A program made the position numbers and the translations under genes. Below the pieces are notes generated by a model that did not search any database, was not told where the DNA came from, and was given only the letters and a program-made list of their open reading frames with translations. From Streptomyces mobaraensis (GTDB lineage Bacteria > Actinomycetota > Actinomycetes > Streptomycetales > Streptomycetaceae), in contig NZ_CP083590.1 in NCBI RefSeq assembly GCF_020099395.1, positions 1,054,001 through 1,118,000 on the forward strand: a DNA stretch of 64,000 nucleotides, in the 5' to 3' direction. Shown here piece by piece: positions 1-64,000 of the stretch (positions are counted from its first letter, which is position 1; each line of letters opens with the position of its first letter).

Positions 1-107
1 TCCCCCTCCGTGACAGCAAGCGCCCCACAGGCCCCGTGCTGAACATTCCCGCGGCAGCCTTCGCCGACCTGATATCCGCTGTCAAGGGTGGAGTCTTCAA
101 CGCCTGA
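1..107 (+). CDS. DUF397 domain protein, C-terminal end (partial)
   Basis: The window opens inside a reading frame (codons start at base 3) that ends with TGA at 105-107. The visible residues include RDSKRPTGPVL and end AVKGGVFNA, which is the typical C-terminus of DUF397 proteins (RDSKDP.GP.L followed by VKxGxFD). DUF397 proteins are small actinobacterial proteins usually encoded next to a helix-turn-helix regulator and thought to act in signalling; that partner would lie upstream of this window. Only about 34 residues are visible, so the assignment rests on this motif. Confidence 0.75.
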   Translation, partial: PLRDSKRPTGPVLNIPAAAFADLISAVKGGVFNA

Positions 108-306
108 GTCGTCGGCTCTGTAAATCCTTCGGGGGCCGACCCCGGAACCTGTGTCGGGCGTGGTGCGGGGCAGGTGCTGCCGTGGGAACGGGGGTTGTGT
201 CGGCTCTTGTGAGCCATCGCCGCATTTCGGAGGGGACACCCGCGCTGTTCTGCCGGCGGCGAACCCCCGGCCCGGTCGGACTCGACCATGACTACGGTCC
301 AGTCTC

Positions 307-1032
307 ATGACGACGATTACCACGCGCACGGTCCGGTACCCGGCCGACGGTCTGACGATGATCGGGCATCTCGCGCTCCCGGCCGGTGCCGACCGCCGGC
401 CCGCGGTCTTGATCGGGCCCGAGGGGACGGGGCTCAGCGACGTCGAGCGCCGCCGAGCCGACGCCCTGGCCGAGCTGGGATACGTGGCACTGGCCTTCGA
501 CCTCCACGGCGGGCGCTATCTGAGCGACATCGAGGAGATGCTGGCCCGTTGCCTGCCGCTGCTCGCCGACCCCGACCGGATGCGGGACATCGGCCGTGCG
601 GCGCTCGACGTGTTGCGCGCCGAACCGCGAGCCGACCCCGACCGGATCGCCGCTGTCGGCTACGGCACCGGGGGCGCGATCGCGCTGGAACTCGGGCGCC
701 ACGGCGTCAACCTGCGCGCGATCGGGGCAGTCAACGCACTGACCACCGGCAGGCCGGGGGAGGCCGCGCGCATCCGCTGCCCGGTGTGGGCCGGGGTCGG
801 GTCGGAAGACCCGATCATGCCGCCCGCGCAACGGAACGCCTTCACCGCCGAGATGCAGGCCGCGGACGTCGACTGGCGCCTCGTGGTCTACGGCGGCGCC
901 TTGCACGCCTTCCACCACCCGCCGGTCGACCATCCCGTGCGCCCCGGCGTCGGCTACCACCCGCGGCACGCACAGCGTGCCTGGCGCGATGTCGTCGACC
1001 TGCTCGCCGAGTGCCTGCCCGTGACGGAGTGA
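307..1032 (+). CDS. Dienelactone hydrolase-like protein lacking the nucleophile
   Basis: This 241-residue protein has the alpha/beta-hydrolase layout of the dienelactone hydrolase family: an N-terminal strand region with GPEGTGLSD, a nucleophile-elbow motif GYGTGG at residues 118-123, an acidic residue Asp168 in SEDPIMPP and a histidine at 200 in HAFHHP. Canonical members carry Cys (GYCFGG) or Ser at the position that is Gly120 here, so the catalytic nucleophile appears to be missing. The Asp and His are kept. The protein may therefore bind a ligand rather than hydrolyse one, or use an unusual mechanism. It stands alone and converges on the isocitrate dehydrogenase gene. An overlapping ATG nearby at 288 is in another frame and is not used. 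Confidence 0.8.
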   Translation: MTTITTRTVRYPADGLTMIGHLALPAGADRRPAVLIGPEGTGLSDVERRRADALAELGYVALAFDLHGGRYLSDIEEMLARCLPLLADPDRMRDIGRAALDVLRAEPRADPDRIAAVGYGTGGAIALELGRHGVNLRAIGAVNALTTGRPGEAARIRCPVWAGVGSEDPIMPPAQRNAFTAEMQAADVDWRLVVYGGALHAFHHPPVDHPVRPGVGYHPRHAQRAWRDVVDLLAECLPVTE

Positions 1033-1111
1033 TCCGGTCGGTCCGAGCTCGGGCGCTCGGCCGGCCGGCGGCGCGCCCCGGAGCATTGACGGGGGCCGAC
1101 CACCACGCGCC

Positions 1112-1146
1112 GGCCCGGCAAGCGGCATGAAGCCGCCCACCGGGCC
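1112..1146. terminator. Bidirectional terminator hairpin between convergent genes
   Basis: GGCCCGG at 1112-1118 pairs with CCGGGCC at 1140-1146, and an inner GCGGC/GCCGC stem closes on ATGAA. It lies between the convergent ends of the hydrolase-like gene and the isocitrate dehydrogenase gene, so it could stop transcription from both sides. Confidence 0.5.
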
Positions 1147-1168
1147 GGGGTACAACCGATGACAGCGA

Positions 1169-3540
<2,372 letters not shown>

Positions 3541-3547
3541 GCGGGCG

Positions 3548-5212
3548 TCAGGAGACGGCCGCCGCCGACGGCTCGGCCGCGCGCGGCCCGGGGACGGGCG
3601 TGACGTCGGGAGCGTCGCGTCCGTCGAGGACGGGGTCGGGGCCGGGCAGCCCGTCCTGGTGGGCGCGGACGCCGGCGCGGACGGCCCAGAAGTAGAAGCC
3701 GAGGGCGGAGACGCCGACCAGCGCGGTGTCGAGGCCGCCGGGGATCACCCCGTGGCCGCCGAACTCGGGGCTGCCGAGGGCGGAGATCAGGCCGGTCCAC
3801 AGCAGGAAGGCGGCCATCCACCAGGCGGGGGCGAACTGCTTGGCCAGGTTCCGCTCGCCCTTGCGGCGCAGCACGATCGCGGCGATGGGCAGCGAGACGA
3901 GAGTGAGCAGGGCGACCTTGCCGGTGTTGGGCCACTTGGACCAGTACAGGGCGCAGGCGGCGAACGCGAAGGTCAGCGGGCACAGCACGGCGGCGGCGGG
4001 CAGCCGGAACGGGCGCGGCAGCCCGGGCTTGGTCTTCCGGAAGACGCCGACGGCGATCGGGCCCATGAGGTACGAGACGACCATCGCGGCGGAGACGACG
4101 CTGGCCAGGGCCTCCCAGCTGTGCCCGATGGTGAGCAGCAGGAGGACGGAGAAGGCCAGGTTGAGCCACATGGCGGGGCGGGCGACGCCGTACCGCGGGT
4201 GCACCTCGGCGATCTTCTTGGGGAAGAAGCCGGTCTCGGCGAGGTTCTGCGCCAGGTACGCGGACGAGGCGACGTTGCCGATGTTGGCGCCGGACGGCGA
4301 GATGAACGCGCCGAACTGGAGCAAGGTGACGACCCAGTGCAGCATCAGCAGCTTGGCGAGGTCGGCGAAGGGCGAGGCGAAGTTCACGCCGTGCCAGCCG
4401 CCCGCCTCCGCGAGCCGCTCCGGCGGGACCGAGCCGAGGAAGGCGACCTGGAGGGCCAGGTAGATGACCAGGCCGAGGGAGAGCGCGCCGACGAGGGCGA
4501 GCGGGATGGCCCGGCCCGGGTTCTTGGCGTTGCCGCCGAGGTTGACGACGGCCTGGAAGCCGTTGAAGGCGAAGACGACGCCGGAGGCGGAGACGGCGGT
4601 GAGCACCGCGGACCAGCCGTTGGGGGCGAAGCCGCCGTGGGCGGTGAAGTTGCCGGTGTGGAAGCCGGAGGCGATGAGCGCGGCGATGGCGATGACCGGG
4701 ATGGCGAACTTCACCAGCGTCAGCAGGTTGTTCGCGCGGGCCAGCAGGGCGACGGACCAGTAGCAGGCCAGCCACAGGGCGACGGTCAGGAGCAGGGCCA
4801 TGCCGATGCCGGTGGCCGTCAGGTGGCCGTCCGCGACCAGGCCGCGGGCCCAGCCGAAGTTCCAGGACGCCATGTACTGGGTGCCGGCGATGGACTCGAT
4901 CGGGATCAGCGAGGCCGTGGCGATCCACACCGCCCAGCCGGTGACGAAGCCGAGCACCGGGCCGTGCGAGATGGAACCGAACCGGGCCATGGCGCCGGGC
5001 AGCGGGTAGGCCGCGCCGACCTCGGCGTACGACATGGCGATCATGCCGATGAAGATCGCGCCGATGACCCAGGCGACCAGCGCGGCGGGTCCGGCGACCT
5101 GGGCCGCCTGGCCGGCCCCGAAGAGCCAGCCGGAGCCGAAGATGGACCCCAGGCCGATCATGATCAGGGCGAAGAGGCTGAGGCCCTTCCGATTGGCCGC
5201 GCTCACATCCAC
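3548..5212 (-). CDS. APC-superfamily amino acid permease
   Basis: This is a polytopic membrane transporter of the amino acid-polyamine-organocation superfamily, expected to import an amino acid or amine with a cation. The protein has about 554 residues with roughly 12-14 hydrophobic segments. The first helix carries the family GSG substrate-binding signature in IGLGSIFGSGWLFGAG, and later segments include FAFNGFQAVVNLGGN. The C-terminus is charged and proline-rich. The GTG at 5212 (VDVSAANRKG) follows GGAAGAA at good spacing; the second GTG at 5206 is the alternative, and the longer frame upstream to 5401 is low-complexity and unlikely to be used. The substrate cannot be read from the sequence. 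Confidence 0.9.
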   Translation of the reverse strand: MDVSAANRKGLSLFALIMIGLGSIFGSGWLFGAGQAAQVAGPAALVAWVIGAIFIGMIAMSYAEVGAAYPLPGAMARFGSISHGPVLGFVTGWAVWIATASLIPIESIAGTQYMASWNFGWARGLVADGHLTATGIGMALLLTVALWLACYWSVALLARANNLLTLVKFAIPVIAIAALIASGFHTGNFTAHGGFAPNGWSAVLTAVSASGVVFAFNGFQAVVNLGGNAKNPGRAIPLALVGALSLGLVIYLALQVAFLGSVPPERLAEAGGWHGVNFASPFADLAKLLMLHWVVTLLQFGAFISPSGANIGNVASSAYLAQNLAETGFFPKKIAEVHPRYGVARPAMWLNLAFSVLLLLTIGHSWEALASVVSAAMVVSYLMGPIAVGVFRKTKPGLPRPFRLPAAAVLCPLTFAFAACALYWSKWPNTGKVALLTLVSLPIAAIVLRRKGERNLAKQFAPAWWMAAFLLWTGLISALGSPEFGGHGVIPGGLDTALVGVSALGFYFWAVRAGVRAHQDGLPGPDPVLDGRDAPDVTPVPGPRAAEPSAAAVS

Positions 5213-5636
5213 GTGATGTTCTTCCGTTCTGCCGGTGCCGCCAGGGGTGGCCTGGGACGGCCGGGACTTTCCGCGCTTTTCCCCGCTTCTCAGGCTTTTC
5301 GCGGGGTCTTCGAAGCCGCGACGGCCCCCGGGAGCGGACACACGGATGTGGCGGCGAGACGGCCGAGGACGTACAGAGCGACGTCGGACATAGTACGACA
5401 ACCAGCAGAAACGCTGTTACCGGCCCGGGCGGGAGACCTGACACAGCCGGTGCCGCGGGAACGCGGCCGGCCGTTCCCGCACGACCGGGTTCGCCACCGT
5501 GCGTACATAGGGCGGCACTCCTCGGTTGCCATCGGCCGTCTGCCGCGCCACGCGAAAGGGAATCGCGTACCGAAATAGGACTCCGCCAAGGGGAGGCATG
5601 GATTCCCAACCACATCGTTCACGCCACCGTCAACTC
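5213..5636. other. Intergenic region between permease and RiPP locus
   Basis: This stretch separates the leftward permease start from the promoter region of the peptide/P450 locus. Short frames exist on both strands, but none has a convincing start, codon bias or recognisable sequence. It probably holds the permease promoter. Confidence 0.4.
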
Positions 5637-5665
5637 TTGCTGTTACCCCCGCTAATACCTAACGT
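5637..5665 (+). promoter_or_regulatory. Candidate promoter of the RiPP precursor gene
   Basis: TTGCTG at 5637-5642 and TAACGT at 5660-5665 are spaced by 17 bases, close to the housekeeping-sigma consensus of actinobacteria. The predicted transcript would start about 70 bases upstream of the peptide ATG. The region is less G+C-rich than its surroundings, as expected for a promoter. The start point is not proven. Confidence 0.45.
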
Positions 5666-5745
5666 CGACAACGTCGCGAAGCGGTGATGGCCACACCGTG
5701 ACGAGACACGAAGAATCCCGAGATGGGTGGAGGGAGGTATCTGCC

Positions 5746-5829
5746 ATGCGCAAGATGATCCTGACCGGAGCGCTTTTCGCCCGGATTACTCGCAAGGACC
5801 GTCTCACCCTGCCGTACTCCTACTACTAG
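5746..5829 (+). CDS. Cittilin-like RiPP precursor peptide with a YSYY core
   Basis: This 27-residue frame begins MRKMILTGALFA and ends LTLPYSYY before TAG. A strong Shine-Dalgarno stretch (GGAGGGAGG, ending 5737) precedes the ATG. The C-terminal four residues fit the YxYY core of the cittilins (YIYY), bicyclic tetrapeptides made from a precursor of the same 27-residue length by a cytochrome P450 that joins tyrosine side chains through biaryl and aryl-ether bonds. Pro23 directly precedes the core, which suits release by a prolyl endopeptidase, the mechanism reported for cittilins with the protease encoded elsewhere. The leader is basic (K3, R13, R16, K17, R19) and hydrophobic early on. The only partner gene is the P450 157 bases downstream. 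Length, core pattern, proline and P450 are seen; the product structure is inferred. No TTA codon is present. Confidence 0.8.
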   Translation: MRKMILTGALFARITRKDRLTLPYSYY

Positions 5830-5846
5830 GCCGTACGGTGAAGAAG

Positions 5847-5880
5847 GCAGGCGGCCGCGGCGGCGACCGCGGCCGCCTGC
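5847..5880 (+). terminator. GC-rich hairpin between precursor and P450 (attenuator)
   Basis: Fourteen-base arms GCAGGCGGCCGCGG (5847-5860) and CCGCGGCCGCCTGC (5867-5880) form a perfect stem with a CGGCGA loop, 17 bases after the peptide stop codon. In a two-gene transcript this would act as a partial terminator or RNA-stability element. It would favour peptide over enzyme expression, as is common between RiPP precursors and their modifying enzymes. Confidence 0.65.
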
Positions 5881-5893
5881 GCCTTCCCCGTCT

Positions 5894-5933
5894 CCTTCCC
5901 GGCCGTGTCCTGGCTCCCTTCCCGGCCGTGTCC
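5894..5933 (+). repeat. 17-bp direct repeat upstream of the P450
   Basis: CCTTCCCGGCCGTGTCC occurs at 5894-5910 and again at 5917-5933, a 23-base period. It lies in the untranslated stretch between the hairpin and the P450 start. No function is evident. Confidence 0.6.
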
Positions 5934-5985
5934 CCACCTGCGCGTCCGCCCGCGTTCCCGCCCGCGCGATTCCTGCGAGGTCCCC

Positions 5986-7305
5986 GTGACGACCGCCGCC
6001 TCCTCACCCGTCGGAATACCCGGACCCGGCGGGGATAAATACCTCGGAAATCTCCACGCGTTCAGCAGCGATCCACTGGGTTTTCTCACCTCGTGCTCCC
6101 GGACGTACGGAGACGTCGTACGGCTCGGCGCGAACAATGTGCTGCTGACATCCCCGGGCGATGTCGAGCGAATGCTGGTCGACCGGAATTCCAAATTCTC
6201 CAAGGCGAGCGCGGACACCCGACGCGGTTCACGGCGGCAGGGTTTTCCCCGCTCGATGATGAACAGCGACGGAGCCGACTGGCAGGCCAAGCGGCACCGG
6301 ATGCAGCCCGCCTTCGGCCGGGGACTGACCACCCGGGCCGCCGAGATCGTCGACGCCCAGGGCGAGCGCATGCTCGCCGGCTGGCGGACCGGCACCCCGC
6401 GCACCCTCCAGGACGACGTCTCGGTCATCACCCTGCGGCTGGTGACGTCCCTCATGTTCGGCGACGAGTTCGGTGACGAGGACACCGCGGAGGTCGCCCG
6501 GCTGGTCGCGCCCATCATGGACCTCTCGACCTCGCCCGTGCTGCTGCCCGAATGGGTGCCGACCCCGCGCAAGCTGCGCATCCGGCGCTCGATGGCCCGG
6601 GTCGACCGTACGCTGCGCGCCCTGGCCGCCTCGCCCGCGGCCGCGGACCCCGACCGGGCTCCCGTCCTGCACGCCCTCGTCCACGGGGACCCGAAACCCA
6701 CGCCGGACGAGCTGCGCGACGAGCTCGCGACCTTGATCATGGCCGGGTTCGAGACGACCAACGACGCCGTCGTGTGGACCAGCGTCCTCCTCGCCCGCCA
6801 CCCCGGGGCCGCCGAGCGGGTGCGCGCGGAGGCGCAGGCCGCCTTCGCCTCCACCCCGGCCGGTCTGGCCCGGATGGAGGCCCTCCCCTACACCCACGCC
6901 GTGGTCCGCGAGGCCCTGCGCCTCTACTCGCCCGTCTGGATCACCAGCCGGGACGCCATGGAGGACATGGAGTTCAGCGGCCATGTCGTCCCCGCCGGCA
7001 CGACGGTCACCGTCAGCCAGTGGGTCAACCACCGCGATCCGCGCCACTGGGAGTCCGCCGAGGAGTTCCGCCCCGAACGCTGGCTCCCCGGCGCCCCCAG
7101 CGCCCCGCGCGGCTCCTATTTCCCCTTCGGCCTCGGCCCGCGCGTGTGCATCGGCGCCGCGGTCGCCACGACGGAAACGGTCCACATCGTCGCCGACATC
7201 TGGCGCCGCTTCCGGCTGGAACTCCTCGCGCCCGAGCGCATCAGGCCGCGTCCGGCGCTGGCCCTCCAGCCGATGGGCGTGGAGGTCGTGCCGCGCGCGT
7301 GGTGA
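5986..7305 (+). CDS. Cytochrome P450, predicted tyrosine cross-linking enzyme
   Basis: The 439-residue protein has all P450 hallmarks: an I-helix AGFETTND at 253-260 (Glu replaces the usual Asp before the Thr pair), ExxR at E309-R312, FRPERW at 361-366 and the haem loop FGLGPRVCIG with the axial Cys388. The start is GTG at 5986 (VTTAASSPVG), preceded by GAGG at five bases; the longer frame from 5905 runs through the repeat region and is unlikely. It follows the 27-residue peptide gene and is probably co-transcribed with it across the hairpin. By analogy with CitB of the cittilin pathway it would couple the tyrosines of the YSYY core. No ferredoxin or reductase gene lies nearby, so redox partners would be shared. 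P450 identity is certain; the substrate is inferred from position. Confidence 0.93.
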   Translation: MTTAASSPVGIPGPGGDKYLGNLHAFSSDPLGFLTSCSRTYGDVVRLGANNVLLTSPGDVERMLVDRNSKFSKASADTRRGSRRQGFPRSMMNSDGADWQAKRHRMQPAFGRGLTTRAAEIVDAQGERMLAGWRTGTPRTLQDDVSVITLRLVTSLMFGDEFGDEDTAEVARLVAPIMDLSTSPVLLPEWVPTPRKLRIRRSMARVDRTLRALAASPAAADPDRAPVLHALVHGDPKPTPDELRDELATLIMAGFETTNDAVVWTSVLLARHPGAAERVRAEAQAAFASTPAGLARMEALPYTHAVVREALRLYSPVWITSRDAMEDMEFSGHVVPAGTTVTVSQWVNHRDPRHWESAEEFRPERWLPGAPSAPRGSYFPFGLGPRVCIGAAVATTETVHIVADIWRRFRLELLAPERIRPRPALALQPMGVEVVPRAW

Positions 7306-7406
7306 GGCGCTCCGGCCGTCAGGACGAGCACGCCGGCCCGGTTCGGAGGTGATCGTCCCGCCCGCCCCCGGCCGGTATGACGAGGAGGGCGGGTCACGGC
7401 CGTCGG

Positions 7407-8288
7407 TCACTCCGGAGCCCGCTCCCCCGCCGGCTCCCCGCCCTCCGGATCGGCCCCGGGCAGCAGCAGGATCCCCCAGGTGACGAGCGCCGCGCCGACG
7501 CCCTCCGGGACGAGCCACCACCCCGTCCGCACCCGTTCCCCGTAGACGACGCTCCCCAGCACCAGGCTGACCAGCGCCTCGCCCAGGGTGAGCGCGGGCT
7601 GGGAGGCCACCAGCGGCCCGGACTCCATGGCGTTGGCCAGCAGGAAGAGGGCGCAGGCGCCGGCGGCCACGAAGGCGTACGTCTGCCAGGCGGTGAAGAA
7701 GGCCCCGGCGCCGTGGTCGTCGAAGGCGCCGGTGGCCGCCTTCATCAGGGTGGCGGTCAGGGCGTACGCGATCGCCGAGGCGGCGGCGAACAGCGCGGCG
7801 CGCGCCCGGCCGCGCGGCCGGGTCAGGGCACCCGCCGCGCAGAGCGCCACGGCCGCCCCGGCGCCGGCGAGGGTGACGGTCCACCGGGCGCCGGAGGCGG
7901 TGTCGGCGCCTCCGCCCGGGGCCGCGGCCGCCAGCCCCAGGCCGAGCCCGGCCGCGACCATCAGCGACGCCGCCCAGCCGGCGGCCGGCAGCCGCCGCCG
8001 GGCGAAGGCGCAGGCGATGAGCAGGGTGAAGGGGAGCTCGGTGACCAGGATGGGCTGGACCAGCGACAGCGAGCCGAGGGTCAGCGCCAGCGCCTGGCAG
8101 GCCGCGGCGCCGACGATCACGGCGATGCCGCCCAGCCACGCCGGGCTGCCCACCAGGTGCCGCACCAGCCGCACGCTGAACGCGTCCCCCTCGGGTACGG
8201 TCCGCGCGGCGATCCGCTGGAGCACCGTCCCCAGGGCGTTCCCTCCGGCCGCGAGCAGCGCGACCAGCGCGGGTACCAGACCACCCAC
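7407..8288 (-). CDS. DMT/EamA-type membrane transporter
   Basis: The 293-residue protein consists of about ten hydrophobic segments in two similar halves, as in drug/metabolite transporters of the EamA type. The first half starts GLVPALVALLAAGGNALGTV and the second contains ALTATLMKAATGAF. The C-terminus is an acidic tail with EPAGERAPE. GTG at 8288 has GGAGG nine bases upstream. The gene converges on the P450 and reads away from the hydroxyproline regulator; its substrate is unknown. Its orientation argues against it being part of the peptide locus. Confidence 0.85.
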   Translation of the reverse strand: MGGLVPALVALLAAGGNALGTVLQRIAARTVPEGDAFSVRLVRHLVGSPAWLGGIAVIVGAAACQALALTLGSLSLVQPILVTELPFTLLIACAFARRRLPAAGWAASLMVAAGLGLGLAAAAPGGGADTASGARWTVTLAGAGAAVALCAAGALTRPRGRARAALFAAASAIAYALTATLMKAATGAFDDHGAGAFFTAWQTYAFVAAGACALFLLANAMESGPLVASQPALTLGEALVSLVLGSVVYGERVRTGWWLVPEGVGAALVTWGILLLPGADPEGGEPAGERAPE

Positions 8289-8429
8289 CTCGCCGTACCT
8301 CCCGTCCCCGGCACCGGCCTCTCACGGTGTCAGCGGCGCCGGCCCGATCCAGGCGGCGCGGCCGTTCACGGACGTGCGTCACCCGCGCGGCGGCGGACCC
8401 CCGCGCGAGCCCGGCACGGCGCCACCGCC

Positions 8430-9152
8430 TCAGCGGCGCGCGGCGGCCGCCTTCCGGACGACGGGCCCGACGGACCGCTCCGCGGCCGCCGCGTTCGCGG
8501 CCCAGAGGGAGCGGACGTGGCCGAGGTGCCGGGCCATGCACGCCTCGGCGGCCTCCGCGTCGCCCGCGAGCATCAGGTCGAGGAGTTCGACGTGCTCCTC
8601 GGCCGACGGGATGAGCTCGTCGCGCTCGTCGAGGGCGGTGAGGCCGTAGAGGCGGGAGCGCTTGCGGAGCTCGCCGACGGTCTCGACCAGGCGCTCGTTG
8701 CCGGAGAGGCCGAGGAGCGTGAGGTGGAACTGCCGGTCGGCCTCCAGGTAGCCGATGAGGTCGTGCTCGCGGGCGGCGCGCACGATCTCCTCGGCGACCG
8801 GGCGGAGCGCCTCCAGGTCCGCGCGGGAGGCGGTCCGGGTGATCCGGCCGACCATGGGCACCTCGATCAGCGTGCGGATCTCGGTGTACTGGTCGAGGTC
8901 GCGCTCGTCGACCTCGGTGACCCGGAAGCCCTTGTTGCGGACGGGCTCGACCAGTCCCTCCCGGGCCAGGTCGAGCATGGCCTCGCGGACGGGCGTCGCG
9001 GAGACGCCGAAGTCCTCGGCGAGGCCGGGCGCGGAGTAGACCTCGCCGGGGCGCAGCTCACCGGAGATCAGCGCGGCGCGCAGGGCGTGGGCGACCTGGT
9101 CGCGCAGGCGCTCCCGGGCGGTGATGAGATTGCGCTGCTTGAGATGGCCCAT
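8430..9152 (-). CDS. GntR-family (FCD) regulator of hydroxyproline catabolism
   Basis: This 240-residue regulator has an N-terminal winged helix (about residues 10-75, including FGVSATPVREAMLDLAREGLV) and an FCD effector domain (about 85-220) with the metal/ligand-binding pattern of the VanR/FadR group (D..FH at EADRQFHLTL, later H residues in EEHVELLD and ARHLGHV). It lies immediately downstream of the hydroxyproline operon on the same strand. A perfect CAATGT-C-ACATTG palindrome stands 42 bases upstream of its ATG, suggesting autoregulation, and related sites precede three other genes of the pathway. The effector is probably hydroxyproline or a pathway intermediate, by inference. AAAGGGA precedes the start. 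Confidence 0.92.
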   Translation of the reverse strand: MGHLKQRNLITARERLRDQVAHALRAALISGELRPGEVYSAPGLAEDFGVSATPVREAMLDLAREGLVEPVRNKGFRVTEVDERDLDQYTEIRTLIEVPMVGRITRTASRADLEALRPVAEEIVRAAREHDLIGYLEADRQFHLTLLGLSGNERLVETVGELRKRSRLYGLTALDERDELIPSAEEHVELLDLMLAGDAEAAEACMARHLGHVRSLWAANAAAAERSVGPVVRKAAAARR

Positions 9153-9193
9153 GGTGTCCCTTTCGCGCCCCGATGGACTGGACCACCAGCGTA

Positions 9194-9206
9194 CAATGTC
9201 ACATTG
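9194..9206. promoter_or_regulatory. GntR operator, site 1 (perfect palindrome)
   Basis: CAATGT and ACATTG flank a single C, giving a perfect 13-base palindrome in the 63-base gap between the aldehyde dehydrogenase stop and the GntR gene. FCD-type GntR proteins bind short palindromes with TGT/ACA half-sites, so this is the best candidate operator of the regulator gene itself. Three weaker relatives occur at 12581, 16573 and 19978. Confidence 0.7.
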
Positions 9207-9215
9207 CGTTTTGGG

Positions 9216-10616
9216 TCACCCCGCGTGGTGCGGCAGCAGCGTGTACGTGCGCTCGGCCGTGTAGAACTCCAGGGCGGCGCGGCCCTGTTCACGCGGTCCG
9301 TGGCCGGAGGCGCCGGTGCCGCCGAAGGGGAGGTGGAAGTCGACGCCGGTGGTGGGGGCGTTGACGCGGACCATACCGGTGCGGAGCGCGTCGAGTCCGT
9401 ACAGGGCGGCGTCCAGGTCCGCCGTGTGCACCGAGGTGACCAGTCCGTACGGGACGGAGTCGGTGATCCGTACGGCCTCTGCGAGGCCGGCCGCGGGCAG
9501 CAGGGCCGCGATCGGGCCGAACACCTCCTCGGTGAGCAGCCGGTGCCCCGCCGGCACCTTCTCGACGAGCGTCGGGGCCGCGTACCACCCGGGCCCCTCG
9601 GGCGCGGGCCCCGCGGCGAGGACGGACACGCCGTCCGCCGCCTCGGCCGCCCGGTCGCGGGCCCGCGCGGAGATGACGGGCCCGCAGACCGTCGCGGGAT
9701 CGGCCGGATCGCCGGCCGGCAGGGCGCGGACCGCCTCGGCCAGGGCCTCGCGGAGGGGGTCGAGGGCGGCGCCCACGGCGATGATCCGGCTGGTGGCGGT
9801 GCACTTCTGGCCCGCGTAGCCGGCGACGGCGGCGGCGATGTGCGCGGCGGCCCGTCCGATGTCGGCGTCGGGGAGGACGATCGCGGCGTTCAGCCCGCCC
9901 GTCTCGGCCTGGACGGGCACGCCGCGGGCGGTCGCCGCGGCGACGACGTGCGCGCCGACGGCCGTCGAGCCGGTGAAGGAGACCGCGTCGGCGGCGTCGA
10001 GCACGGCGGCACCCTCCTCCGCGCCGCCCGGGACGACCGTGAACACCCCGTCCGGGACGGCCTGTCGGACGATCCCGGCGAGGCGCAGGGCGCAGACGGT
10101 GGCCTCGGGCGCGGGTTTGAGGACGACGGTGTTGCCGGCCGCGAGGGCGGGCGCGGCCTTCCAGCTCGGGATGGCGAAGGGGAAGTTCCACGGCGTGACG
10201 AGGCCCGCGACGCCGTGCGGGCGGCGGCGGGTCAGCAACAGGCCCGGCCCGGCGGCCGGTTCGTGGACGGCGCCGGTCGGCTCGTAGGGGGCCTGGGCGT
10301 AGTACCGCCAGATCGCGACGGTACGGGCCACCTCCGCGCGGGCCTCGGTGACGGGCTTGCCCACCTCCCGTACGGCGAGGAGGGCCAGTTCGGCGGCGGC
10401 GTCCTCGATCGCCGACGCGACCGCCGAGAGGGCCGCCGAGCGGGCGGCGGCTCCGGCCGTCCGCCAGGCCGGCTGCGCGGCGCGGGCCCGTGCGACGGCG
10501 TCGGCGGCGGCGCGCGGGCCGGGGGCGGTGAACTCGGTGAGGATGTCGGCCGGATCGGCCGGGTTGGCGGAGCTATAAGTAACGGAGGTGTGGGAAGAGG
10601 CCGGGGCGGGGGTCAC
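9216..10616 (-). CDS. 2,5-dioxovalerate (alpha-ketoglutarate semialdehyde) dehydrogenase
   Basis: This 466-residue aldehyde dehydrogenase has the complete active site: oxyanion Asn144 in TPWNFPF, the NAD(P) loop FTGSTAVG around 214-221, general base Glu238 in AETGG and nucleophile Cys272 in GQKCTAT. In the hydroxyproline pathway the last step oxidises 2,5-dioxopentanoate to 2-oxoglutarate, and the operon context points to that role. The GTG start at 10616 overlaps the stop of the epimerase gene (GTGA), so translation is probably coupled. Aldehyde dehydrogenase family membership is certain; the substrate comes from the neighbours. Confidence 0.92.
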   Translation of the reverse strand: MTPAPASSHTSVTYSSANPADPADILTEFTAPGPRAAADAVARARAAQPAWRTAGAAARSAALSAVASAIEDAAAELALLAVREVGKPVTEARAEVARTVAIWRYYAQAPYEPTGAVHEPAAGPGLLLTRRRPHGVAGLVTPWNFPFAIPSWKAAPALAAGNTVVLKPAPEATVCALRLAGIVRQAVPDGVFTVVPGGAEEGAAVLDAADAVSFTGSTAVGAHVVAAATARGVPVQAETGGLNAAIVLPDADIGRAAAHIAAAVAGYAGQKCTATSRIIAVGAALDPLREALAEAVRALPAGDPADPATVCGPVISARARDRAAEAADGVSVLAAGPAPEGPGWYAAPTLVEKVPAGHRLLTEEVFGPIAALLPAAGLAEAVRITDSVPYGLVTSVHTADLDAALYGLDALRTGMVRVNAPTTGVDFHLPFGGTGASGHGPREQGRAALEFYTAERTYTLLPHHAG

Positions 10617-11617
10617 AGGAGGAAGCCTCCGGGGAAGGGGTCGTCCGGGTCGAGGAAGTACTGGGCGGTGCCGGTGATCCAGGCGCGTCCGGTGATGGCG
10701 GGGACCACGGCCGGCACCCCGCCGACCTCGGTCTCCCCGACCAGCCGGCCGGTGAACCGGGTGCCGATGAAGGACTCGTTGACGAAGTCGCGGCCGAGCG
10801 GGAGGGCGCCGCGGGCGTGCAGCTGGGCCATGCGGGCGGAGGTGCCGGTGCCGCAGGGCGACCGGTCGAACCAGCCGGGGTGGATGGCCATCGCGTGCCG
10901 CGAGTGGTGCGCGTCGGAGCCGGGCGCGGCCAGGTAGACGTGCTTGAGCCCGCCGATCTCCGGGTGTTCGGGGTGGACGGGCCGGTCCGGCGAGGCGTTC
11001 ACCGCGTCCATGACGGCGAGCCCGGCGGCCAGCAGCTCGTCCTTGCGGGCCCGGTCGAACGGCAGCCCGAGAGCGTCGAGTTCGACGAACGCGTAGAAGT
11101 TGCCGCCGAAGGCCAGGTCGTACGTCACCGTGCCGTACCCGGGGACGTCCGCCTTCCGGTCCAGGGCGACGCAGAACGACGGCACGTTGGTGAGCGTGAC
11201 CGCCTTCGCCGCGCCGTCCTCCACCCGTACGTCGACGGTGACGAGGCCGGCCGGGGTGTCGAGGCGGACGGTGGTGACGGGTTCGGCGACCGGGACCATG
11301 CCCGTCTCGACGAGGACGGTGGCGACGCCGATGGTGCCGTGGCCGCACATCGGCAGCACCCCGGAGACCTCGATGTAGAGGACGCCGTAGTCGGCGTCGG
11401 GGCGGGTCGGGGGCTGGAGGATCGCGCCGCTCATCGAGGCGTGGCCGCGCGGCTCGTACATCAGGAGGGTGCGGAGGTGGTCCAGGTGCTCCATGAAGTG
11501 CCTCCGCCGCTCGGCCATGGTGGCGCCGGGGATCGCCCCGACGCCGCCGGTGACGACGCGGGTGGGCATGCCCTCGGTGTGCGAGTCGACGGCGTGGAAG
11601 ACGTGGCGGGTGCGCAC
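10613..11617 (-). CDS. 4-hydroxyproline 2-epimerase (proline racemase family)
   Basis: The 334-residue protein has both catalytic cysteines of true racemases/epimerases: Cys91 in MCGHGTIG and Cys255 in SPCGTGTSAR. This separates it from trans-3-hydroxyproline dehydratases, where the second or first position is Thr. It should convert trans-4-hydroxy-L-proline to cis-4-hydroxy-D-proline, the first step of the bacterial route. GTG at 11617 (VRTRHVFHAVDSHTEG) follows AAAGGA; longer upstream extensions overlap the deaminase gene and are not used. It lies 25 bases after the deaminase gene and overlaps the dehydrogenase gene by four bases. Confidence 0.94.
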   Translation of the reverse strand: MRTRHVFHAVDSHTEGMPTRVVTGGVGAIPGATMAERRRHFMEHLDHLRTLLMYEPRGHASMSGAILQPPTRPDADYGVLYIEVSGVLPMCGHGTIGVATVLVETGMVPVAEPVTTVRLDTPAGLVTVDVRVEDGAAKAVTLTNVPSFCVALDRKADVPGYGTVTYDLAFGGNFYAFVELDALGLPFDRARKDELLAAGLAVMDAVNASPDRPVHPEHPEIGGLKHVYLAAPGSDAHHSRHAMAIHPGWFDRSPCGTGTSARMAQLHARGALPLGRDFVNESFIGTRFTGRLVGETEVGGVPAVVPAITGRAWITGTAQYFLDPDDPFPGGFLL

Positions 11618-11642
11618 GGACGTCCTTTCGCGCGGGTGGGGG

Positions 11643-12563
11643 TCAGTGGTGGCCGTCGGCGACGGCCTTCTCGGTGGCGGCGCGCACCAGGGCGTCGGCC
11701 TCCGGGGCGAGCGGCAGCCGCGGCGGCCGGCTGCGACCGCCGTGGAACCCGACGACGTCCATGGACACCTTGATGGCCTGCACGAACTCCGTCCGGGAGT
11801 CCCAGCGCAGCAGCGGGTGGAGGGAGCGGTAGAGCGGCAGGGCGGTGCCGAGGTCGCCGTCGGCGGCGGCCCGGTACAGGGCGGCGCAGGAGGCGGGGAA
11901 CGCGTTGGGGTACCCGGCGACCCAGCCGACGGCCCCGGCGGTGGCCAGCTCCAGCAGGACGTCGTCGGCACCGACCAGCAGGTCGAGCCCGGGCGCGAGT
12001 TCGGCGATCTCGTAGGCCCGCCGGACGTCGCCGGAGAACTCCTTGACGGCGACGATCGACCCGTCGCGGTGCAGGGCGGCGAGCAGCTCGGGGGTCAGGT
12101 CGACCTTGGTGTCGACGGGGTTGTTGTACGCGACGACCGGCAGCCCGGCCCGGGCGACCTCCGCGTAGTGGGCGCGGACGGCGCGCTCGTCGGCGCGGTA
12201 GCCGTTCGGCGGCAGCAGCAGCACGGACCCGCAGCCGGCCTCGGCGGCCTGCTCCGCCCACCGCCGCGCCTCGCCCGCGCCGTACGCCGACACCCCGGGC
12301 ATCACCCGGGCCCCGTCCCCCGCCGCCTCGACGGCGGTCCGCACGACGCGCGCCCGCTCGTCGTCGGTGAGCGTCTGGTACTCGCCGAGCGAGCCGTTGG
12401 GGACGACGCCGTCGCAGCCGCCGTCGAGCAGACGGCGGACGTGGGCGGCGTACGTGTCGTGATCGATCGTCAGGCCGCCCGTCAGGTCGTCGCGGAACGG
12501 GAGCGCGGTGGCGACCATGATGCCGCGCCAGGGGTGGGTGGTGTTCCAGGAGGTGGCGGTCAT
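11643..12563 (-). CDS. 1-pyrroline-4-hydroxy-2-carboxylate deaminase (DapA family)
   Basis: The 306-residue protein is a TIM-barrel aldolase of the dihydrodipicolinate synthase family, with the Schiff-base Lys174 in VAVKEFSGD and the catalytic Tyr146 in VVAYNNPV. In hydroxyproline clusters this family deaminates pyrroline-4-hydroxy-2-carboxylate to 2,5-dioxopentanoate, and the flanking epimerase, dehydrogenase subunits and aldehyde dehydrogenase support that reading. ATG at 12563 has AGAAGGG upstream. A GntR-type operator lies 18 bases upstream of the ATG, implying that a promoter starts here. Confidence 0.92.
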   Translation of the reverse strand: MTATSWNTTHPWRGIMVATALPFRDDLTGGLTIDHDTYAAHVRRLLDGGCDGVVPNGSLGEYQTLTDDERARVVRTAVEAAGDGARVMPGVSAYGAGEARRWAEQAAEAGCGSVLLLPPNGYRADERAVRAHYAEVARAGLPVVAYNNPVDTKVDLTPELLAALHRDGSIVAVKEFSGDVRRAYEIAELAPGLDLLVGADDVLLELATAGAVGWVAGYPNAFPASCAALYRAAADGDLGTALPLYRSLHPLLRWDSRTEFVQAIKVSMDVVGFHGGRSRPPRLPLAPEADALVRAATEKAVADGHH

Positions 12564-12580
12564 GCCGATGCCCTTCTGTG

Positions 12581-12593
12581 GTGTGTGACATTT
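12581..12593. promoter_or_regulatory. GntR operator, site 2
   Basis: GTGTGT-G-ACATTT matches the half-site TGTsACATT of the perfect operator at 9194. It stands 18 bases upstream of the deaminase gene, between it and the dehydrogenase alpha gene, consistent with an internal promoter for the deaminase-epimerase-dehydrogenase-regulator part of the operon. Confidence 0.5.
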
Positions 12594-12664
12594 TACTGGG
12601 GGGTTGGGGGCGCCCACAAGAGGGCGGTGCCCCGGCGCCGGTTGGCGGACCAGCCCTCGGCGGA

Positions 12665-14509
12665 TCAGCCCTCGGCGGGTGGGCGCGGGGCGGGTGGGCG
12701 CGGGGCGGGGATGTCCCGTTCGGCGGGCGCGGACGGCTCCCGTTCTTCGCGCGCTTCCGGAGTGCCAGGGACCCGCCGCTCGAACTCCCCTGGCACGCAG
12801 GGGTCCCCGCCGCCGGACCCGGCAGGCCCACCGGTCGCATCAGGGGTCTCCGGGACCTCCCGGCCCCCGGCGGGCCCGCACGGCACGGAGGACTCCGTAC
12901 CGCCGGACGCGCCCGCCCGGGTGGGCTCCCGCCCGTCACGGCCGCCGGCACCGTGCGGCAGGCCCTGCCCGCCGGGCGCGGCGGGGGCGCGGCGCTCCGG
13001 TTCGTCGAGCGCCGCCGGCGCGCCCAGCCGTACGCGCTCCGGTTCGTCGAGCGCCGCCAGCGCCCCCAGCGGTACGGGGACGGAGAACGGCCGGCGGGCG
13101 GGGGCCGGCGGCGGTGCGGTCCCCTCCGCCGTACCGCCGCCGGCAGCGGTGGCGAGGCAGGTCACGGCGGTGCCGCAGACGCGGCCCTGGCACCAGCCCA
13201 TGCCCGCGCGGGTGAGCAGTTTGACGGTCCGCGCGTCGTGGGCGCCGAGGTCGGTGACCGCCTCGCGGACGTGGCCCGCGGTCACCTCCTCGCAGCGGCA
13301 CACGTCCGTGTCGTCGGTGAGCCATCCCGTCCAGCCCTCCCCCGGCGCGTGGGCGGCGGCCATCGCGTCGGCGAAGGACCGCAGCCGGTCACGGCGGCGG
13401 CGCAGGCCGCGCAGGCGCCCGCCCGCGACGGGACCGGCCCGGCCGGAGAGCCGGAGGGCCGCCGCGGTGCCCGCCAGTTCGCCTTCCAGCCAGGCGAGTT
13501 GCCAGCCGCCGACGCCCACGGTCTCCCCCGCGGCCCAGAGCCCGGGGACGGTGGTCTCCTGGAGGCCGTCCACGACGAGGGCGTGGGTGCCGTCCGGGGT
13601 GGTCCGGGTGGCGCAGCCGAGGCCGGTGGCCAGTTCGACGCGCGGCTCCAGGCCGTGGCCGACGGCGAGCGCGTCGCAGGCGATCCGGCGGCCGGTGCCG
13701 GGGACGGGCCGCCAGTCGCGGTCGAGGCGGGTGACGGTGACGGCCTCCACCCGGTCGGCGCCGTGCACTTGGGTGACCGCGCTCCGGGTGCGGACCGGCA
13801 CCCGGTGGCGGAGCAGCGCCGAGCCGTGGAGCGCCGCTTCGAGCGCCTTGTGCGGGTTGACGGCGAGGGCGCGCGGGTGGCGGGCGTAACCGAGGTAGCC
13901 GGACGCCTCGACGACGGCCGGGACCCGCGCCCCGGCGGCGGCCAGCGAGGAGGCGACGGCGAGCAGCAGCGGCCCGCTGCCCGCGACGACGACCCGCCTC
14001 CCGGGCAGGACGAGCCCGGACTTCAGCATCGCCTGCGCGCCGCCCGCGCCCACGACTCCGGGCAGGGTCCAGCCGGGGAACGGGAGTTGGCGCTCCTGGG
14101 AGCCGGTGGCCAGCAGCACAGCGCGGGCCCGGACGCGGACCGGCTCGCCGCCGTCGCCGTCCGGCCCGGTGAGCGCATGGACGCTCCACGCGGCCTCGTC
14201 GTCCCTCGTCACGGCCCAGACGTGGTGCGCGGCGAGGTGGTCGACGCGGCTCGCCGCCAGCCGGGCGCACAGGGCGGCGAAGGCGGACCGCCCCTGGAGT
14301 GCCCCCTGCCGCTGTCTCCGTGCCGCCAACTCCGGTGCGGCGTACCGGAAGTACTGCCCGCCGGGCCGGTCGGCGGCGTCGAGGAGCGCGACGGACAGCC
14401 CCAGCCGGGACGCGGCGACGGCACCGGCCGTCCCGGCGGGTCCCGCGCCGATCACCGCGAGGTCGTAGCCACCGCGCGGAGCCCGGGGCTCAGACGGCGA
14501 GTCCGGCAC
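12665..14509 (-). CDS. D-hydroxyproline dehydrogenase, FAD/NAD subunit with BFD-type iron-sulfur domain
   Basis: This 614-residue flavoprotein begins with a dinucleotide fold (AVIGAGPAGTAGAVAA), has a second one (VVVAGSGPLLLAVASSLA), and carries a C-terminal [2Fe-2S] cysteine set (CRC followed by CQGRVC) as in the HcnB/SoxA-like subunits of heteromeric proline and hydroxyproline dehydrogenases. It would pair with the small iron-sulfur protein (its gene overlaps by 20 bases) and the other FAD subunit to oxidise D-hydroxyproline. The family normally ends soon after the cysteine domain. Here about 125 further residues follow, rich in Pro, Gly, Glu and Ala, and they contain a duplication of AALDEPER. 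Start GTG at 14509. Confidence 0.9.
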   Translation of the reverse strand: MPDSPSEPRAPRGGYDLAVIGAGPAGTAGAVAASRLGLSVALLDAADRPGGQYFRYAAPELAARRQRQGALQGRSAFAALCARLAASRVDHLAAHHVWAVTRDDEAAWSVHALTGPDGDGGEPVRVRARAVLLATGSQERQLPFPGWTLPGVVGAGGAQAMLKSGLVLPGRRVVVAGSGPLLLAVASSLAAAGARVPAVVEASGYLGYARHPRALAVNPHKALEAALHGSALLRHRVPVRTRSAVTQVHGADRVEAVTVTRLDRDWRPVPGTGRRIACDALAVGHGLEPRVELATGLGCATRTTPDGTHALVVDGLQETTVPGLWAAGETVGVGGWQLAWLEGELAGTAAALRLSGRAGPVAGGRLRGLRRRRDRLRSFADAMAAAHAPGEGWTGWLTDDTDVCRCEEVTAGHVREAVTDLGAHDARTVKLLTRAGMGWCQGRVCGTAVTCLATAAGGGTAEGTAPPPAPARRPFSVPVPLGALAALDEPERVRLGAPAALDEPERRAPAAPGGQGLPHGAGGRDGREPTRAGASGGTESSVPCGPAGGREVPETPDATGGPAGSGGGDPCVPGEFERRVPGTPEAREEREPSAPAERDIPAPRPPAPRPPAEG

Positions 14510-14801
14510 GGCCGTGTCCTTCCTGCGTGGTGACGGCGTCCCCGGGCCGGGCGGGCACCAGGCAGGCCCGCCGGTTGGGCTCCCCGTTGACGGTGGCGAG
14601 GCAGTCGTAGCACTGCCCGATGCCGCAGAACGCGCCGCGCGGCCGGCCGCCCTCACGCGTCGTCCGCCAGGCGAGCACGCCGGCGCCCCACAGCGCGGCG
14701 GCGATCGTCTGCCCGGGCAGGGCGCGGACGGGACGCCCGTCGAAGCTGATCTCGAACGCGGCGGTGCCGGACGGAAGGCCGGGGGCGCGGCGGCGCGGCA
14801 T
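14490..14801 (-). CDS. D-hydroxyproline dehydrogenase, small [2Fe-2S] subunit
   Basis: The 103-residue protein has the ferredoxin-like cysteine pattern FCGIGQCYDC followed by a fourth Cys in NRRACLV, and a beta-grasp start with FEISFDGRPV. Such HcnA/SoxD-like proteins carry electrons within three-subunit amino acid dehydrogenases. The ATG at 14801 is preceded by AAAGGAG. The gene overlaps the FAD/NAD subunit gene and is separated from the other FAD subunit gene by about 590 bases of repetitive, apparently non-coding DNA. Confidence 0.92.
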   Translation of the reverse strand: MPRRRAPGLPSGTAAFEISFDGRPVRALPGQTIAAALWGAGVLAWRTTREGGRPRGAFCGIGQCYDCLATVNGEPNRRACLVPARPGDAVTTQEGHGRAGLAV

Positions 14802-15388
14802 GGCGGGGCTCCTTTCGGTGGGACGGCCGACGGTGGGACGGCTGGCGGTGAGGTGGTTTGCGGTGCGGTGGTTTACGGTGCGGTGACTTGGGGCGCGGCG
14901 GCTTGGGTGCGGTGACGCGGGCGCCTTCTCGGCTCGTCCACCCGACGGCGATTCGGGCGACGACGCTCTCGCCGCCGCGAACCGCTCGGGCGCACCCGGC
15001 CAGGCACTGAGGCGATACGGGCGGCCCGGCGCCAAGGCGGGACGCCCGGCCCGACGCCGAGACGGCGCGAGCAACCCGGCGCTGACGCGGTGCCGGCGGG
15101 CCGGGCCCGTCGACGCGCCGGGGCCGACCGCGAAGCCGCCGCGTTCGCGCACGGCCGCGCACCCGGCGACGCCGCGATCCGGCAGGGCAGGTACCTGCGG
15201 CGGGGGGAGGCTGGGTCGACGCGCCCAACGCACGGAGCGGCCACGGAACCACCACCCGGCGCCCCCGCGCCGGCACGCACCGCACCCCGCGAAGCCGCCG
15301 ACCGCGAACGCGCCCACCGGCGGAGCGAGCGGCGCGGCACAGCCGACCAACCGAGGCACACGTACCGCAACCGCCCCCTCCATCGCCC
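14802..15388. other. Long gap inside the hydroxyproline operon
   Basis: In related gene sets the dehydrogenase subunit genes are usually adjacent, but here 587 bases separate them. The part next to the iron-sulfur gene is a 15-bp tandem array. The rest is very G+C-rich, with long frames but no recognisable protein on either strand. It is likely non-coding. Confidence 0.5.
14816..14905. repeat. 15-bp degenerate tandem repeat, six units
   Basis: Six consecutive 15-base units, most beginning CGGTGnGG (for example CGGTGCGGTGGTTTA), run directly upstream of the iron-sulfur subunit ribosome binding site. Units are imperfect. They may represent slippage expansion of the leader of this gene. Confidence 0.75.
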
Positions 15389-16564
15389 TCACGCCACCAC
15401 CCCCGCGAACCGGCCCGGCGCGAACGGCCCCGGGTCGACCGGGGGCCGCTCACCCACCATCAGGGCGGCGGTCAACGCGCCCGTGGCCGGGGCGAGTCCG
15501 ATGCCCGCGCCCTCGTGGCCGCAGGCGTGCAGCAGGCCGGGCACGTGCGGGTCCGGGCCGATGGCGGGGAGGTGGTCGGGGAGGTACGGGCGGAAGCCGG
15601 CGTACGTGCGCGTCGCGCGCACCGTGCGGAGGACCGGGAACAGGGTGGTGGCCCCGGCCGCGAGGCGGCGCAGCGCCTCCGTGGACAGGGTGCGGTCGAA
15701 GCCGACCCGCTCCCGGCTGGCGCCGATGAGCACCGGGCCCGCCGGGGTGCCTTCGACCACCGCCGAGGTCTGGAGCGCGGCCGAGCCGCTGGCGACGTCG
15801 GTGACGTAGTCCGCCGCGTACACCTTGTGCCGGACGACGCGCGGCAGCGGTTCGGTGACGAGGACGAAGCCGCGGCGCGGCAGGACGGGCAGGTGCGCCC
15901 CGGCCAGCCGGGCCACCTCCCCGCCCCAGGTGCCGGCGGCGTTGACCACGTACGGCGCGTGGACCGTACCGGCGGGCGTCCGGACGCCGCGCACTTCGCC
16001 GCCCGGGCCGGTGAGGACGGCGGTGACCGGTTCGCCGGTCCGCACCCGGGCGCCCGAGGCGCGCAGCAGGTGGGCGGCGGCGAGGGCGGGCTGGACCTGC
16101 GCGTCCTGCGGGTAGTGGACGCCGCCGGCGAGGCCCGGGGCGAGGTGGGGTTCGAGTCCGCGCAGTGCGTCCGCCGGTACGTCGACGGCGGTCACGCCCG
16201 CCGCGGCCTGCCGGGCGGCGAACGCCCGCAGCGCGGCGGCCCCGGCGGGCCGGGAGGCGACGACCAGACCGCCCTTGACCTCGTACTCGACGCCCGTGGG
16301 GAGCTCGTCGGCGAGCTCCCGCCACAACGACGTGGACAGCAGGGCCAGTTCGAGCTCGGGGCCCGGTTCCTTGTCGGAGACGAGGAGGTTGCCCTCGCCG
16401 GCGCCGGTCGTGCCGCCCGCGACGGGTCCGCTGTCGATCACGGTGACGGACAGGCCGGCGCGGGCGGCGTAGAAGGCGCAGGCGGCACCGACCGCGCCCG
16501 CGCCGACCACGACGACGTCCGAGGAGTCTCGGGACCCGGGACGGGAACGGGGACGGGGAGGCAT
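15389..16564 (-). CDS. D-hydroxyproline dehydrogenase, DadA/SoxB-type FAD subunit
   Basis: The 391-residue protein is a D-amino-acid-oxidase-fold flavoprotein: the N-terminal VVVVGAGAVGAACAFYAARAG binds FAD, GEGNLLVSD follows, and the C-terminal FRPYLPDHLPAIGP / CGHEGAGIGLAPATG closes the FAD site. It is the catalytic subunit expected to oxidise cis-4-hydroxy-D-proline together with the two proteins encoded downstream. I chose ATG at 16564. No Shine-Dalgarno sequence precedes it, while a -10-like TATTAC lies only six bases away, so the message may be leaderless. A GntR-type operator falls inside the candidate promoter. Confidence 0.92.
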   Translation of the reverse strand: MPPRPRSRPGSRDSSDVVVVGAGAVGAACAFYAARAGLSVTVIDSGPVAGGTTGAGEGNLLVSDKEPGPELELALLSTSLWRELADELPTGVEYEVKGGLVVASRPAGAAALRAFAARQAAAGVTAVDVPADALRGLEPHLAPGLAGGVHYPQDAQVQPALAAAHLLRASGARVRTGEPVTAVLTGPGGEVRGVRTPAGTVHAPYVVNAAGTWGGEVARLAGAHLPVLPRRGFVLVTEPLPRVVRHKVYAADYVTDVASGSAALQTSAVVEGTPAGPVLIGASRERVGFDRTLSTEALRRLAAGATTLFPVLRTVRATRTYAGFRPYLPDHLPAIGPDPHVPGLLHACGHEGAGIGLAPATGALTAALMVGERPPVDPGPFAPGRFAGVVA

Positions 16565-16569
16565 ACGCA

Positions 16570-16600
16570 GTAATATTTCACATTGCACACCGCCTGCCAA
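16570..16600 (-). promoter_or_regulatory. Promoter with GntR operator, site 3
   Basis: Reading leftward, TTGGCA (16600-16595) and TATTAC (16575-16570) are separated by 19 bases, with ATATTA as a closer-spaced alternative -10. The 13-base element ATATTT-C-ACATTG at 16573-16585 overlaps the spacer and -10, a position suited to repression. It controls the first gene of the hydroxyproline dehydrogenase operon. Confidence 0.55.
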
Positions 16601-16686
16601 GGGTCGTTCAAGAACGGCCGCGACGAGGCATGCCGCGCGCTCCGGAGCGGCATAATCTGCGCGGACCGAACCGAAGGGGGACAGTA

Positions 16687-17553
16687 GTGACGGACACCCC
16701 GACCCCGACCCCGCCCCTCCAGCCCGCCCCGGGCGTACGGCCGCGCCGCCGCCGGATCGGCTACGAGCTGCTGGAGTGCGCGCTGCACGGCCACCGCCTC
16801 GTCGGCACGGACGCGGCGCGCGTCCGCCCGGAGGACGCGCTCCTGGTGCGCGAGACGCCCGACGGCCACCGCTGGCACCGCTGCCTGCGCTGCGACGCGT
16901 GGCTCCCGCTCCCGCCGCCGGACCGCCCCGGACGCGAGACCCCCGTGCACCGCGAAGCCATCGAACTTCCGCTGCGCGGACGCCCGTTGCGTGACCGCTA
17001 CGTTCTCCGGCTGATCGCGGTCGACCGCCTGGTGCACTTCGTGGTCCTCGCCGTCATGGCCGTCGCCGTGTTCGTCTTCGCACACGAGCGCACCCGCCTC
17101 CGCGGCCCCTTCTACCGCGTCGTCGACGACCTCCAGAACGGCGTCGGCGGCCCCAGCGGCGTCCGCGGCCACGGCCTGATCGGCGACCTCGACAAGGCGT
17201 TCGCCGCGCACGACCGCACCCTGTGGGTGATCGGCCTGGTCATCGCCGCGTACGCGGTCCTGGAGGGCGTGGAGGCGATCGGCCTCTGGCGCGCCAAACG
17301 GTGGGCCGAGTACCTGACCTTCATCGCGACGAGCGTGCTCCTCGTCCCCGAGGTCTACGAACTCCACGAGCGCGTCAGCCCGTTGAAGGTCTGCACCCTG
17401 GTCATCAACCTCGCCGTGGTGGCCTACCTCCTGTTCGCCAAGCGCCTCTTCGGCCTCCGCGGCGGCGGCCGCGCGGAGGAGGCCGTCCGGGAACGGGACA
17501 GCGGCTGGGAGGCGCTGGAACGGGTCTATCCGGGCCGGGGCCCTGTGGACTGA
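16687..17553 (+). CDS. DUF2127 family membrane protein
   Basis: The 288-residue protein starts with a basic, proline-rich segment that includes a CxxC pair (RCLRCDAW), then has about four membrane helices (near VHFVVLAVMAVAVFVF, LWVIGLVIAAYAVLEGVEA, FIATSVLLVPEVYEL and VINLAVVAYLLFA). The segment around GLWRAKRWAEYL is typical of DUF2127 proteins, whose function is unknown. GTG at 16687 follows GGGGGA. It is divergent from the hydroxyproline dehydrogenase operon and shows no functional link to it. Confidence 0.85.
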   Translation: MTDTPTPTPPLQPAPGVRPRRRRIGYELLECALHGHRLVGTDAARVRPEDALLVRETPDGHRWHRCLRCDAWLPLPPPDRPGRETPVHREAIELPLRGRPLRDRYVLRLIAVDRLVHFVVLAVMAVAVFVFAHERTRLRGPFYRVVDDLQNGVGGPSGVRGHGLIGDLDKAFAAHDRTLWVIGLVIAAYAVLEGVEAIGLWRAKRWAEYLTFIATSVLLVPEVYELHERVSPLKVCTLVINLAVVAYLLFAKRLFGLRGGGRAEEAVRERDSGWEALERVYPGRGPVD

Positions 17554-17623
17554 ACATGCGGAATGTCTGCCGAGTCCAAGGACCGCCCTTCGGGCGCCGC
17601 AGCCATATGGCGAGGCGGCCCTA

Positions 17624-18193
17624 CTACTGGCGGAAGCCGAAGAGGCACACAAAGGTTCCGGCATTCGGCTGCCCATTTCCGGCCGGATCGGCGTTGCCTC
17701 CCAGGGAGCAGCATCCGAACTCAGTGAACTGAGGACCCAGAACTATCTCCCGATGCCCTGCCGTACTCACATGAACCCACCAGTGGACGGCCGCCCTTGG
17801 AGTGCCATCCCCTCCCCAGCCGTTATAGGTCACCTCGCGAACCTGCCAATTCACCGCGCCGGCACCGTATCCCGCACTCTGGGCTCTACTCGCTGGAGTC
17901 GAATGCGTGACAGGGTTCGTGTGGGGATCACTCCCTGCCGCCCACCACTTCAGGTCCCGGGCTGCACGGACATGGTCGGCCGCAGCGCTCTGTAGAGCCG
18001 GGTTGTAGTCTGCGATCACCGGCACCCCGGCCGTTGCGCGCTCTGCGTTGATTCGGCACATGAGTGCGTAGTTATGGTAGAGGACACCAAATCCGAAATG
18101 CCCGGGCTCCATGGCGGGAGATGTGTCAAAGGCGCCGGTTTCCACGATACTGCGGCAAGGCCCGGTCCAAGGTTCCGGGTACTCTTCAGACAT
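17624..18193 (-). CDS. CAP-domain protein without a signal peptide
   Basis: The 189-residue protein has a CAP/SCP-like pattern: a central helix INAERATAGVPVI, then HVRAARDLKWWAAGSDPHT, and a later YNGWGGDG with two Trp-rich strands (AVHWWVHVST). Most bacterial CAP proteins are secreted, but this one starts MSEEYPEPWTG with no signal sequence. ATG at 18193 is preceded by AGGTGA. Its G+C content and codon use (many A/T-ending codons) are clearly lower than in the neighbours, which suggests recent acquisition. Function unknown. Confidence 0.7.
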   Translation of the reverse strand: MSEEYPEPWTGPCRSIVETGAFDTSPAMEPGHFGFGVLYHNYALMCRINAERATAGVPVIADYNPALQSAAADHVRAARDLKWWAAGSDPHTNPVTHSTPASRAQSAGYGAGAVNWQVREVTYNGWGGDGTPRAAVHWWVHVSTAGHREIVLGPQFTEFGCCSLGGNADPAGNGQPNAGTFVCLFGFRQ

Positions 18194-18548
18194 GGGAATC
18201 ACCTGCCAACGCCTATAGCGAGACGAGCGATGGTGACGGTGTGCGTCGACCCAAGCATGCCGGGCAGGCAGCTTACGGTGGTCGGTCAATCTCGGCCGTG
18301 TTCACATCAAGCATTTACTACGGCGCCACACGTTGCAACCGAAGGAAAAAATCAGCGGGAGCCGGCTCCGCGTTGCGGAAAACCTCGACTCAGCACTGGC
18401 CCATGCTGCCCTCGGCCAGATACCGGCCACGGAAGGCGATGGAGTCAGAAGACAAGCCGAGACCCGCACGACGCGCCGGCTCGACCCCGCCCCTTCCGGC
18501 TCCCGCGCCGCGGGTCCGGCGGGAGGCGGGGGCCGGTCTCTCCCGTGA
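18194..18548. other. Lower-G+C intergenic region upstream of the CAP gene
   Basis: About 355 bases lie between the Xaa-Pro peptidase stop and the CAP gene start. The half nearest the CAP gene is unusually A/T-rich for this window and probably holds its promoter. No supported gene is seen. Confidence 0.4.
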
Positions 18549-19931
18549 CTACCCGGCCTCGGCGGCCAGTTCACCCATCCACGCCTCGATCGCGTCCGAC
18601 GTCCGCGGCAGTGCCCCCGACATCAGCCGGGCGCCGTCCGCGGTGATGACGAGGTCGTCCTCGATGCGCACGCCGATGCCGCGCAGGGCGGGCGGCAGGG
18701 TCTCGTCGTCGGGCTGGAGGTAGAGGCCGGGTTCGACGGTGAGGACCTGGCCCTCCTCCAGGACGCCGTCGAGGTAGGCGTCGGCGCGCGCCTGGGCGCA
18801 GTCGTGGACGTCCAGGCCCAGCATGTGGCCGCTGCTGCAGAGGGTGTAGCGGCGGTGGAGGTCGCCGTCGGGGGTGCGGAGGACGCCCCACTCGGTGAGG
18901 CCCTCGGCGATGACGCGCATGCCGGCGCGGTGGAAGTCACGGAAGCTCGCGCCGGGTTTGAGGGCGGCCATGCCCGCTTCCTGGGCGGCGAGGACGAGTT
19001 CGTAGACCTGCCGCTGGACGGGCGAGAAGCGGCCGGAGAGGGGGAGGGTGCGGGTGATGTCGGCGGTGTAGAGGGTGTCCGTCTCCACGCCGGCGTCGAG
19101 GAGGAGCAGGTCGCGCGGGTCCAGCCGGCCGTCGTTGCGGGTCCAGTGCAGGACGCAGGCGTGCGCGCCGGACGCGGCGATGGTCTCGTAGCCGGTGCCG
19201 TTGCCCTCGGCGCGGGCGCGCAGCCCGAAGACGCCCTCGATCCAGCGTTCGCCGCGCTGGTGCGCCAGGGCGCGCGGGAGGGCGCGGACGACGTCCTCGA
19301 AGCCGGCGGTGGTGTGGTCGACGGCCTGTTGCAGCTGCCCGACCTCCCAGGCGTCCTTGACGAGCCGCAACTCGCTCAGGGCGGACGCGAGTTCGCCATC
19401 GGTGGTGGCGTCGCGGCCGGGCGGGAGGGGGGCGTCGGGCTCCAGGGGTGCGCAGCGTATGCCCGTAGCGCGCTCGGTCTCCGCGGGGTCCGGCGACCGG
19501 CCGACCCAGAACTCGCCGTGGCGGCGGTCGCGGTAGAACGCCGACGAGCCGGCGGAGCGGGGCGGGCGCGGCCGGACGTACAGCACCGCCTGGTGCCGGT
19601 GCGGACCGTCGGGCTCCAGGACGAGGACGTGCCCGGCCTGGTCCTCGCCCGTCAGGCCGGTCAGCCAGGCGTAGGCGCTGTGCGGGCGGAAGCGGAAGTC
19701 GCAGTCGTTGGAGCGGACCTTCGACGTGCCGGCGGGCACGATCAGCCGATCGCCGGGGAAGCGGGCGGAGAGCCGCGCCCGGCGCGCGGCGGTGGCGTCC
19801 GCGAGGGGCGACCGGGGGCCGGCGGGCGGCGGCGCCGGCGTCCAGCCCGCCCCCATGAAGGCCGCCAGTTCGTCGGACACCGGCAGGTCGTGGCTCATCG
19901 TGCGGATGGGGACGTCGGCGGATCCGGACAC
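18549..19931 (-). CDS. pepP: Xaa-Pro aminopeptidase (aminopeptidase P family, M24B)
   Basis: This 460-residue metallopeptidase removes residues N-terminal to proline (and plausibly hydroxyproline) in peptides. The five metal ligands of the pita-bread fold are visible: Asp279 (LLLDAGVE), Asp291 (YTADITRT), His369 (SSGHMLGLDVHD), Glu400 (LTVEPGLY) and Glu424 (VRIEDD). An N-terminal creatinase-like domain is present. GTG at 19931 has GGAGG upstream. The gene lies 2 kb from the hydroxyproline genes, yet a site resembling the GntR operator stands 47 bases upstream, so it probably supplies prolyl/hydroxyprolyl peptides to the same regulon. Confidence 0.92.
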   Translation of the reverse strand: MSGSADVPIRTMSHDLPVSDELAAFMGAGWTPAPPPAGPRSPLADATAARRARLSARFPGDRLIVPAGTSKVRSNDCDFRFRPHSAYAWLTGLTGEDQAGHVLVLEPDGPHRHQAVLYVRPRPPRSAGSSAFYRDRRHGEFWVGRSPDPAETERATGIRCAPLEPDAPLPPGRDATTDGELASALSELRLVKDAWEVGQLQQAVDHTTAGFEDVVRALPRALAHQRGERWIEGVFGLRARAEGNGTGYETIAASGAHACVLHWTRNDGRLDPRDLLLLDAGVETDTLYTADITRTLPLSGRFSPVQRQVYELVLAAQEAGMAALKPGASFRDFHRAGMRVIAEGLTEWGVLRTPDGDLHRRYTLCSSGHMLGLDVHDCAQARADAYLDGVLEEGQVLTVEPGLYLQPDDETLPPALRGIGVRIEDDLVITADGARLMSGALPRTSDAIEAWMGELAAEAG

Positions 19932-19977
19932 GGTCTTTCCTCCTGGGATGTCGAGCGGCTGGGAATCGAGCCGTGTA

Positions 19978-19990
19978 CCATTTCACATTA
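19978..19990. promoter_or_regulatory. GntR operator, site 4
   Basis: CCATTT-C-ACATTA resembles the palindrome at 9194, with one half-site well conserved. It lies just upstream of the peptidase gene and downstream of the GAPDH terminator. The next bases contain another ACATG-type half-site (GTCACATG). Confidence 0.5.
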
Positions 19991-20028
19991 CGGTGTTACA
20001 GGTCACATGTCATGGGTGAGATGCGGAA

Positions 20029-20072
20029 AGGCCGCTCCCCCGCCGTGGTGAGCGGCGTTGCGGGAGCGGCCT
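20029..20072. terminator. Terminator of the GAPDH gene
   Basis: AGGCCGCTCCC at 20029-20039 pairs perfectly with GGGAGCGGCCT at 20062-20072, with an inner CGCCG/CGGCG stem. It lies 28 bases beyond the GAPDH stop, in the leftward direction of transcription. Confidence 0.8.
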
Positions 20073-20099
20073 CCGGGGGCGTAGCTGGAGCCTGGGGCG

Positions 20100-21545
20100 T
20101 CAGGCCAGCGGCGCCGGGTACGTCGGGTACTCCACCCCGGACACGTACTGGACGACGCGGACGACCTGGCAGGAGTAGCCGAACTCGTTGTCGTACCAGA
20201 GGTAGAGGATCGCGTTGTCGCCCTCGACCTTGGTGGCGCCGGCGTCGACGATCGACGCGTGGCGCGAGCCGATGAAGTCGCTGGAGACGGCGTCGGGCGC
20301 GCTGATGAAGTCGATCTGCCGCTTGAGCGGCGAGGTCAGCGAGACGTTGCGGAGGTAGTCGAGGACGTCCTCGCGGGTCGTCTCACGGGCCAGCCGCAGG
20401 TTGAGGATGGCGATCGAGACGTCCGGCACCGGGACGCGGATGGAGCTGCCGGTGATCCGCGCCTTGAGGTCGGGCAGCGCCTTGGCGACGGCGGAGGCGG
20501 CGCCGGTCTCGGTGATGACCATGTTCAGCGGCGCGGAGCGGCCACGGCGGTCGGAGTTGTGGTAGTTGTCCAGCAGGTTCTGGTCGTTGGTGAACGAGTG
20601 GACGGTCTCCACGTGACCGTTCAGGACGCCGTACTCGTCCGCCATCGCCTTCAGCGGCGGGACGATCGCGTTGGTGGTGCAGGACGCGCAGGAGATGATC
20701 TGCTCGTCCGGCTTGATCATGTCGTGGTTGACGCCGTGGACGACGTTGGGGACGTCGCCCTTGCCCGGCGCGGTCAGCACGACCTTGGCGATGCCCGGCT
20801 GGAGGTGCTTCGACAGCCCCTCGCGGTCGCGCCACTTGCCGGTGTTGTCGATGAGGATGGCGTCCTTGATCCCGTACGCCGTGTAGTCCACGGTCGTCGG
20901 GTCGTCGGAGTAGATCACCTGGATCTCGGTGCCGTTGGCGATGATCCGGCTGTTCGCCTCGTCGACCGTGATCGTGCCCTGGAACTGCCCGTGGATGGAG
21001 TCGCGGCGCAGCAGCGAGGCGCGCTTCACGATGTCCTGGCCCGCGCCCTTGCGGACCACGATGGCGCGCAGCCGCAGGCCGTTGCCCGAGCCGGCCTTCT
21101 CGATCAGCAGCCGGGCGAGGAGGCGGCCGATGCGGCCGAAGCCGTAGAGCACGACGTCGCGCGGCTCACGGCGCTCGATCTTGTTCTCGCCCAGCGCCCC
21201 GGCGACGGCCTCGGCGGTGAACTCCTCCACCGACAGCCCGCGGTCGTCGGCCTGGTAGGTCGCGGCGAGCATGCCGATGTCGATCTGCGACGGCCCGAGG
21301 TCGAGCGTGGTGAGCGCCCGCAGGAACGGCATCGTCTCGGTGACCGCGAGCTCCTCCCCCGCGATCTGCCGGGCGAAGCGGTGGGTCTTGAGGATGCTGA
21401 CCACCGACTTGTTCACCAGGGAGCGGCTGTGGACCAGGACGGTGACGTCCCGCTCCCGGTGCAGCTTCCCGATGATCGGGATCATCGACTCCGCGATCTC
21501 CTCGCGGTACTTCCAGTTGGCGAACGTGTCGTCATTGACAGTCAC
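20100..21545 (-). CDS. gap: Long-form glyceraldehyde-3-phosphate dehydrogenase
   Basis: The 481-residue enzyme has a GAPDH core preceded by about 125 extra residues, as in the long actinobacterial GAPDH class. The NAD-binding motif is YGFGRIGR (134-141) and the catalytic cysteine is Cys289 in CASCTTNA. The substrate-phosphate loop region NTGKWRDREG and the C-terminal WYDNEFGYSCQVV are complete. It interconverts glyceraldehyde 3-phosphate and 1,3-bisphosphoglycerate in glycolysis/gluconeogenesis. The role of the N-terminal extension is not known from sequence. It is transcribed alone, with a strong terminator. Confidence 0.95.
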   Translation of the reverse strand: MTVNDDTFANWKYREEIAESMIPIIGKLHRERDVTVLVHSRSLVNKSVVSILKTHRFARQIAGEELAVTETMPFLRALTTLDLGPSQIDIGMLAATYQADDRGLSVEEFTAEAVAGALGENKIERREPRDVVLYGFGRIGRLLARLLIEKAGSGNGLRLRAIVVRKGAGQDIVKRASLLRRDSIHGQFQGTITVDEANSRIIANGTEIQVIYSDDPTTVDYTAYGIKDAILIDNTGKWRDREGLSKHLQPGIAKVVLTAPGKGDVPNVVHGVNHDMIKPDEQIISCASCTTNAIVPPLKAMADEYGVLNGHVETVHSFTNDQNLLDNYHNSDRRGRSAPLNMVITETGAASAVAKALPDLKARITGSSIRVPVPDVSIAILNLRLARETTREDVLDYLRNVSLTSPLKRQIDFISAPDAVSSDFIGSRHASIVDAGATKVEGDNAILYLWYDNEFGYSCQVVRVVQYVSGVEYPTYPAPLA

Positions 21546-22038
21546 AGGCGTATCTTTCGAGCTAGGCGGCGCTCATATGCTAACCCCACGCGTGTTCGGG
21601 GACTCAAGGGGTGGCGGTGGCTGGTTCCTCACACTCCGGAGTGACGCTCGGTGACGGATTCGCGACGAACGTGCGCGGCGCCCGGGCGCTGGGCGGCGGG
21701 TCGCGACCGATTCCGGCCTCGAAGAATCCGTGCCCCGGGACGGCCGCCACAGCAGCGGTGACGCGGTCCGCTGTGCACCGCGACACCGGAGCACCGTCGT
21801 CACTGTGCAGCGAGGCACCGGTCGCGGCGAACGGCCGCGCTACGTTGAGGCCCGGCGCACCCGGGGGCACCTCACGAGGGCGATCGGGGTGTGGATGCGG
21901 TGTTTTCCGCCGACATCACCATGGCGCCTCGAAGGCGGTGGCGGTGACGGTGGCGGTCGCAGTGACGGTGACGCATACGACGCGACGCATCACGCATCGA
22001 CCGCTTTCTGTCGCTGCACACGGATTCAGATAGGGATC
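21546..22038. other. Intergenic region upstream of GAPDH
   Basis: Nearly 500 bases separate the GAPDH start from a small secreted-protein gene on the other strand. A short run of GGTGACGGTGGCG-like units lies around 21940-21975. No gene is supported here; promoters for both flanking genes must lie within it. Confidence 0.4.
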
Positions 22039-22329
22039 ATGGGCCCAAGGCGCACCACCGCAATCATTTGCGGAATCATGCTCGCCGTCCTCTGGGTGGC
22101 GTTCTCCTCTTCCGCCCATGCGGCGAGCCCGGACATCCGCAACGAGAACTCCGGCCTGCGTCTCGGCGCCTTGTCGGAGGAATCGCCGTCGCCCGCCCGG
22201 CCGTTGACGTCCGAGCCGGCCCCGAAGCCGGGCCGCGGTCCGGGCACGTCCTCCCGGCGGCACCCGGCCGCGTACGGCGAGGAGACGACCACCGCTGCCC
22301 GGTCTCCCTGCCCTACGGCGCGCCCGTGA
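22039..22329 (+). CDS. Small secreted protein of unknown function
   Basis: The 96-residue product begins with a good signal peptide (MGPRRTTAIICG, then a hydrophobic run ending AHA, cleavage near residue 29). The mature part begins SPDIRNENSGLRLG, which faintly resembles the start of a ricin-type lectin repeat (IRNxNSGkCL), and continues as a Pro/Ser/Thr-rich tail. AGGGA precedes the ATG. The C-terminal half is low-complexity, so this may be a truncated larger secreted protein. Confidence 0.5.
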   Translation: MGPRRTTAIICGIMLAVLWVAFSSSAHAASPDIRNENSGLRLGALSEESPSPARPLTSEPAPKPGRGPGTSSRRHPAAYGEETTTAARSPCPTARP

Positions 22330-22479
22330 GCATCCCGGGCCCGCCGGATCCGCCCTGGACGCGGAGGATCCGGAGGGCTTCACCGACCGACCCCGAGCGA
22401 GGGCACGCGCCGCGCGCCGCGCCGCCGCGATCACGCGGCCTCGCCTCGGCGCCGCCACCCGGCACTACGGAGACCCTCG

Positions 22480-22986
<507 letters not shown>

Positions 22987-23036
22987 ATGCGCTCCTTATG
23001 TCGTCCTCGTCGGACCGGCCGCCGCTGGGTCGGCCC

Positions 23037-23064
23037 GATGCCTGATGCCTGATGTCTGATGCCT
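23037..23064. repeat. 7-bp tandem repeat, four units
   Basis: GATGCCT, GATGCCT, GATGTCT, GATGCCT follow directly one another upstream of the glutathione peroxidase gene. The array is short and one unit is imperfect. It may vary in copy number. Confidence 0.8.
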
Positions 23065-23235
23065 GCGGAAGCGATTCTTCCCGACGGACATCCCCGGCGC
23101 GCCGGCCCCTCCCCCGGCTCCCTCCTCCCCTTCGCCGCAGGCGCTCGCCCGGCCGGCTGCCGGGCCGTGGCCGATGGAGCACCGACGGGCGTCGGGCACG
23201 GTGCGCACGGCTCACGGACCTCGGGTGCCGCGGCG

Positions 23236-24165
23236 CTAGAGGGTGAGCACGATCTTTCCCCGGACGTGGCCGGTCTCGCTCAACCGGTGGGCCTCGGCCG
23301 CGTTCTCGAGGGGGAAGGCGGCCGCGACCGGCACGGTGAAGCGGCCCTGACCGGCGAGAGCGGCGGCCACGGCCAGTCCTTCGACCGCCTGCGGGTCCGC
23401 TCCCGGGCCCGCCGAGCGGGTGTGGTGGACCCCGTACGCGGCGGCGTTCATGTCGGCGATGGTCACCACCCGGTCCGGGCTTCCGGCGAGGTCCACCAGG
23501 TCGGGCAGCGAGCCGGATCCGGCGCAGTCCAGGACGGCGTCGACTCCGTCCGGCGCCAGGGCGGTGACCCGCTCGCCCAGCCCGGGGCCGTAGGTGGTCG
23601 GCGTCGCCCCCAGCCCCGCGACGAACGCGTGGTTGTGCGCGCCGGCCGTACCGATGACGGCCGCCCCGCGGGCCGCCGCGAGCTGGACGGCGACCGTGCC
23701 GACCCCGCCGGCCGCGCCCTCGACCAGCAAGGTCGTACCGGTGCCGGCCTTCAGCCGGTCGAGAGCCCGCGTGGCGGTCTCGACGTTCCCGGCCGCGCCG
23801 CCGGCCTGCTCCCAGCTCAGCGCGTCCGGCTTCGGCGCCCAGGCCGCCAGGACGGCGTACTCGGCGTGCGCACCGCCGAGTTGCGCGATATCGACGATGC
23901 CGAAGACCTCGTCGCCCGGCCGGATCCCGGTCACCCCTGCGCCGGCCTCGTCGACCACACCCGCGGCGTCCATGCCGAGCACGTGGGGCAGGCGCAGCGG
24001 CGCGATGTCACGGAACCGGCCCGAACGGAGCCGGCAGTCGGAGGGCGTGACGCCCGACGCCCGTACACGTATCCGGATGTGGCCCGGTCCCGCGTGGGGT
24101 TCCGGTACGTCGGCGACTTCCAGGACGCTTGCGGGGCCGTACTCGGAGAAGGTCAGTGCTCTCAT
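23236..24165 (-). CDS. NADP-dependent quinone oxidoreductase-like protein (MDR)
   Basis: The 309-residue protein belongs to the zinc-independent medium-chain dehydrogenase/reductases: an N-terminal GroES-like domain (MRALTFSEYGPASVLEV, GMDAAGVVDEAG) and a Rossmann domain with VEGAAGGVGTVAVQLA near residue 140. The zinc-ligand cysteines of alcohol dehydrogenases are absent, as in quinone oxidoreductases. It is divergent from a TetR gene across a 41-base gap with an inverted repeat, so it is probably repressed by that protein and induced by its ligand, perhaps a reactive carbonyl or quinone. Confidence 0.9.
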   Translation of the reverse strand: MRALTFSEYGPASVLEVADVPEPHAGPGHIRIRVRASGVTPSDCRLRSGRFRDIAPLRLPHVLGMDAAGVVDEAGAGVTGIRPGDEVFGIVDIAQLGGAHAEYAVLAAWAPKPDALSWEQAGGAAGNVETATRALDRLKAGTGTTLLVEGAAGGVGTVAVQLAAARGAAVIGTAGAHNHAFVAGLGATPTTYGPGLGERVTALAPDGVDAVLDCAGSGSLPDLVDLAGSPDRVVTIADMNAAAYGVHHTRSAGPGADPQAVEGLAVAAALAGQGRFTVPVAAAFPLENAAEAHRLSETGHVRGKIVLTL

Positions 24166-24178
24166 GGCGCCGGACGCT

Positions 24179-24198
24179 AACGGAACACCCCGTCCGTT
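24179..24198. promoter_or_regulatory. Inverted repeat between oxidoreductase and TetR genes
   Basis: AACGGA (24179-24184) and TCCGTT (24193-24198) form an inverted repeat with an 8-base spacer in the only gap between the two divergent genes. It is the probable operator of the TetR protein and would cover both promoters. Confidence 0.6.
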
Positions 24199-24206
24199 TG
24201 GCTAAA

Positions 24207-24842
24207 GTGAGAGCGGTGACGAGCCCTTTGCCTCACTCCCTGCGCTCCGACGCCCGGGACAACCGGGAGCGCATCCTCGCCGTGGCGCGCACGGTCTTCG
24301 CCGAGGAGGGGCTGGGGGTGGCGATGCGCGAGATCGCGCGGCGCGCCGAGGTCGGACCCGCGACCCTCTACCGGCACTTTCCGGCCAAGGAGGCGCTGGT
24401 CACCGAGGCGTTCCGCGAGCAGATGACGGCCTGCACAGCCGTCGTCGACGAGGGACTGGCCGATCCCGACCCCTGGCGCGGCTTCTGCCGGGTGATCGAG
24501 GCGGTGTGTGAGATGCGGGCCCGGGACCGGGGCTTCACCGCGGCGTTCGTCTCCGTCTTCCCCCGCGCGATCGACTTCGCCGCGGACCGGGAGCAGGCGC
24601 TGGTCAAGGTCGCCGGACTCGCCCGCCGGGCCAAGGCGGTGGGCGAGCTGCGCCCGGACTTCGTCCTGGACGACCTGATCATGGTGCTCATGGCCAACGG
24701 CGGCATCCGGACCACCTCACCGGCCGCCGCGGTGACCGCCTCACGGCGCTTCGCCGCCCTGCTGATCCAGGGCATGCGCGCCGACCCGGCCGGCCCGCCC
24801 CTGCCCCCGCCGGTCCGGCTGCCGGCGGCGGTGGCGACGTAG
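24207..24842 (+). CDS. TetR-family transcriptional regulator
   Basis: The 211-residue protein has an N-terminal TetR helix-turn-helix: NRERILAVARTVFAEEGLG and MREIARRAEVGPATLYRHFP. The C-terminal ligand domain is typical of the short TetR regulators with RGFTAAFVSVF and LMANGGIR. GTG at 24207 is very close to a -10-like TAAAGT, so the transcript may be leaderless; a second GTG at 24216 is possible. It is divergent from the oxidoreductase it presumably controls. Confidence 0.92.
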   Translation: MRAVTSPLPHSLRSDARDNRERILAVARTVFAEEGLGVAMREIARRAEVGPATLYRHFPAKEALVTEAFREQMTACTAVVDEGLADPDPWRGFCRVIEAVCEMRARDRGFTAAFVSVFPRAIDFAADREQALVKVAGLARRAKAVGELRPDFVLDDLIMVLMANGGIRTTSPAAAVTASRRFAALLIQGMRADPAGPPLPPPVRLPAAVAT

Positions 24843-25430
24843 CCCCGCATCAGGCAGCGGGCACCCACATGCCGTACGCTCACGCGCGTCCTTGACAGGC
24901 CACGTGTCGCCTGAGGCGGCACCGGCGACGTACGGGCCGTACCCGCCCGGTGGGTTCACGGTCCACGGTCCATCCCTCCGCTTGCGGCTCCCTGAGCGCC
25001 GACGACATCGTCCGCATCAAGCCACCGGGCGGGCAGTCGGAGCGTCACTTCCCGCGAGCACCGCCTCACCACCGAAGCAACAGCCCCGAAAAGGGCGGGC
25101 GCTTCTCGGGAATCCCCGCCGGGCCGGCCCGCGCCGTGCAGCCTCCCTCCGCGCGGGGCCCTCCGTGCGGCCGCCCTTCAGTGGAGGCGTTCACCCCGCC
25201 GGTTGCAAAGCCGTGTCCGCGCCGCACCCCGCGGCGGGCGGGGCGCGGCGGCGGGGGAACGTTCCCGAGCGCGTCGGCGGCGGCGTTTTCGTCCGCAACG
25301 CAAGGCCCGGATCGGGTGACGGGACACGCTCGGGTGAATCGCACACCGGGCGGCGGGCCGCGCGGCCCGTCATTGCTGGCCCGTTGACGTCGGGTCGAAT
25401 TCCCGCTCGACCAGCGGCACTTGGGAGCCC
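24843..25430. other. Intergenic region upstream of the Nudix-ABC operon
   Basis: Almost 590 bases without a supported gene lie between the TetR gene and the small frame before the Nudix gene. Long frames across it are low-complexity, high-G+C artefacts. The promoter of the Nudix-ABC operon should lie near its right end. Confidence 0.4.
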
Positions 25431-25490
25431 GTGACGTCCACGATCGGGGGTCGTTTTTCCGAGCACCCGTCCGATCCGGCTCGTCAATGA
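25431..25490 (+). CDS. Possible 19-residue leader ORF before the Nudix gene
   Basis: GTG at 25431, with GGGAG four bases upstream, opens a 19-codon frame (VTSTIGGRFSEH, then PSDPARQ) whose TGA stop at 25488-25490 touches the AGGAGG of the Nudix gene. Such an arrangement can couple translation of the next gene. No homology is recognised, and a chance ORF is possible. Confidence 0.3.
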   Translation: MTSTIGGRFSEHPSDPARQ

Positions 25491-25499
25491 GGAGGCGCG

Positions 25500-26033
25500 G
25501 TGCATCACCGCAACGAACGTCACTCGCTCACCACGGAGGCGCCCTTGCCGTTCGAATCCCGACCTGTGAAGAGTCCGCCGGCCTGCCGGCGGCGTGAGGA
25601 AGCCGGCATCAGCGGGACGGACAGCTGTCCGGTCGACGTGACCGTACTGCTGCAGCGGGAGGACGGGCGCGTGCTCCTGGTCCGTCAGGACGGCCCGCTC
25701 GCACCGCCCACCGGCGTGCTGCGGCACGGCGAACCGGTGACCGCGCGCGCCCTGTGCGCGGTCCGGCGGCAGACCGGCGTCGGCGTCGAACCGGGTGACC
25801 TGGAGTTCTGCCACCTGGTGCACCGCCGCTCCAGCGACGGCCAGGGCCGGCTCGCCGTGGTGTTCACCGCCCAGCGGTGGGCCGGGCGGCTGCGGCCGGC
25901 GTCAGTGTGGGCCGATCCGGCCCGGCCGCCCGCGGACCACGCGCCCCATACGGCGGCGCTGCTCGCCGAGTTCAACGCCGGGGCGTTGCTGTCCCTCTAT
26001 GGCTGGAGCATGACGACGGGAGACGAGGCATGA
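25500..26033 (+). CDS. Degenerate Nudix-fold protein
   Basis: The 177-residue protein shows the Nudix topology, with VDVTVLLQREDGRVLLVRQ and a box-like segment GVLRHGEPVTARALCAVRRQ (then TGV). Compared with the Nudix box GX5EX7REUXEEXGU, the first Gly and Glu remain but REUXEE reads CAVRRQ, so the metal-binding glutamates are lost. It is probably a binding or regulatory domain rather than a pyrophosphohydrolase. GTG at 25500 follows AGGAGG. Its stop overlaps the start of the ABC transporter gene (ATGA), indicating a functional pair. Confidence 0.75.
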   Translation: MHHRNERHSLTTEAPLPFESRPVKSPPACRRREEAGISGTDSCPVDVTVLLQREDGRVLLVRQDGPLAPPTGVLRHGEPVTARALCAVRRQTGVGVEPGDLEFCHLVHRRSSDGQGRLAVVFTAQRWAGRLRPASVWADPARPPADHAPHTAALLAEFNAGALLSLYGWSMTTGDEA

Positions 26034-28054
26034 AGAGCACGCGAAAGGGGACGGAGGCCGGCGACGGGTCCACGTCCGAGCGGCTGCTCTTCGGCGGGCC
26101 GCTGCTGTACGACGCCCGCTGGGCCGACCACCACAACGCCTACTTCGAGATGTCGCTGTGGGCGATGGCGCTGCAACTGCCCCGCATGGTGGCGTTCACC
26201 GCGCGCCTGGCGCTGCGCGCCGACCGCCGCGCGCTGTGGACGGTGGGCCTGGGCGAGCTGGTCCGGGGCATCGGGCAGGCCGTGGGGCTGATCGCCGTCA
26301 ACAGCGTCCTGGCCACCGTCCTGGCCGAGGGGACGATCAGCCACCGGGTGCAGTCCGCGGTCCCCGCCATGATCGGCGTGGCGGTCACCGGTGTCGTCGG
26401 CGCGCTGGCCGACGCCGCGTCCACGGCCGGGACCGGCCGGCTGGAGCCCAAGGTGGAGCGGGTCGCCACCGAGATGTACCTGGCGCGGGTCGCGCGGGTG
26501 GAGCTGGCGGCGATCGAGGACGCCCGCTTCAACCGGCTGATGGATTCCGCCCAGTACGGGGCGGGTTCCGCCCGCCGCATGGTCAAGGTGTGCACGGGAG
26601 TGATCGGTTCGCTGGTGAGCTTCGCGGCCGCCGCCGGCGTCCTCACCGTCCTCCACCCGGTGCTGCTGCCGCTGCTGATCCTGATGACCGTCCCCCGCTC
26701 CTGGGCGTCGCTGCGCAGCGCCCGCGCCCGGTACGCCAGTTACCTGCGCTGGATGCAGCACGCCCGGGCGGGCCGGCTGCTGACGCAGACGCTGATGCGC
26801 ACGGGTCCGGCCGCGGAGATCCGCGTCCACGACGTCGGCCCGTTCCTGCTGCACCACTTCCGCGCGATGGCGGAGACGTCCGAGGCCGAGCAGTCCCGGC
26901 TGGCGACGGACCGGGCCCGGGTCCGGCTGTTCGCCTCCGCCCTGACCGGGCTGGCCGCCGCGCTGACGTACGCGTCGCTCGGCGGGCTGCTGGCGACGGG
27001 GGTGATGTCGCTGTCCATCGCGGGCACGGCCGTCCTGGCCATCCGCGGCGGCGGGCAGAGCCTGACCGCCCTCGTCCTCCAGGTCAACAACCTGTACGAG
27101 GAGTCGGCCTACGTCGGGGACCTGGAGCGGCTCTTCACGGAGGCGCGGAAGTACACGATCCCGGCCGGCGGCGAGCCCGTGCCGGACAAGGTGTCGCTGA
27201 TCCGCTTCGAGAACGTCACCTTCCACTACCCGGAGGACGAGGACGGGCAAGGAGATCGGGAGAAATCGGCCGAGCGGAAACGGCCGGCCCTCAAGGACGT
27301 CACCCTCGACATCCCGGCCGGCCGGATCGTCGCCCTGGTCGGGGAGAACGGCTCGGGCAAGACGACCGTCTCGAAGCTGCTGGCCGGCCTGTACCACCCG
27401 GACGCGGGCACCGTCCGGTGGGACGGCGTCGACGCCCGCACCCTCGACCGCGACCGGCTCTGGTCGCGGATCGGCATGGTCGGACAGGACTTCCACCGCT
27501 GGCCGTTCACCTGCCGCATGAACGTCGCCGTCGGCCGCCCGGACCGGCCGGTGGACCAGGCGGCGGTGGAGGAGGCCGCCGCGTACACGGGCGCCGACAC
27601 GGTGGTGGCGGAGCTGCCACACGGCTGGGACACCCTGCTGTCGAAGGGATACCGGGGCGGCCACCAGATCTCCGGCGGCCAGTGGCAGCGGCTCGGCATC
27701 GCCCGCGCCCGCTACCGTGACGCGGACATCCTGATCGTCGACGAGCCGACCTCCGCCCTCGACGCCCGCGCCGAGCTGGAGGTCTTCGAGCGGATCCGCA
27801 AACTGGCGGACGGCGGGCAGACGGTCGTCCTGATCACCCACCGCCTCGCCTCCGTCCGGCACGCCGACCTCATCCACGTCCTCGACAAGGGCGAGCTGGT
27901 CGAGTCCGGCACCTTCGAGGACCTGCTGCGCCCGTCGGCCGCCGGGGTCTTCCGTGAGCTGTACGAGCTGCAGCGCGCCCAGTACCAGGACGTACGGGTG
28001 CCGGGGCGGCGGATGCCCGACGACGCGGAGGAGGGCAGCGGCGCGATGCGGTGA
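26030..28054 (+). CDS. ABC exporter, fused membrane and ATPase domains
   Basis: The 674-residue protein has an N-terminal six-helix transmembrane domain (to about residue 365) and a C-terminal nucleotide-binding domain: Walker A GENGSGKTT (about 438-446), signature ISGGQWQRLG (about 546), Walker B ILIVDEPTSALD (about 566) and the switch His in ITHRL (about 602). It should work as a homodimeric exporter. The gene is coupled by a 4-base overlap to the degenerate Nudix gene and ends before a strong terminator. The substrate is unknown; no biosynthetic gene adjoins it. The N-terminal residues before the first helix contain DARWADHHNAYFEMSLW, an unusual aromatic-rich stretch. Confidence 0.92.
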   Translation: MKSTRKGTEAGDGSTSERLLFGGPLLYDARWADHHNAYFEMSLWAMALQLPRMVAFTARLALRADRRALWTVGLGELVRGIGQAVGLIAVNSVLATVLAEGTISHRVQSAVPAMIGVAVTGVVGALADAASTAGTGRLEPKVERVATEMYLARVARVELAAIEDARFNRLMDSAQYGAGSARRMVKVCTGVIGSLVSFAAAAGVLTVLHPVLLPLLILMTVPRSWASLRSARARYASYLRWMQHARAGRLLTQTLMRTGPAAEIRVHDVGPFLLHHFRAMAETSEAEQSRLATDRARVRLFASALTGLAAALTYASLGGLLATGVMSLSIAGTAVLAIRGGGQSLTALVLQVNNLYEESAYVGDLERLFTEARKYTIPAGGEPVPDKVSLIRFENVTFHYPEDEDGQGDREKSAERKRPALKDVTLDIPAGRIVALVGENGSGKTTVSKLLAGLYHPDAGTVRWDGVDARTLDRDRLWSRIGMVGQDFHRWPFTCRMNVAVGRPDRPVDQAAVEEAAAYTGADTVVAELPHGWDTLLSKGYRGGHQISGGQWQRLGIARARYRDADILIVDEPTSALDARAELEVFERIRKLADGGQTVVLITHRLASVRHADLIHVLDKGELVESGTFEDLLRPSAAGVFRELYELQRAQYQDVRVPGRRMPDDAEEGSGAMR

Positions 28055-28067
28055 GCGGGCGGGGTGC

Positions 28068-28103
28068 GGCGCCGGGGGCTCGTGGTCGAGCGCCCCCGGC
28101 GCC
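28068..28103. terminator. Bidirectional terminator between convergent genes
   Basis: GGCGCCGGGGGC at 28068-28079 pairs with GCCCCCGGCGCC at 28092-28103. It sits between the ABC exporter stop and the aldo/keto reductase stop and can serve both. Confidence 0.8.
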
Positions 28104-28134
28104 GGTGCCGCCGCCACTAGACGTCCGGCCCCCA

Positions 28135-29127
28135 CTAGGAGACGGGTTCCAACGCGGCGTCGATCAGAGCCAGTTCCTCGTCCGTGAAGGTGGAGTTCCG
28201 GGTCGCGGCCAGGCTGTCGTCGAGCTGCGCCGTGCTGCTGGCGCCGACGATCACGGAGGTCACCGTGGACCGCAGCACCCACGCCAGCGCCAGCTGGGCC
28301 AGCGTCTGGCCGCGCTTGACCGCGACGTCGTTCAACGCCCGTAGCCGGACGACGAGTTCGGGCGTGACGTCGGCTGAGGTGAGGAACGGGCTGGCGCCGG
28401 CCGCCCGGGAACCGGGCGGGATGCCGTCGAGGTAGCGGTCGGTCAGCAGCCCCTGGGCGAGGGGCGAGTAGACGATCGGGCCGACCCCGAGCTCGTCCAG
28501 CGTGTCCAGCAGTTCGTCCTCGGGGGCGCGGTCGAGGAGGGAGTAGCGGGGCTGGTGGAGGAGGAGGGGCGTGCCGAGGTCGCGGAGGATGCGGGCGGCC
28601 TCGCGGGTCTGCTCCGGCGGGTAGTTGGAGACGCCGGCGTAGAGCGCCTTGCCCTGCCGGACGGCCGTGTCCAGGGCGCCCATCGTCTCCTCCAGCGGGG
28701 TGCCGGGGTCGGGGCGGTGGGAGTAGAAGACGTCCACGTACTCCAGGCCCATGCGGCGCAGGCTCCGGTCGAGGGAGGCCAGGAGGTGCTTGCGGGATCC
28801 CCACTCGCCGTACGGGCCGGGCCACATCAAGTAGCCGGCCTTGGTGGAGACGATCATTTCGTCGCGGTGTGCGCGCAGCCCGCCGTCGAGCACCCGCCCG
28901 AACGCGGTCTCGGCCGCGCCGGGCGGCGGGCCGTAGTTGTCGGCCAGGTCGAAGTGGGTGACGCCGTGGTCGAAGGCGTGGGTGACGAGGGCGCGCTGGG
29001 TGTCGAGGTCGCGGTCGGTGCCGAAGTTGTGCCACAGGCCGAGGGAGACGGCGGGGAGCTTCAGTCCGCTGCGGCCCGCGCGGCGGTAGGGCATGGTGGC
29101 GTAGCGGTCGGGGTTGGCGAGGTACAA
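28135..29127 (-). CDS. Aldo/keto reductase (YghZ-like)
   Basis: The 330-residue TIM-barrel NADPH reductase has the catalytic tetrad region: Asp and Tyr in FDLADNYGPP, Lys in STKAGYLMWPG and His in FYSHRPDPGTP. It most resembles the YghZ group that reduces L-glyceraldehyde 3-phosphate and methylglyoxal. Homologues begin with a short LYxANPDRYxxMPYRR segment, so I chose TTG at 29127 (LYLANPDRYATMPYRRAG), which has GAAAGG upstream; ATG at 29094 is the alternative. Confidence 0.9.
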   Translation of the reverse strand: MYLANPDRYATMPYRRAGRSGLKLPAVSLGLWHNFGTDRDLDTQRALVTHAFDHGVTHFDLADNYGPPPGAAETAFGRVLDGGLRAHRDEMIVSTKAGYLMWPGPYGEWGSRKHLLASLDRSLRRMGLEYVDVFYSHRPDPGTPLEETMGALDTAVRQGKALYAGVSNYPPEQTREAARILRDLGTPLLLHQPRYSLLDRAPEDELLDTLDELGVGPIVYSPLAQGLLTDRYLDGIPPGSRAAGASPFLTSADVTPELVVRLRALNDVAVKRGQTLAQLALAWVLRSTVTSVIVGASSTAQLDDSLAATRNSTFTDEELALIDAALEPVS

Positions 29128-29380
29128 GGCAGACCTTTCCGTGGTTCCGGCCGGGTCTCCAGCTTGGCCGACGGGGACGGCCGCCACCAGCAGCCCGGGC
29201 CGGGGGGCGGCGGTGACCGTCGCTCGCTTCGGGCCGGGCGGCTGGTGGTGGCCGTCGCCCGGCCCGGGTTGGGGGCCCGGCAGTGGCCGTCGCCCGCTTC
29301 GGGCCGGGGGCCCGACGGCTGCCGTCCCCACCCCGGGTCGGGGGCGGCAGTGACCGTCCCCCGGGGGCCGCGGCCGGGGC

Positions 29381-30403
29381 TCACCCCCGGCGGCTTCCCG
29401 CCTTCGTGCCGCGGCCACCGGCCTGCGTGTTCCTGGTGACGGCGGCTCGCGCGTTCTCGGTGAAGGCGGCTCGCGGGCCCTTGGTAACGGCGGCTCGCGT
29501 GTCCTTGCCGGAGGCGGCTCGCGTGTTCTTGGTGAAGGGGGCCCGTTCGTCGGCCCGGCCCTGCCGCAGGACGCGGCCGAAGGTCTCGGCGTAGGGGTGC
29601 GGGTCGGCGCGGGGGTAGGCGTAGGTGAGGACGGCCTCCGGGGCACCCGTGAGCGGCAGGTACAGGACGTCCGGATCCTGGTGCTGGGCGGCCACCGACG
29701 CCGGGAGCACGCCGACCCCGCGCCGGGCGGCGACGGCGTGCAGGTACTCCTCGATGTTGGAGGTCTCGGCGCCGATCTCGGGGGTGGCGTCGGCCGGCCA
29801 GTCCCGTGGGGTGTGGGTGCCGCTGACGGTGTTGACGACGAGACAGCGCCGCCCGAGGTCCCGCCAGGTGACCCGATCGCGCACGGCCAGGGTGGAGTTC
29901 CGGGAGATCACCGCGACGTGCGGTTCGCGCAGGATCTCGGTGGTGACCAGCCGCGGATCGCGGACGGTCCCCCAGAGCAGCGCCGCGTCGACGGAGCCGT
30001 CGCGCAGTCCGGCGGTGCGGTCGTCCCGGCGTACGGTCCGAACGAGGACGAGGTGCCGCTCCTCCAGCGTGGCCTGTGCCCGGCGCCCCCGTTCGAGGGG
30101 GAAGCCCCAGGCGTAGCCGAGGCGCAGTGTCGGTTGCGGCTCGGCGGGCCGGAGCGCCGTTTCGAGCTGGGGCAGGAGGAGTTGGAGATCGTCCCGCAGG
30201 CGGTGCCCCTCGGCGGTGAGGCGGGGATGGCGGGTGCTGCGGTCCAGCAGCGTCCGGCCGAGCTCGTCCTCCAGGCGCCGGATGTGCCGGCTGAGGGTGG
30301 GCTGGGAGATGCCGAGACGGTCGGCGGCCCAGGTGAAGTGCTGTTCCTCGGCCAGGATGAGGAAGTACCGCAGCTGCCGGAGGCCGATGTCCATGGGGGT
30401 CAT
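29381..30403 (-). CDS. LysR-family regulator with a repeat-expanded C-terminus
   Basis: The 340-residue protein has an N-terminal LysR winged helix (FTWAADRLGISQPTLSRHIR) and a periplasmic-binding-type effector domain ending near YPRADPHPYAETFGRVLRQG. Beyond it are about 45 basic residues made of near-identical octapeptides (for example TRAAVTKG, ARAAVTRN), encoded by five 24-bp repeats. The family normally ends before this tail. ATG at 30403 or 30394 is the start; neither has a clear Shine-Dalgarno. It follows an MFS exporter gene on the same strand and may control it. Confidence 0.9.
   Translation of the reverse strand: MTPMDIGLRQLRYFLILAEEQHFTWAADRLGISQPTLSRHIRRLEDELGRTLLDRSTRHPRLTAEGHRLRDDLQLLLPQLETALRPAEPQPTLRLGYAWGFPLERGRRAQATLEERHLVLVRTVRRDDRTAGLRDGSVDAALLWGTVRDPRLVTTEILREPHVAVISRNSTLAVRDRVTWRDLGRRCLVVNTVSGTHTPRDWPADATPEIGAETSNIEEYLHAVAARRGVGVLPASVAAQHQDPDVLYLPLTGAPEAVLTYAYPRADPHPYAETFGRVLRQGRADERAPFTKNTRAASGKDTRAAVTKGPRAAFTENARAAVTRNTQAGGRGTKAGSRRG
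29427..29546. repeat. 24-bp tandem repeat, five units, within the LysR gene
   Basis: Five contiguous 24-base units, each ending near GGCGGCTCGC, encode eight-residue steps of the LysR C-terminal tail. Units differ by a few bases. The period is a multiple of three, so copy-number changes keep the frame. Confidence 0.88.
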
Positions 30404-30456
30404 GCTAGGTGGCCCGGCCGCCGGCCGTCGCGCCGGGTTCTCGATGTTTTCCCTGC

Positions 30457-31677
30457 TCAGGACGGTGTCGATGACGGACCTCCGCGTCGGACGGCGCCAC
30501 GCACCACGGTCAGGTGCAGGACGAGGGCGAGCAGGGTGACGGCTCCCGTGCCGTACGGCAGAGTGCCCGGGGAGGTGCCGAGCCCCAGGGCGAGGCCGCC
30601 GAGCGCGGAGCCGATGCCGCTGCCGAGGTAGACGGCGGAGCTGTTGAGCGAGACGGCGACCGTGGCCTGCCGGGGCTGGGCCGCGATGAGCTGGTGCTGC
30701 TGGGGCACCTGGACGGCCCACCCGGCCGCACCCCAGATCACGAGCGGGACGACCGTCAGGGCCGCGGCCGTGTGGGCGGCGGCGGGCAGGGCGAACTGGG
30801 CGGCCACGATGAGGGCCAGGACGCAGGTGACCGCGGCGAAGGGCCGGCGGGTCCGGTCGACGACGGGTCCGATCAGGAGACTGCCGATGATGCCGCCCGC
30901 GCCCCAGGCCCACATGGCCCAGACCGTCCGGTCGGTGTGGGCGGCGTCCTCCAGGAACTCGGCGAGGTAGGTGTACAGGCCGAGGCTGGAGATGCCGCCG
31001 AGCAGCGAGACGGTGACGATACCGACGACCCGGCCGCCGGCGAGGGCGCGCACCCGCTCACCCAGCGGCGGCGGAGCGCTCACCTCGACGTCCGGTAGCC
31101 GGATGATGCCGACCAGGGCGACCGCGCCCAGCCCGGTGATCAGCCAGAGGGTGCCGCGCCAGCCCAGGTGCGACGCGAGAAGCATCCCGGCGGGGACGCC
31201 GACGACGGTGCCGATGCTCAGTCCGCCCATCACGGTGGCCAGTGCGCGGCCACGCCGTTCGGGAGCGGTGAGGCCCGCCGCCGTGGCGGCGGCGATGGGC
31301 GAGTACACGCCCGCGCCGACGCCGGCCACCGCCCGGGCGACCAGCAGGACGGCCAGGGTCGGGGCGACGGCTGTCAGCGCGTTGCCGACGGTGAAGACCA
31401 CCAGTGCCACGCCGAGTACGGTCTTCGCCGGCCGCGCGGCGAGGAGGGTGGCGAAGACCGGGCCGCCCAGCGCGTAGCAGAGCGTGAACACCGTGACCAT
31501 CTGTCCGGCCGAGGACGCGGAGATGTCCAGGCCGTCCGACACCAGGGGCAGCAGCCCGGCCATCACGTACGCGTCCACGCCGAGCGCGAACGTGCCCAGG
31601 GCCAGCAGCGGGATGAACGCGCCGCGGCCGTCGCGGGTTCGGGGGGTGGCGGGTTGCGTTGTGCGTGTGACGCTCAT
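30457..31677 (-). CDS. MFS drug exporter (DHA1 type)
   Basis: The 406-residue protein has 12 predicted membrane helices and the DHA1 signatures: GVDAYVMAGLLPLVSDGL in helix 1, AGVGAGVYSPIAAATAAGL near helix 5 (motif C-like, found in drug/H+ antiporters) and the loop RGRALATVMGGLSIGTVVGVPAG. It resembles the chloramphenicol/arabinose-type exporters of Streptomyces. ATG at 31677 is chosen; the upstream extension is unsupported. The LysR gene 54 bases downstream on the same strand may regulate it. Confidence 0.92.
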   Translation of the reverse strand: MSVTRTTQPATPRTRDGRGAFIPLLALGTFALGVDAYVMAGLLPLVSDGLDISASSAGQMVTVFTLCYALGGPVFATLLAARPAKTVLGVALVVFTVGNALTAVAPTLAVLLVARAVAGVGAGVYSPIAAATAAGLTAPERRGRALATVMGGLSIGTVVGVPAGMLLASHLGWRGTLWLITGLGAVALVGIIRLPDVEVSAPPPLGERVRALAGGRVVGIVTVSLLGGISSLGLYTYLAEFLEDAAHTDRTVWAMWAWGAGGIIGSLLIGPVVDRTRRPFAAVTCVLALIVAAQFALPAAAHTAAALTVVPLVIWGAAGWAVQVPQQHQLIAAQPRQATVAVSLNSSAVYLGSGIGSALGGLALGLGTSPGTLPYGTGAVTLLALVLHLTVVRGAVRRGGPSSTPS

Positions 31678-32019
31678 GCGAGGCGTTCCAAGTCCTTTGC
31701 GTGGGTGGCCGGCCGGTCCGGGGGGAGAGAGACGCCGCCGCCGTACGCGCTCCCCCGCACCGGCGGACAGCGCGACGAACTGCCGTCCGCCAGGCGGCTT
31801 TTCCGTCGGGGGGGGCGAATCCGGTGGAGCGATGCGCCGATGAATGGCATTTACATACAGTGGGCCCCGCTCCCGCAAGCGGAACAACCGCATCTCACAT
31901 GCGACATCCGAATGACCCCACGTCATCACGTACGGCGCTGATCGCTGAGACGCCGGTCACATGGCAGCGGAGGCGTTCCGCCGGATCCGGCCCCGGGGAC
32001 GCGAGGACGGGGACCGACC
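31678..32019. other. Intergenic region upstream of the MFS gene
   Basis: About 340 bases with no supported gene lie between the MFS exporter and the molybdopterin-oxidoreductase relic. The A/T-richer stretch near 31840-31865 is a plausible location for the MFS promoter. Confidence 0.35.
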
Positions 32020-32789
32020 TCAGAAGCTGGTGAGGATCTGCGGGGAGAGGATCTTGACCATGGTGTTGGTCCAGCGGACCTGCCGGAGCGTCTCCGGATG
32101 GCAGGCCGACGCGGCGTCGAGGAGCCGGTCGTCGCGGCCGGCCCGGGCCGCCTGGGCCGCCTGGGCCGCCTGGGCCGCCTGGGCCGCCTGGGCGAGCATC
32201 TCCCAGTGCAGCGAGTTGCCGACGGCGGCGGTGGCCTGGTGGGACTGGTACACGCCCTGGAGGACGGTGGACAGCAACCGCTCGGCGCCGCCGATGGTCT
32301 CGGCCGCCTCCTCGACGGCGGCGGCCGGCACGTCGCAGACGCGCGCCGCCCACGCCGGCGTGCACTCACTGACGCGCGCCGTCAGTTCCTCGTACCCGAC
32401 GGTGTGGGCGCGGACGTACGCGTGGTCGACCCGGTCCGTGCGGATGATCTCGTGCAGCAGGGCGTTGAGGAGGGCGAGGTTCGCCCCGGGGCGCGGCGCG
32501 AGGTGGACGGCGGCCCGGCGGGCGACGGGCGTCGTCCGCGGGTCGACGCAGACCAGGCGGGGCGGCGCCACTCCGGCCCGCAGGTAGGTGTCCCGCCGGG
32601 CGGGCCAGGGACCGCTCGGCCAGTAGGGGGTACGGGCGCCCCAGGGGTCGGCGATGCGGTCGGTGCGCGGGGGCCGCTCGGGTTGGCCGGTGGGGCCGAG
32701 GGGCCCGGGTCCGAGGTATCCGGGGTGCCCGAGTCCGGGTTTCCCGGAGTGCCCGAGTCCGGGTTTCCCGGGGTATCCGACGTGTCCAC
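32020..32789 (-). pseudogene. Internally deleted molybdopterin oxidoreductase relic
   Basis: Read leftward, a start-like GTG at 32789 opens a repeat-rich N-terminus (VDTSDTPGNPDSG). After a frame change comes a segment typical of the N-terminus of large formate/nitrate-type molybdopterin oxidoreductases (ERPPRTDRIADPWGART, then WPARRDTYL). It joins directly to a mid-protein segment (VCVDPRTTPVARRAAVHLAP, LNALLHEIIRTDRVDHAYV, STVLQGVYQSHQATA). All cofactor-binding Cys motifs and some 500 residues are missing. The remainder (SLHWEMLAQAAQ, HPETLRQVRWTNTMVK, ending SPQILTSF) is of uncertain origin and contains a run of AAQ triplets from a 9-bp repeat. The coding relic is clear; the exact parent family is inferred. 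Confidence 0.7.
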
Positions 32790-32793
32790 GGCC

Positions 32794-32976
32794 TCACACC
32801 TTCGCCTTCACCGGGTCGGGGCGGATCCAGCGGGCACGGCTCCACTGCTGGAGTACCGGGTCCGGGTACCCGACGCGCGGCCCGGCAAGCGGGACGTACG
32901 GGGGTTCACCCGGGGGCCGGACGGCTGCCCGGCCCCCGTGGGTCAGGGGCACAGAGCCACAGGGGCACGGGGACAC
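32794..32976 (-). pseudogene. C-terminal fragment of an unidentified protein
   Basis: A leftward frame ending in TGA at 32794 carries PPYVPLAGPRVGYPDP and VLQQWSRARWIRPDPVKAKV, whose composition looks like a genuine protein end. The upstream part dissolves into low-complexity sequence. It abuts the molybdopterin relic and may be part of the same decayed operon. I do not recognise the parent family. Confidence 0.35.
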
Positions 32977-33059
32977 GGAAGCGCAGAGGCACAGGGGCGA
33001 CGCAAGCCTCGGCCGCCACCCACGAACCCTCCGTCACCGGGCCCCTGGGACAGGGGCCG

Positions 33060-33503
33060 TCACAGAGCTTCGTCGTCCCGGATCCGCACGGCCTCCTCCT
33101 CCGCGGAGAGCCCGTCCGTCGTGCCTTCCTGCGCGTACACGTCCTGGTTCCGCGGACGGTCGGGGTCGGGCTCGTCGTAGAGCAGCCCGGCGGGCTCCTC
33201 GTCGCCGGCCTCCGCGCCGGGGGCGGGTTCGTCGGGCTCGGGGTCGTCCCGGGCGGGCCGGCCGGGTTCGGCGAGCCGGGCGGGGTCCGCCTCGGGCTCC
33301 TCCTCGTCCAGCCGCTCGTCCAGGGGCCGGCCTTCCCGCAGTTCCTCGGCGGTGGGCCGGTCCCGGGTGACGGCGGTGGGCGTGTCCCCCGGGACCGGCA
33401 TCCGCTGGGGGTCGCTGGACCGCTGCTGTTCCGGCGTGCCGTCCTGGAGGTCGGGGATGCCCTCGTCCTCGGGGGCGGCACCGGGGTCATGGGGGCTGGT
33501 CAC
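33060..33503 (-). CDS. DUF5709-like acidic protein
   Basis: The 147-residue protein is strongly acidic and proline-rich, with segments DERLDEEEPEADP and AGLLYDEPDPDRPRNQDVYA that match small DUF5709-type actinobacterial proteins of unknown function. It probably lacks a stable globular fold. GTG at 33503 overlaps the stop of the gene upstream (GTGA), so the two are translated together. Confidence 0.75.
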   Translation of the reverse strand: MTSPHDPGAAPEDEGIPDLQDGTPEQQRSSDPQRMPVPGDTPTAVTRDRPTAEELREGRPLDERLDEEEPEADPARLAEPGRPARDDPEPDEPAPGAEAGDEEPAGLLYDEPDPDRPRNQDVYAQEGTTDGLSAEEEAVRIRDDEAL

Positions 33504-33865
33504 GGGTTCTCCTCGCCTTCGGTGGTGTTCTCTCGCTCCTGCCGCTCGCGCCGCCCGGTCCCAGGCCCCGGCCCGGACCGGTCGCGGGACCGCTCCCCGC
33601 GCGGGCGGCCGTAGCCGGGCGGCGGATCGACCTCGACGGGCGGGTGCCAGGGACCGCGCCGCACCTCCTCGCCGGGCTGCAGTCCCTCGACGGGCCCCTC
33701 GGCGATCTCGGGCTGCTGCACGTCGCTGCCGGCCACGTTCGGTGTGTCGCCCTTGCCGATCGGCGCCGGCCGCGCGCGGGGCGCGGCGCCGTCGTCCCGC
33801 CGTTCCCGGCTTCCCTTCCCCTCACCGTGCGGACCCTGCTCGCGGGGACCGTGGTCTGCCTGCAT
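33500..33865 (-). CDS. Hydrophilic hypothetical protein
   Basis: This 121-residue, charged, glycine/proline-rich protein contains GDTPNVAGSDVQQPEIAEGP and a basic C-terminal half. No catalytic or membrane feature is visible. It begins with ATG at 33865 and overlaps the DUF5709-like gene, supporting a real operon. The pair resembles the small disordered proteins of actinobacterial stress regulons; this role is inference. Confidence 0.6.
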   Translation of the reverse strand: MQADHGPREQGPHGEGKGSRERRDDGAAPRARPAPIGKGDTPNVAGSDVQQPEIAEGPVEGLQPGEEVRRGPWHPPVEVDPPPGYGRPRGERSRDRSGPGPGTGRRERQERENTTEGEENP

Positions 33866-34211
33866 GACGTCCTCCGTTCCGGGTGTTCTCGGGGCCGTGA
33901 CCGGGCCGTCGGGCGTCGTCGCCGTGAGCGGACGCCGGCGGCGGCCCGGTGACGATCACGCGCCTGCCCGCTGCACCGGCTCCGACGCCTCCCGAGCGAC
34001 CTTGTTCGCCTGGCGAGTAACCCGAGTGGTCGCAGTGGCCCGAGTAACCCAAGTAGCCCGAGTAACCCATGTGCCGCCCGGTACGCACGTCGACGCCACG
34101 GACGGCCCGACGCCACCCGGGCAGCCCAGGAGGCGCGGTAAGAGACTCCAGCGGCGTCTCCCCACCGCTCACACCACCCGCACCGCCCGCGAACGCCCGC
34201 TCCGGTGGCGC
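33866..34211. other. Intergenic region with short degenerate repeats
   Basis: The region between the hydrophilic protein gene and topoisomerase IB includes a run of CCCGAGTAACC-type 9-base units around 34013-34070. Frames through it on the minus strand (for example MGYSGYLGYSG) are products of the repeat and are not supported as genes. Confidence 0.45.
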
Positions 34212-35387
34212 TCACCCGCCCTCAGACGGCCGGCCCGTGCGGAGCATGCGCAGGACGGCGCGTTCGGCGGGCCCGTGGGTGGCCGGGACGCCCGGGTCCA
34301 CGCCGTCCCCGAGGCGCGGCAGGGCGGGGGCGATGGTGACGCCCTCCTCGTACAGTTCGATCACCCGCGGGTTGATGTACGAGGCGCGGCACACGGCCGG
34401 GGTGTTGCCGAGGTAGCCGGCGACCTCTGCGGCCGCGCGGGCGACGGCGCGGCGCCGGGCGGTCTCGCTGCGGGCGGCGGCACCCTGGGAGACGGCCAGC
34501 GCGACGGCGGCCATCACGGTGGCGTGCCAGGTGCGGAAGTCCTTGGCGGTGATGTCGAGTCCGGCCTGTTCCTTGAGGTAGGCGTTGACGTCGTCGCCGC
34601 TCACGTCGTGCCAGGCGCGCCGTTCCCAGTAGGCGAGCAGCCGGTCGCCCCCGCCGCTGCGGCGGAGCAGCGCGGTCAGGGTGCGGCAGGCGGCGGGGTC
34701 GCTGACGGGCAGGACGGTCTCCCTGCCGTGTTTGCCGGTGTAGGTGAAGACGACCGCGCCGCGCCTGCGGCGGGCGTGTTCGCGCAGCAGGGTGGTGAGG
34801 CCGTAGCTGTTGTGCAGTTCGGTGTAGCGGTCGCTGCCGACGCGGAAGAACCCGAGGTCGAGCAGGCGGACGGCGGTGGCCAGGACGCGGCGCCGGGTGA
34901 GACCGCGGTCGGTGAGGTGCGCCTCGACGGCCTCCCGCAGCGCGGGCAGGACTTCGGCGACGTCCAGGACGTGGTCGTGCTTGGCCCGCTCCTGCTCGGC
35001 GCGGAACGCCGGGTGGTACAGGTACTGGCGGCGGCCCGCGGCGTCGGTGCCGACGGCCTGGAGGTGACCGTCCGGCCGGGCGCAGATCCACACGTCGCGC
35101 CAGGCGGGCGGGATGACGAGCGCCCTGATCCGGGCGAGCGTGTCGGGGTCGCGCAGCGGCGCGCCCTCCGCGTCGCGGTAGCGGAAGCCGCGGCCGTGCC
35201 GGACGCGGACGTAGCCGGGTTCCGTGGGGCGGCTGTGGTGCAGGCGGGACGGGGCCCGGCGCGTCCAGTCGCGTACGCCGGGGTGGGCGGGGCCGGCCGG
35301 TGCCGACGCCTGCCGTGGGAGGGTACGGGCCCGGCGGCCGTCCCGGGCGGGGACCACGGCTGCGGCGGAACTCTTCGTACCGGTCAT
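34212..35387 (-). CDS. DNA topoisomerase IB
   Basis: The protein of about 391 residues is a bacterial type IB topoisomerase, which relaxes DNA by a 3'-phosphotyrosyl intermediate. The N-terminal DNA-binding domain includes RDAEGAPLRD and ALVIPPAWRDVWICARPDGH. The catalytic core has RVLATAVRLLDLGFFRVGSD, FTYTGKHGRE, TAKDFRTWHATV and the active-site Tyr in INPRVIELYEEG near residue 343. ATG at 35387 is used; a GTG further upstream (35420) is an alternative. Neither has a good ribosome binding site. Confidence 0.93.
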   Translation of the reverse strand: MTGTKSSAAAVVPARDGRRARTLPRQASAPAGPAHPGVRDWTRRAPSRLHHSRPTEPGYVRVRHGRGFRYRDAEGAPLRDPDTLARIRALVIPPAWRDVWICARPDGHLQAVGTDAAGRRQYLYHPAFRAEQERAKHDHVLDVAEVLPALREAVEAHLTDRGLTRRRVLATAVRLLDLGFFRVGSDRYTELHNSYGLTTLLREHARRRRGAVVFTYTGKHGRETVLPVSDPAACRTLTALLRRSGGGDRLLAYWERRAWHDVSGDDVNAYLKEQAGLDITAKDFRTWHATVMAAVALAVSQGAAARSETARRRAVARAAAEVAGYLGNTPAVCRASYINPRVIELYEEGVTIAPALPRLGDGVDPGVPATHGPAERAVLRMLRTGRPSEGG

Positions 35388-35627
35388 ATCCGGCTGATAC
35401 CCGGTGGTGCGCCTGTTCACGTCGGGGCGGCGGCCTTGGTGGGCGCGCGTGGGGGCCGTGGCGCGGGTGGGCTCTTTGGCAAGGGTGTTTCCGTAGGCGC
35501 TTGAGTGAGCGCTTCCTTGGGTGCGTCAGGAGTCTTCACCTCGACGACACCGTTCCTTCGCCTGAGCGCCCCACGATGCTGCTGATCTGTCCGATGGTCA
35601 CACTGGTCACCGGAAGGAACAGGATCG

Positions 35628-36224
35628 ATGCCCCCCACCACGTCCGCCAAGCCCGCCCTGAGGTTCCGTACCGCCGCCCTCGCCACGCTGGCCGCGCTCG
35701 CGCTGCCGTTCGCGGCGCCGGGCGCCGCCACCGCCGCGCCGACCGGCTCCGACGCGGACGTACCCGACTACCGGACCTGGCAGGCCGACGTGCGCAAGGC
35801 CGTCGACCCGGTGATCCCCTGGCTCCGGGACCGGGTCGCCGGCCACGGCGGGAAACCGGCCGTCGTGCTGGACATCGACAACACCGCGCTGGAGACCTAC
35901 TACCACCCGGGCCACGCCAACGAGCCCGTCCTCCGCGTGGCCGAGTGGGCGCACGAGCACAAGATCGCCGTCCTCTTCGTCACCGCCCGCACCTCGTCCT
36001 CGTCCGCCCGCAAGGAGCTCAGGGCCGCCGGCTACCCGGTGGACGCGGTCTGCACCCGCGAGCACGGCGAGAGCAAGGCCGAGGGCAAGGAGCGCTGCCG
36101 CGAGGAGCTCACGGAGGACGGCTACCGCATCACCGCCAACATCGGCAACCGCTCCACCGACTTCGAGGGCGGCTTCTATGAGAAGGCCGTCAAGCTGCCG
36201 GATTACGGCGGCAAGCTCTCCTGA
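35628..36224 (+). CDS. Secreted HAD-type acid phosphatase
   Basis: The 198-residue protein begins with a signal peptide (cleavage near ATAAPTG, residue 36) and carries the HAD phosphatase motif I DIDNTALET at about residue 82, with the second motif in VTARTSSS. It matches the HAD acid phosphatase (class B/subfamily IIIB) group found in Streptomyces, probably acting outside the cell on phosphate esters. GGAAGG precedes the ATG. It stands alone, with nothing of related function next to it. Confidence 0.9.
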   Translation: MPPTTSAKPALRFRTAALATLAALALPFAAPGAATAAPTGSDADVPDYRTWQADVRKAVDPVIPWLRDRVAGHGGKPAVVLDIDNTALETYYHPGHANEPVLRVAEWAHEHKIAVLFVTARTSSSSARKELRAAGYPVDAVCTREHGESKAEGKERCREELTEDGYRITANIGNRSTDFEGGFYEKAVKLPDYGGKLS

Positions 36225-36661
36225 GGCGGAGGGGGGAAGCGAGCCGGAGTGCCCAGCGGGCCGGCCGCCCGGCCGTCCGATGCCCGGCTGCCCGATGGAG
36301 CGGGTCGCTGGCGGGCCGAAGTACGGGGTGGCCCTGCTCGCCGCGGCCTCACGCGGACGCCCTGCGCGGGAAACCGGCCCGCGCGCGGACCGGCCCCGCG
36401 CCCGGCCGTCGGCGCGGGGCCGGGGAGGCCCCTGCTGTGCGGACCCGTAAGACAGCGGAAGCGGTAGAGGCGACGGCCTCCGGTCTCGCGGGGCGCGGGG
36501 CGCGGGGCGCGGGTCCCGGGTCACGGGTCGCGGAGCCCGGATCGGGACGCGCGACATGGACCCCGGGTCGCGACGCGGAACGCAGGCCCGGACGCAGATC
36601 CCGGATCACAGGTCACGGACCCCGGGCCGCGACGCACGACGCAGATCCCGAGACACGCCGG
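36225..36661. other. G+C-rich intergenic region
   Basis: Between the phosphatase and the DUF4235 gene lie about 440 bases of extreme G+C content with irregular repeats of GGGCGCGG and GGACGCAGATCCCG-like words. No gene is supported. Confidence 0.4.
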
Positions 36662-36928
36662 TCAGCCCGGCCACGTCCCCGTCAGTCGGCGCGTCGCGGT
36701 GGCGCCGCCGCGGTCGACGGCCGCCTTGACGACGGCGAAGACCGCGCCCTGCACGGCGGCGGCGAGCAGGATCTCGCGCCAGGTGCGGTCCTCGTCGGTC
36801 GCGTCGGGTGCGTCGTCGTCGTGCCCGAGCAGCTTCCAGGTCCGGCGGAACGCCGCTCCGGCGAGCATGCCGCCGGCCAGGCCGAGTACGAGCCCGACCG
36901 GCTTGTAGGCGATCCTCACCGCCTTCAA
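36662..36928 (-). CDS. DUF4235 family membrane protein
   Basis: The 88-residue protein has two predicted membrane helices (around VGLVLGLAGGMLAGAAF and EILLAAAVQGAVFAVVKAAV) separated by an acidic loop, which is the DUF4235 layout. It starts with TTG at 36928 overlapping the DUF3618 gene stop, with GGAGG upstream. It is the last gene of a three-gene operon common in actinobacteria; the role is probably in envelope maintenance. Confidence 0.88.
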   Translation of the reverse strand: MKAVRIAYKPVGLVLGLAGGMLAGAAFRRTWKLLGHDDDAPDATDEDRTWREILLAAAVQGAVFAVVKAAVDRGGATATRRLTGTWPG

Positions 36929-37386
36929 CGGGTCCTCCTCGCGCGTCGCGCCGCCCCCGCCACGAGGACGACGGCCCCCGCCGCCAGCAGGGGTCCCCGT
37001 CCCCGGCGGAGCAGCCCGGTCACCTGCCGGACCGTCATCAGGACGGGGGCCGGCGTCCGCTCGCGTACCGCCGCGACGGCCGTCGTGGTCCGGTGCGCCA
37101 GTTGGGCGCGGGCGGTGGCCGCCTGGGCGCGGACGGGTTCCGGTACCCGGTCCCGTACCTGCCGGACGGCGTCCGAGCCCTTGCCCAGCACCTGGTGCAC
37201 CTGTTCCGTGGCCTGCCCGGCCGCGTCCTTGACGGCGGTCGCCTTCCGCTTCGCCTGCGCCTTCACGTCGGCCTTCCGTGCGAGGGCGTCCACCGTGCCG
37301 CCCAATTCCTCGCGGGCGTCCTCGGCCCGGGCCCGCAGGTCGTCGGTCGAGGGGGCGGTCCGTCCGTCCTCGGAACTCGCGCTCAT
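36925..37386 (-). CDS. DUF3618 family protein
   Basis: The 153-residue protein has an N-terminal DUF3618 region (LRARAEDAREELGGTVDALA), a long amphipathic coiled-coil-prone segment and one C-terminal membrane helix (LLAAGAVVLVAG). ATG at 37386 overlaps the stop of the holin-X-like gene by four bases. Its position in the middle of the trio supports a joint membrane-associated function that remains unknown. Confidence 0.88.
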   Translation of the reverse strand: MSASSEDGRTAPSTDDLRARAEDAREELGGTVDALARKADVKAQAKRKATAVKDAAGQATEQVHQVLGKGSDAVRQVRDRVPEPVRAQAATARAQLAHRTTTAVAAVRERTPAPVLMTVRQVTGLLRRGRGPLLAAGAVVLVAGAARRARRTR

Positions 37387-37874
37387 CGAGTGCTCCTCTC
37401 CTTGATCATCGCGGTGTCCTTCCTGACGCCATCGATCGCCTGCCCGGGAACCGGCGGCGCAGCCTCGCGGATCCGCTTGCGCCCCGCGGCGGCCAACACG
37501 CCCGCGCACACGGCCAGTACGCCCGTGACGATCAGCGCCGCCGCCCATACCGGCAGGACGAGGGACAGGGCGGCGACGGCGGCCGCCGCCAGCCCCATGA
37601 ACGCCACGTACGCCACCAGCCCGGCACCGCCGAGGAGTCCGCCCCCTCGTCCGAAACCCCGTGCTTTCTCGAGCATCTCCGCCCGCGCCAGCCGCATCTC
37701 CGCCCGTACCAGCTCGGCGAGTTGGTCGGACGCCCGGGAGACGAGGGCGCTCACCGGTTCCTCCGCCCGGTGCGGCACCGGGCCGGGTGCCAGGCCGCGT
37801 CCTCGCTCGTCGGCGTGTTCCCGCTCGTCAGCGCGGGCCCGGCCCTGCCGGGGAATCCGGTCCAGGAAACTCAT
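37383..37874 (-). CDS. Phage holin-X family (actinobacterial) membrane protein
   Basis: The 163-residue protein has a charged N-terminus, the conserved amphipathic segment SDQLAELVRAEMRLARAEM and two hydrophobic helices (GAGLVAYVAFMGLAAAAVAAL and AALIVTGVLAVCAGVL), as in the actinobacterial holin-X/phage holin superfamily III. Despite the family name this is a chromosomal membrane protein, not a phage lysis gene. It is the first gene of the trio with DUF3618 and DUF4235. Confidence 0.88.
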   Translation of the reverse strand: MSFLDRIPRQGRARADEREHADERGRGLAPGPVPHRAEEPVSALVSRASDQLAELVRAEMRLARAEMLEKARGFGRGGGLLGGAGLVAYVAFMGLAAAAVAALSLVLPVWAAALIVTGVLAVCAGVLAAAGRKRIREAAPPVPGQAIDGVRKDTAMIKERSTR

Positions 37875-38555
37875 CGACGATCACCCGTCCTCCGTGTTGC
37901 CGTACTTGCCGCGCCTGGCACCGCCCGAGGCTCGAGCGTCTTCGACCGGGCCGGCGCGCCGTCCGTCGGCTGGCGCTTACCCCGTTCGGCGGGGAAACGG
38001 CCTCCCGATGTCGCGGCACCGCACATTGCGGGGGCGCGCGCTGCGAAGACGAAGAGCGCGTTGCGCGGCGTTCGCCGGGCCGTGTTCGTCGCGCCGCGTT
38101 CGCGCGAGTCGCTCGTTGCCGGGCGTTCGTTGCCGGGCGCTCTTTGCGAGGTGCGCAGCGCGGCCGCAGCGCAGGGCGCGTGCGCAAGGCGCGCGCCCTG
38201 CCGTGCGCGGTCGCTCCGTCGTGCGCGGTCGCTCCGTGCGCTTCGAGGCAAGGGCGGGTGCACTGCCGGGCAAGTCGGGCCGGTCGGCGGGCTCTAGTCT
38301 TGTCTTGGCGGCCGGCCCTGACGGTCCGCCCACGATCGCCCTCACGTTCGTCTTGACGAATCACCCTGGCCGTCCGCGCGACAGGGCGGGGGCGAGGGGC
38401 CTGCCGAGGAGCGGGTGAGTGAGCGGGTGGGTGAACCGGCGGGCAGGCGGACGAGCGGGCAGGCGGTCCTGAGCGGCCGTGACGCCCGCCCCGGCCGCGA
38501 CGCCCCCGCCGCGACACCTCAGTCGCGCCGCCGCGGGCGCCCGCACCCTAAACCG
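37875..38555. other. Long G+C-rich intergenic region
   Basis: About 680 bases lie between the LAL regulator stop and the holin-X gene start. They include a perfect pair of CGTGCGCGGTCGCTCCGT units near 38203-38240 and a TAGTCTTGTCTTGG stretch near 38295 that could belong to a promoter. No gene is supported. Confidence 0.45.
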
Positions 38556-41450
38556 TCAGTCGCGCCGCAACGCCTGCGCGAGAGCCGCGCGGGTGGTGAT
38601 GCCGAGCTTCGGGAAGATCTTGTACAGGTGGGCCGCCACCGTGCGCGGGGAGAGCCGGAGCCGCTGGCCTATCTCCTTGTTGGTCAGGCCCGTCGCGGCG
38701 AGTTCGGCGATGCGCAGTTCCTGCCCGGTGAGCAGGGTGTGCCCGTCGGCGGCCGGGCCGACGACGGCGTGGCCGGCCGCGCGGAGTTCGCGCGCGCACC
38801 GCTCCTCCCAGGGCCGGGCGCGCAGCCCCTGGAACGCCCGGTGGGCCTCACGCAGGACGTCGTGCGCCTCGGCGCGGCGGTGGCGGCGCAGCCAGGAGCC
38901 GTGGGCCAGCCGCAGCCGGGCGAGTTCGAAGACCCACTGGCCGGCGCCGGGCACCTCGTAGGCGGACCGGTAGGCGGCGTCGGCCTCGTCGTCGGGCGCG
39001 GCGAGGGCGGTGGCGGCGGCGAGGAGGAAGGCGTGGTGGGCGGAGATCTCCGCCATCCGCGCCGCCCGTCCCGCGGCCACGTGCGCCCGGGCCTCCGCGC
39101 GCCGCCCGGTGTGCACGGCGGCGTCGACGAAGTCGAGGAACGGCAGGTGGAACCAGGGCAGGCCGCGCGGCAGGACGCCCGGCGGGGTCAGCGAGACCAG
39201 TGCGCAGTAGGCGTCCTCGTGCCGGCCGTGCGCCAGGGCGGCGAGGGCGGTCAGGTGGGTCAGCCGGTCGGTGGCGTACCGCATGCGGGCGCGGACGGCC
39301 ACCGGTCTGATCAGGCCGTCCACCATGCGCAGTTCGTCCTCGTCGCCGCGGCCGGCGGCGAAGTGGGCGTAGGCGAGGCGGAAGAGCAGCGCGTTGCAGT
39401 GGTAACCGAGTTCGTCGGCGACCTCGGCCTCCCGGAGGCAGTCGCCGGCCGCGTCCCAGCGCCCGCGCAGGAAGTCCTGGTACGAGCGGGCCTTGGCGAT
39501 GGAACCCTGGGTGGCGTAGGCGTGCTGGCCCGTGAAGCGCCGCCACAGGTCGTCGTCGGCGAGGTCCACCGCCGACGCCGTCCACAGCAGCAGCCAGGCG
39601 CCGCCCGCCTCCTGCTCCTCGTTCATCCCCGCGACGAGGGCCTTGAGTTCCTCGGAGACGCCCTGCGCGGTGCGCGGCGGGTCGGACCAGGCGCGGTGGC
39701 ACAGCCGGGCCAGCGGGGACATGTCGTCGAGGTGGCGCTCCAGGGCCCGCCACGCGCGGTCGTCGTCGGTGTAGGTGGCGGCGAGGAGGAGTTTGAAGCA
39801 GACCTGCTCGGCGAGGCCGCCGAAGGACTCGGCGCCGGGCGCGGTGAGCGCGTCCAGGGCCTCGGGGAGGAGGGTGAACGAGGACGCGAAGTCGACGCGG
39901 TGCCCCTGGTCGACGTACACCGTCGCGTACGCGAACAGCGGTGCCGCGTCCGGCGGTACGGGGCCCCGGCGCAGCTCCTCCACCAGCCGCGCCGTGTAGC
40001 GGAGCCGCCCGCCGTGGGCGGCCATGACCGCCGCCCAGGTCAGCCGACGGGCGCGGGCGGCGGGGTCGGTGCTGAGGGCCGCGGCGCGGTCGAGCAGCAG
40101 GGCGCCTTCGGCGGCGCCGCCGCGGCGGGCGATCCGGCCGCCCGCTTCCTGGAGTCGGGCGGCGAGGTCCGCGTCGGGGACGATGGCGGCGGACGCCTCG
40201 TGGACGAGCCGACGGGGGTCGTCGGCGTCCAGACCGGCCGCCAACTGCCGATGTGCGGCGCGGAGTTCGGAGCGGCGGGCGGTGGAGAGCACGGCGGCGC
40301 GGACAAGCGGGTGCCGGAACAGGAGCCGCCCGGAGGCGTCCAGCCGGGCGAGCCCGCCGGCTTCGATCTCGTCGAGCACGGCTTCGGCGGCGGGGGCGGT
40401 CGTTTCGGCGGGGCCTGGGGGTGTGGTGGTTGCGGCGGACGCGGTTGTCGCGGCGGACGCGATGTCGTCGGCGGCCGCAGTGATGATGCCGGTAGCTGCG
40501 GTGAGGTCGGTGGGTGTGGTGACGTCAGTGGCTGTGGTGACGTCAGTGGCTGTGGCCGCGGCCGCCGCGTGTGCCCAGGCGGCGCCGGTGTCACCGGCCG
40601 CGGTGCCGCTGAGGGCGGCCAGCAGGAGGGTGCGGGCCGCCGGGGCGCTCAGGGCGCGGAGCCGGCCGGCGAACAGCCGCTCCAGCCGCTGCCCGAGGGG
40701 CAGCCCGTCAGGCAGTGGGACGATGCCCTTGAGCTGGTCCTCGTGCAGGTGGCGGGGGAGTTCGACGAGGGCCAGCGGGTTGCCGGCGGCCTCCTCCAGC
40801 ACGCGGTCGGCGGTGGTGCCGGCGAGTTCGGGGTGCCGCTGCCGCAGCAGGGCGCCCGCGTCGGCGGGCGGCAGCGCCCCGATGTCCACCGGGTGCGCCG
40901 GCCAGCCCTCGGTGGCGGCCCGGTCGGGACGGCTGGCGCTGACGATGACGAGCGGCAGCTCCGTGAGCCGGCGGTGCAGAAAGGCGAAGACCGTGGCGCT
41001 GGACGAGTCGGCCCAGTGCAGGTCGTCGATCAGCAGCAGTTGGGGGCGTTCGCGGGCTGCCTCGGCGAGCAGGGACAGCGCGGAGGCGCCGACGGTGAAA
41101 CCGTTCGGCGGCATTCCGTCGCGGAGTCCCAGCGCACACTCCAGCGCCTCGCGCTGGCGGGCCGGCAGCGCCCGGGAGCGCTCCAGCAGGGGCCAGAGCG
41201 CCTGGTGCAGGGCGCCGAAGGCGAGTTCCGCCTCGGCCTCGGCACCCACCGCGCGCAGCACGGTGAACCCGACGGCGCGGGCCCGCGCCTCCGTCCACTC
41301 CAGCAGGGCCGTCTTGCCGATCCCGGGCTCGCCGCGCAACAGGACCGCCGAACCGCCGGTGCCGGTCCGCGCGTCGTCCAGCGCACGGCCCAGCAGCGCC
41401 TTCTCCCGGTGCCGCCCCACGAGGGCCCCGGTACCGGCTGTGGACGTCAC
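38556..41450 (-). CDS. LuxR-family LAL regulator (large ATP-binding)
   Basis: The 964-residue protein has a Walker A GEPGIGKTALLEW near residue 40, Walker B LLLIDDLHWAD near 140, a long helical TPR-like middle and a C-terminal LuxR helix-turn-helix (LAATGLTNKEIGQRLRLSPR). LAL proteins activate secondary-metabolite or catabolic genes in response to unknown signals. GTG at 41450 follows GGAGG. An insertion of about 55 residues made mostly of Thr and Ala interrupts the region after the ATPase domain and is encoded partly by an 18-bp repeat. No target is evident nearby. Confidence 0.93.
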   Translation of the reverse strand: MTSTAGTGALVGRHREKALLGRALDDARTGTGGSAVLLRGEPGIGKTALLEWTEARARAVGFTVLRAVGAEAEAELAFGALHQALWPLLERSRALPARQREALECALGLRDGMPPNGFTVGASALSLLAEAARERPQLLLIDDLHWADSSSATVFAFLHRRLTELPLVIVSASRPDRAATEGWPAHPVDIGALPPADAGALLRQRHPELAGTTADRVLEEAAGNPLALVELPRHLHEDQLKGIVPLPDGLPLGQRLERLFAGRLRALSAPAARTLLLAALSGTAAGDTGAAWAHAAAAATATDVTTATDVTTPTDLTAATGIITAAADDIASAATTASAATTTPPGPAETTAPAAEAVLDEIEAGGLARLDASGRLLFRHPLVRAAVLSTARRSELRAAHRQLAAGLDADDPRRLVHEASAAIVPDADLAARLQEAGGRIARRGGAAEGALLLDRAAALSTDPAARARRLTWAAVMAAHGGRLRYTARLVEELRRGPVPPDAAPLFAYATVYVDQGHRVDFASSFTLLPEALDALTAPGAESFGGLAEQVCFKLLLAATYTDDDRAWRALERHLDDMSPLARLCHRAWSDPPRTAQGVSEELKALVAGMNEEQEAGGAWLLLWTASAVDLADDDLWRRFTGQHAYATQGSIAKARSYQDFLRGRWDAAGDCLREAEVADELGYHCNALLFRLAYAHFAAGRGDEDELRMVDGLIRPVAVRARMRYATDRLTHLTALAALAHGRHEDAYCALVSLTPPGVLPRGLPWFHLPFLDFVDAAVHTGRRAEARAHVAAGRAARMAEISAHHAFLLAAATALAAPDDEADAAYRSAYEVPGAGQWVFELARLRLAHGSWLRRHRRAEAHDVLREAHRAFQGLRARPWEERCARELRAAGHAVVGPAADGHTLLTGQELRIAELAATGLTNKEIGQRLRLSPRTVAAHLYKIFPKLGITTRAALAQALRRD
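40501..40554. repeat. 18-bp tandem repeat within the LAL gene
   Basis: GTGACGTCAGTGGCTGTG occurs twice in direct succession (40519-40554), preceded by a diverged third unit (40501-40518). It encodes the ATDVTT repeats of the Thr/Ala-rich insertion. Confidence 0.85.
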
Positions 41451-41719
41451 GGCCGCCTCCTGTTCCCCGGGCGTCGCTCGCGGATGCCGCCGCACCAGCG
41501 CCGCGCACCCTCGGAGAGTGGGCGCCCCGGGACCTCACCACCACTTCGACGTGTCGTGACACGCCGTGGTCCGGCGTGCGGCTCAGGATACCGCCTGGGG
41601 TGCGGTCAAGATCATGTAGGCGTCGGCGGGCAGTCAAACGACCTACGTGGGGTGGGCGCGGGGGTTGGAGGGTGGTCCGGGTACCCCGCCTTACGAATCC
41701 GCACCTCTCCAGGAGAACG

Positions 41720-42869
41720 ATGAGCCCCGCCACCATGGCCTCCGTGACCCCGCGTACTGCGGCGGCCGGTTCCGCACGCAGGAAGCGGCACGCCGTCCTG
41801 GCCGGTTCCGCGAACACCGGCCCGCAGCTTGCGGGTGCGCCTGCCGCTTCCGGCGGCTTCGACGCGCCTGGCGCACCCAGTGCGCTGGGCGCGCCCAATG
41901 CGCCCGGCGCGCCCAGCACGCCCGCGTCAGTTCGCCCGGCTGCCGACCCGGGACATCCGTCGCGGCGCGAGGCCCTGCCCCGGGCGGCCCTCCAGGTCGC
42001 AGCCCACCCCCTAAACCTGCTGCGCGTGGCCACGGTCACCGGCCCGGCGACCACCGTGGAACCGGCGCCGATGGTCGCCTCATCCCCCGACGCCGCAGAC
42101 CACCTCGTCGTAGCCGTCCACGGGCGCGGCGTCGCGTCGTTCGTCCGGAACGGCGAGTTACTCGCGTGCGGCCCGCAGGACGTCGTCGTCCTGGACGCCG
42201 CGACGCCGTTCGCCTTCCAGGAGGCGGACGACTTCGTCCTGCACCTCGTCGGCGTACCCCGCCGCCTGCTGGGCGCGGCCCCGGCCACCGTCAACCGCCT
42301 CTGCGGCGTCCACCCTCACGGGCGCGGCGCGATCGCGTCCCTGCTCGGCCCGTTACTGGCGGACGTGACCGCCACCGCACGGGACCTCCCACCCCGCGCC
42401 AGGGGGCACTTGGCCGGCACGGTCACCGGCCTGCTGGGCGCCCTGGCGACGGAAACGGAAACAGAAACGGAAACGCCGGGCGACCTGCCCGACACCCCAA
42501 CGGACCACCAGGCACTCACCTCACAGCTCCGCACCTACGTGAACGAACGACTCAGCGACGATGACCTGTCCCCCGGCGGCATAGCGGCTCACCACCACAT
42601 CTCCACCCGCCTCCTGCACAAGCTGTTCGCCACCGACGGCATCACGGTCAGCCGCTGGATCCGGCAACGCCGACTGCACGAATCCCGCCGAGAACTGGCC
42701 GCCCCCCCATTCCGGCCGCCCCCACCCCGCCGTCGCCTCAATAGCCAAACGCTGGGGCTTCCCCAACGCCGCCCACTTCAGCCGCACGTTCCGCTCGGCT
42801 TACGACGTCTCCCCGACGGCATGGCGGGACTTGCACGTCCCGCCGACTGTCGAGCCGCCTGGAGCGTGA
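41720..42869 (+). pseudogene. AraC-family regulator with a one-base frameshift
   Basis: ATG at 41720 (after AGGAGA) opens an AraC-type regulator with a proline/alanine-rich N-terminus (repeats of GAP and TE), a ligand-domain part similar to the AraC gene at 43488, and the first helix-turn-helix (IAAHHHISTRLLHKLFATDG). After LHESRRELAA the frame is lost at a run of seven C (42702-42708). Removing one C restores VASIAKRWGFPNAAHFSRTF and a stop at 42869, so the second helix-turn-helix is intact but out of frame. Two TTA codons (42158 and 42353) are in frame, suggesting bldA dependence if functional. A sequencing error cannot be excluded. Confidence 0.8.
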
Positions 42870-43238
42870 GGGGGCTACGCCGTCGGGGACGCGCACTGGC
42901 ATGGCGCAGCGTGGCGGCGGTGAAGCGGTCTGCTGCCCAGCGCCGCCAACGCACGGCAACCGCGCCACCCACCGTCCGAGGCGGCGCCCAACCGCACGCC
43001 TCCCGAGCGGCGTCCTTTGCCGAACCAATCGGCGATCCGACCCAGTTACTCAACCCAGGCTGCCTGCCTACGCATAAGCTGACCTACAGGCTCGGCCCCG
43101 AGCCGAACACCAGCACAGTCCGGAGGACTTGGTCTGTACATTGCGCTGTGCACTCTGCTCACCCGGAGGCTCCCGATCGCAGATCCGCAAGTGGAGGAAA
43201 ACGGGCCCCAACCCGAGAAAAGCCGCAGGTCACGAAGT
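42870..43238 (+). other. Region upstream of the CRISPR array, with candidate leader
   Basis: No gene is supported in this stretch. The last 70 bases before the first repeat are A/T-richer than the neighbourhood and contain GAAAAGCCGCAGGTCACG just before the first repeat, as expected for a CRISPR leader. The more intact repeats are at this end of the array, which fits. Confidence 0.5.
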
Positions 43239-43447
43239 GTCGTCCCCGCACGCGCGGGGGTGGTCCCCTGATCTTCGTGTACCGCGACGCGTCCGGATCG
43301 TCGTCCCCGCACGCGCGGGGGTGGTCCACGGGTGTCGGCGGCCCACTGGCCGAAGGTGGGGTCGTCCCCGCACATGCGGGGCATTCCTCCCAGCGGCTAC
43401 ACCCGGTCGCGCGCCAGAGAGGCGTCCCGCACACGCGGCCTGGTCGG
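43239..43447 (+). CRISPR. Short type I-E-like CRISPR array
   Basis: A repeat beginning GTCGTCCCCGCACGCGCGGG and ending GTGGTCC starts at 43239 and 43300 (identical copies), with a diverged copy at 43361 and a poorer one near 43420. The start-to-start period is 61 bases, as expected for 29-base repeats with 32-base spacers of type I-E. The three spacers begin at about 43267, 43328 and 43389. The consensus resembles I-E repeats of Streptomyces. No cas gene is found in this window. Confidence 0.85.
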
Positions 43448-43487
43448 TTGTGAACGCACCAGCCCACCGAAGTCTTCGAGTCGCCCT

Positions 43488-44471
43488 TCACGGGCGCAGC
43501 ATGGCGAAGCCCGACCCCACCCCCCGCCACTCACGCGGCGACACTCCATACGCCGCCCGGAAAGCGCGGCTGAAGTGGGCCGGGCTGGGGAAGCCCCAGC
43601 GGAGGGCGACGGTGGCGATCGTCGGGCGGTCCCGTCCCGGTGCGGGCCGGGTGAGGTCCTTGCCGGATTCCTCGACGCGGCGGCGGCGGATGTGGCCGCC
43701 GACGGTGGATTCCTCGTCCTCGAAGAGGCGGTGGAGGTAGCGGACGGAGATGCGGTGGGCGCGGGCGACGGTTTCGGGGGTGAGGTCGGGGTCGGGCAAG
43801 TGCCGGTCGATGTAGCGGTACACGGCGGGCAGCAGGTGGTCCCGGGCCGTGCCCGGGCGGTCGGCGGGCTCCTCGGCGTACGCGTCCACCAGCCCCACCA
43901 CCAAGTCCGCGACCACCCCGGCCAGGACGTCGCCGACGGGCGGGGCGATGCGTGCCGCGCGGTCGGCGAGGCGGGCCAGGAAGGCGGCCGACGGTGCCGC
44001 CGCTCCCCCGTCCGTCGGCAGGGCCCGTCCGGTCACCGACGCGAGCCTCGCCGACGGTACGTTCAGGACGTGTCCGGGCAGCCGGAACAGCCGCTGCCGG
44101 AAGCGGTGCCGCTGCTCCAGGGAGAACGGGCGCCGCAGGTCGATCACGGCCAGGTCGCCCGGGAGCAGGGAAGCGCTGCGGCCGTCCTGTGTCAGGGCGG
44201 CGGTTCCGTCCTCCTGGAGGGCGACGAGGATCCCGTCGGCGCGGTCACGGGCGACGAGCCGGGGCGTGCGGCTCAGCCGGACGGGCTCCGCCGCCGGCGA
44301 CAGCACCCGCACATAGCCGAGGTGCCGTACGTCGAGGGTGCCGGCGAAGTCGTTCTCGTGGCGCGCCCGTACCTGTACGGCGGCGGCCAGGGCATGCGCG
44401 GTCGCATCCCGCCACGCGGCGAGCCGGTCGGCACCGGCCGGGGCGGTTCTCTCGTCGGCGTCGGTGTGCAC
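43488..44471 (-). CDS. AraC-family transcriptional regulator
   Basis: The 327-residue protein has an N-terminal AraC-binding-like (cupin-type) domain and a C-terminal double helix-turn-helix: VARAHRISVRYLHRLFEDEE and WGFPSPAHFSRAFRAAYGVS. It is of the same subgroup as the frameshifted AraC gene at 41720, whose second helix-turn-helix is nearly identical in pattern. GTG at 44471 is the start. The target is unknown; the gene is monocistronic. Confidence 0.92.
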   Translation of the reverse strand: MHTDADERTAPAGADRLAAWRDATAHALAAAVQVRARHENDFAGTLDVRHLGYVRVLSPAAEPVRLSRTPRLVARDRADGILVALQEDGTAALTQDGRSASLLPGDLAVIDLRRPFSLEQRHRFRQRLFRLPGHVLNVPSARLASVTGRALPTDGGAAAPSAAFLARLADRAARIAPPVGDVLAGVVADLVVGLVDAYAEEPADRPGTARDHLLPAVYRYIDRHLPDPDLTPETVARAHRISVRYLHRLFEDEESTVGGHIRRRRVEESGKDLTRPAPGRDRPTIATVALRWGFPSPAHFSRAFRAAYGVSPREWRGVGSGFAMLRP

Positions 44472-44629
44472 AAAGGACTCCTCGTTCGCGGGGACACCGG
44501 GCGGTCACGGCCAGTGTCGGCAGCGCAGGCGACGAGGTATTAGGTCAGTTGACTGTCCTCTTCGGACGGTGTCGCAGGGAGTCGTGACGGACGCGTTCGC
44601 GTCGCCTGCACGGCAGTAGGGCACGACCG

Positions 44630-45172
44630 GTGACCTCCTCACCGGAAGACTCGCCGTCGCCGATCGGCGGCGGATACCGCGATACGGACGTGCGGCGCTT
44701 GCAGGACTCGTACGCTCAAGGGGCTCTATCGGACGCGCAGTTGGACGCACGCCTCCAACAGGCGCTCACCGCCACGACGCGCAGCCAGCTCACGTCGGCT
44801 CTCGCCTCGCTCCCGGAGGAGCCTGTGGGCACCACGTCGACGATCGCCGCCGCCGGCGGGTGGATCCGGCGGCGAGGCGCATGGCGGGTGTCTCGGGTCC
44901 TCAAGGTCGCGTCCGGCTACGGACGGGTGCGCCTGGACCTGTCGCGGGCGATCGTCGAGCACCCGGTCGTCGACATCGAGCTGCAGATCAGAACCGGCGG
45001 AGCCCACATCACCGTGCCTCGTGACGCGGTGGTCGACGTCGAGGGCCTCCACACCGGCTGGAAGGACCTGCGCTACCGGGCCCCGCGACATGTCCGTCCC
45101 GGCGGACCGACGATACGCGTCTCCGGGACCATGGGCTTCGGACGGCTGAGGATCCGCCACGCCCGGCGTTGA
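44630..45172 (+). CDS. DUF1707 (SHOCT-like) domain protein
   Basis: The 180-residue protein starts with the DUF1707 motif (RDTDVRRLQDSYAQGALSDA, then QLDARLQQAL), a short helical domain typical of actinobacteria and often attached to membrane or regulatory proteins. Here the rest is a beta-rich segment (VASGYGRVRLDLSRAIVEHP, then HITVPRDAVVDVEG) like cell-wall-active DUF2154-type domains. No membrane helix is present. GTG at 44630 is the start. Confidence 0.85.
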   Translation: MTSSPEDSPSPIGGGYRDTDVRRLQDSYAQGALSDAQLDARLQQALTATTRSQLTSALASLPEEPVGTTSTIAAAGGWIRRRGAWRVSRVLKVASGYGRVRLDLSRAIVEHPVVDIELQIRTGGAHITVPRDAVVDVEGLHTGWKDLRYRAPRHVRPGGPTIRVSGTMGFGRLRIRHARR

Positions 45173-45514
45173 AGGCCCGCCCGGCGCCCGGGCCGGCCCG
45201 CCCCTGGGCCACAGTGGCCCGGAATCCGACCGGCCCAACTCGTCGAAGACGAAGGAGGCGGTCGGCGGTTGCTCGACGTGGACCGGAGCCTCCTTCCGGA
45301 GGGACCGACACAGGGCCGCCCGGACGGCGAACTCCTGTGCCGAACAAGCACCGGCCGCCCGGCCTGCCGCGCACGCTCCACCGGTTCCCGGCGGCCGGCG
45401 GACATCCGGTGCCGTGGCCGGAAGGGCTCACCGAGACCAGCGGCGGCGGGAGAGCCGGATAGGGCGGTTCCAGGCATCGAACGGCCCGCGCACCGGGCGT
45501 GAAAGGATCGTGCC
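45173..45514. other. Intergenic region
   Basis: About 340 bases between the DUF1707 gene and the Imm51-like gene. Frames across it lack recognisable sequence. I see no structure beyond normal G+C bias. Confidence 0.35.
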
Positions 45515-45832
45515 GTGACCATCACCCTGCACGACCTCGACGGCGAGCACTCGCTGACGCTGGACGCCGGCGGCCTGGTCGCCGACGCCGCAGTAGCTGC
45601 CGCCGGGCACGAGCCGAACGGGTACTTCTGGGAAGGTCTCGTGCGGTTCGCCTGCCCGGACATCGCCGAGCGCCTCGAATTCGACAGCGAGGCCGGCATG
45701 TTCTGCGCGATCGGGAGCCCGAGCGACCTCGCGCGGCTCAAGACGGCCGTCGAATCCGTCATCACGAGGCCCGAGGCGGTCCGCGACATCATTGCCCGTG
45801 CGCGGACTTCGGGCTTCGAATTCGACGACTAG
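45515..45832 (+). CDS. Imm51-like immunity protein
   Basis: The 105-residue protein contains EPNGYFWEGLVRFACPD and FDSEAGMFCAIGS, the conserved core of Immunity protein 51 family members, which protect against polymorphic toxins. GTG at 45515 is the start. No toxin gene lies beside it in the window, so it would be an orphan immunity gene, as is frequent in Streptomyces. Family membership is judged from memory of the motif. Confidence 0.65.
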   Translation: MTITLHDLDGEHSLTLDAGGLVADAAVAAAGHEPNGYFWEGLVRFACPDIAERLEFDSEAGMFCAIGSPSDLARLKTAVESVITRPEAVRDIIARARTSGFEFDD

Positions 45833-45981
45833 GACGTATCCAGTGGGTTCCGTGAAGGCCAGGGCCGGCCGGACTGCTTCCGGGCGCTGAGGCCTGGAGC
45901 CGCGGCGCCGGCATGAACCGGATCGGAGGGTTTGCGGATGCCGTTCCCCCAACAATCCGCTCTGTGACGGGTGCTCGTTTC

Positions 45982-46329
45982 ATGAAGTCATGCCGGAAGG
46001 CGCCCCGGATCCTCCTCACCGTCTGTGCCGCCTTCGCGCTGGCAGCCGCCGCACCTGGCGACGTCCAAGCCGCCGGCGGCAGGTTCGACTACGACGCCAT
46101 GGACGGGACGCACAACGTGATCGCCAACCCGCCGAACGGTGTATGCATCGACCTCGCCAAAACAGCGGTCGGCGTCGACAACCAGACGGGCACTCAGGTC
46201 ACGCTGTACACCGGCAAGGGCCGACTCGCCCGCTGCACGGGCGCCAAGGAAGTCGTACCGAAGTACACGGGAATCACCTGGGGAAGCGACCGACCCAACA
46301 GCATGTGGTTCGGCCCCGGGGCGCCGTAG
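45982..46329 (+). CDS. Small secreted protein
   Basis: The 115-residue product has a signal peptide (MKSCRKAPRILLTVCAAFAL, cleavage near DVQAAGG) and a mature part of about 80 residues with two cysteines (GVCIDLA and ARCTGAK), probably a disulfide. Function unknown. ATG at 45982 is preferred over the upstream GTG/ATG starts because it starts the signal peptide directly. Confidence 0.65.
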   Translation: MKSCRKAPRILLTVCAAFALAAAAPGDVQAAGGRFDYDAMDGTHNVIANPPNGVCIDLAKTAVGVDNQTGTQVTLYTGKGRLARCTGAKEVVPKYTGITWGSDRPNSMWFGPGAP

Positions 46330-46397
46330 CGGCGGACGAGCTGTCGGACAGCTCCTGAAACTCGTCCGGGCGATCGTGACGGTCGACCGGAACACGG

Positions 46398-46657
46398 TCA
46401 CGTGCGGCGGAAGGTCTTCACCGGCAGACCGGGACGCCAGAGCCGGACGACGAGTTCGGTGCCCACGACGGCAGTGAGCACGGCCTCACGGAGATCGAGG
46501 CGGAAGGCATGGAAGTCGTCCGAAGGCGCCGTTCCCTTCACGCAGGCCCTCTTCTCCTCAAGGTCGGTCACCTCAAGTGCGGTCCCTGACACCTTGGCAT
46601 CACCTCCACCGCTTGCAGGCAACTTGATTTCCCGGCCGGAACGGGACGTCGCGCGGA
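46398..46657 (-). pseudogene. C-terminal fragment of a conserved protein
   Basis: A leftward frame containing KVSGTALEVTDLEEKRACVK and FHAFRLDLREAVLTAVVG, ending WRPGLPVKTFRRT, looks like the C-terminal third of a globular enzyme, possibly a pyridoxamine-oxidase-fold protein. There is no matching N-terminal part because another gene begins at its front edge. It may be a remnant; a short product from an internal GTG is also possible. Confidence 0.45.
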
Positions 46658-46996
46658 TCAGTCCACGCCTGAGGGCCGGTCGGGGTCGAGCGCCGAGGCC
46701 GGTCCCAGGTCGAACCCGCAGATCTCCATCCCGGCGAACGAGGTGCGGTCCCGGTCGAATTGCAGCCACACGCGGGGCGCTTCGTCGTCGAAGTGAAGCC
46801 AGGTGCTGTCGGCACGGTCAGCCGGAGCCGTTCGAAGGTAGGTGCAGGCCGGGCCGCACCGGCACCACCCGTGGAAACGCAACCCCAGCGCGGCCTCGGC
46901 CAGGTCGGGCTCTCCCTCAGAGGCCAGCGCCGCATCGAGGAACGACACCAGCCCGGGGTAGACGTCCGCCAGTAGCGGCGGTTCAGTCTCGCTCAC
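46658..46996 (-). CDS. Conserved hypothetical protein
   Basis: The 112-residue protein has clear codon bias and a non-random sequence with two Cys-containing motifs (WCRCGPACTYLRT) and WLHFDDEAPRVWLQFDRDR. The family is not recognised. Its small size and the neighbouring Imm51-like gene hint at an immunity-type role, but nothing in the sequence proves it. GTG at 46996 is the start. Confidence 0.55.
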   Translation of the reverse strand: MSETEPPLLADVYPGLVSFLDAALASEGEPDLAEAALGLRFHGWCRCGPACTYLRTAPADRADSTWLHFDDEAPRVWLQFDRDRTSFAGMEICGFDLGPASALDPDRPSGVD

Positions 46997-47364
46997 GTGG
47001 TCAGGCTAACCGTCCCCAACGCGCTCCGGAACGCGTCCGGCATCGCCGGCACCCGGGTCCGTAAGGAAGACCGAAGCAGCCCGCGGGCGGGCCTTCACCC
47101 GCCTGAACCCGAACGCGCGGCGACCGGGACCATGACGACAGCGCCGGCTTCCCGGTCGGCCCGACCCGGCCCGGCCGGAACGAGTGGCACCGGCAAGCCC
47201 GCTACGGTCCCGAGCGGTTCGGGGGGCCTCGGCCTGCCCGCCTCACCCCACACGCACGCACACCGTCCTGTTCGCGGGGCCGTCGGGCAGAGAGCCCACC
47301 CGTGCGTGACCGCTCCGCTGAAAACAGCGTGACAGCCGGTCAGGCCGAGGCCCAAGCTGGACGA
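46997..47364. other. Intergenic region
   Basis: Between two divergent hypothetical genes, about 370 bases without recognisable coding content. It should contain both promoters. Confidence 0.35.
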
Positions 47365-48117
47365 ATGAGAACAGACCTGCAGGTCTTCGGTATTCGCGTG
47401 ATTCCATCGGACCCGCGGGACCGGCACAGCAGTCCCGAAGTCCGTCCCCTGGTCGACGGTGCCGACTTTATCGAGCACGAGTACTACGGTGCGGTCTGCG
47501 GTGACGCGCTCAGGTGGCTGCTCCCCGGCGGGCCCTTTTCCGTGGGGGTAACCCCGCACACAGTGGAGATGGCGGCGTGGTGCTGCTGCCGCTCGGCCCT
47601 CGATGTCGAGATACGGCGCGAGGGCGGCACGGTGGTCTGGGCGTGCGTGGAGCCTGACGGCGATGCCCCGAGATCGTACGCGTTCCGTTTCGACGCCGGG
47701 CAGTACGACGCCGAAGTGGCGCGGGCCACGGGGGAACGGAGCTGGGAGTGGCCCTCCGCGGCCGTCGCCCGGGAACTCGAGGGCCTTCTCCGCGCCCGCC
47801 CGGATTGGCTCGACGAATGGACGTGCGAGGTCGACGAAGTCTGGGCGACCCCTGGAGTCCTCGACGAAATACGCCTGGCCTTCCGGAATTACGTCCCGCA
47901 GCCCGACGGCGCATGGCGCTCCGCGGGCCGCTTCGGGGCCGTGCGGCCGGTCACCGACGAGGACCCGGCGCTCCAGGCCGAGCGCCTGGCGCGGGAGATC
48001 ACGGCGGGTGACCCACGCAGGGCGAGCGGAATGCGGATCGACGCACCCGGCGCACCTCTCACGGACTGGTTGGGTACGCCACGGACCTTCGGTCCCAGCA
48101 GTTACCGGTGGCGGTGA
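47365..48117 (+). CDS. Hypothetical protein of 250 residues
   Basis: The product is soluble, has a cluster of three cysteines (AAWCCCRSALDVEI) and tryptophan-rich acidic helices (ERSWEWPSAAVARELEG, RPDWLDEWTCEVDEVW). Codon bias is good and the C-terminus is basic and proline-rich. No family is recognised. ATG at 47365 (MRTDLQVFGIRV) is chosen over an upstream GTG because the upstream stretch is low-complexity. Confidence 0.6.
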   Translation: MRTDLQVFGIRVIPSDPRDRHSSPEVRPLVDGADFIEHEYYGAVCGDALRWLLPGGPFSVGVTPHTVEMAAWCCCRSALDVEIRREGGTVVWACVEPDGDAPRSYAFRFDAGQYDAEVARATGERSWEWPSAAVARELEGLLRARPDWLDEWTCEVDEVWATPGVLDEIRLAFRNYVPQPDGAWRSAGRFGAVRPVTDEDPALQAERLAREITAGDPRRASGMRIDAPGAPLTDWLGTPRTFGPSSYRWR

Positions 48118-48552
48118 CCAATCGGCCGCCCCGGCCTCCGCACTCTCCACCGGCCTGGCTCTCACCACCCGAGTGCGGCGCCGGAACCCGGCCCCGCGCG
48201 GTCGCGGCCCAAGACCACGGACCGCTCCTGTCCCCCCAGCCCACTTGTCGCCGAGCTTTCCGGTGACATCGACGGACCAAGAAGGCCACCGTTGTCACCT
48301 CGGGCGAGTGTGACGGCAACGCCGCCGATCACCAGGACCCTGGGCCGCCGGGGAGGGAAAACCCGCCCACTGGCGGACTTCCGTTCGGTCACACCCGACG
48401 CATCAACTGCCGTTCTCCGCCCGGCGAGCGCGCCAGAAGGCTTCCGCGTCGGGGCAGGAGTGTCATCGCGCACGACTCGCCCCCCCCCCAAAAAAAAAGG
48501 AACGCATTGAGCGCATTGAGCGGAGGGCGGCGCCAGAGCGGATGATGAGGGA
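48118..48552. other. Intergenic region with a C10A9 homopolymer
   Basis: No gene is supported in these 435 bases. At 48480-48498 a run of ten C is followed directly by nine A, just 54 bases before the methyltransferase ATG. Such a junction is very rare in DNA of this composition. Confidence 0.7.
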
Positions 48553-49320
48553 ATGACCGCCGATCCCCGCGCCCGGTCGTTCGACACGGCCGCCGCCCAG
48601 TACGCGTCCTCCCGGCCTGCGTATCCGCCCCCGCTCCTGGACGCCGTCGAGGTACTCTCCGGACGCCGCCTCGCCGGCGCCCGCGTCGCCGACGTCGGCG
48701 CGGGTACGGGCATCGCCACCGCGCTGCTGTGCGCGCGGGGCGCCGAGGTGGTGGCCGTCGAGCCCGGGGCGGCCATGGCCCGCCGGTGCCGGGAGGCGCT
48801 GCCCCGGGTGCCGGTCGTGCGGGGTGACGGCAACGCGCTGCCGCTGGCCGGCTCCTCCCTCGACCTCGTCACGTACGCGCAGTCCTGGCAGTGGACCGAT
48901 CCGGGCCGGTCCGTCCCCGAGGCGCTGCGCGTCCTGCGTCCGGGCGGTGCGCTGGCGGTCTGGTGGAACACCACGGCCTTCGACGTGCCGTGGATCCGTG
49001 CGCAGCGGGAGCGCATCGCGCGTGCCACGCGCGGGACGGAGCAGCCGGCTCATCCTGTCCGGCCCGGTGACGCGGACGCCGTCCGGTTGGCCGGGTTGAC
49101 CGGGTTGCGGGTCGCACGGCGTCTCCTGCGCTGGAGTCGCACGGTGCCTCTCGACGTCCACCTGGCCAACATCGGCAGCCGGTCGGCGTTCCTCGTCCTG
49201 GACGAGGGCCGCCGGCGGGCGTTCTTCGCGGACGAACGGGCCGTGCTGCGCGCGGACTTTCCCGACGAGGTGGTCGAGGAGACGTACGTCGTCGACGTGC
49301 TGGTGGCTCTTCGTCCGTGA
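48553..49320 (+). CDS. Class I SAM-dependent methyltransferase
   Basis: The 255-residue protein has motif I VADVGAGTGIATALL, an acidic residue in EVVAVEPG and the post-motif region GDGNALPLAGSSLDLVT, as in the methyltransferase-11 group related to UbiE. The substrate is unknown. It is preceded by the C10A9 tract, which lies in its 5' untranslated region or promoter. Confidence 0.88.
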   Translation: MTADPRARSFDTAAAQYASSRPAYPPPLLDAVEVLSGRRLAGARVADVGAGTGIATALLCARGAEVVAVEPGAAMARRCREALPRVPVVRGDGNALPLAGSSLDLVTYAQSWQWTDPGRSVPEALRVLRPGGALAVWWNTTAFDVPWIRAQRERIARATRGTEQPAHPVRPGDADAVRLAGLTGLRVARRLLRWSRTVPLDVHLANIGSRSAFLVLDEGRRRAFFADERAVLRADFPDEVVEETYVVDVLVALRP

Positions 49321-49532
49321 CTCCGAGGCGGGCCACCGCCGGTAGCGATACCAGGAGGTCACCCCCGTCCCGCCCTGTCACCCCCGTCCCGCCCTGTCAC
49401 CGCCGGACGGGCCGGGTGAGCTCCCGTGCGCCGACGGGCAAGTGAACGTGCACGCGACGTCGCCTCTGCGACGCGTCCCCCGCCTACCGTCCCACGGGTC
49501 CGTCCGTCCCCAGCGCCCCGAAGGACCCGCCC

Positions 49533-51161
49533 ATGACCGCCCGTCCCCCGCACCCGCCCACGCTCGAACCCGCCGCCGCCGCGTTCGCCGCCGCCACCGC
49601 GCGCCCGCCGTTCCTCTACCAACTGCCGCCCGCCGAAGGCCGTCGTGCCGTCGACGAGGCGCAGTCCGGGCCCCCGCCCGTCGAGCCGCCCGCCGTGGAC
49701 GAGGAGTGGGTCACGGTCCCCGGTGGGCCGACGGGCGAGGTCAGGGTGCGGATCGTCCGGCCCGCCGGTGTCTCCGGGACGCTGCCGGTGGTGCTCTATC
49801 TGCACGGCGCGGGCTGGGTGTTCGGGAACGCCCGGACCCATGACCGGCTCGTGCGGGAGCTGGCCGTCGGCGCGGGCGCCGCCGTCGTCTTCCCCGAGTA
49901 CGCGCTGTCGCCCGAGCACCGCTATCCCGTCGCCGTCGAGCAGAACTGGACGGTGGCCCGCTGGATCGTCGAGGAGGGTGCGGGCAGGGGGCTCGACGCG
50001 GAACGGCTCGCGGTCGCGGGGGACTCCGTCGGCGGCAACATGAGCGCCGCCCTGACCCTGATGGCCAAGGAACGCGGCGGGGTGCCGCTCCGCTACCAGG
50101 TGCTCTTCTATCCCGTCACCGACGCCTCGTTCGACACCGGCTCGTACCACCGGTTCGCCGAGGGCTGCTTCCTGCGCCGCGACGGCATGCGATGGTTCTG
50201 GGACCAGTACACCACCGACCCGGAGCAGCGGGCGCGGATCACCGCCTCGCCGCTGCGCGCCACCACCGGGCAGCTCGCCGGTCTGCCGCCGGCGCTCGTC
50301 GTCACCGCCGAGGCGGACGTGCTGCGGGACGAGGGCGAGGCGTACGCGGAGAAGCTGCGGGCCGCGGGGGTTCCGGTGACCGCCGTACGTTTCCTGGGCA
50401 CGATCCACGACTTCGTCATGCTCGACGCGCCCAGCGCCCTGATCCTCTACTCGACGCTGGCCGCCGCGCCCACCCTCGACGAGGCCGGACGGCGCGTCTC
50501 CACCCGGCACTTCCTCCGGGAGCTGAACCGGTTCGGGCTGACGTCCGCCATCGACGCGGCGGGCGGCTTCCAGAACTTCCCGGACGACTACGCCACCGTC
50601 ACCGACCTGGCCCGCTCCGGCGAACTCTCCCTCCGCATCGCCTACCACCTCTTCCCGCAGACCGCCGGGCAGGAGCTCGCCGACCTCCGCCGCTGGGTGG
50701 AGACGGTGCGGCCGGGCGACGGCGACGAGTGGCTCCGCCTCAACGGCGCCGGTGAGAACCTCACCTGGTCCGCCGCCGACTTCGAGAACTTCGCCGAGCC
50801 TGTGGGTGCAGGACGACGGTTACGAGTACCCCCTCGTCCTCGTCGTCCTCGCCCTGGCCGTCGCCGTGGCCGGCCCGGGCCGCTGGTCCGTCGACCACGC
50901 CCTGCGGCTGCCGGCGTGGCCCGCGTTGTGGGCGGCCGCCGCCGTGGCCGCCGGGACCGCCTCCGGCCTCGCCGTCCGCGCCCTGCCGCACCGCCGCCCG
51001 GCTCCTGCCGGCCCGGGCCCGGCGGGGCGGTAACGGACAGGAAGTGGCAGGTGAGGGGGGCACTGCGTACGTCACCCGGCCCCATCGGCGTACGCCCGTC
51101 CCCTGAAACGGAGGCGCCGGGAAAAGGAGATGCGCCCCCCACGGACCGTCCGTTACCGTGA
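49533..51161 (+). pseudogene. In-frame chimera of an HSL-type esterase and an amidohydrolase
   Basis: The first 300 or so residues are a hormone-sensitive-lipase-type esterase: oxyanion motif HGAGWVFG, nucleophile GDSVGGN, Asp in TAEADVLRDEG and His in GTIHDFVM. Immediately after FVMLDA, near 50427, the frame continues as a YtcJ-type amidohydrolase segment (SALILYSTLAAAPTLDEAGR, HFLRELNRFGLTSAIDAAGG, DGDEWLRLNGAGENLTWS). After the last of these the frame no longer encodes recognisable protein, while a DoxX-like fragment continues in another frame. The most likely origin is two deletions that joined three formerly separate genes. The esterase part may still fold. Confidence 0.75.
50797..51033 (+). 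pseudogene. DoxX-like C-terminal fragment
   Basis: In a frame shifted from the chimera, SLWVQDDGYEYPLVLVVLAL, then GPGRWSVDHAL, matches the C-terminal part of DoxX-type membrane proteins, with the last helices before a basic, proline-rich end and TAA at 51031-51033. No N-terminal part is present. It is a relic fused by deletion to the amidohydrolase fragment. Confidence 0.65.
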
Positions 51162-51165
51162 CCGT

Positions 51166-51189
51166 ATGTCTACGCCCCGAATTTCCTAG
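51166..51189 (+). CDS. Candidate regulatory leader peptide (MSTPRIS)
   Basis: ATG at 51166 opens a seven-codon frame encoding MSTPRIS, stopping at TAG 51187-51189, 58 bases before the ABC-F gene. Antibiotic-resistance ABC-F genes are often controlled by translation of a short upstream frame on which drug-stalled ribosomes change RNA folding. Position and size fit, but stalling on this peptide is not known. Confidence 0.4.
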   Translation: MSTPRIS

Positions 51190-51247
51190 CCGAGGACCCG
51201 CTTCCACGCCAGAAGTGTGTCCTTGAGCTTATTCGGAGCGTTACCTC

Positions 51248-52852
<1,605 letters not shown>

Positions 52853-52864
52853 GGGACGGCCCCT

Positions 52865-52881
52865 GTCCTGAGGGACGCCCC

Positions 52882-52888
<7 letters not shown>
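52865..52888. terminator. Hairpin between ABC-F and UvrA-like genes
   Basis: GTCCTGAGGG (52865-52874) pairs perfectly with CCCTCAGGAC (52879-52888) over a four-base loop. It overlaps the stop of the UvrA-like gene and follows the ABC-F stop, so it can terminate both convergent transcripts. Confidence 0.7.
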
Positions 52889-55284
<2,396 letters not shown>

Positions 55285-55699
55285 CGTTTCTCCATCCGTG
55301 GGGCGGGGCCGTCCGCGTCCGGGGCCGCCCGGCGGAACGGCGGCGGGCCCGGCGGGCGCGCCCCGGTCCGGGGCGTGCGGAGCACAGGGCTCGCGGCCGT
55401 ACCCGCGGGCGGGGCGGGACGCGGTGGCCGGCTGGGTGGACAGGGGTGTACGGACGTGCGGTACGGGCGGGGGCCTCCGGCCGGGGCGGCACCGGCGGGG
55501 CGGGGCGAAGGCGGGAGCGGACTCGTACCCGGGCCGTCGGGGGCCCGCGGCGCATCCCGGTGCTCCCGGCCGCGGGCCCGACAATACTCCCCGCCGCCCG
55601 GCTTGGGGTCACCTCTCACATCACTTCGGCCACAGGCACCACAAGGGTAATGAGACGCGGGTTCGGCGGGCGGGCGTCCGGCCGGCGGGCGGGCGGGCG
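55285..55699. other. Intergenic region between divergent genes
   Basis: About 415 G+C-rich bases between the UvrA-like gene and the AraC-type gene. I see no gene. It should contain both promoters. Confidence 0.35.
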
Positions 55700-56215
55700 G
55701 TGTCCGACCCTCGTGCCATCCTGGACGGCGTGACCCTGGAAGACCTGGCGAGGCTGCGCCGCGCACGCGACACGATCGACCGCGACTACGCGCGGCCCCT
55801 GGACGTCCCGGCCCTGGCGGCCGTCGCCCTCATGTCGCCCGGCCACTTCTCCCGCAGCTTCCGCGCCGCCTTCGGCGAGACGCCGTACAGCTACCTGATG
55901 ACCCGCCGCGTCGAGCGGGCCAAGGCGCTGCTGCGGCGGGGCGACCTGAGCGTGACGGAGGTCTGCTTCGCGGTCGGCTGCACCTCGCTCGGGTCGTTCA
56001 GCTCCCGCTTCACCGAGCTGGTCGGCGAGAGCCCGAGCGCGTACCGGGCGCGGGCCCACGAGGCGGGCGCCGCGATACCGGCGTGCGTCGCCAAGATCCT
56101 CACCCGGCCGCTCCGGCACGGCGAACCGGTCAGGGAACCGATCAGGGAACCGGTCAGGGAACCGGTCAGGGAACCGGTCAGGATCGGAGAAGCGCGATCG
56201 GCCGCGGCCTCGTAG
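55700..56215 (+). CDS. Short AraC-type regulator with EPVR repeat tail
   Basis: The 171-residue protein has no effector domain and consists mainly of the AraC double helix-turn-helix: ALMSPGHFSRSFRAAFGETP and AVGCTSLGSFSSRFTELVGE. The C-terminus is a tail of EPVR/EPIR tetrapeptides encoded by a 12-bp repeat. It is followed ten bases later by a VOC-family gene on the same strand, a frequent pair in which the regulator probably controls the VOC gene. GTG at 55700 is used; GTG 55730 is an alternative. Confidence 0.88.
   Translation: MSDPRAILDGVTLEDLARLRRARDTIDRDYARPLDVPALAAVALMSPGHFSRSFRAAFGETPYSYLMTRRVERAKALLRRGDLSVTEVCFAVGCTSLGSFSSRFTELVGESPSAYRARAHEAGAAIPACVAKILTRPLRHGEPVREPIREPVREPVREPVRIGEARSAAAS
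56123..56182 (+). repeat. 12-bp tandem repeat, five units, in the AraC gene end
   Basis: Five units of GAACCGGTCAGG (the second has GATCAGG) fill 56123-56182 exactly. They encode EPVR, EPIR, EPVR, EPVR, EPVR. The high identity suggests recent expansion. Confidence 0.93.
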
Positions 56216-56225
56216 CGTCGAGGGC

Positions 56226-56645
56226 ATGGACATCAAGCTTTCCCAGTGCTTCATCGCCGTCGACGACCACGACAAGGCCCTCGCCTTCTACCGCGACGCC
56301 CTCGGACTGGAGGTGCGCAACGACGTCGCCTTCGAGGGGATGCGCTGGGTGACCGTCGGGTCGCCCGCGCAGCCGGACGTGGAGATCGTCCTCGAACCGC
56401 CGGCCGCCAACCCCAACGCCTCCCCCGCCGACCGCCAGGCCATGGCGGAACTCATGGCCAAGGGCATGCTGCGCGGCGTGATCTTCTCCACCGACGACTG
56501 CGACGCCACCTTCGAACGCATCCGCGCCACCGGCGCCGAGGTCCTCCAGGAGCCCATCGACCAGCCCTACGGCGTCCGCGACTGCGCCTTCCGCGACCCG
56601 GCGGGCAACATGCTGCGCTTCACGCAGCCGCGCCAGGACCGCTGA
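56226..56645 (+). CDS. VOC (glyoxalase/dioxygenase-like) family protein
   Basis: The 139-residue protein has the beta-alpha-beta-beta-beta pattern of vicinal oxygen chelate proteins: FIAVDDHDKALAFYRDALGL, then VRDCAFRDPAGNMLRFTQP at the C-terminus with the usual Asp-Pro-x-Gly-Asn. Such proteins act as glyoxalases, dioxygenases or antibiotic-binding proteins. The preceding AraC gene overlaps its leader and probably regulates it. Confidence 0.9.
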   Translation: MDIKLSQCFIAVDDHDKALAFYRDALGLEVRNDVAFEGMRWVTVGSPAQPDVEIVLEPPAANPNASPADRQAMAELMAKGMLRGVIFSTDDCDATFERIRATGAEVLQEPIDQPYGVRDCAFRDPAGNMLRFTQPRQDR

Positions 56646-56694
56646 GGGCGCCGGGGCCCGCCGCCGGGGCGGGGCACGCCGTCGGGGCCCGCGG

Positions 56695-57165
56695 CTCCCG
56701 GGGACGGGCGCCGGGCGCGACGGGAAGGGCCGGACGTCGGTCGCGACGCGCGGGGCCGGACGCCGACCGGGCGGGGCCAAGCCGACCGCGACGCGCGGGG
56801 ACGAACGCCGGGCGCCGGACGCGACGCGCGGGGCCAGACGGGCGCCGGCCGCGACGGGCAGGGCCGGACGCCAGGCGCGGCGCGCGGGGCCGGGCGCTGG
56901 CCGCGACGCGCGGGGCCGGACGTCGACCGGGCGGTGCCGGGCCGACCGCGACGCGCGGGGACGGACGCCGGGCGCCGGGCGCGTGCGCGGGGCCGGGCGC
57001 CGGGCGTGACGCGCGGAGACGGACGTCGACCGGGCGAGGCCGGGCCGACCGCGACGCGCAGAGACGGACGCCGGCCGCGACGCGCGGGGCCAGACGCCGG
57101 ACGTCGGCCGCAACGGGCAGGGCCGGACGCCGACCGCGACGCGCAGGGACAGGGGCCCGGCGCCG
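56695..57165. repeat. Degenerate G+C-rich minisatellite
   Basis: The 531-base gap between the VOC gene and an esterase gene is filled with variants of GCGACGCGCGGGGCCGGACG, spaced roughly 24-30 bases apart and interleaved with GCCGGGCGCC words. The array is too diverged to give a clean copy number by eye. It contains no gene. Confidence 0.7.
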
Positions 57166-57176
57166 GCCGCGAGCCC

Positions 57177-58094
57177 CTACGGCCGGGTGATCCGGGCGCG
57201 CAGCCAGGACGCGATGTGGTCGAGCGCCGTCCCGGCCAGGGCCGTGGGGTGGCCCGTGAATCCGTGGGGTGCCTCCGGGTAGACCCGGAGGTCGACGTCG
57301 TTGCCGGCCGCCGACAGCCGGCCCGCCAGTGCCAGGTTGTCCTCCAGCAGCACGTCCTCGGCGCCGACGACCAGCAGCGTCGGGGGCAGCCCGCCGAGGT
57401 CGCCGTACAGGGGCGAGAGGTCGGGGACGGTGCGGTCCGCGACGTGTCCGGCGTACGCCCGGAGGAAGTACTCGTCCGCGATGCGGCGGCCGGCCGGGGT
57501 CCGCGCGCTCAAGTCGTAGGTGCCGAACCGGAGCGCGGCGCCGGTGAACCGGCCGGCGGCGCCCCGGTCCCGCAGCCGGAGCAGGGTGGCCAGGGCGAGG
57601 GTCGCGCCGGAGGAGCTCCCGCCGATCGCCAGCCGGGACGTGCCGAAGCGGGCGCCGGCCTCCTCGACGAGCCAGAGCGCCGCCGCCTCGCAGTCGTCGG
57701 GCGCCGCCGGCCAGGGGTGTTCGGGGGCCAGCCGGTAGTCGACGCTGACGACGGCGACGCCCAGGGCGTCCGCGAGCTCGCGGTTGCGCACGTCGCCGTG
57801 CGCCGCCGAGTCCATGTAGAAGCCGCCGCCGTGGATGTCCAGGTAGACGCCGCGCGGCGGACCGCCGGACGGCAGGAGGATCCGGACGGGGACGCGCACC
57901 CCGGCGGCCTCGGCCGTCTCCTCGACGGCGGGCGGTTCGGCGGCGCGCGGGGCGGGCCGCTTCGCCCGGACCTCCCGGAGCTCCTCCCACGAGGCGGGGC
58001 CGCACCCGGCCCCCCGCGTCCGGTAGAACTCACGGGCCTCCTCGACCTGTTCCGCGGGTACCTCGGCGAACAGTTCCTCCAGCGCGAATCGCAC
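57177..58094 (-). CDS. HSL-type alpha/beta-hydrolase (esterase)
   Basis: The 305-residue esterase shows the hormone-sensitive-lipase signature: oxyanion motif HGGGFYMD, nucleophile GSSSGAT, Asp in GAEDVLLEDN and His in APHGFTGH. It hydrolyses short-chain esters or lactones of unknown identity. GTG at 58094 has GAGGAGG nearby. It reads leftward away from the molybdenum-hydroxylase operon, from which it is separated by 66 bases, and its catalytic set is complete, unlike the gene at 49533. Confidence 0.92.
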   Translation of the reverse strand: MRFALEELFAEVPAEQVEEAREFYRTRGAGCGPASWEELREVRAKRPAPRAAEPPAVEETAEAAGVRVPVRILLPSGGPPRGVYLDIHGGGFYMDSAAHGDVRNRELADALGVAVVSVDYRLAPEHPWPAAPDDCEAAALWLVEEAGARFGTSRLAIGGSSSGATLALATLLRLRDRGAAGRFTGAALRFGTYDLSARTPAGRRIADEYFLRAYAGHVADRTVPDLSPLYGDLGGLPPTLLVVGAEDVLLEDNLALAGRLSAAGNDVDLRVYPEAPHGFTGHPTALAGTALDHIASWLRARITRP

Positions 58095-58160
58095 GCGCCC
58101 TCCTCATCACTCGAAGTCTCGGCCCGGCCGTACGCTACCGCCGGCCGCGCCGCCCGGCCC

Positions 58161-59318
58161 TCACATCCCCGCCCCGTGGATCACCCCCGCCCCGTGGATC
58201 GCCCCCGCCCCGTGGATCGCCGTGGACCTCCCCGTCAGCGGGAGGCCCGTGGCGCCGTGCCGGGCCGCGATGATCTCGGCGGCGATGGACAGGGCCGTCT
58301 CCTCGGGCGTACGGCCGCCCAGGTCGAGGCCGATGGGGGCGCGGAGACGGGACAACTCGGCGTCCGAGACGCCCGCTTCGCGGAGGCGGCGGACCCGGTC
58401 GGCGTGGGTGCGGACCGAGCCCATCGCGCCGACGAAGGCGGCCGGGAGCCGGAGGGCGACCCGGAGGAGCGGGACGTCGAACTTGGCGTCGTGGGTGAGG
58501 ACGCACAGGGCCGTGCGGGCGTCGGTGGGCGTGCGGCGGAGGTAGCGGTGCGGCCAGTCGACCACGACCTCGTCCGCCTCGGGGAAGCGGGCCGCCGTGG
58601 CGAAGACCGGGCGGGCGTCGCAGACGGTGACGTGGTAGCCGAGGAACTTGCCGACGCGGACCAGCGCGGCCGTGAAGTCGACCGCGCCGAAGACGATCAT
58701 GCGCGGCGGTTCGAGGCCGGACTCGACGAGGAGCGTCACCTCACCGCCGGGGCAGAGCGTGCCGTCGGCGGACAGTTCGACCGTGCCGGTGCGGCCCGCG
58801 CCGAGCAGGGCGTGGGCCTGGGCCGCGGCCGCGCGGTCGAGCTCCGGCGCGCCGCCGAGGCCGCCCTCGTACGTGCCGTCGGGGCGGACGAGCAGGGCAC
58901 CGGACCGGAGGCCGGCCGGGCCCCGGGCGACGCGGGCCAGGGCCACCGGCTCGCCGCGGGCGGCGGCCGTCAGGGCGCGGGCGAGGACGGCGCGCCCGGG
59001 GGCGGCCGCCGGGTAGGGGACGACCAGGACCTCCAGCGTCCCGCCGCAGGTCAGGCCGACGGCGAAGGCGTCGTCGTCGCTGTACCCGAACCGTTCCAGG
59101 CACACCGTCCCGTCCCGGAGCGCCCGCTCGCACAGCTCGTACACCGCCGCCTCGACGCACCCGCCGGAGACGGAGCCGACGGCCCGGCCGCCGTCGTCGA
59201 CGGCCAGGGCGGCGCCGGGGCCGCGCGGGGCGCTGCCGGTGACGGAGACGACGGTGGCGACGGCGAAGCCGCGGCCCTCGGCGGCCCAGGCGGCCAGGTC
59301 GTCAGCGATGTCCAGCAC
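58161..59318 (-). CDS. XdhC/CoxI-family molybdenum cofactor maturation protein
   Basis: The 385-residue protein has the N-terminal XdhC domain (VTGSAPRGPGAALAVDD, with SVSGGCVE) and a C-terminal Rossmann XdhC_C domain (MIVFGAVDFTAALV, AFVGAMGSVRTH), as in proteins that insert sulfurated molybdenum cofactor into xanthine dehydrogenase-type enzymes. Its GTG overlaps the molybdenum-subunit gene by 17 bases, so it is the last gene of the operon. The C-terminus ends in three IHGAG units encoded by an 18-bp repeat. Confidence 0.9.
   Translation of the reverse strand: MLDIADDLAAWAAEGRGFAVATVVSVTGSAPRGPGAALAVDDGGRAVGSVSGGCVEAAVYELCERALRDGTVCLERFGYSDDDAFAVGLTCGGTLEVLVVPYPAAAPGRAVLARALTAAARGEPVALARVARGPAGLRSGALLVRPDGTYEGGLGGAPELDRAAAAQAHALLGAGRTGTVELSADGTLCPGGEVTLLVESGLEPPRMIVFGAVDFTAALVRVGKFLGYHVTVCDARPVFATAARFPEADEVVVDWPHRYLRRTPTDARTALCVLTHDAKFDVPLLRVALRLPAAFVGAMGSVRTHADRVRRLREAGVSDAELSRLRAPIGLDLGGRTPEETALSIAAEIIAARHGATGLPLTGRSTAIHGAGAIHGAGVIHGAGM
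58171..58220 (-). repeat. 18-bp tandem repeat at the end of the XdhC gene
   Basis: GCCCCGTGGATCxCCCCC occurs two and a half to three times (58171-58220), encoding the IHGAGA/IHGAGV C-terminal steps of XdhC. The period keeps the frame. Confidence 0.85.
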
Positions 59319-61800
59319 GGTCCTCCTCCTCGGGCGCGGCGGCCACGGGCGCGGCGGCGCCGGTCAGGACGCGGTCGGGGCGGATCGGCAGGTCGCGGTG
59401 GCGGACGCCGGTCGCGTGCCAGACGGCGTTGGCGACGGCGGCCGCGGAGCCGACCGTGCCGATCTCGCCGATGCCCTTGATGCCGACCGGGTCGTCGGGG
59501 TCCGGGTCGTCCAGCCAGTCCACCTCGATGGCGGGGACGTCCGCGTGGGCCGCGACGTGGTAGCCGGCGAGGTCGGCGTTGACGAGGCCGCCGGTGGCGG
59601 TGTCGCGGACGGCCTCCTCGTGCAGGGCCATGGACAGGCCCCAGACCATGCCGCCGGTGAGCTGGTTGCGGGCGGTCAGCGGGTTGACGATGCGGCCGGC
59701 GGCGAAGACGCCGAGCATCCGGCGGACGCGGATCTCGCCGCTGCCCGGGTCGACGGCGACCTCGGCGAACTGGGCGCCGTACGCGTGCCGTTCGTACGCG
59801 GCGAGGGTCCGTACCGCCTCCTCCGTGCTGGCCCGGACGGTGAGGCCGCCGGGCGGGATGTCGGCGCCGGGCGTGAGGCGTTCGCGCAGGTCGTGCGCCG
59901 CGAGGCGGACGGCCCAGCCCCAGGAGCGGGTGCCCATGGAGCCGCCGGCGACCCACGCGTCGCCGAAGTCGCTGTCGGCGATGAGGACGCGCACCCGGTC
60001 CGGGCCGACCTCCAGGGCGTCGGCGGCGAGTTGGGTGAGGGCGGTGCGGGCCCCGGTGCCGATGTCGGCGGCGGCGATGCGGACGGTAAAGGTGCCGTCG
60101 GGGTGCGCGGTCGCGGTGGCGGTCGCCGGGAAGGCGCCGGTGAAGAAGGACGACGCGGCCGTGCCGGTGCCGACGAGCCAGCGGCCGTCGCGGCGGACGC
60201 CCGGCCGCGGGTCGCGCCCGGCCCAGCCGAACCGGCGGGCGCCCTCGGTGAAGCAGTCGGTCAGCCGGCGCCCGGCGAAGGGCAGTCCGGAGACGGGACC
60301 GGCGGCGGGCTCGTTGCGGGCGCGCAGCACGATCGGGTCCAGGCCGCAGCGCTCGGCCAGTTCGTCGAGCGCGCACTCCAGCGCGAACGAGCCGGGGGCC
60401 TCGCCGGGCGCCCGCATGTAGGTGGGCGTGGGGATGTCCAGGGGCAGCACCCGGTGGACGGTGCGGTGGCCGCTCGCGTCGTACATCGACCGCCCGTAGG
60501 CGGCGCTCGGCTCGACGAACTCGCGGACCGTGGACGTCGCGCTGTACGCCGTGTGTTCCAGGGCGCGCAGCCGGCCGTCCGGGCCGGCGCCCAGCCGGAC
60601 GCGCTGGACGGTGGCGCTGCGGTGGCCGATCAGCGAGAACATCTGCTGCCGGGTGAGCGCGATCCGGACCGGCCGGCCGAGGACGGTGGCCGCCATGGCC
60701 GCGAGGACGACGTGCGGGCGGGCCTGCGCCTTGCTGCCGAACCCGCCGCCCACGTGCTCGGACCGCAGCCGCACCACCTCCGGTTCGAGGCCGAGGAGTT
60801 GCGCGAGGTCCCGTGCGGTCGCGTACGCGCCCTGGGTGGAGTCGACGACCTCCAGCCGCCCGTCGTCCCACCGCGCCATGGCCGCGTGCGGCTCCATGGG
60901 GTTGTGGTGTTCCTCGGGGGTGGTGTACCAGGTGTCCAGCACGGTGTCGGAGGCGGCCAGTTCGGCCTCCACGTCGCCCTTGTCGGTGCTGCCCGGTCCC
61001 ATGGCCGTGGTCTCGGGCGGGTAGCTGCCGGGGTGGTCGGGGCGGAGGCGCACGTCGTGCGGCTCGGTGTCGTACGCGACGACGAGCGCCTCCGCGGCCT
61101 CCCTGGCCTGCTCGGGCGTCTCGGCGACGACGCAGGCGACGGGCCAGCCCATGTGCGGCACCCGGTCGTGCTGGAGGATCCGGGTGGTGGCGTCGGGCCC
61201 GAACGTGCCGACGAAGTCCTCTTTGAGGCGCGGCGCGTTGCCGTGGTGCAGGACGGCGAGGACGCCGGGCAGGGCGAGGGCGGCGGCATCGCCGACGGAC
61301 CGGATCCGGCCGCGCGCCACGGTGGAGAGCACGATCCAGCCGTGGGCGAGCCCGTCGGCGGGGTGGTCGGCGGCGTAGCGCGCGGCGCCGGTGACCTTGT
61401 CGCGCCCTTCGACGCGGAGGTGTGACGCGCCTACGGCGGGGGCCGGACGGGAGGTGGCGGGGGTGGTCGCCGTGCGGGACGGGGTGGCGGCCGCCGGTGT
61501 ACGGGTCGCGGTGGCGGCCGTGGCCGTACGGGTCGCGGTGACGGCCGGCACCGTACGGGACCCGGCCTCCGTCGCCGGGGAGGGCACGGCGGCGCTCACC
61601 GCCGTGCCGCCGTGCGGCGCGTGCGGCGCGGCGCGGGACCCGGCGGCGTCCGCCGCCGTACCGGGCGCGACGGCGTCCGTCGCCGTGTCGGTCCGGGCCG
61701 TGCCCGGTGCCGCAGACAGCGCACCGGTGTGCGTCACCGCGGGGGACCCGGCGGCATCCGTCGCCGTGCAGGTGCGGGCCGCGTTCGTTGCCGTGGTCAT
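59302..61800 (-). CDS. Molybdenum-binding subunit of a xanthine dehydrogenase/aldehyde oxidase-type enzyme
   Basis: The 832-residue large subunit belongs to the YagR/XdhA molybdopterin-binding family: DKVTGAARYAADHP near residue 130, GGGFGSKAQARPHVVLAAMA, EAPGSFALECALDELAE and the C-terminal GIKGIGEIGTVGSAAAVANA. It hydroxylates an aldehyde or heterocycle of unknown identity with the FAD and iron-sulfur subunits. About 120 N-terminal residues (61450-61800) are an extra Thr/Ala-rich extension. The start overlaps the FAD subunit gene (ATGA). Confidence 0.92.
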   Translation of the reverse strand: MTTATNAARTCTATDAAGSPAVTHTGALSAAPGTARTDTATDAVAPGTAADAAGSRAAPHAPHGGTAVSAAVPSPATEAGSRTVPAVTATRTATAATATRTPAAATPSRTATTPATSRPAPAVGASHLRVEGRDKVTGAARYAADHPADGLAHGWIVLSTVARGRIRSVGDAAALALPGVLAVLHHGNAPRLKEDFVGTFGPDATTRILQHDRVPHMGWPVACVVAETPEQAREAAEALVVAYDTEPHDVRLRPDHPGSYPPETTAMGPGSTDKGDVEAELAASDTVLDTWYTTPEEHHNPMEPHAAMARWDDGRLEVVDSTQGAYATARDLAQLLGLEPEVVRLRSEHVGGGFGSKAQARPHVVLAAMAATVLGRPVRIALTRQQMFSLIGHRSATVQRVRLGAGPDGRLRALEHTAYSATSTVREFVEPSAAYGRSMYDASGHRTVHRVLPLDIPTPTYMRAPGEAPGSFALECALDELAERCGLDPIVLRARNEPAAGPVSGLPFAGRRLTDCFTEGARRFGWAGRDPRPGVRRDGRWLVGTGTAASSFFTGAFPATATATAHPDGTFTVRIAAADIGTGARTALTQLAADALEVGPDRVRVLIADSDFGDAWVAGGSMGTRSWGWAVRLAAHDLRERLTPGADIPPGGLTVRASTEEAVRTLAAYERHAYGAQFAEVAVDPGSGEIRVRRMLGVFAAGRIVNPLTARNQLTGGMVWGLSMALHEEAVRDTATGGLVNADLAGYHVAAHADVPAIEVDWLDDPDPDDPVGIKGIGEIGTVGSAAAVANAVWHATGVRHRDLPIRPDRVLTGAAAPVAAAPEEEDRAGHR

Positions 61801-62798
61801 GGGGTGGCCGCCTCCTCGGCGAGTTCGGTCAGGGTGCGGACGGTCAGGTGCCGCAGCAGCGGGAGTTTGTGGCCGTTGTGTGGGAGGGACCGGGCGGTGG
61901 CGAGTTCGGCGTCGGCCGCCGCGGCGAACGTGGCGGCGTTGGCCGGGGCCCCGGTCAGAGCCTGTTCCGCCCGGCGGGCGCGCCAGGGGTGGGAGGCGAC
62001 CGCGCCGAAGGCGAGCCGCGCCTCGTGGACGACGCCGTCGCGGACGTCGAGGGCGGCGGCGAGCGAGCCGATCGCGAAGGCGTACGACGCGCGGTCGCGC
62101 ACCTTGCGGTAGCGGGAGGGGCCGGGCGGCGCGGGTGGCAGGACGACGCCGGTGACCAGCGCGCCGGGCGGCAGCGCGGTCTCCTCGTGCGGGGTGCTGC
62201 CCACCGGCCGGTAGAACGCCGCGAGGGGCAGCTCGCCGGGCCCGTCCGCGGTCTCGTAGGTGACGACCGCGTCGAAGGCGGCGAGGGCGACGGCCATGTC
62301 GGACGGGTGGACGGCGACGCAGTGCGTGGACGCGCCGAGGACGGCGTGGTTGCGGTGGTCGCCGGTGAGGGCGGCGCAACCGCTGCCCGGCGTACGCTTG
62401 TTGCACGCCGCGGCGCCCGCGGCCCCACCGGTGAAGTAGCCGCAGCGGGTGCGCTGGAGCAGGTTCCCGCCGACGGTCGCCATGTTGCGCAGCTGCCCGG
62501 AGGCGCCGGCGAGGACGGCCTGCGTCAACGCCGGGTAGCGGCCGCGTACTTCGGGGTGGGCGGCCAGGTCGCTGTTGGTGACCGTCGCGCCCACGCGCAG
62601 GCCCCCGTCGGCGGTGGTCTCGATCCGGTCGAGGGGGAGGTCGCGCAGGTCGACGAGGAGCGCGGGCCGCTCGACGCCGGTCTTCATCAGATCGACGAGG
62701 TTGGTGCCGCCGCCGAGCGGCCGGGCCTCGGGGTCGGCGGCGAGGAGGGCGAGCGCGTCGGCCGTGTCGGCGGCGCGGTGGTAGCGGAACTCCCTCAT
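61797..62798 (-). CDS. FAD-binding subunit of the molybdenum hydroxylase
   Basis: The 333-residue protein has the FAD signature ADPEARPLGGGTNLVDLMKT and the second site SGQLRNMATVGGNLLQRTRC, followed by the CO-dehydrogenase flavoprotein C-terminal domain. Extra cysteines (RTRCGYFTGG, AACNKRTPGSGC) match the YagS-type subfamily that binds an additional iron-sulfur cluster. ATG at 62798 overlaps the stop of the [2Fe-2S] subunit (ATGA). Confidence 0.93.
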   Translation of the reverse strand: MREFRYHRAADTADALALLAADPEARPLGGGTNLVDLMKTGVERPALLVDLRDLPLDRIETTADGGLRVGATVTNSDLAAHPEVRGRYPALTQAVLAGASGQLRNMATVGGNLLQRTRCGYFTGGAAGAAACNKRTPGSGCAALTGDHRNHAVLGASTHCVAVHPSDMAVALAAFDAVVTYETADGPGELPLAAFYRPVGSTPHEETALPPGALVTGVVLPPAPPGPSRYRKVRDRASYAFAIGSLAAALDVRDGVVHEARLAFGAVASHPWRARRAEQALTGAPANAATFAAAADAELATARSLPHNGHKLPLLRHLTVRTLTELAEEAATP

Positions 62799-63352
62799 GC
62801 GACCACCGCCCCGGTTCGCTCGTCGCGTTCCTCCGCGGCCCGGGCGACGGCGCGCACGATCGTCGGGTACGCGCCGCAGCGGCACAGGTTGCCGCTCATC
62901 CGCTCCCGGATCTCGGCGTCGGTGAGGGCGGGCGGGCCGGCCTCGGGGCGGACGTCGGCGGTGGCGGCGCTGGGCCAGCCGGCCGCGTGCTCGTCGAGGA
63001 CGGCGAGGGCCGAGCAGATCTGCCCGGGGGTGCAGTATCCGCACTGGTAGCCGTCGAGTTCGAGGAACGCCTGCTGGACGGGGTGCAGCCGCTCGCCGTC
63101 GGCGACGCCCTCGATCGTGGTGATCGCACGGCCTTCGGCGGCGACGGCGAGCTGGAGGCAGGCCACGGCGCGGCGCCCGTCGAGCAGCACGGTGCAGGCG
63201 CCGCACTGGCCCTGGTCGCAGCCCTTCTTGGTGCCGGTCAGGGCGAGGCGCTCGCGCAGGGCGTCGAGCAGGGTGGTGCGGTGGTCGACGGTGAGGGTGT
63301 GGGGTTCTCCGTTGACGTGCAGGGTGATGACGCTGGACGTCGATGCGGTCAT
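62795..63352 (-). CDS. [2Fe-2S] subunit of the molybdenum hydroxylase
   Basis: The 185-residue protein has the ferredoxin cluster CDQGQCGACTVLLDG and the second cluster GYCTPGQICSA / SGNLCRCGAYPTIV, the pattern of small XdhC-type/CoxS iron-sulfur subunits. It is the first gene of a four-gene operon. ATG at 63352 follows AAAGGG; the longer in-frame start upstream is not supported. The intergenic region to the TetR gene carries two palindromes likely to control it. Confidence 0.94.
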   Translation of the reverse strand: MTASTSSVITLHVNGEPHTLTVDHRTTLLDALRERLALTGTKKGCDQGQCGACTVLLDGRRAVACLQLAVAAEGRAITTIEGVADGERLHPVQQAFLELDGYQCGYCTPGQICSALAVLDEHAAGWPSAATADVRPEAGPPALTDAEIRERMSGNLCRCGAYPTIVRAVARAAEERDERTGAVVA

Positions 63353-63674
63353 GGGGGCCCTTTTCGACACGGCGGTTGGCACGGCGGATGGGACACGGTG
63401 GTGGTGCGCGGTGGTTCGGGCGGTGGCTCGGGCGAAGGTCGCCACACGGCGGTGCCGGCCCGGCGGTCGGCGCCGGCGGATCGCGGGAGCGGCCGTCCCG
63501 AGGGGCCGTCGGCCGTTCCGACGGCCGTCACGGCCACTAAAGTGTGCTGTACGTGGACAGTTGTCCGGCCGATGCGTAGCGGACAGCTGTCCGGTTATCC
63601 GAACCTAGCCGACGGCCGTCGGACGGGCAAGGGCCCGCGGAAGACCGGGCACGGACGAGAGGGCGAGGACGCGC
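63353..63674. other. Divergent promoter region of the hydroxylase operon and the TetR gene
   Basis: This 322-base region contains the promoters of both divergent genes. Two palindromes at 63555 and 63581 lie nearer the TetR side. Other frames across it are not supported. Confidence 0.5.
63555..63592. promoter_or_regulatory. Two palindromic operators of the TetR regulator
   Basis: GGACAGTTGTCC (63555-63566) and GGACAGCTGTCC (63581-63592) are near-identical palindromes whose centres are 26 bases apart, so they lie on about the same face of the helix (2.5 turns is 26 bases). They are upstream of the TetR gene and near the hydroxylase operon promoter and are its probable binding sites. Confidence 0.7.
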
Positions 63675-64000
63675 GTGCGGACGACGGTGCCACAGCAGGA
63701 CGGCGAGCCCCCGCCCCGCCGCTCGGACGCCCGGCGCAACCGCGAGCGCATCCTGGCCGTGGCGCTGGCCGAGTTGACGCACTCCCCCGCCGTCGCGCTC
63801 AGCACGATCGCGAGGAAGGCGGGCGTCGGCCAGGGCACGCTCTACCGCAACTTCCCCGACCGGGAGGCGCTCATCCTGGAGGTCTACCGCTTCGAGGTGC
63901 AGCAGGTCCACGACGCCGCCCGCCACCTGCTCGCGACCCGGCCGCCCGACCGGGCCCTGCGCGAGTGGCTGGACCGGCTGGCCCGGTACGCGACGGCGAA
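63675..64000 (+). CDS. TetR-family regulator, N-terminal part (runs off the window)
   Basis: The visible 108 residues contain a TetR helix-turn-helix (NRERILAVALAEL, then LSTIARKAGVGQGTLYRNFP). The remaining ligand domain lies beyond the window end. GTG at 63675 (VRTTVPQQDG) follows GAGGA. It is divergent from the molybdenum-hydroxylase operon and presumably controls it through the two palindromes in the gap. Confidence 0.88.
   Translation, partial: MRTTVPQQDGEPPPRRSDARRNRERILAVALAELTHSPAVALSTIARKAGVGQGTLYRNFPDREALILEVYRFEVQQVHDAARHLLATRPPDRALREWLDRLARYATA

Follow-up and report, generated by a model that had tools for sequence, protein, structure and literature searches.

A two-gene cittilin-family RiPP locus with a Tyr-Ser-Tyr-Tyr core in Streptomyces mobaraensis

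In the 64,000-nucleotide stretch of Streptomyces mobaraensis DNA that we analyzed (the window), a 27-codon peptide gene (5746 to 5829, + strand) is followed by a complete cytochrome P450 gene (probably 5986 to 7305, + strand), and the pair is a real two-gene member of the catalogued cittilin family. We assign a probability of roughly 0.9 to the reading that this unit is a self-contained RiPP operon working in the steps proposed below. The initial annotation had described a minimal locus made of a short gene with a ribosome-binding site and a P450 gene, and both genes were found where it placed them; the flanking frames scanned, from 292 to 16600 of the window, contained nothing that resembles a further RiPP gene and no methyltransferase domain. 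The features of the unit are as follows.

5629 to 5639, + strand: conserved upstream element GTCAACTCTTG, matched exactly in 11 of 18 loci, with one mismatch in locus L011
5637 to 5665, + strand: promoter-like pair TTGCTG - 17 nt - TAACGT, overlapping GTCAACTCTTG, read from conservation
5729 to 5737, + strand: ribosome-binding site GGAGGGAGG, read from the sequence, 8 nt before the ATG at 5746
5746 to 5829, + strand: precursor peptide gene, 27 amino acids, with MRKMILTGALFARITRKDRLTLP leader and YSYY core, matching NF038373
5847 to 5880, + strand: 14-bp GC stem-loop between the genes, from folding, 17 nt past the precursor stop
5986 to 7305, + strand: cytochrome P450, putative Tyr cross-linking enzyme, 439 amino acids, heme motif FGLGPRVCIG, PF00067

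We propose that the precursor, with its MRKMILTGALFARITRKDRLTLP leader and YSYY core, would be transcribed from its own promoter and that the GC stem-loop past its stop codon most likely ends some transcripts, so that less P450 than precursor would be made through attenuation. The P450 would then recognize the conserved leader and link the three core Tyr residues via two oxidative bonds, which on the family pattern would be a biaryl and a diaryl ether, as in cittilin. Finally, a Pro/Ala-cutting host protease, presumably encoded elsewhere, would free an unmethylated bicyclic Tyr-Ser-Tyr-Tyr. The predicted product is this tetrapeptide minus 4 H, C30H30N4O9, with a computed [M+H]+ of 591.2086.

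The family assignment comes from the precursor. Translation of 5746 to 5829 gives MRKMILTGALFARITRKDRLTLPYSYY and a stop, and this peptide matches the NCBIfam model NF038373 (“cittilin family RiPP precursor”) over positions 1 to 27 of 27, scoring 60.5 bits (cut-off, 34), which supports the cittilin-like precursor claimed earlier. The same cut-off was passed by 8 of the 8 relatives tested (of 17), including Amycolatopsis, Nocardiopsis, and Streptomyces. Carriers of NF038373 amounted to at least 5 of 394 family genomes, at least 1 of 396 phylum genomes (that of our strain), and at least 5 of 392 genus genomes, or at least 8 distinct genomes (lower bounds, with up to 20 candidates scored per genome; our strain was counted in all three samples and genome G335 in two). 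None of 14 control genomes was a carrier. A scan for the pattern KDRLTxxYxYY-stop over genome contigs of 84,980 species, from which our own or near records may be absent, gave 13 loci, every one actinobacterial; no myxobacterial locus was among the matches, so the pattern covers less than the whole cittilin family.

The 13 pattern loci and 8 family-model loci (window included), 3 of them common to both sets, make up the 18 distinct loci compared here. A P450 homologue lies downstream of the precursor in all 17 other loci (truncated by the stretch end in L016 and L026, and with a frameshift in L013), and in the alignment the leader is conserved over its full length. The P450 frame of L013 (genome G851), a YSYY locus, breaks near residue 343, by either a real frameshift or a sequencing error. 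Precursor codon changes relative to close orthologues were mainly synonymous (synonymous to other, with the stop codon counted, 7:1 for L009, 4:1 for L010, and 6:2 for L013), and such changes no longer dominate relative to distant precursors (4:6 for L011, 4:10 for L025, and 5:15 for L027). A chance open reading frame was ruled out by the family-model match, the synonymous changes in close orthologues, and the linked P450.

Cittilin-type loci in actinomycetes are already known ground, given earlier genome mining and named compounds. The available text of PMC12299652 describes the mining of 20,399 actinomycete genomes with the cittilin A family serving as reference and cites another survey that reports 1057 P450-modified RiPP clusters, and shandoamide, the syrinamides, and citreamide are called cittilin-type in the accessible part of PMC12352619. 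The cittilins of Myxococcus xanthus (CitA/CitB/CitC) need a 27-amino-acid precursor that is modified by the P450 CitB, according to the portion of PMC8708641 available. The present locus is like them in precursor length, the putative bridged tetrapeptide, the single P450 partner, and NF038373, with CitA and CitB likened by description; it differs in its Ser core, in having no CitC-like methyltransferase nearby, and in giving no match to the PF02897 prolyl oligopeptidase model. Biarylitides and atropopeptides are also P450-cross-linked RiPPs, but, as far as the available texts describe them, biarylitide precursors have about 5 amino acids and atropopeptides have different bridge sets. That same portion of PMC8708641 states that neither cittilins nor biarylitides are antimicrobial.

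The core had been presented in the initial annotation as a new one. Instead, YSYY was the commonest core found (10 of 18 loci, ours included), ahead of YIYY (3), YMYY (2), YVYY (2), and YNYY (1), and a unique new core was therefore rejected. It ends 8 of the 13 pattern precursors, those of S. lilacinus, S. netropsis, S. abikoensis, S. endocoffeicus, S. rugosispiralis, S. violaceusniger, Streptomyces sp. UNOB3_S3, and Streptomyces sp. Ncost-T10-10d. The three core Tyr residues are present in 18 of 18 loci, a count shaped by selection, as the 13 pattern loci were chosen for YxYY and the 8 family-model loci were found with a model containing the core. Position 2 is variable (S, I, M, V, or N), and in cittilin it is Ile. 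Together with the preceding residue, the ends are PYSYY (10), AYIYY (3), PYMYY (2), PYVYY (2), and PYNYY (1); the Pro to which attention had been drawn is indeed there but, being found before the core in 15 of 18 precursors, with Ala in the three YIYY precursors, it is no distinguishing mark of our locus. RP-66453 is bicyclic and unmethylated, with an Ile-type residue in its ring, and we infer that its genetic counterpart is more likely a YIYY locus such as L011. The available text of PMC8397687 presents RP-66453 as a metabolite of Streptomyces whose ring is an isomeric cycloisodityrosine. Literature searches outside subscription papers showed none on a YSYY product among the matches listed.

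The downstream enzyme matches PF00067 with an E value of 3.5e-64 (frame taken from 5905). No stop interrupts its frame between a point before 5905 and the end at 7305, and the longest listed version starts at GTG 5905, but the in-frame GTG at 5986, which gives 439 amino acids, is the likelier start because the four closest homologues have 439 to 441. Identity to the P450s downstream of the other precursors ranged from 41 to 90% in the 13 pattern loci and from 62 to 90% in 7 family-model loci. Other Streptomyces NF038373-type loci (S. abikoensis, S. netropsis, S. lilacinus, S. violaceusniger, and others) have the same LPYSYY end and a near-identical leader, and among the LPYSYY pattern loci the P450 is 80 to 90% identical in five that are complete and 79 to 85% identical over the available part in L016 and L026. 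In Streptomyces sp. Ncost-T10-10d, the precursor ends in APYSYY and the P450 is only 63% identical to ours. Myxococcota homologues among the best 120 of 285 include those of Pendulispora (60%) and of Archangium and Myxococcus hansupus (46 to 48%, with M. hansupus at 48%). A plasmid search with the P450 gave weak matches in 24 records, none of which covered 80% of the query, and among the genes beside the P450 we saw neither a redox partner nor an exporter.

A P450 tree of 15 rows (L013, L016, and L026 were left out) grouped the KAYIYY rows (100/99) and likewise the APYMYY and APYNYY rows (100/99), and it placed six LPYSYY rows with four APY(S/M/N)YY rows in a weak 10-row fork (86/89). The YSYY rows form no separate clade. 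Since the P450 of Ncost-T10-10d groups with the M/N-core rows (100/100), Ser at core position 2 may have been retained or may have originated more than once.

The bicyclic Tyr-Tyr chemistry of the putative product is assigned by analogy with the cittilins, and the foremost alternative concerns this step: the P450 might make one bond only, or other bonds (C-N or Tyr-aliphatic), so that the product would be no cittilin-type bicycle. Related RiPP P450s form C-C, C-N, and C-O bonds, and ApyO changes bond type with motif changes, as the available text of PMC13192836 reports. The best-scoring NCBIfam P450 model for our enzyme is ApyO, at 158 bits far below its cut-off of 525, and the best 60 of 257 matches to solved structures are general P450s (best, 7wzl, 3.4e-43). 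The precursor family, the precursor length, and all three Tyr residues nevertheless match the cittilins, and we consider the alternative unlikely, albeit worth keeping in mind.

Two further parts of the cittilin pathway were examined for the locus, methylation and core release. That a methyltransferase is missing, as the initial annotation noted, was borne out in the frames from 292 to 16600, and no methyltransferase domain was found in 20 selected flanking genes of six relatives (L009, L011, L012, L013, L015, and L020). This is no special feature, however, since the available part of PMC8708641 gives it for other microorganisms, whose genomes are said strictly to lack a methyltransferase; therefore, we do not count CitC as defining the cittilin family. 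O-methylation by CitC is the last step of the pathway in the accessible text of PMC11285071.

Cittilin is reportedly released by a prolyl endopeptidase encoded elsewhere in the genome, and as a host function this enzyme is likewise not counted as defining the family. Release of this kind, which the initial annotation mentioned for cittilins, is unsupported for our strain: PF02897 (the prolyl oligopeptidase propeller domain) had no match in its genome, with 5 of 14 control genomes positive, and was absent from 6 of the 7 other carriers (G290 has one), hence from 7 of 8 carriers, and Ala precedes the core in 3 of 18 precursors. Another post-proline peptidase is possible, proteins with a PF00326 domain being present (13 matches, three of them strong, with E values of 3.9e-46, 6.3e-44, and 3.2e-41). 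Overall, a Pro/Ala-cutting peptidase fits the data better than a strict prolyl oligopeptidase does.

Between the two genes, 15 of 18 loci have a stem similar to ours that starts 17 to 31 nt past the precursor stop. Twelve loci have a common register, with 131 of 132 cells paired, a value equaled by 1 of 2000 shuffles, although the arms were chosen by eye from folds and kinship among the loci inflates the pairing counts. Three pairs show compensated changes, two of them in our locus. Stem length, with G-U pairs counted (the stem of L013 needs them), was matched by at most one control stretch in 14 of 18 loci and by 4 of 392 control stretches of our own window. Folding of the whole 156-nt intergenic gap showed a modest gain (z, -1.81; 8 of 200 shuffles as good). 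L020, L026, and L027 have no long unbroken stem, with one mismatch in L026 and a bulged stem in L020, and L025 has a 15-pair stem in the first 80 nt after the stop; a 16-row alignment of the gap, with L025 and L027 left out, was kept out of these counts. The stem-loop has no T-run, and a terminator scan made no call there. A more elaborate version of the operon, which we regard as improbable, would make the stem-loop a translation-sensitive switch, on which ribosomes at the Tyr-rich core act, coupling P450 production to translation of the precursor, and would combine it with core release by a Pro/Ala-cutting enzyme other than prolyl oligopeptidase.

In 11 of 18 loci, GTCAACTCTTG-N20-TANNGT is present upstream of the precursor and ends 58 to 84 nt ahead of its ATG; L011 is alike with its one mismatch. 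The element has no copy in the other 6 of 18 loci; L012, L014, and L015 (the YMYY/YNYY group) have TTGACC-N17-TAGCCT in its place, and L020, L025, and L027 have neither type of upstream stretch. A generic sigma-70 promoter scan of our locus found none, and so the reading of TTGCTG - 17 nt - TAACGT as a putative promoter is drawn from conservation. The 11-mer occurs as a single copy in the 7.67-Mb genome (0 for the reversed control pattern), and a wider regulon was rejected on that account.

The surroundings of the unit differ from those of its relatives. In the window, its upstream neighbor is an amino-acid permease gene on the opposite strand; downstream lie a DMT transporter gene and, from 8430 to 16600 on the - strand, genes for a GntR regulator, an aldehyde dehydrogenase, a proline racemase, a DHDPS-like protein, and FAD and 2Fe-2S proteins, which we take to resemble a hydroxyproline-use operon. 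Comparison of 11 flanking window genes with the stretches of the 17 relatives (1e-10) gave one match, a 31% identical FAD protein in L025; the P450 served as the positive control and matched in 18 rows. Two convergent oligopeptide-transporter ATPase genes (identified by Pfam in L009 and L011) flank the unit in six relatives (L009, L010, L011, L017, L022, and L024). In L016, the upstream member of this pair is present before the stretch ends, and within the limits of the test the other 10 relatives show neither. Our copy lies away from this junction, at 1.06 Mb, and the matching junction of the same genome, at 2.686 to 2.690 Mb, contains other frames and no P450 match. At this junction (G000:C1:2685800-2691000, L042), a 185-amino-acid frame resembles a sigma factor by eye. 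A functional tie to the oligopeptide importers was rejected; since the importer pair is present in our genome without the unit, with other frames between the operons, the junction appears to be no more than an insertion site. In L015, the YNYY locus, DDE transposase-like genes lie on both sides of the unit (6386 to 7846 and 9771 to 10943) and are a possible route of movement.

Because the upstream element, peptide, stem-loop, and P450 are all kept at this different site, the unit, about 5629 to 7305, looks self-contained as judged from its sequence. The other chromosomal place might suggest a copy that became degenerate or silent after relocation, but the open frames, the P450 heme motif, the upstream element, and the stem-loop are kept and the P450 shares 96% identity with its counterpart in Streptomyces sp. 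URMC 126 (among the best 120 of 285 homologues), which makes such decay very improbable. Weakest of all is the idea that the short gene encodes a regulatory leader peptide whose Tyr codon cluster and stem-loop control the P450 gene in the manner of an attenuator: the Tyr codons stand right before the stop and the stem-loop follows in 15 of 18 loci, but the whole leader is conserved, beyond the Tyr codons, and the peptide matches a precursor family named for a known compound (NF038373; PMC8708641, in the text available), so that we give the idea hardly any credence.

The comparison of loci corrects the claim of novelty for YSYY, which is the commonest core among the sampled actinobacterial loci. 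The residues found at core position 2 (S, I, M, V, and N), partly in step with P450 clade, form a natural substrate series for these P450s. Indications that 7 of 8 carriers lack the canonical prolyl oligopeptidase are a small testable addition to the biology of the family, and further testable additions are a predicted Ser-containing, unmethylated cittilin of defined mass, a shared upstream element, and a stem-loop with compensated pairs.
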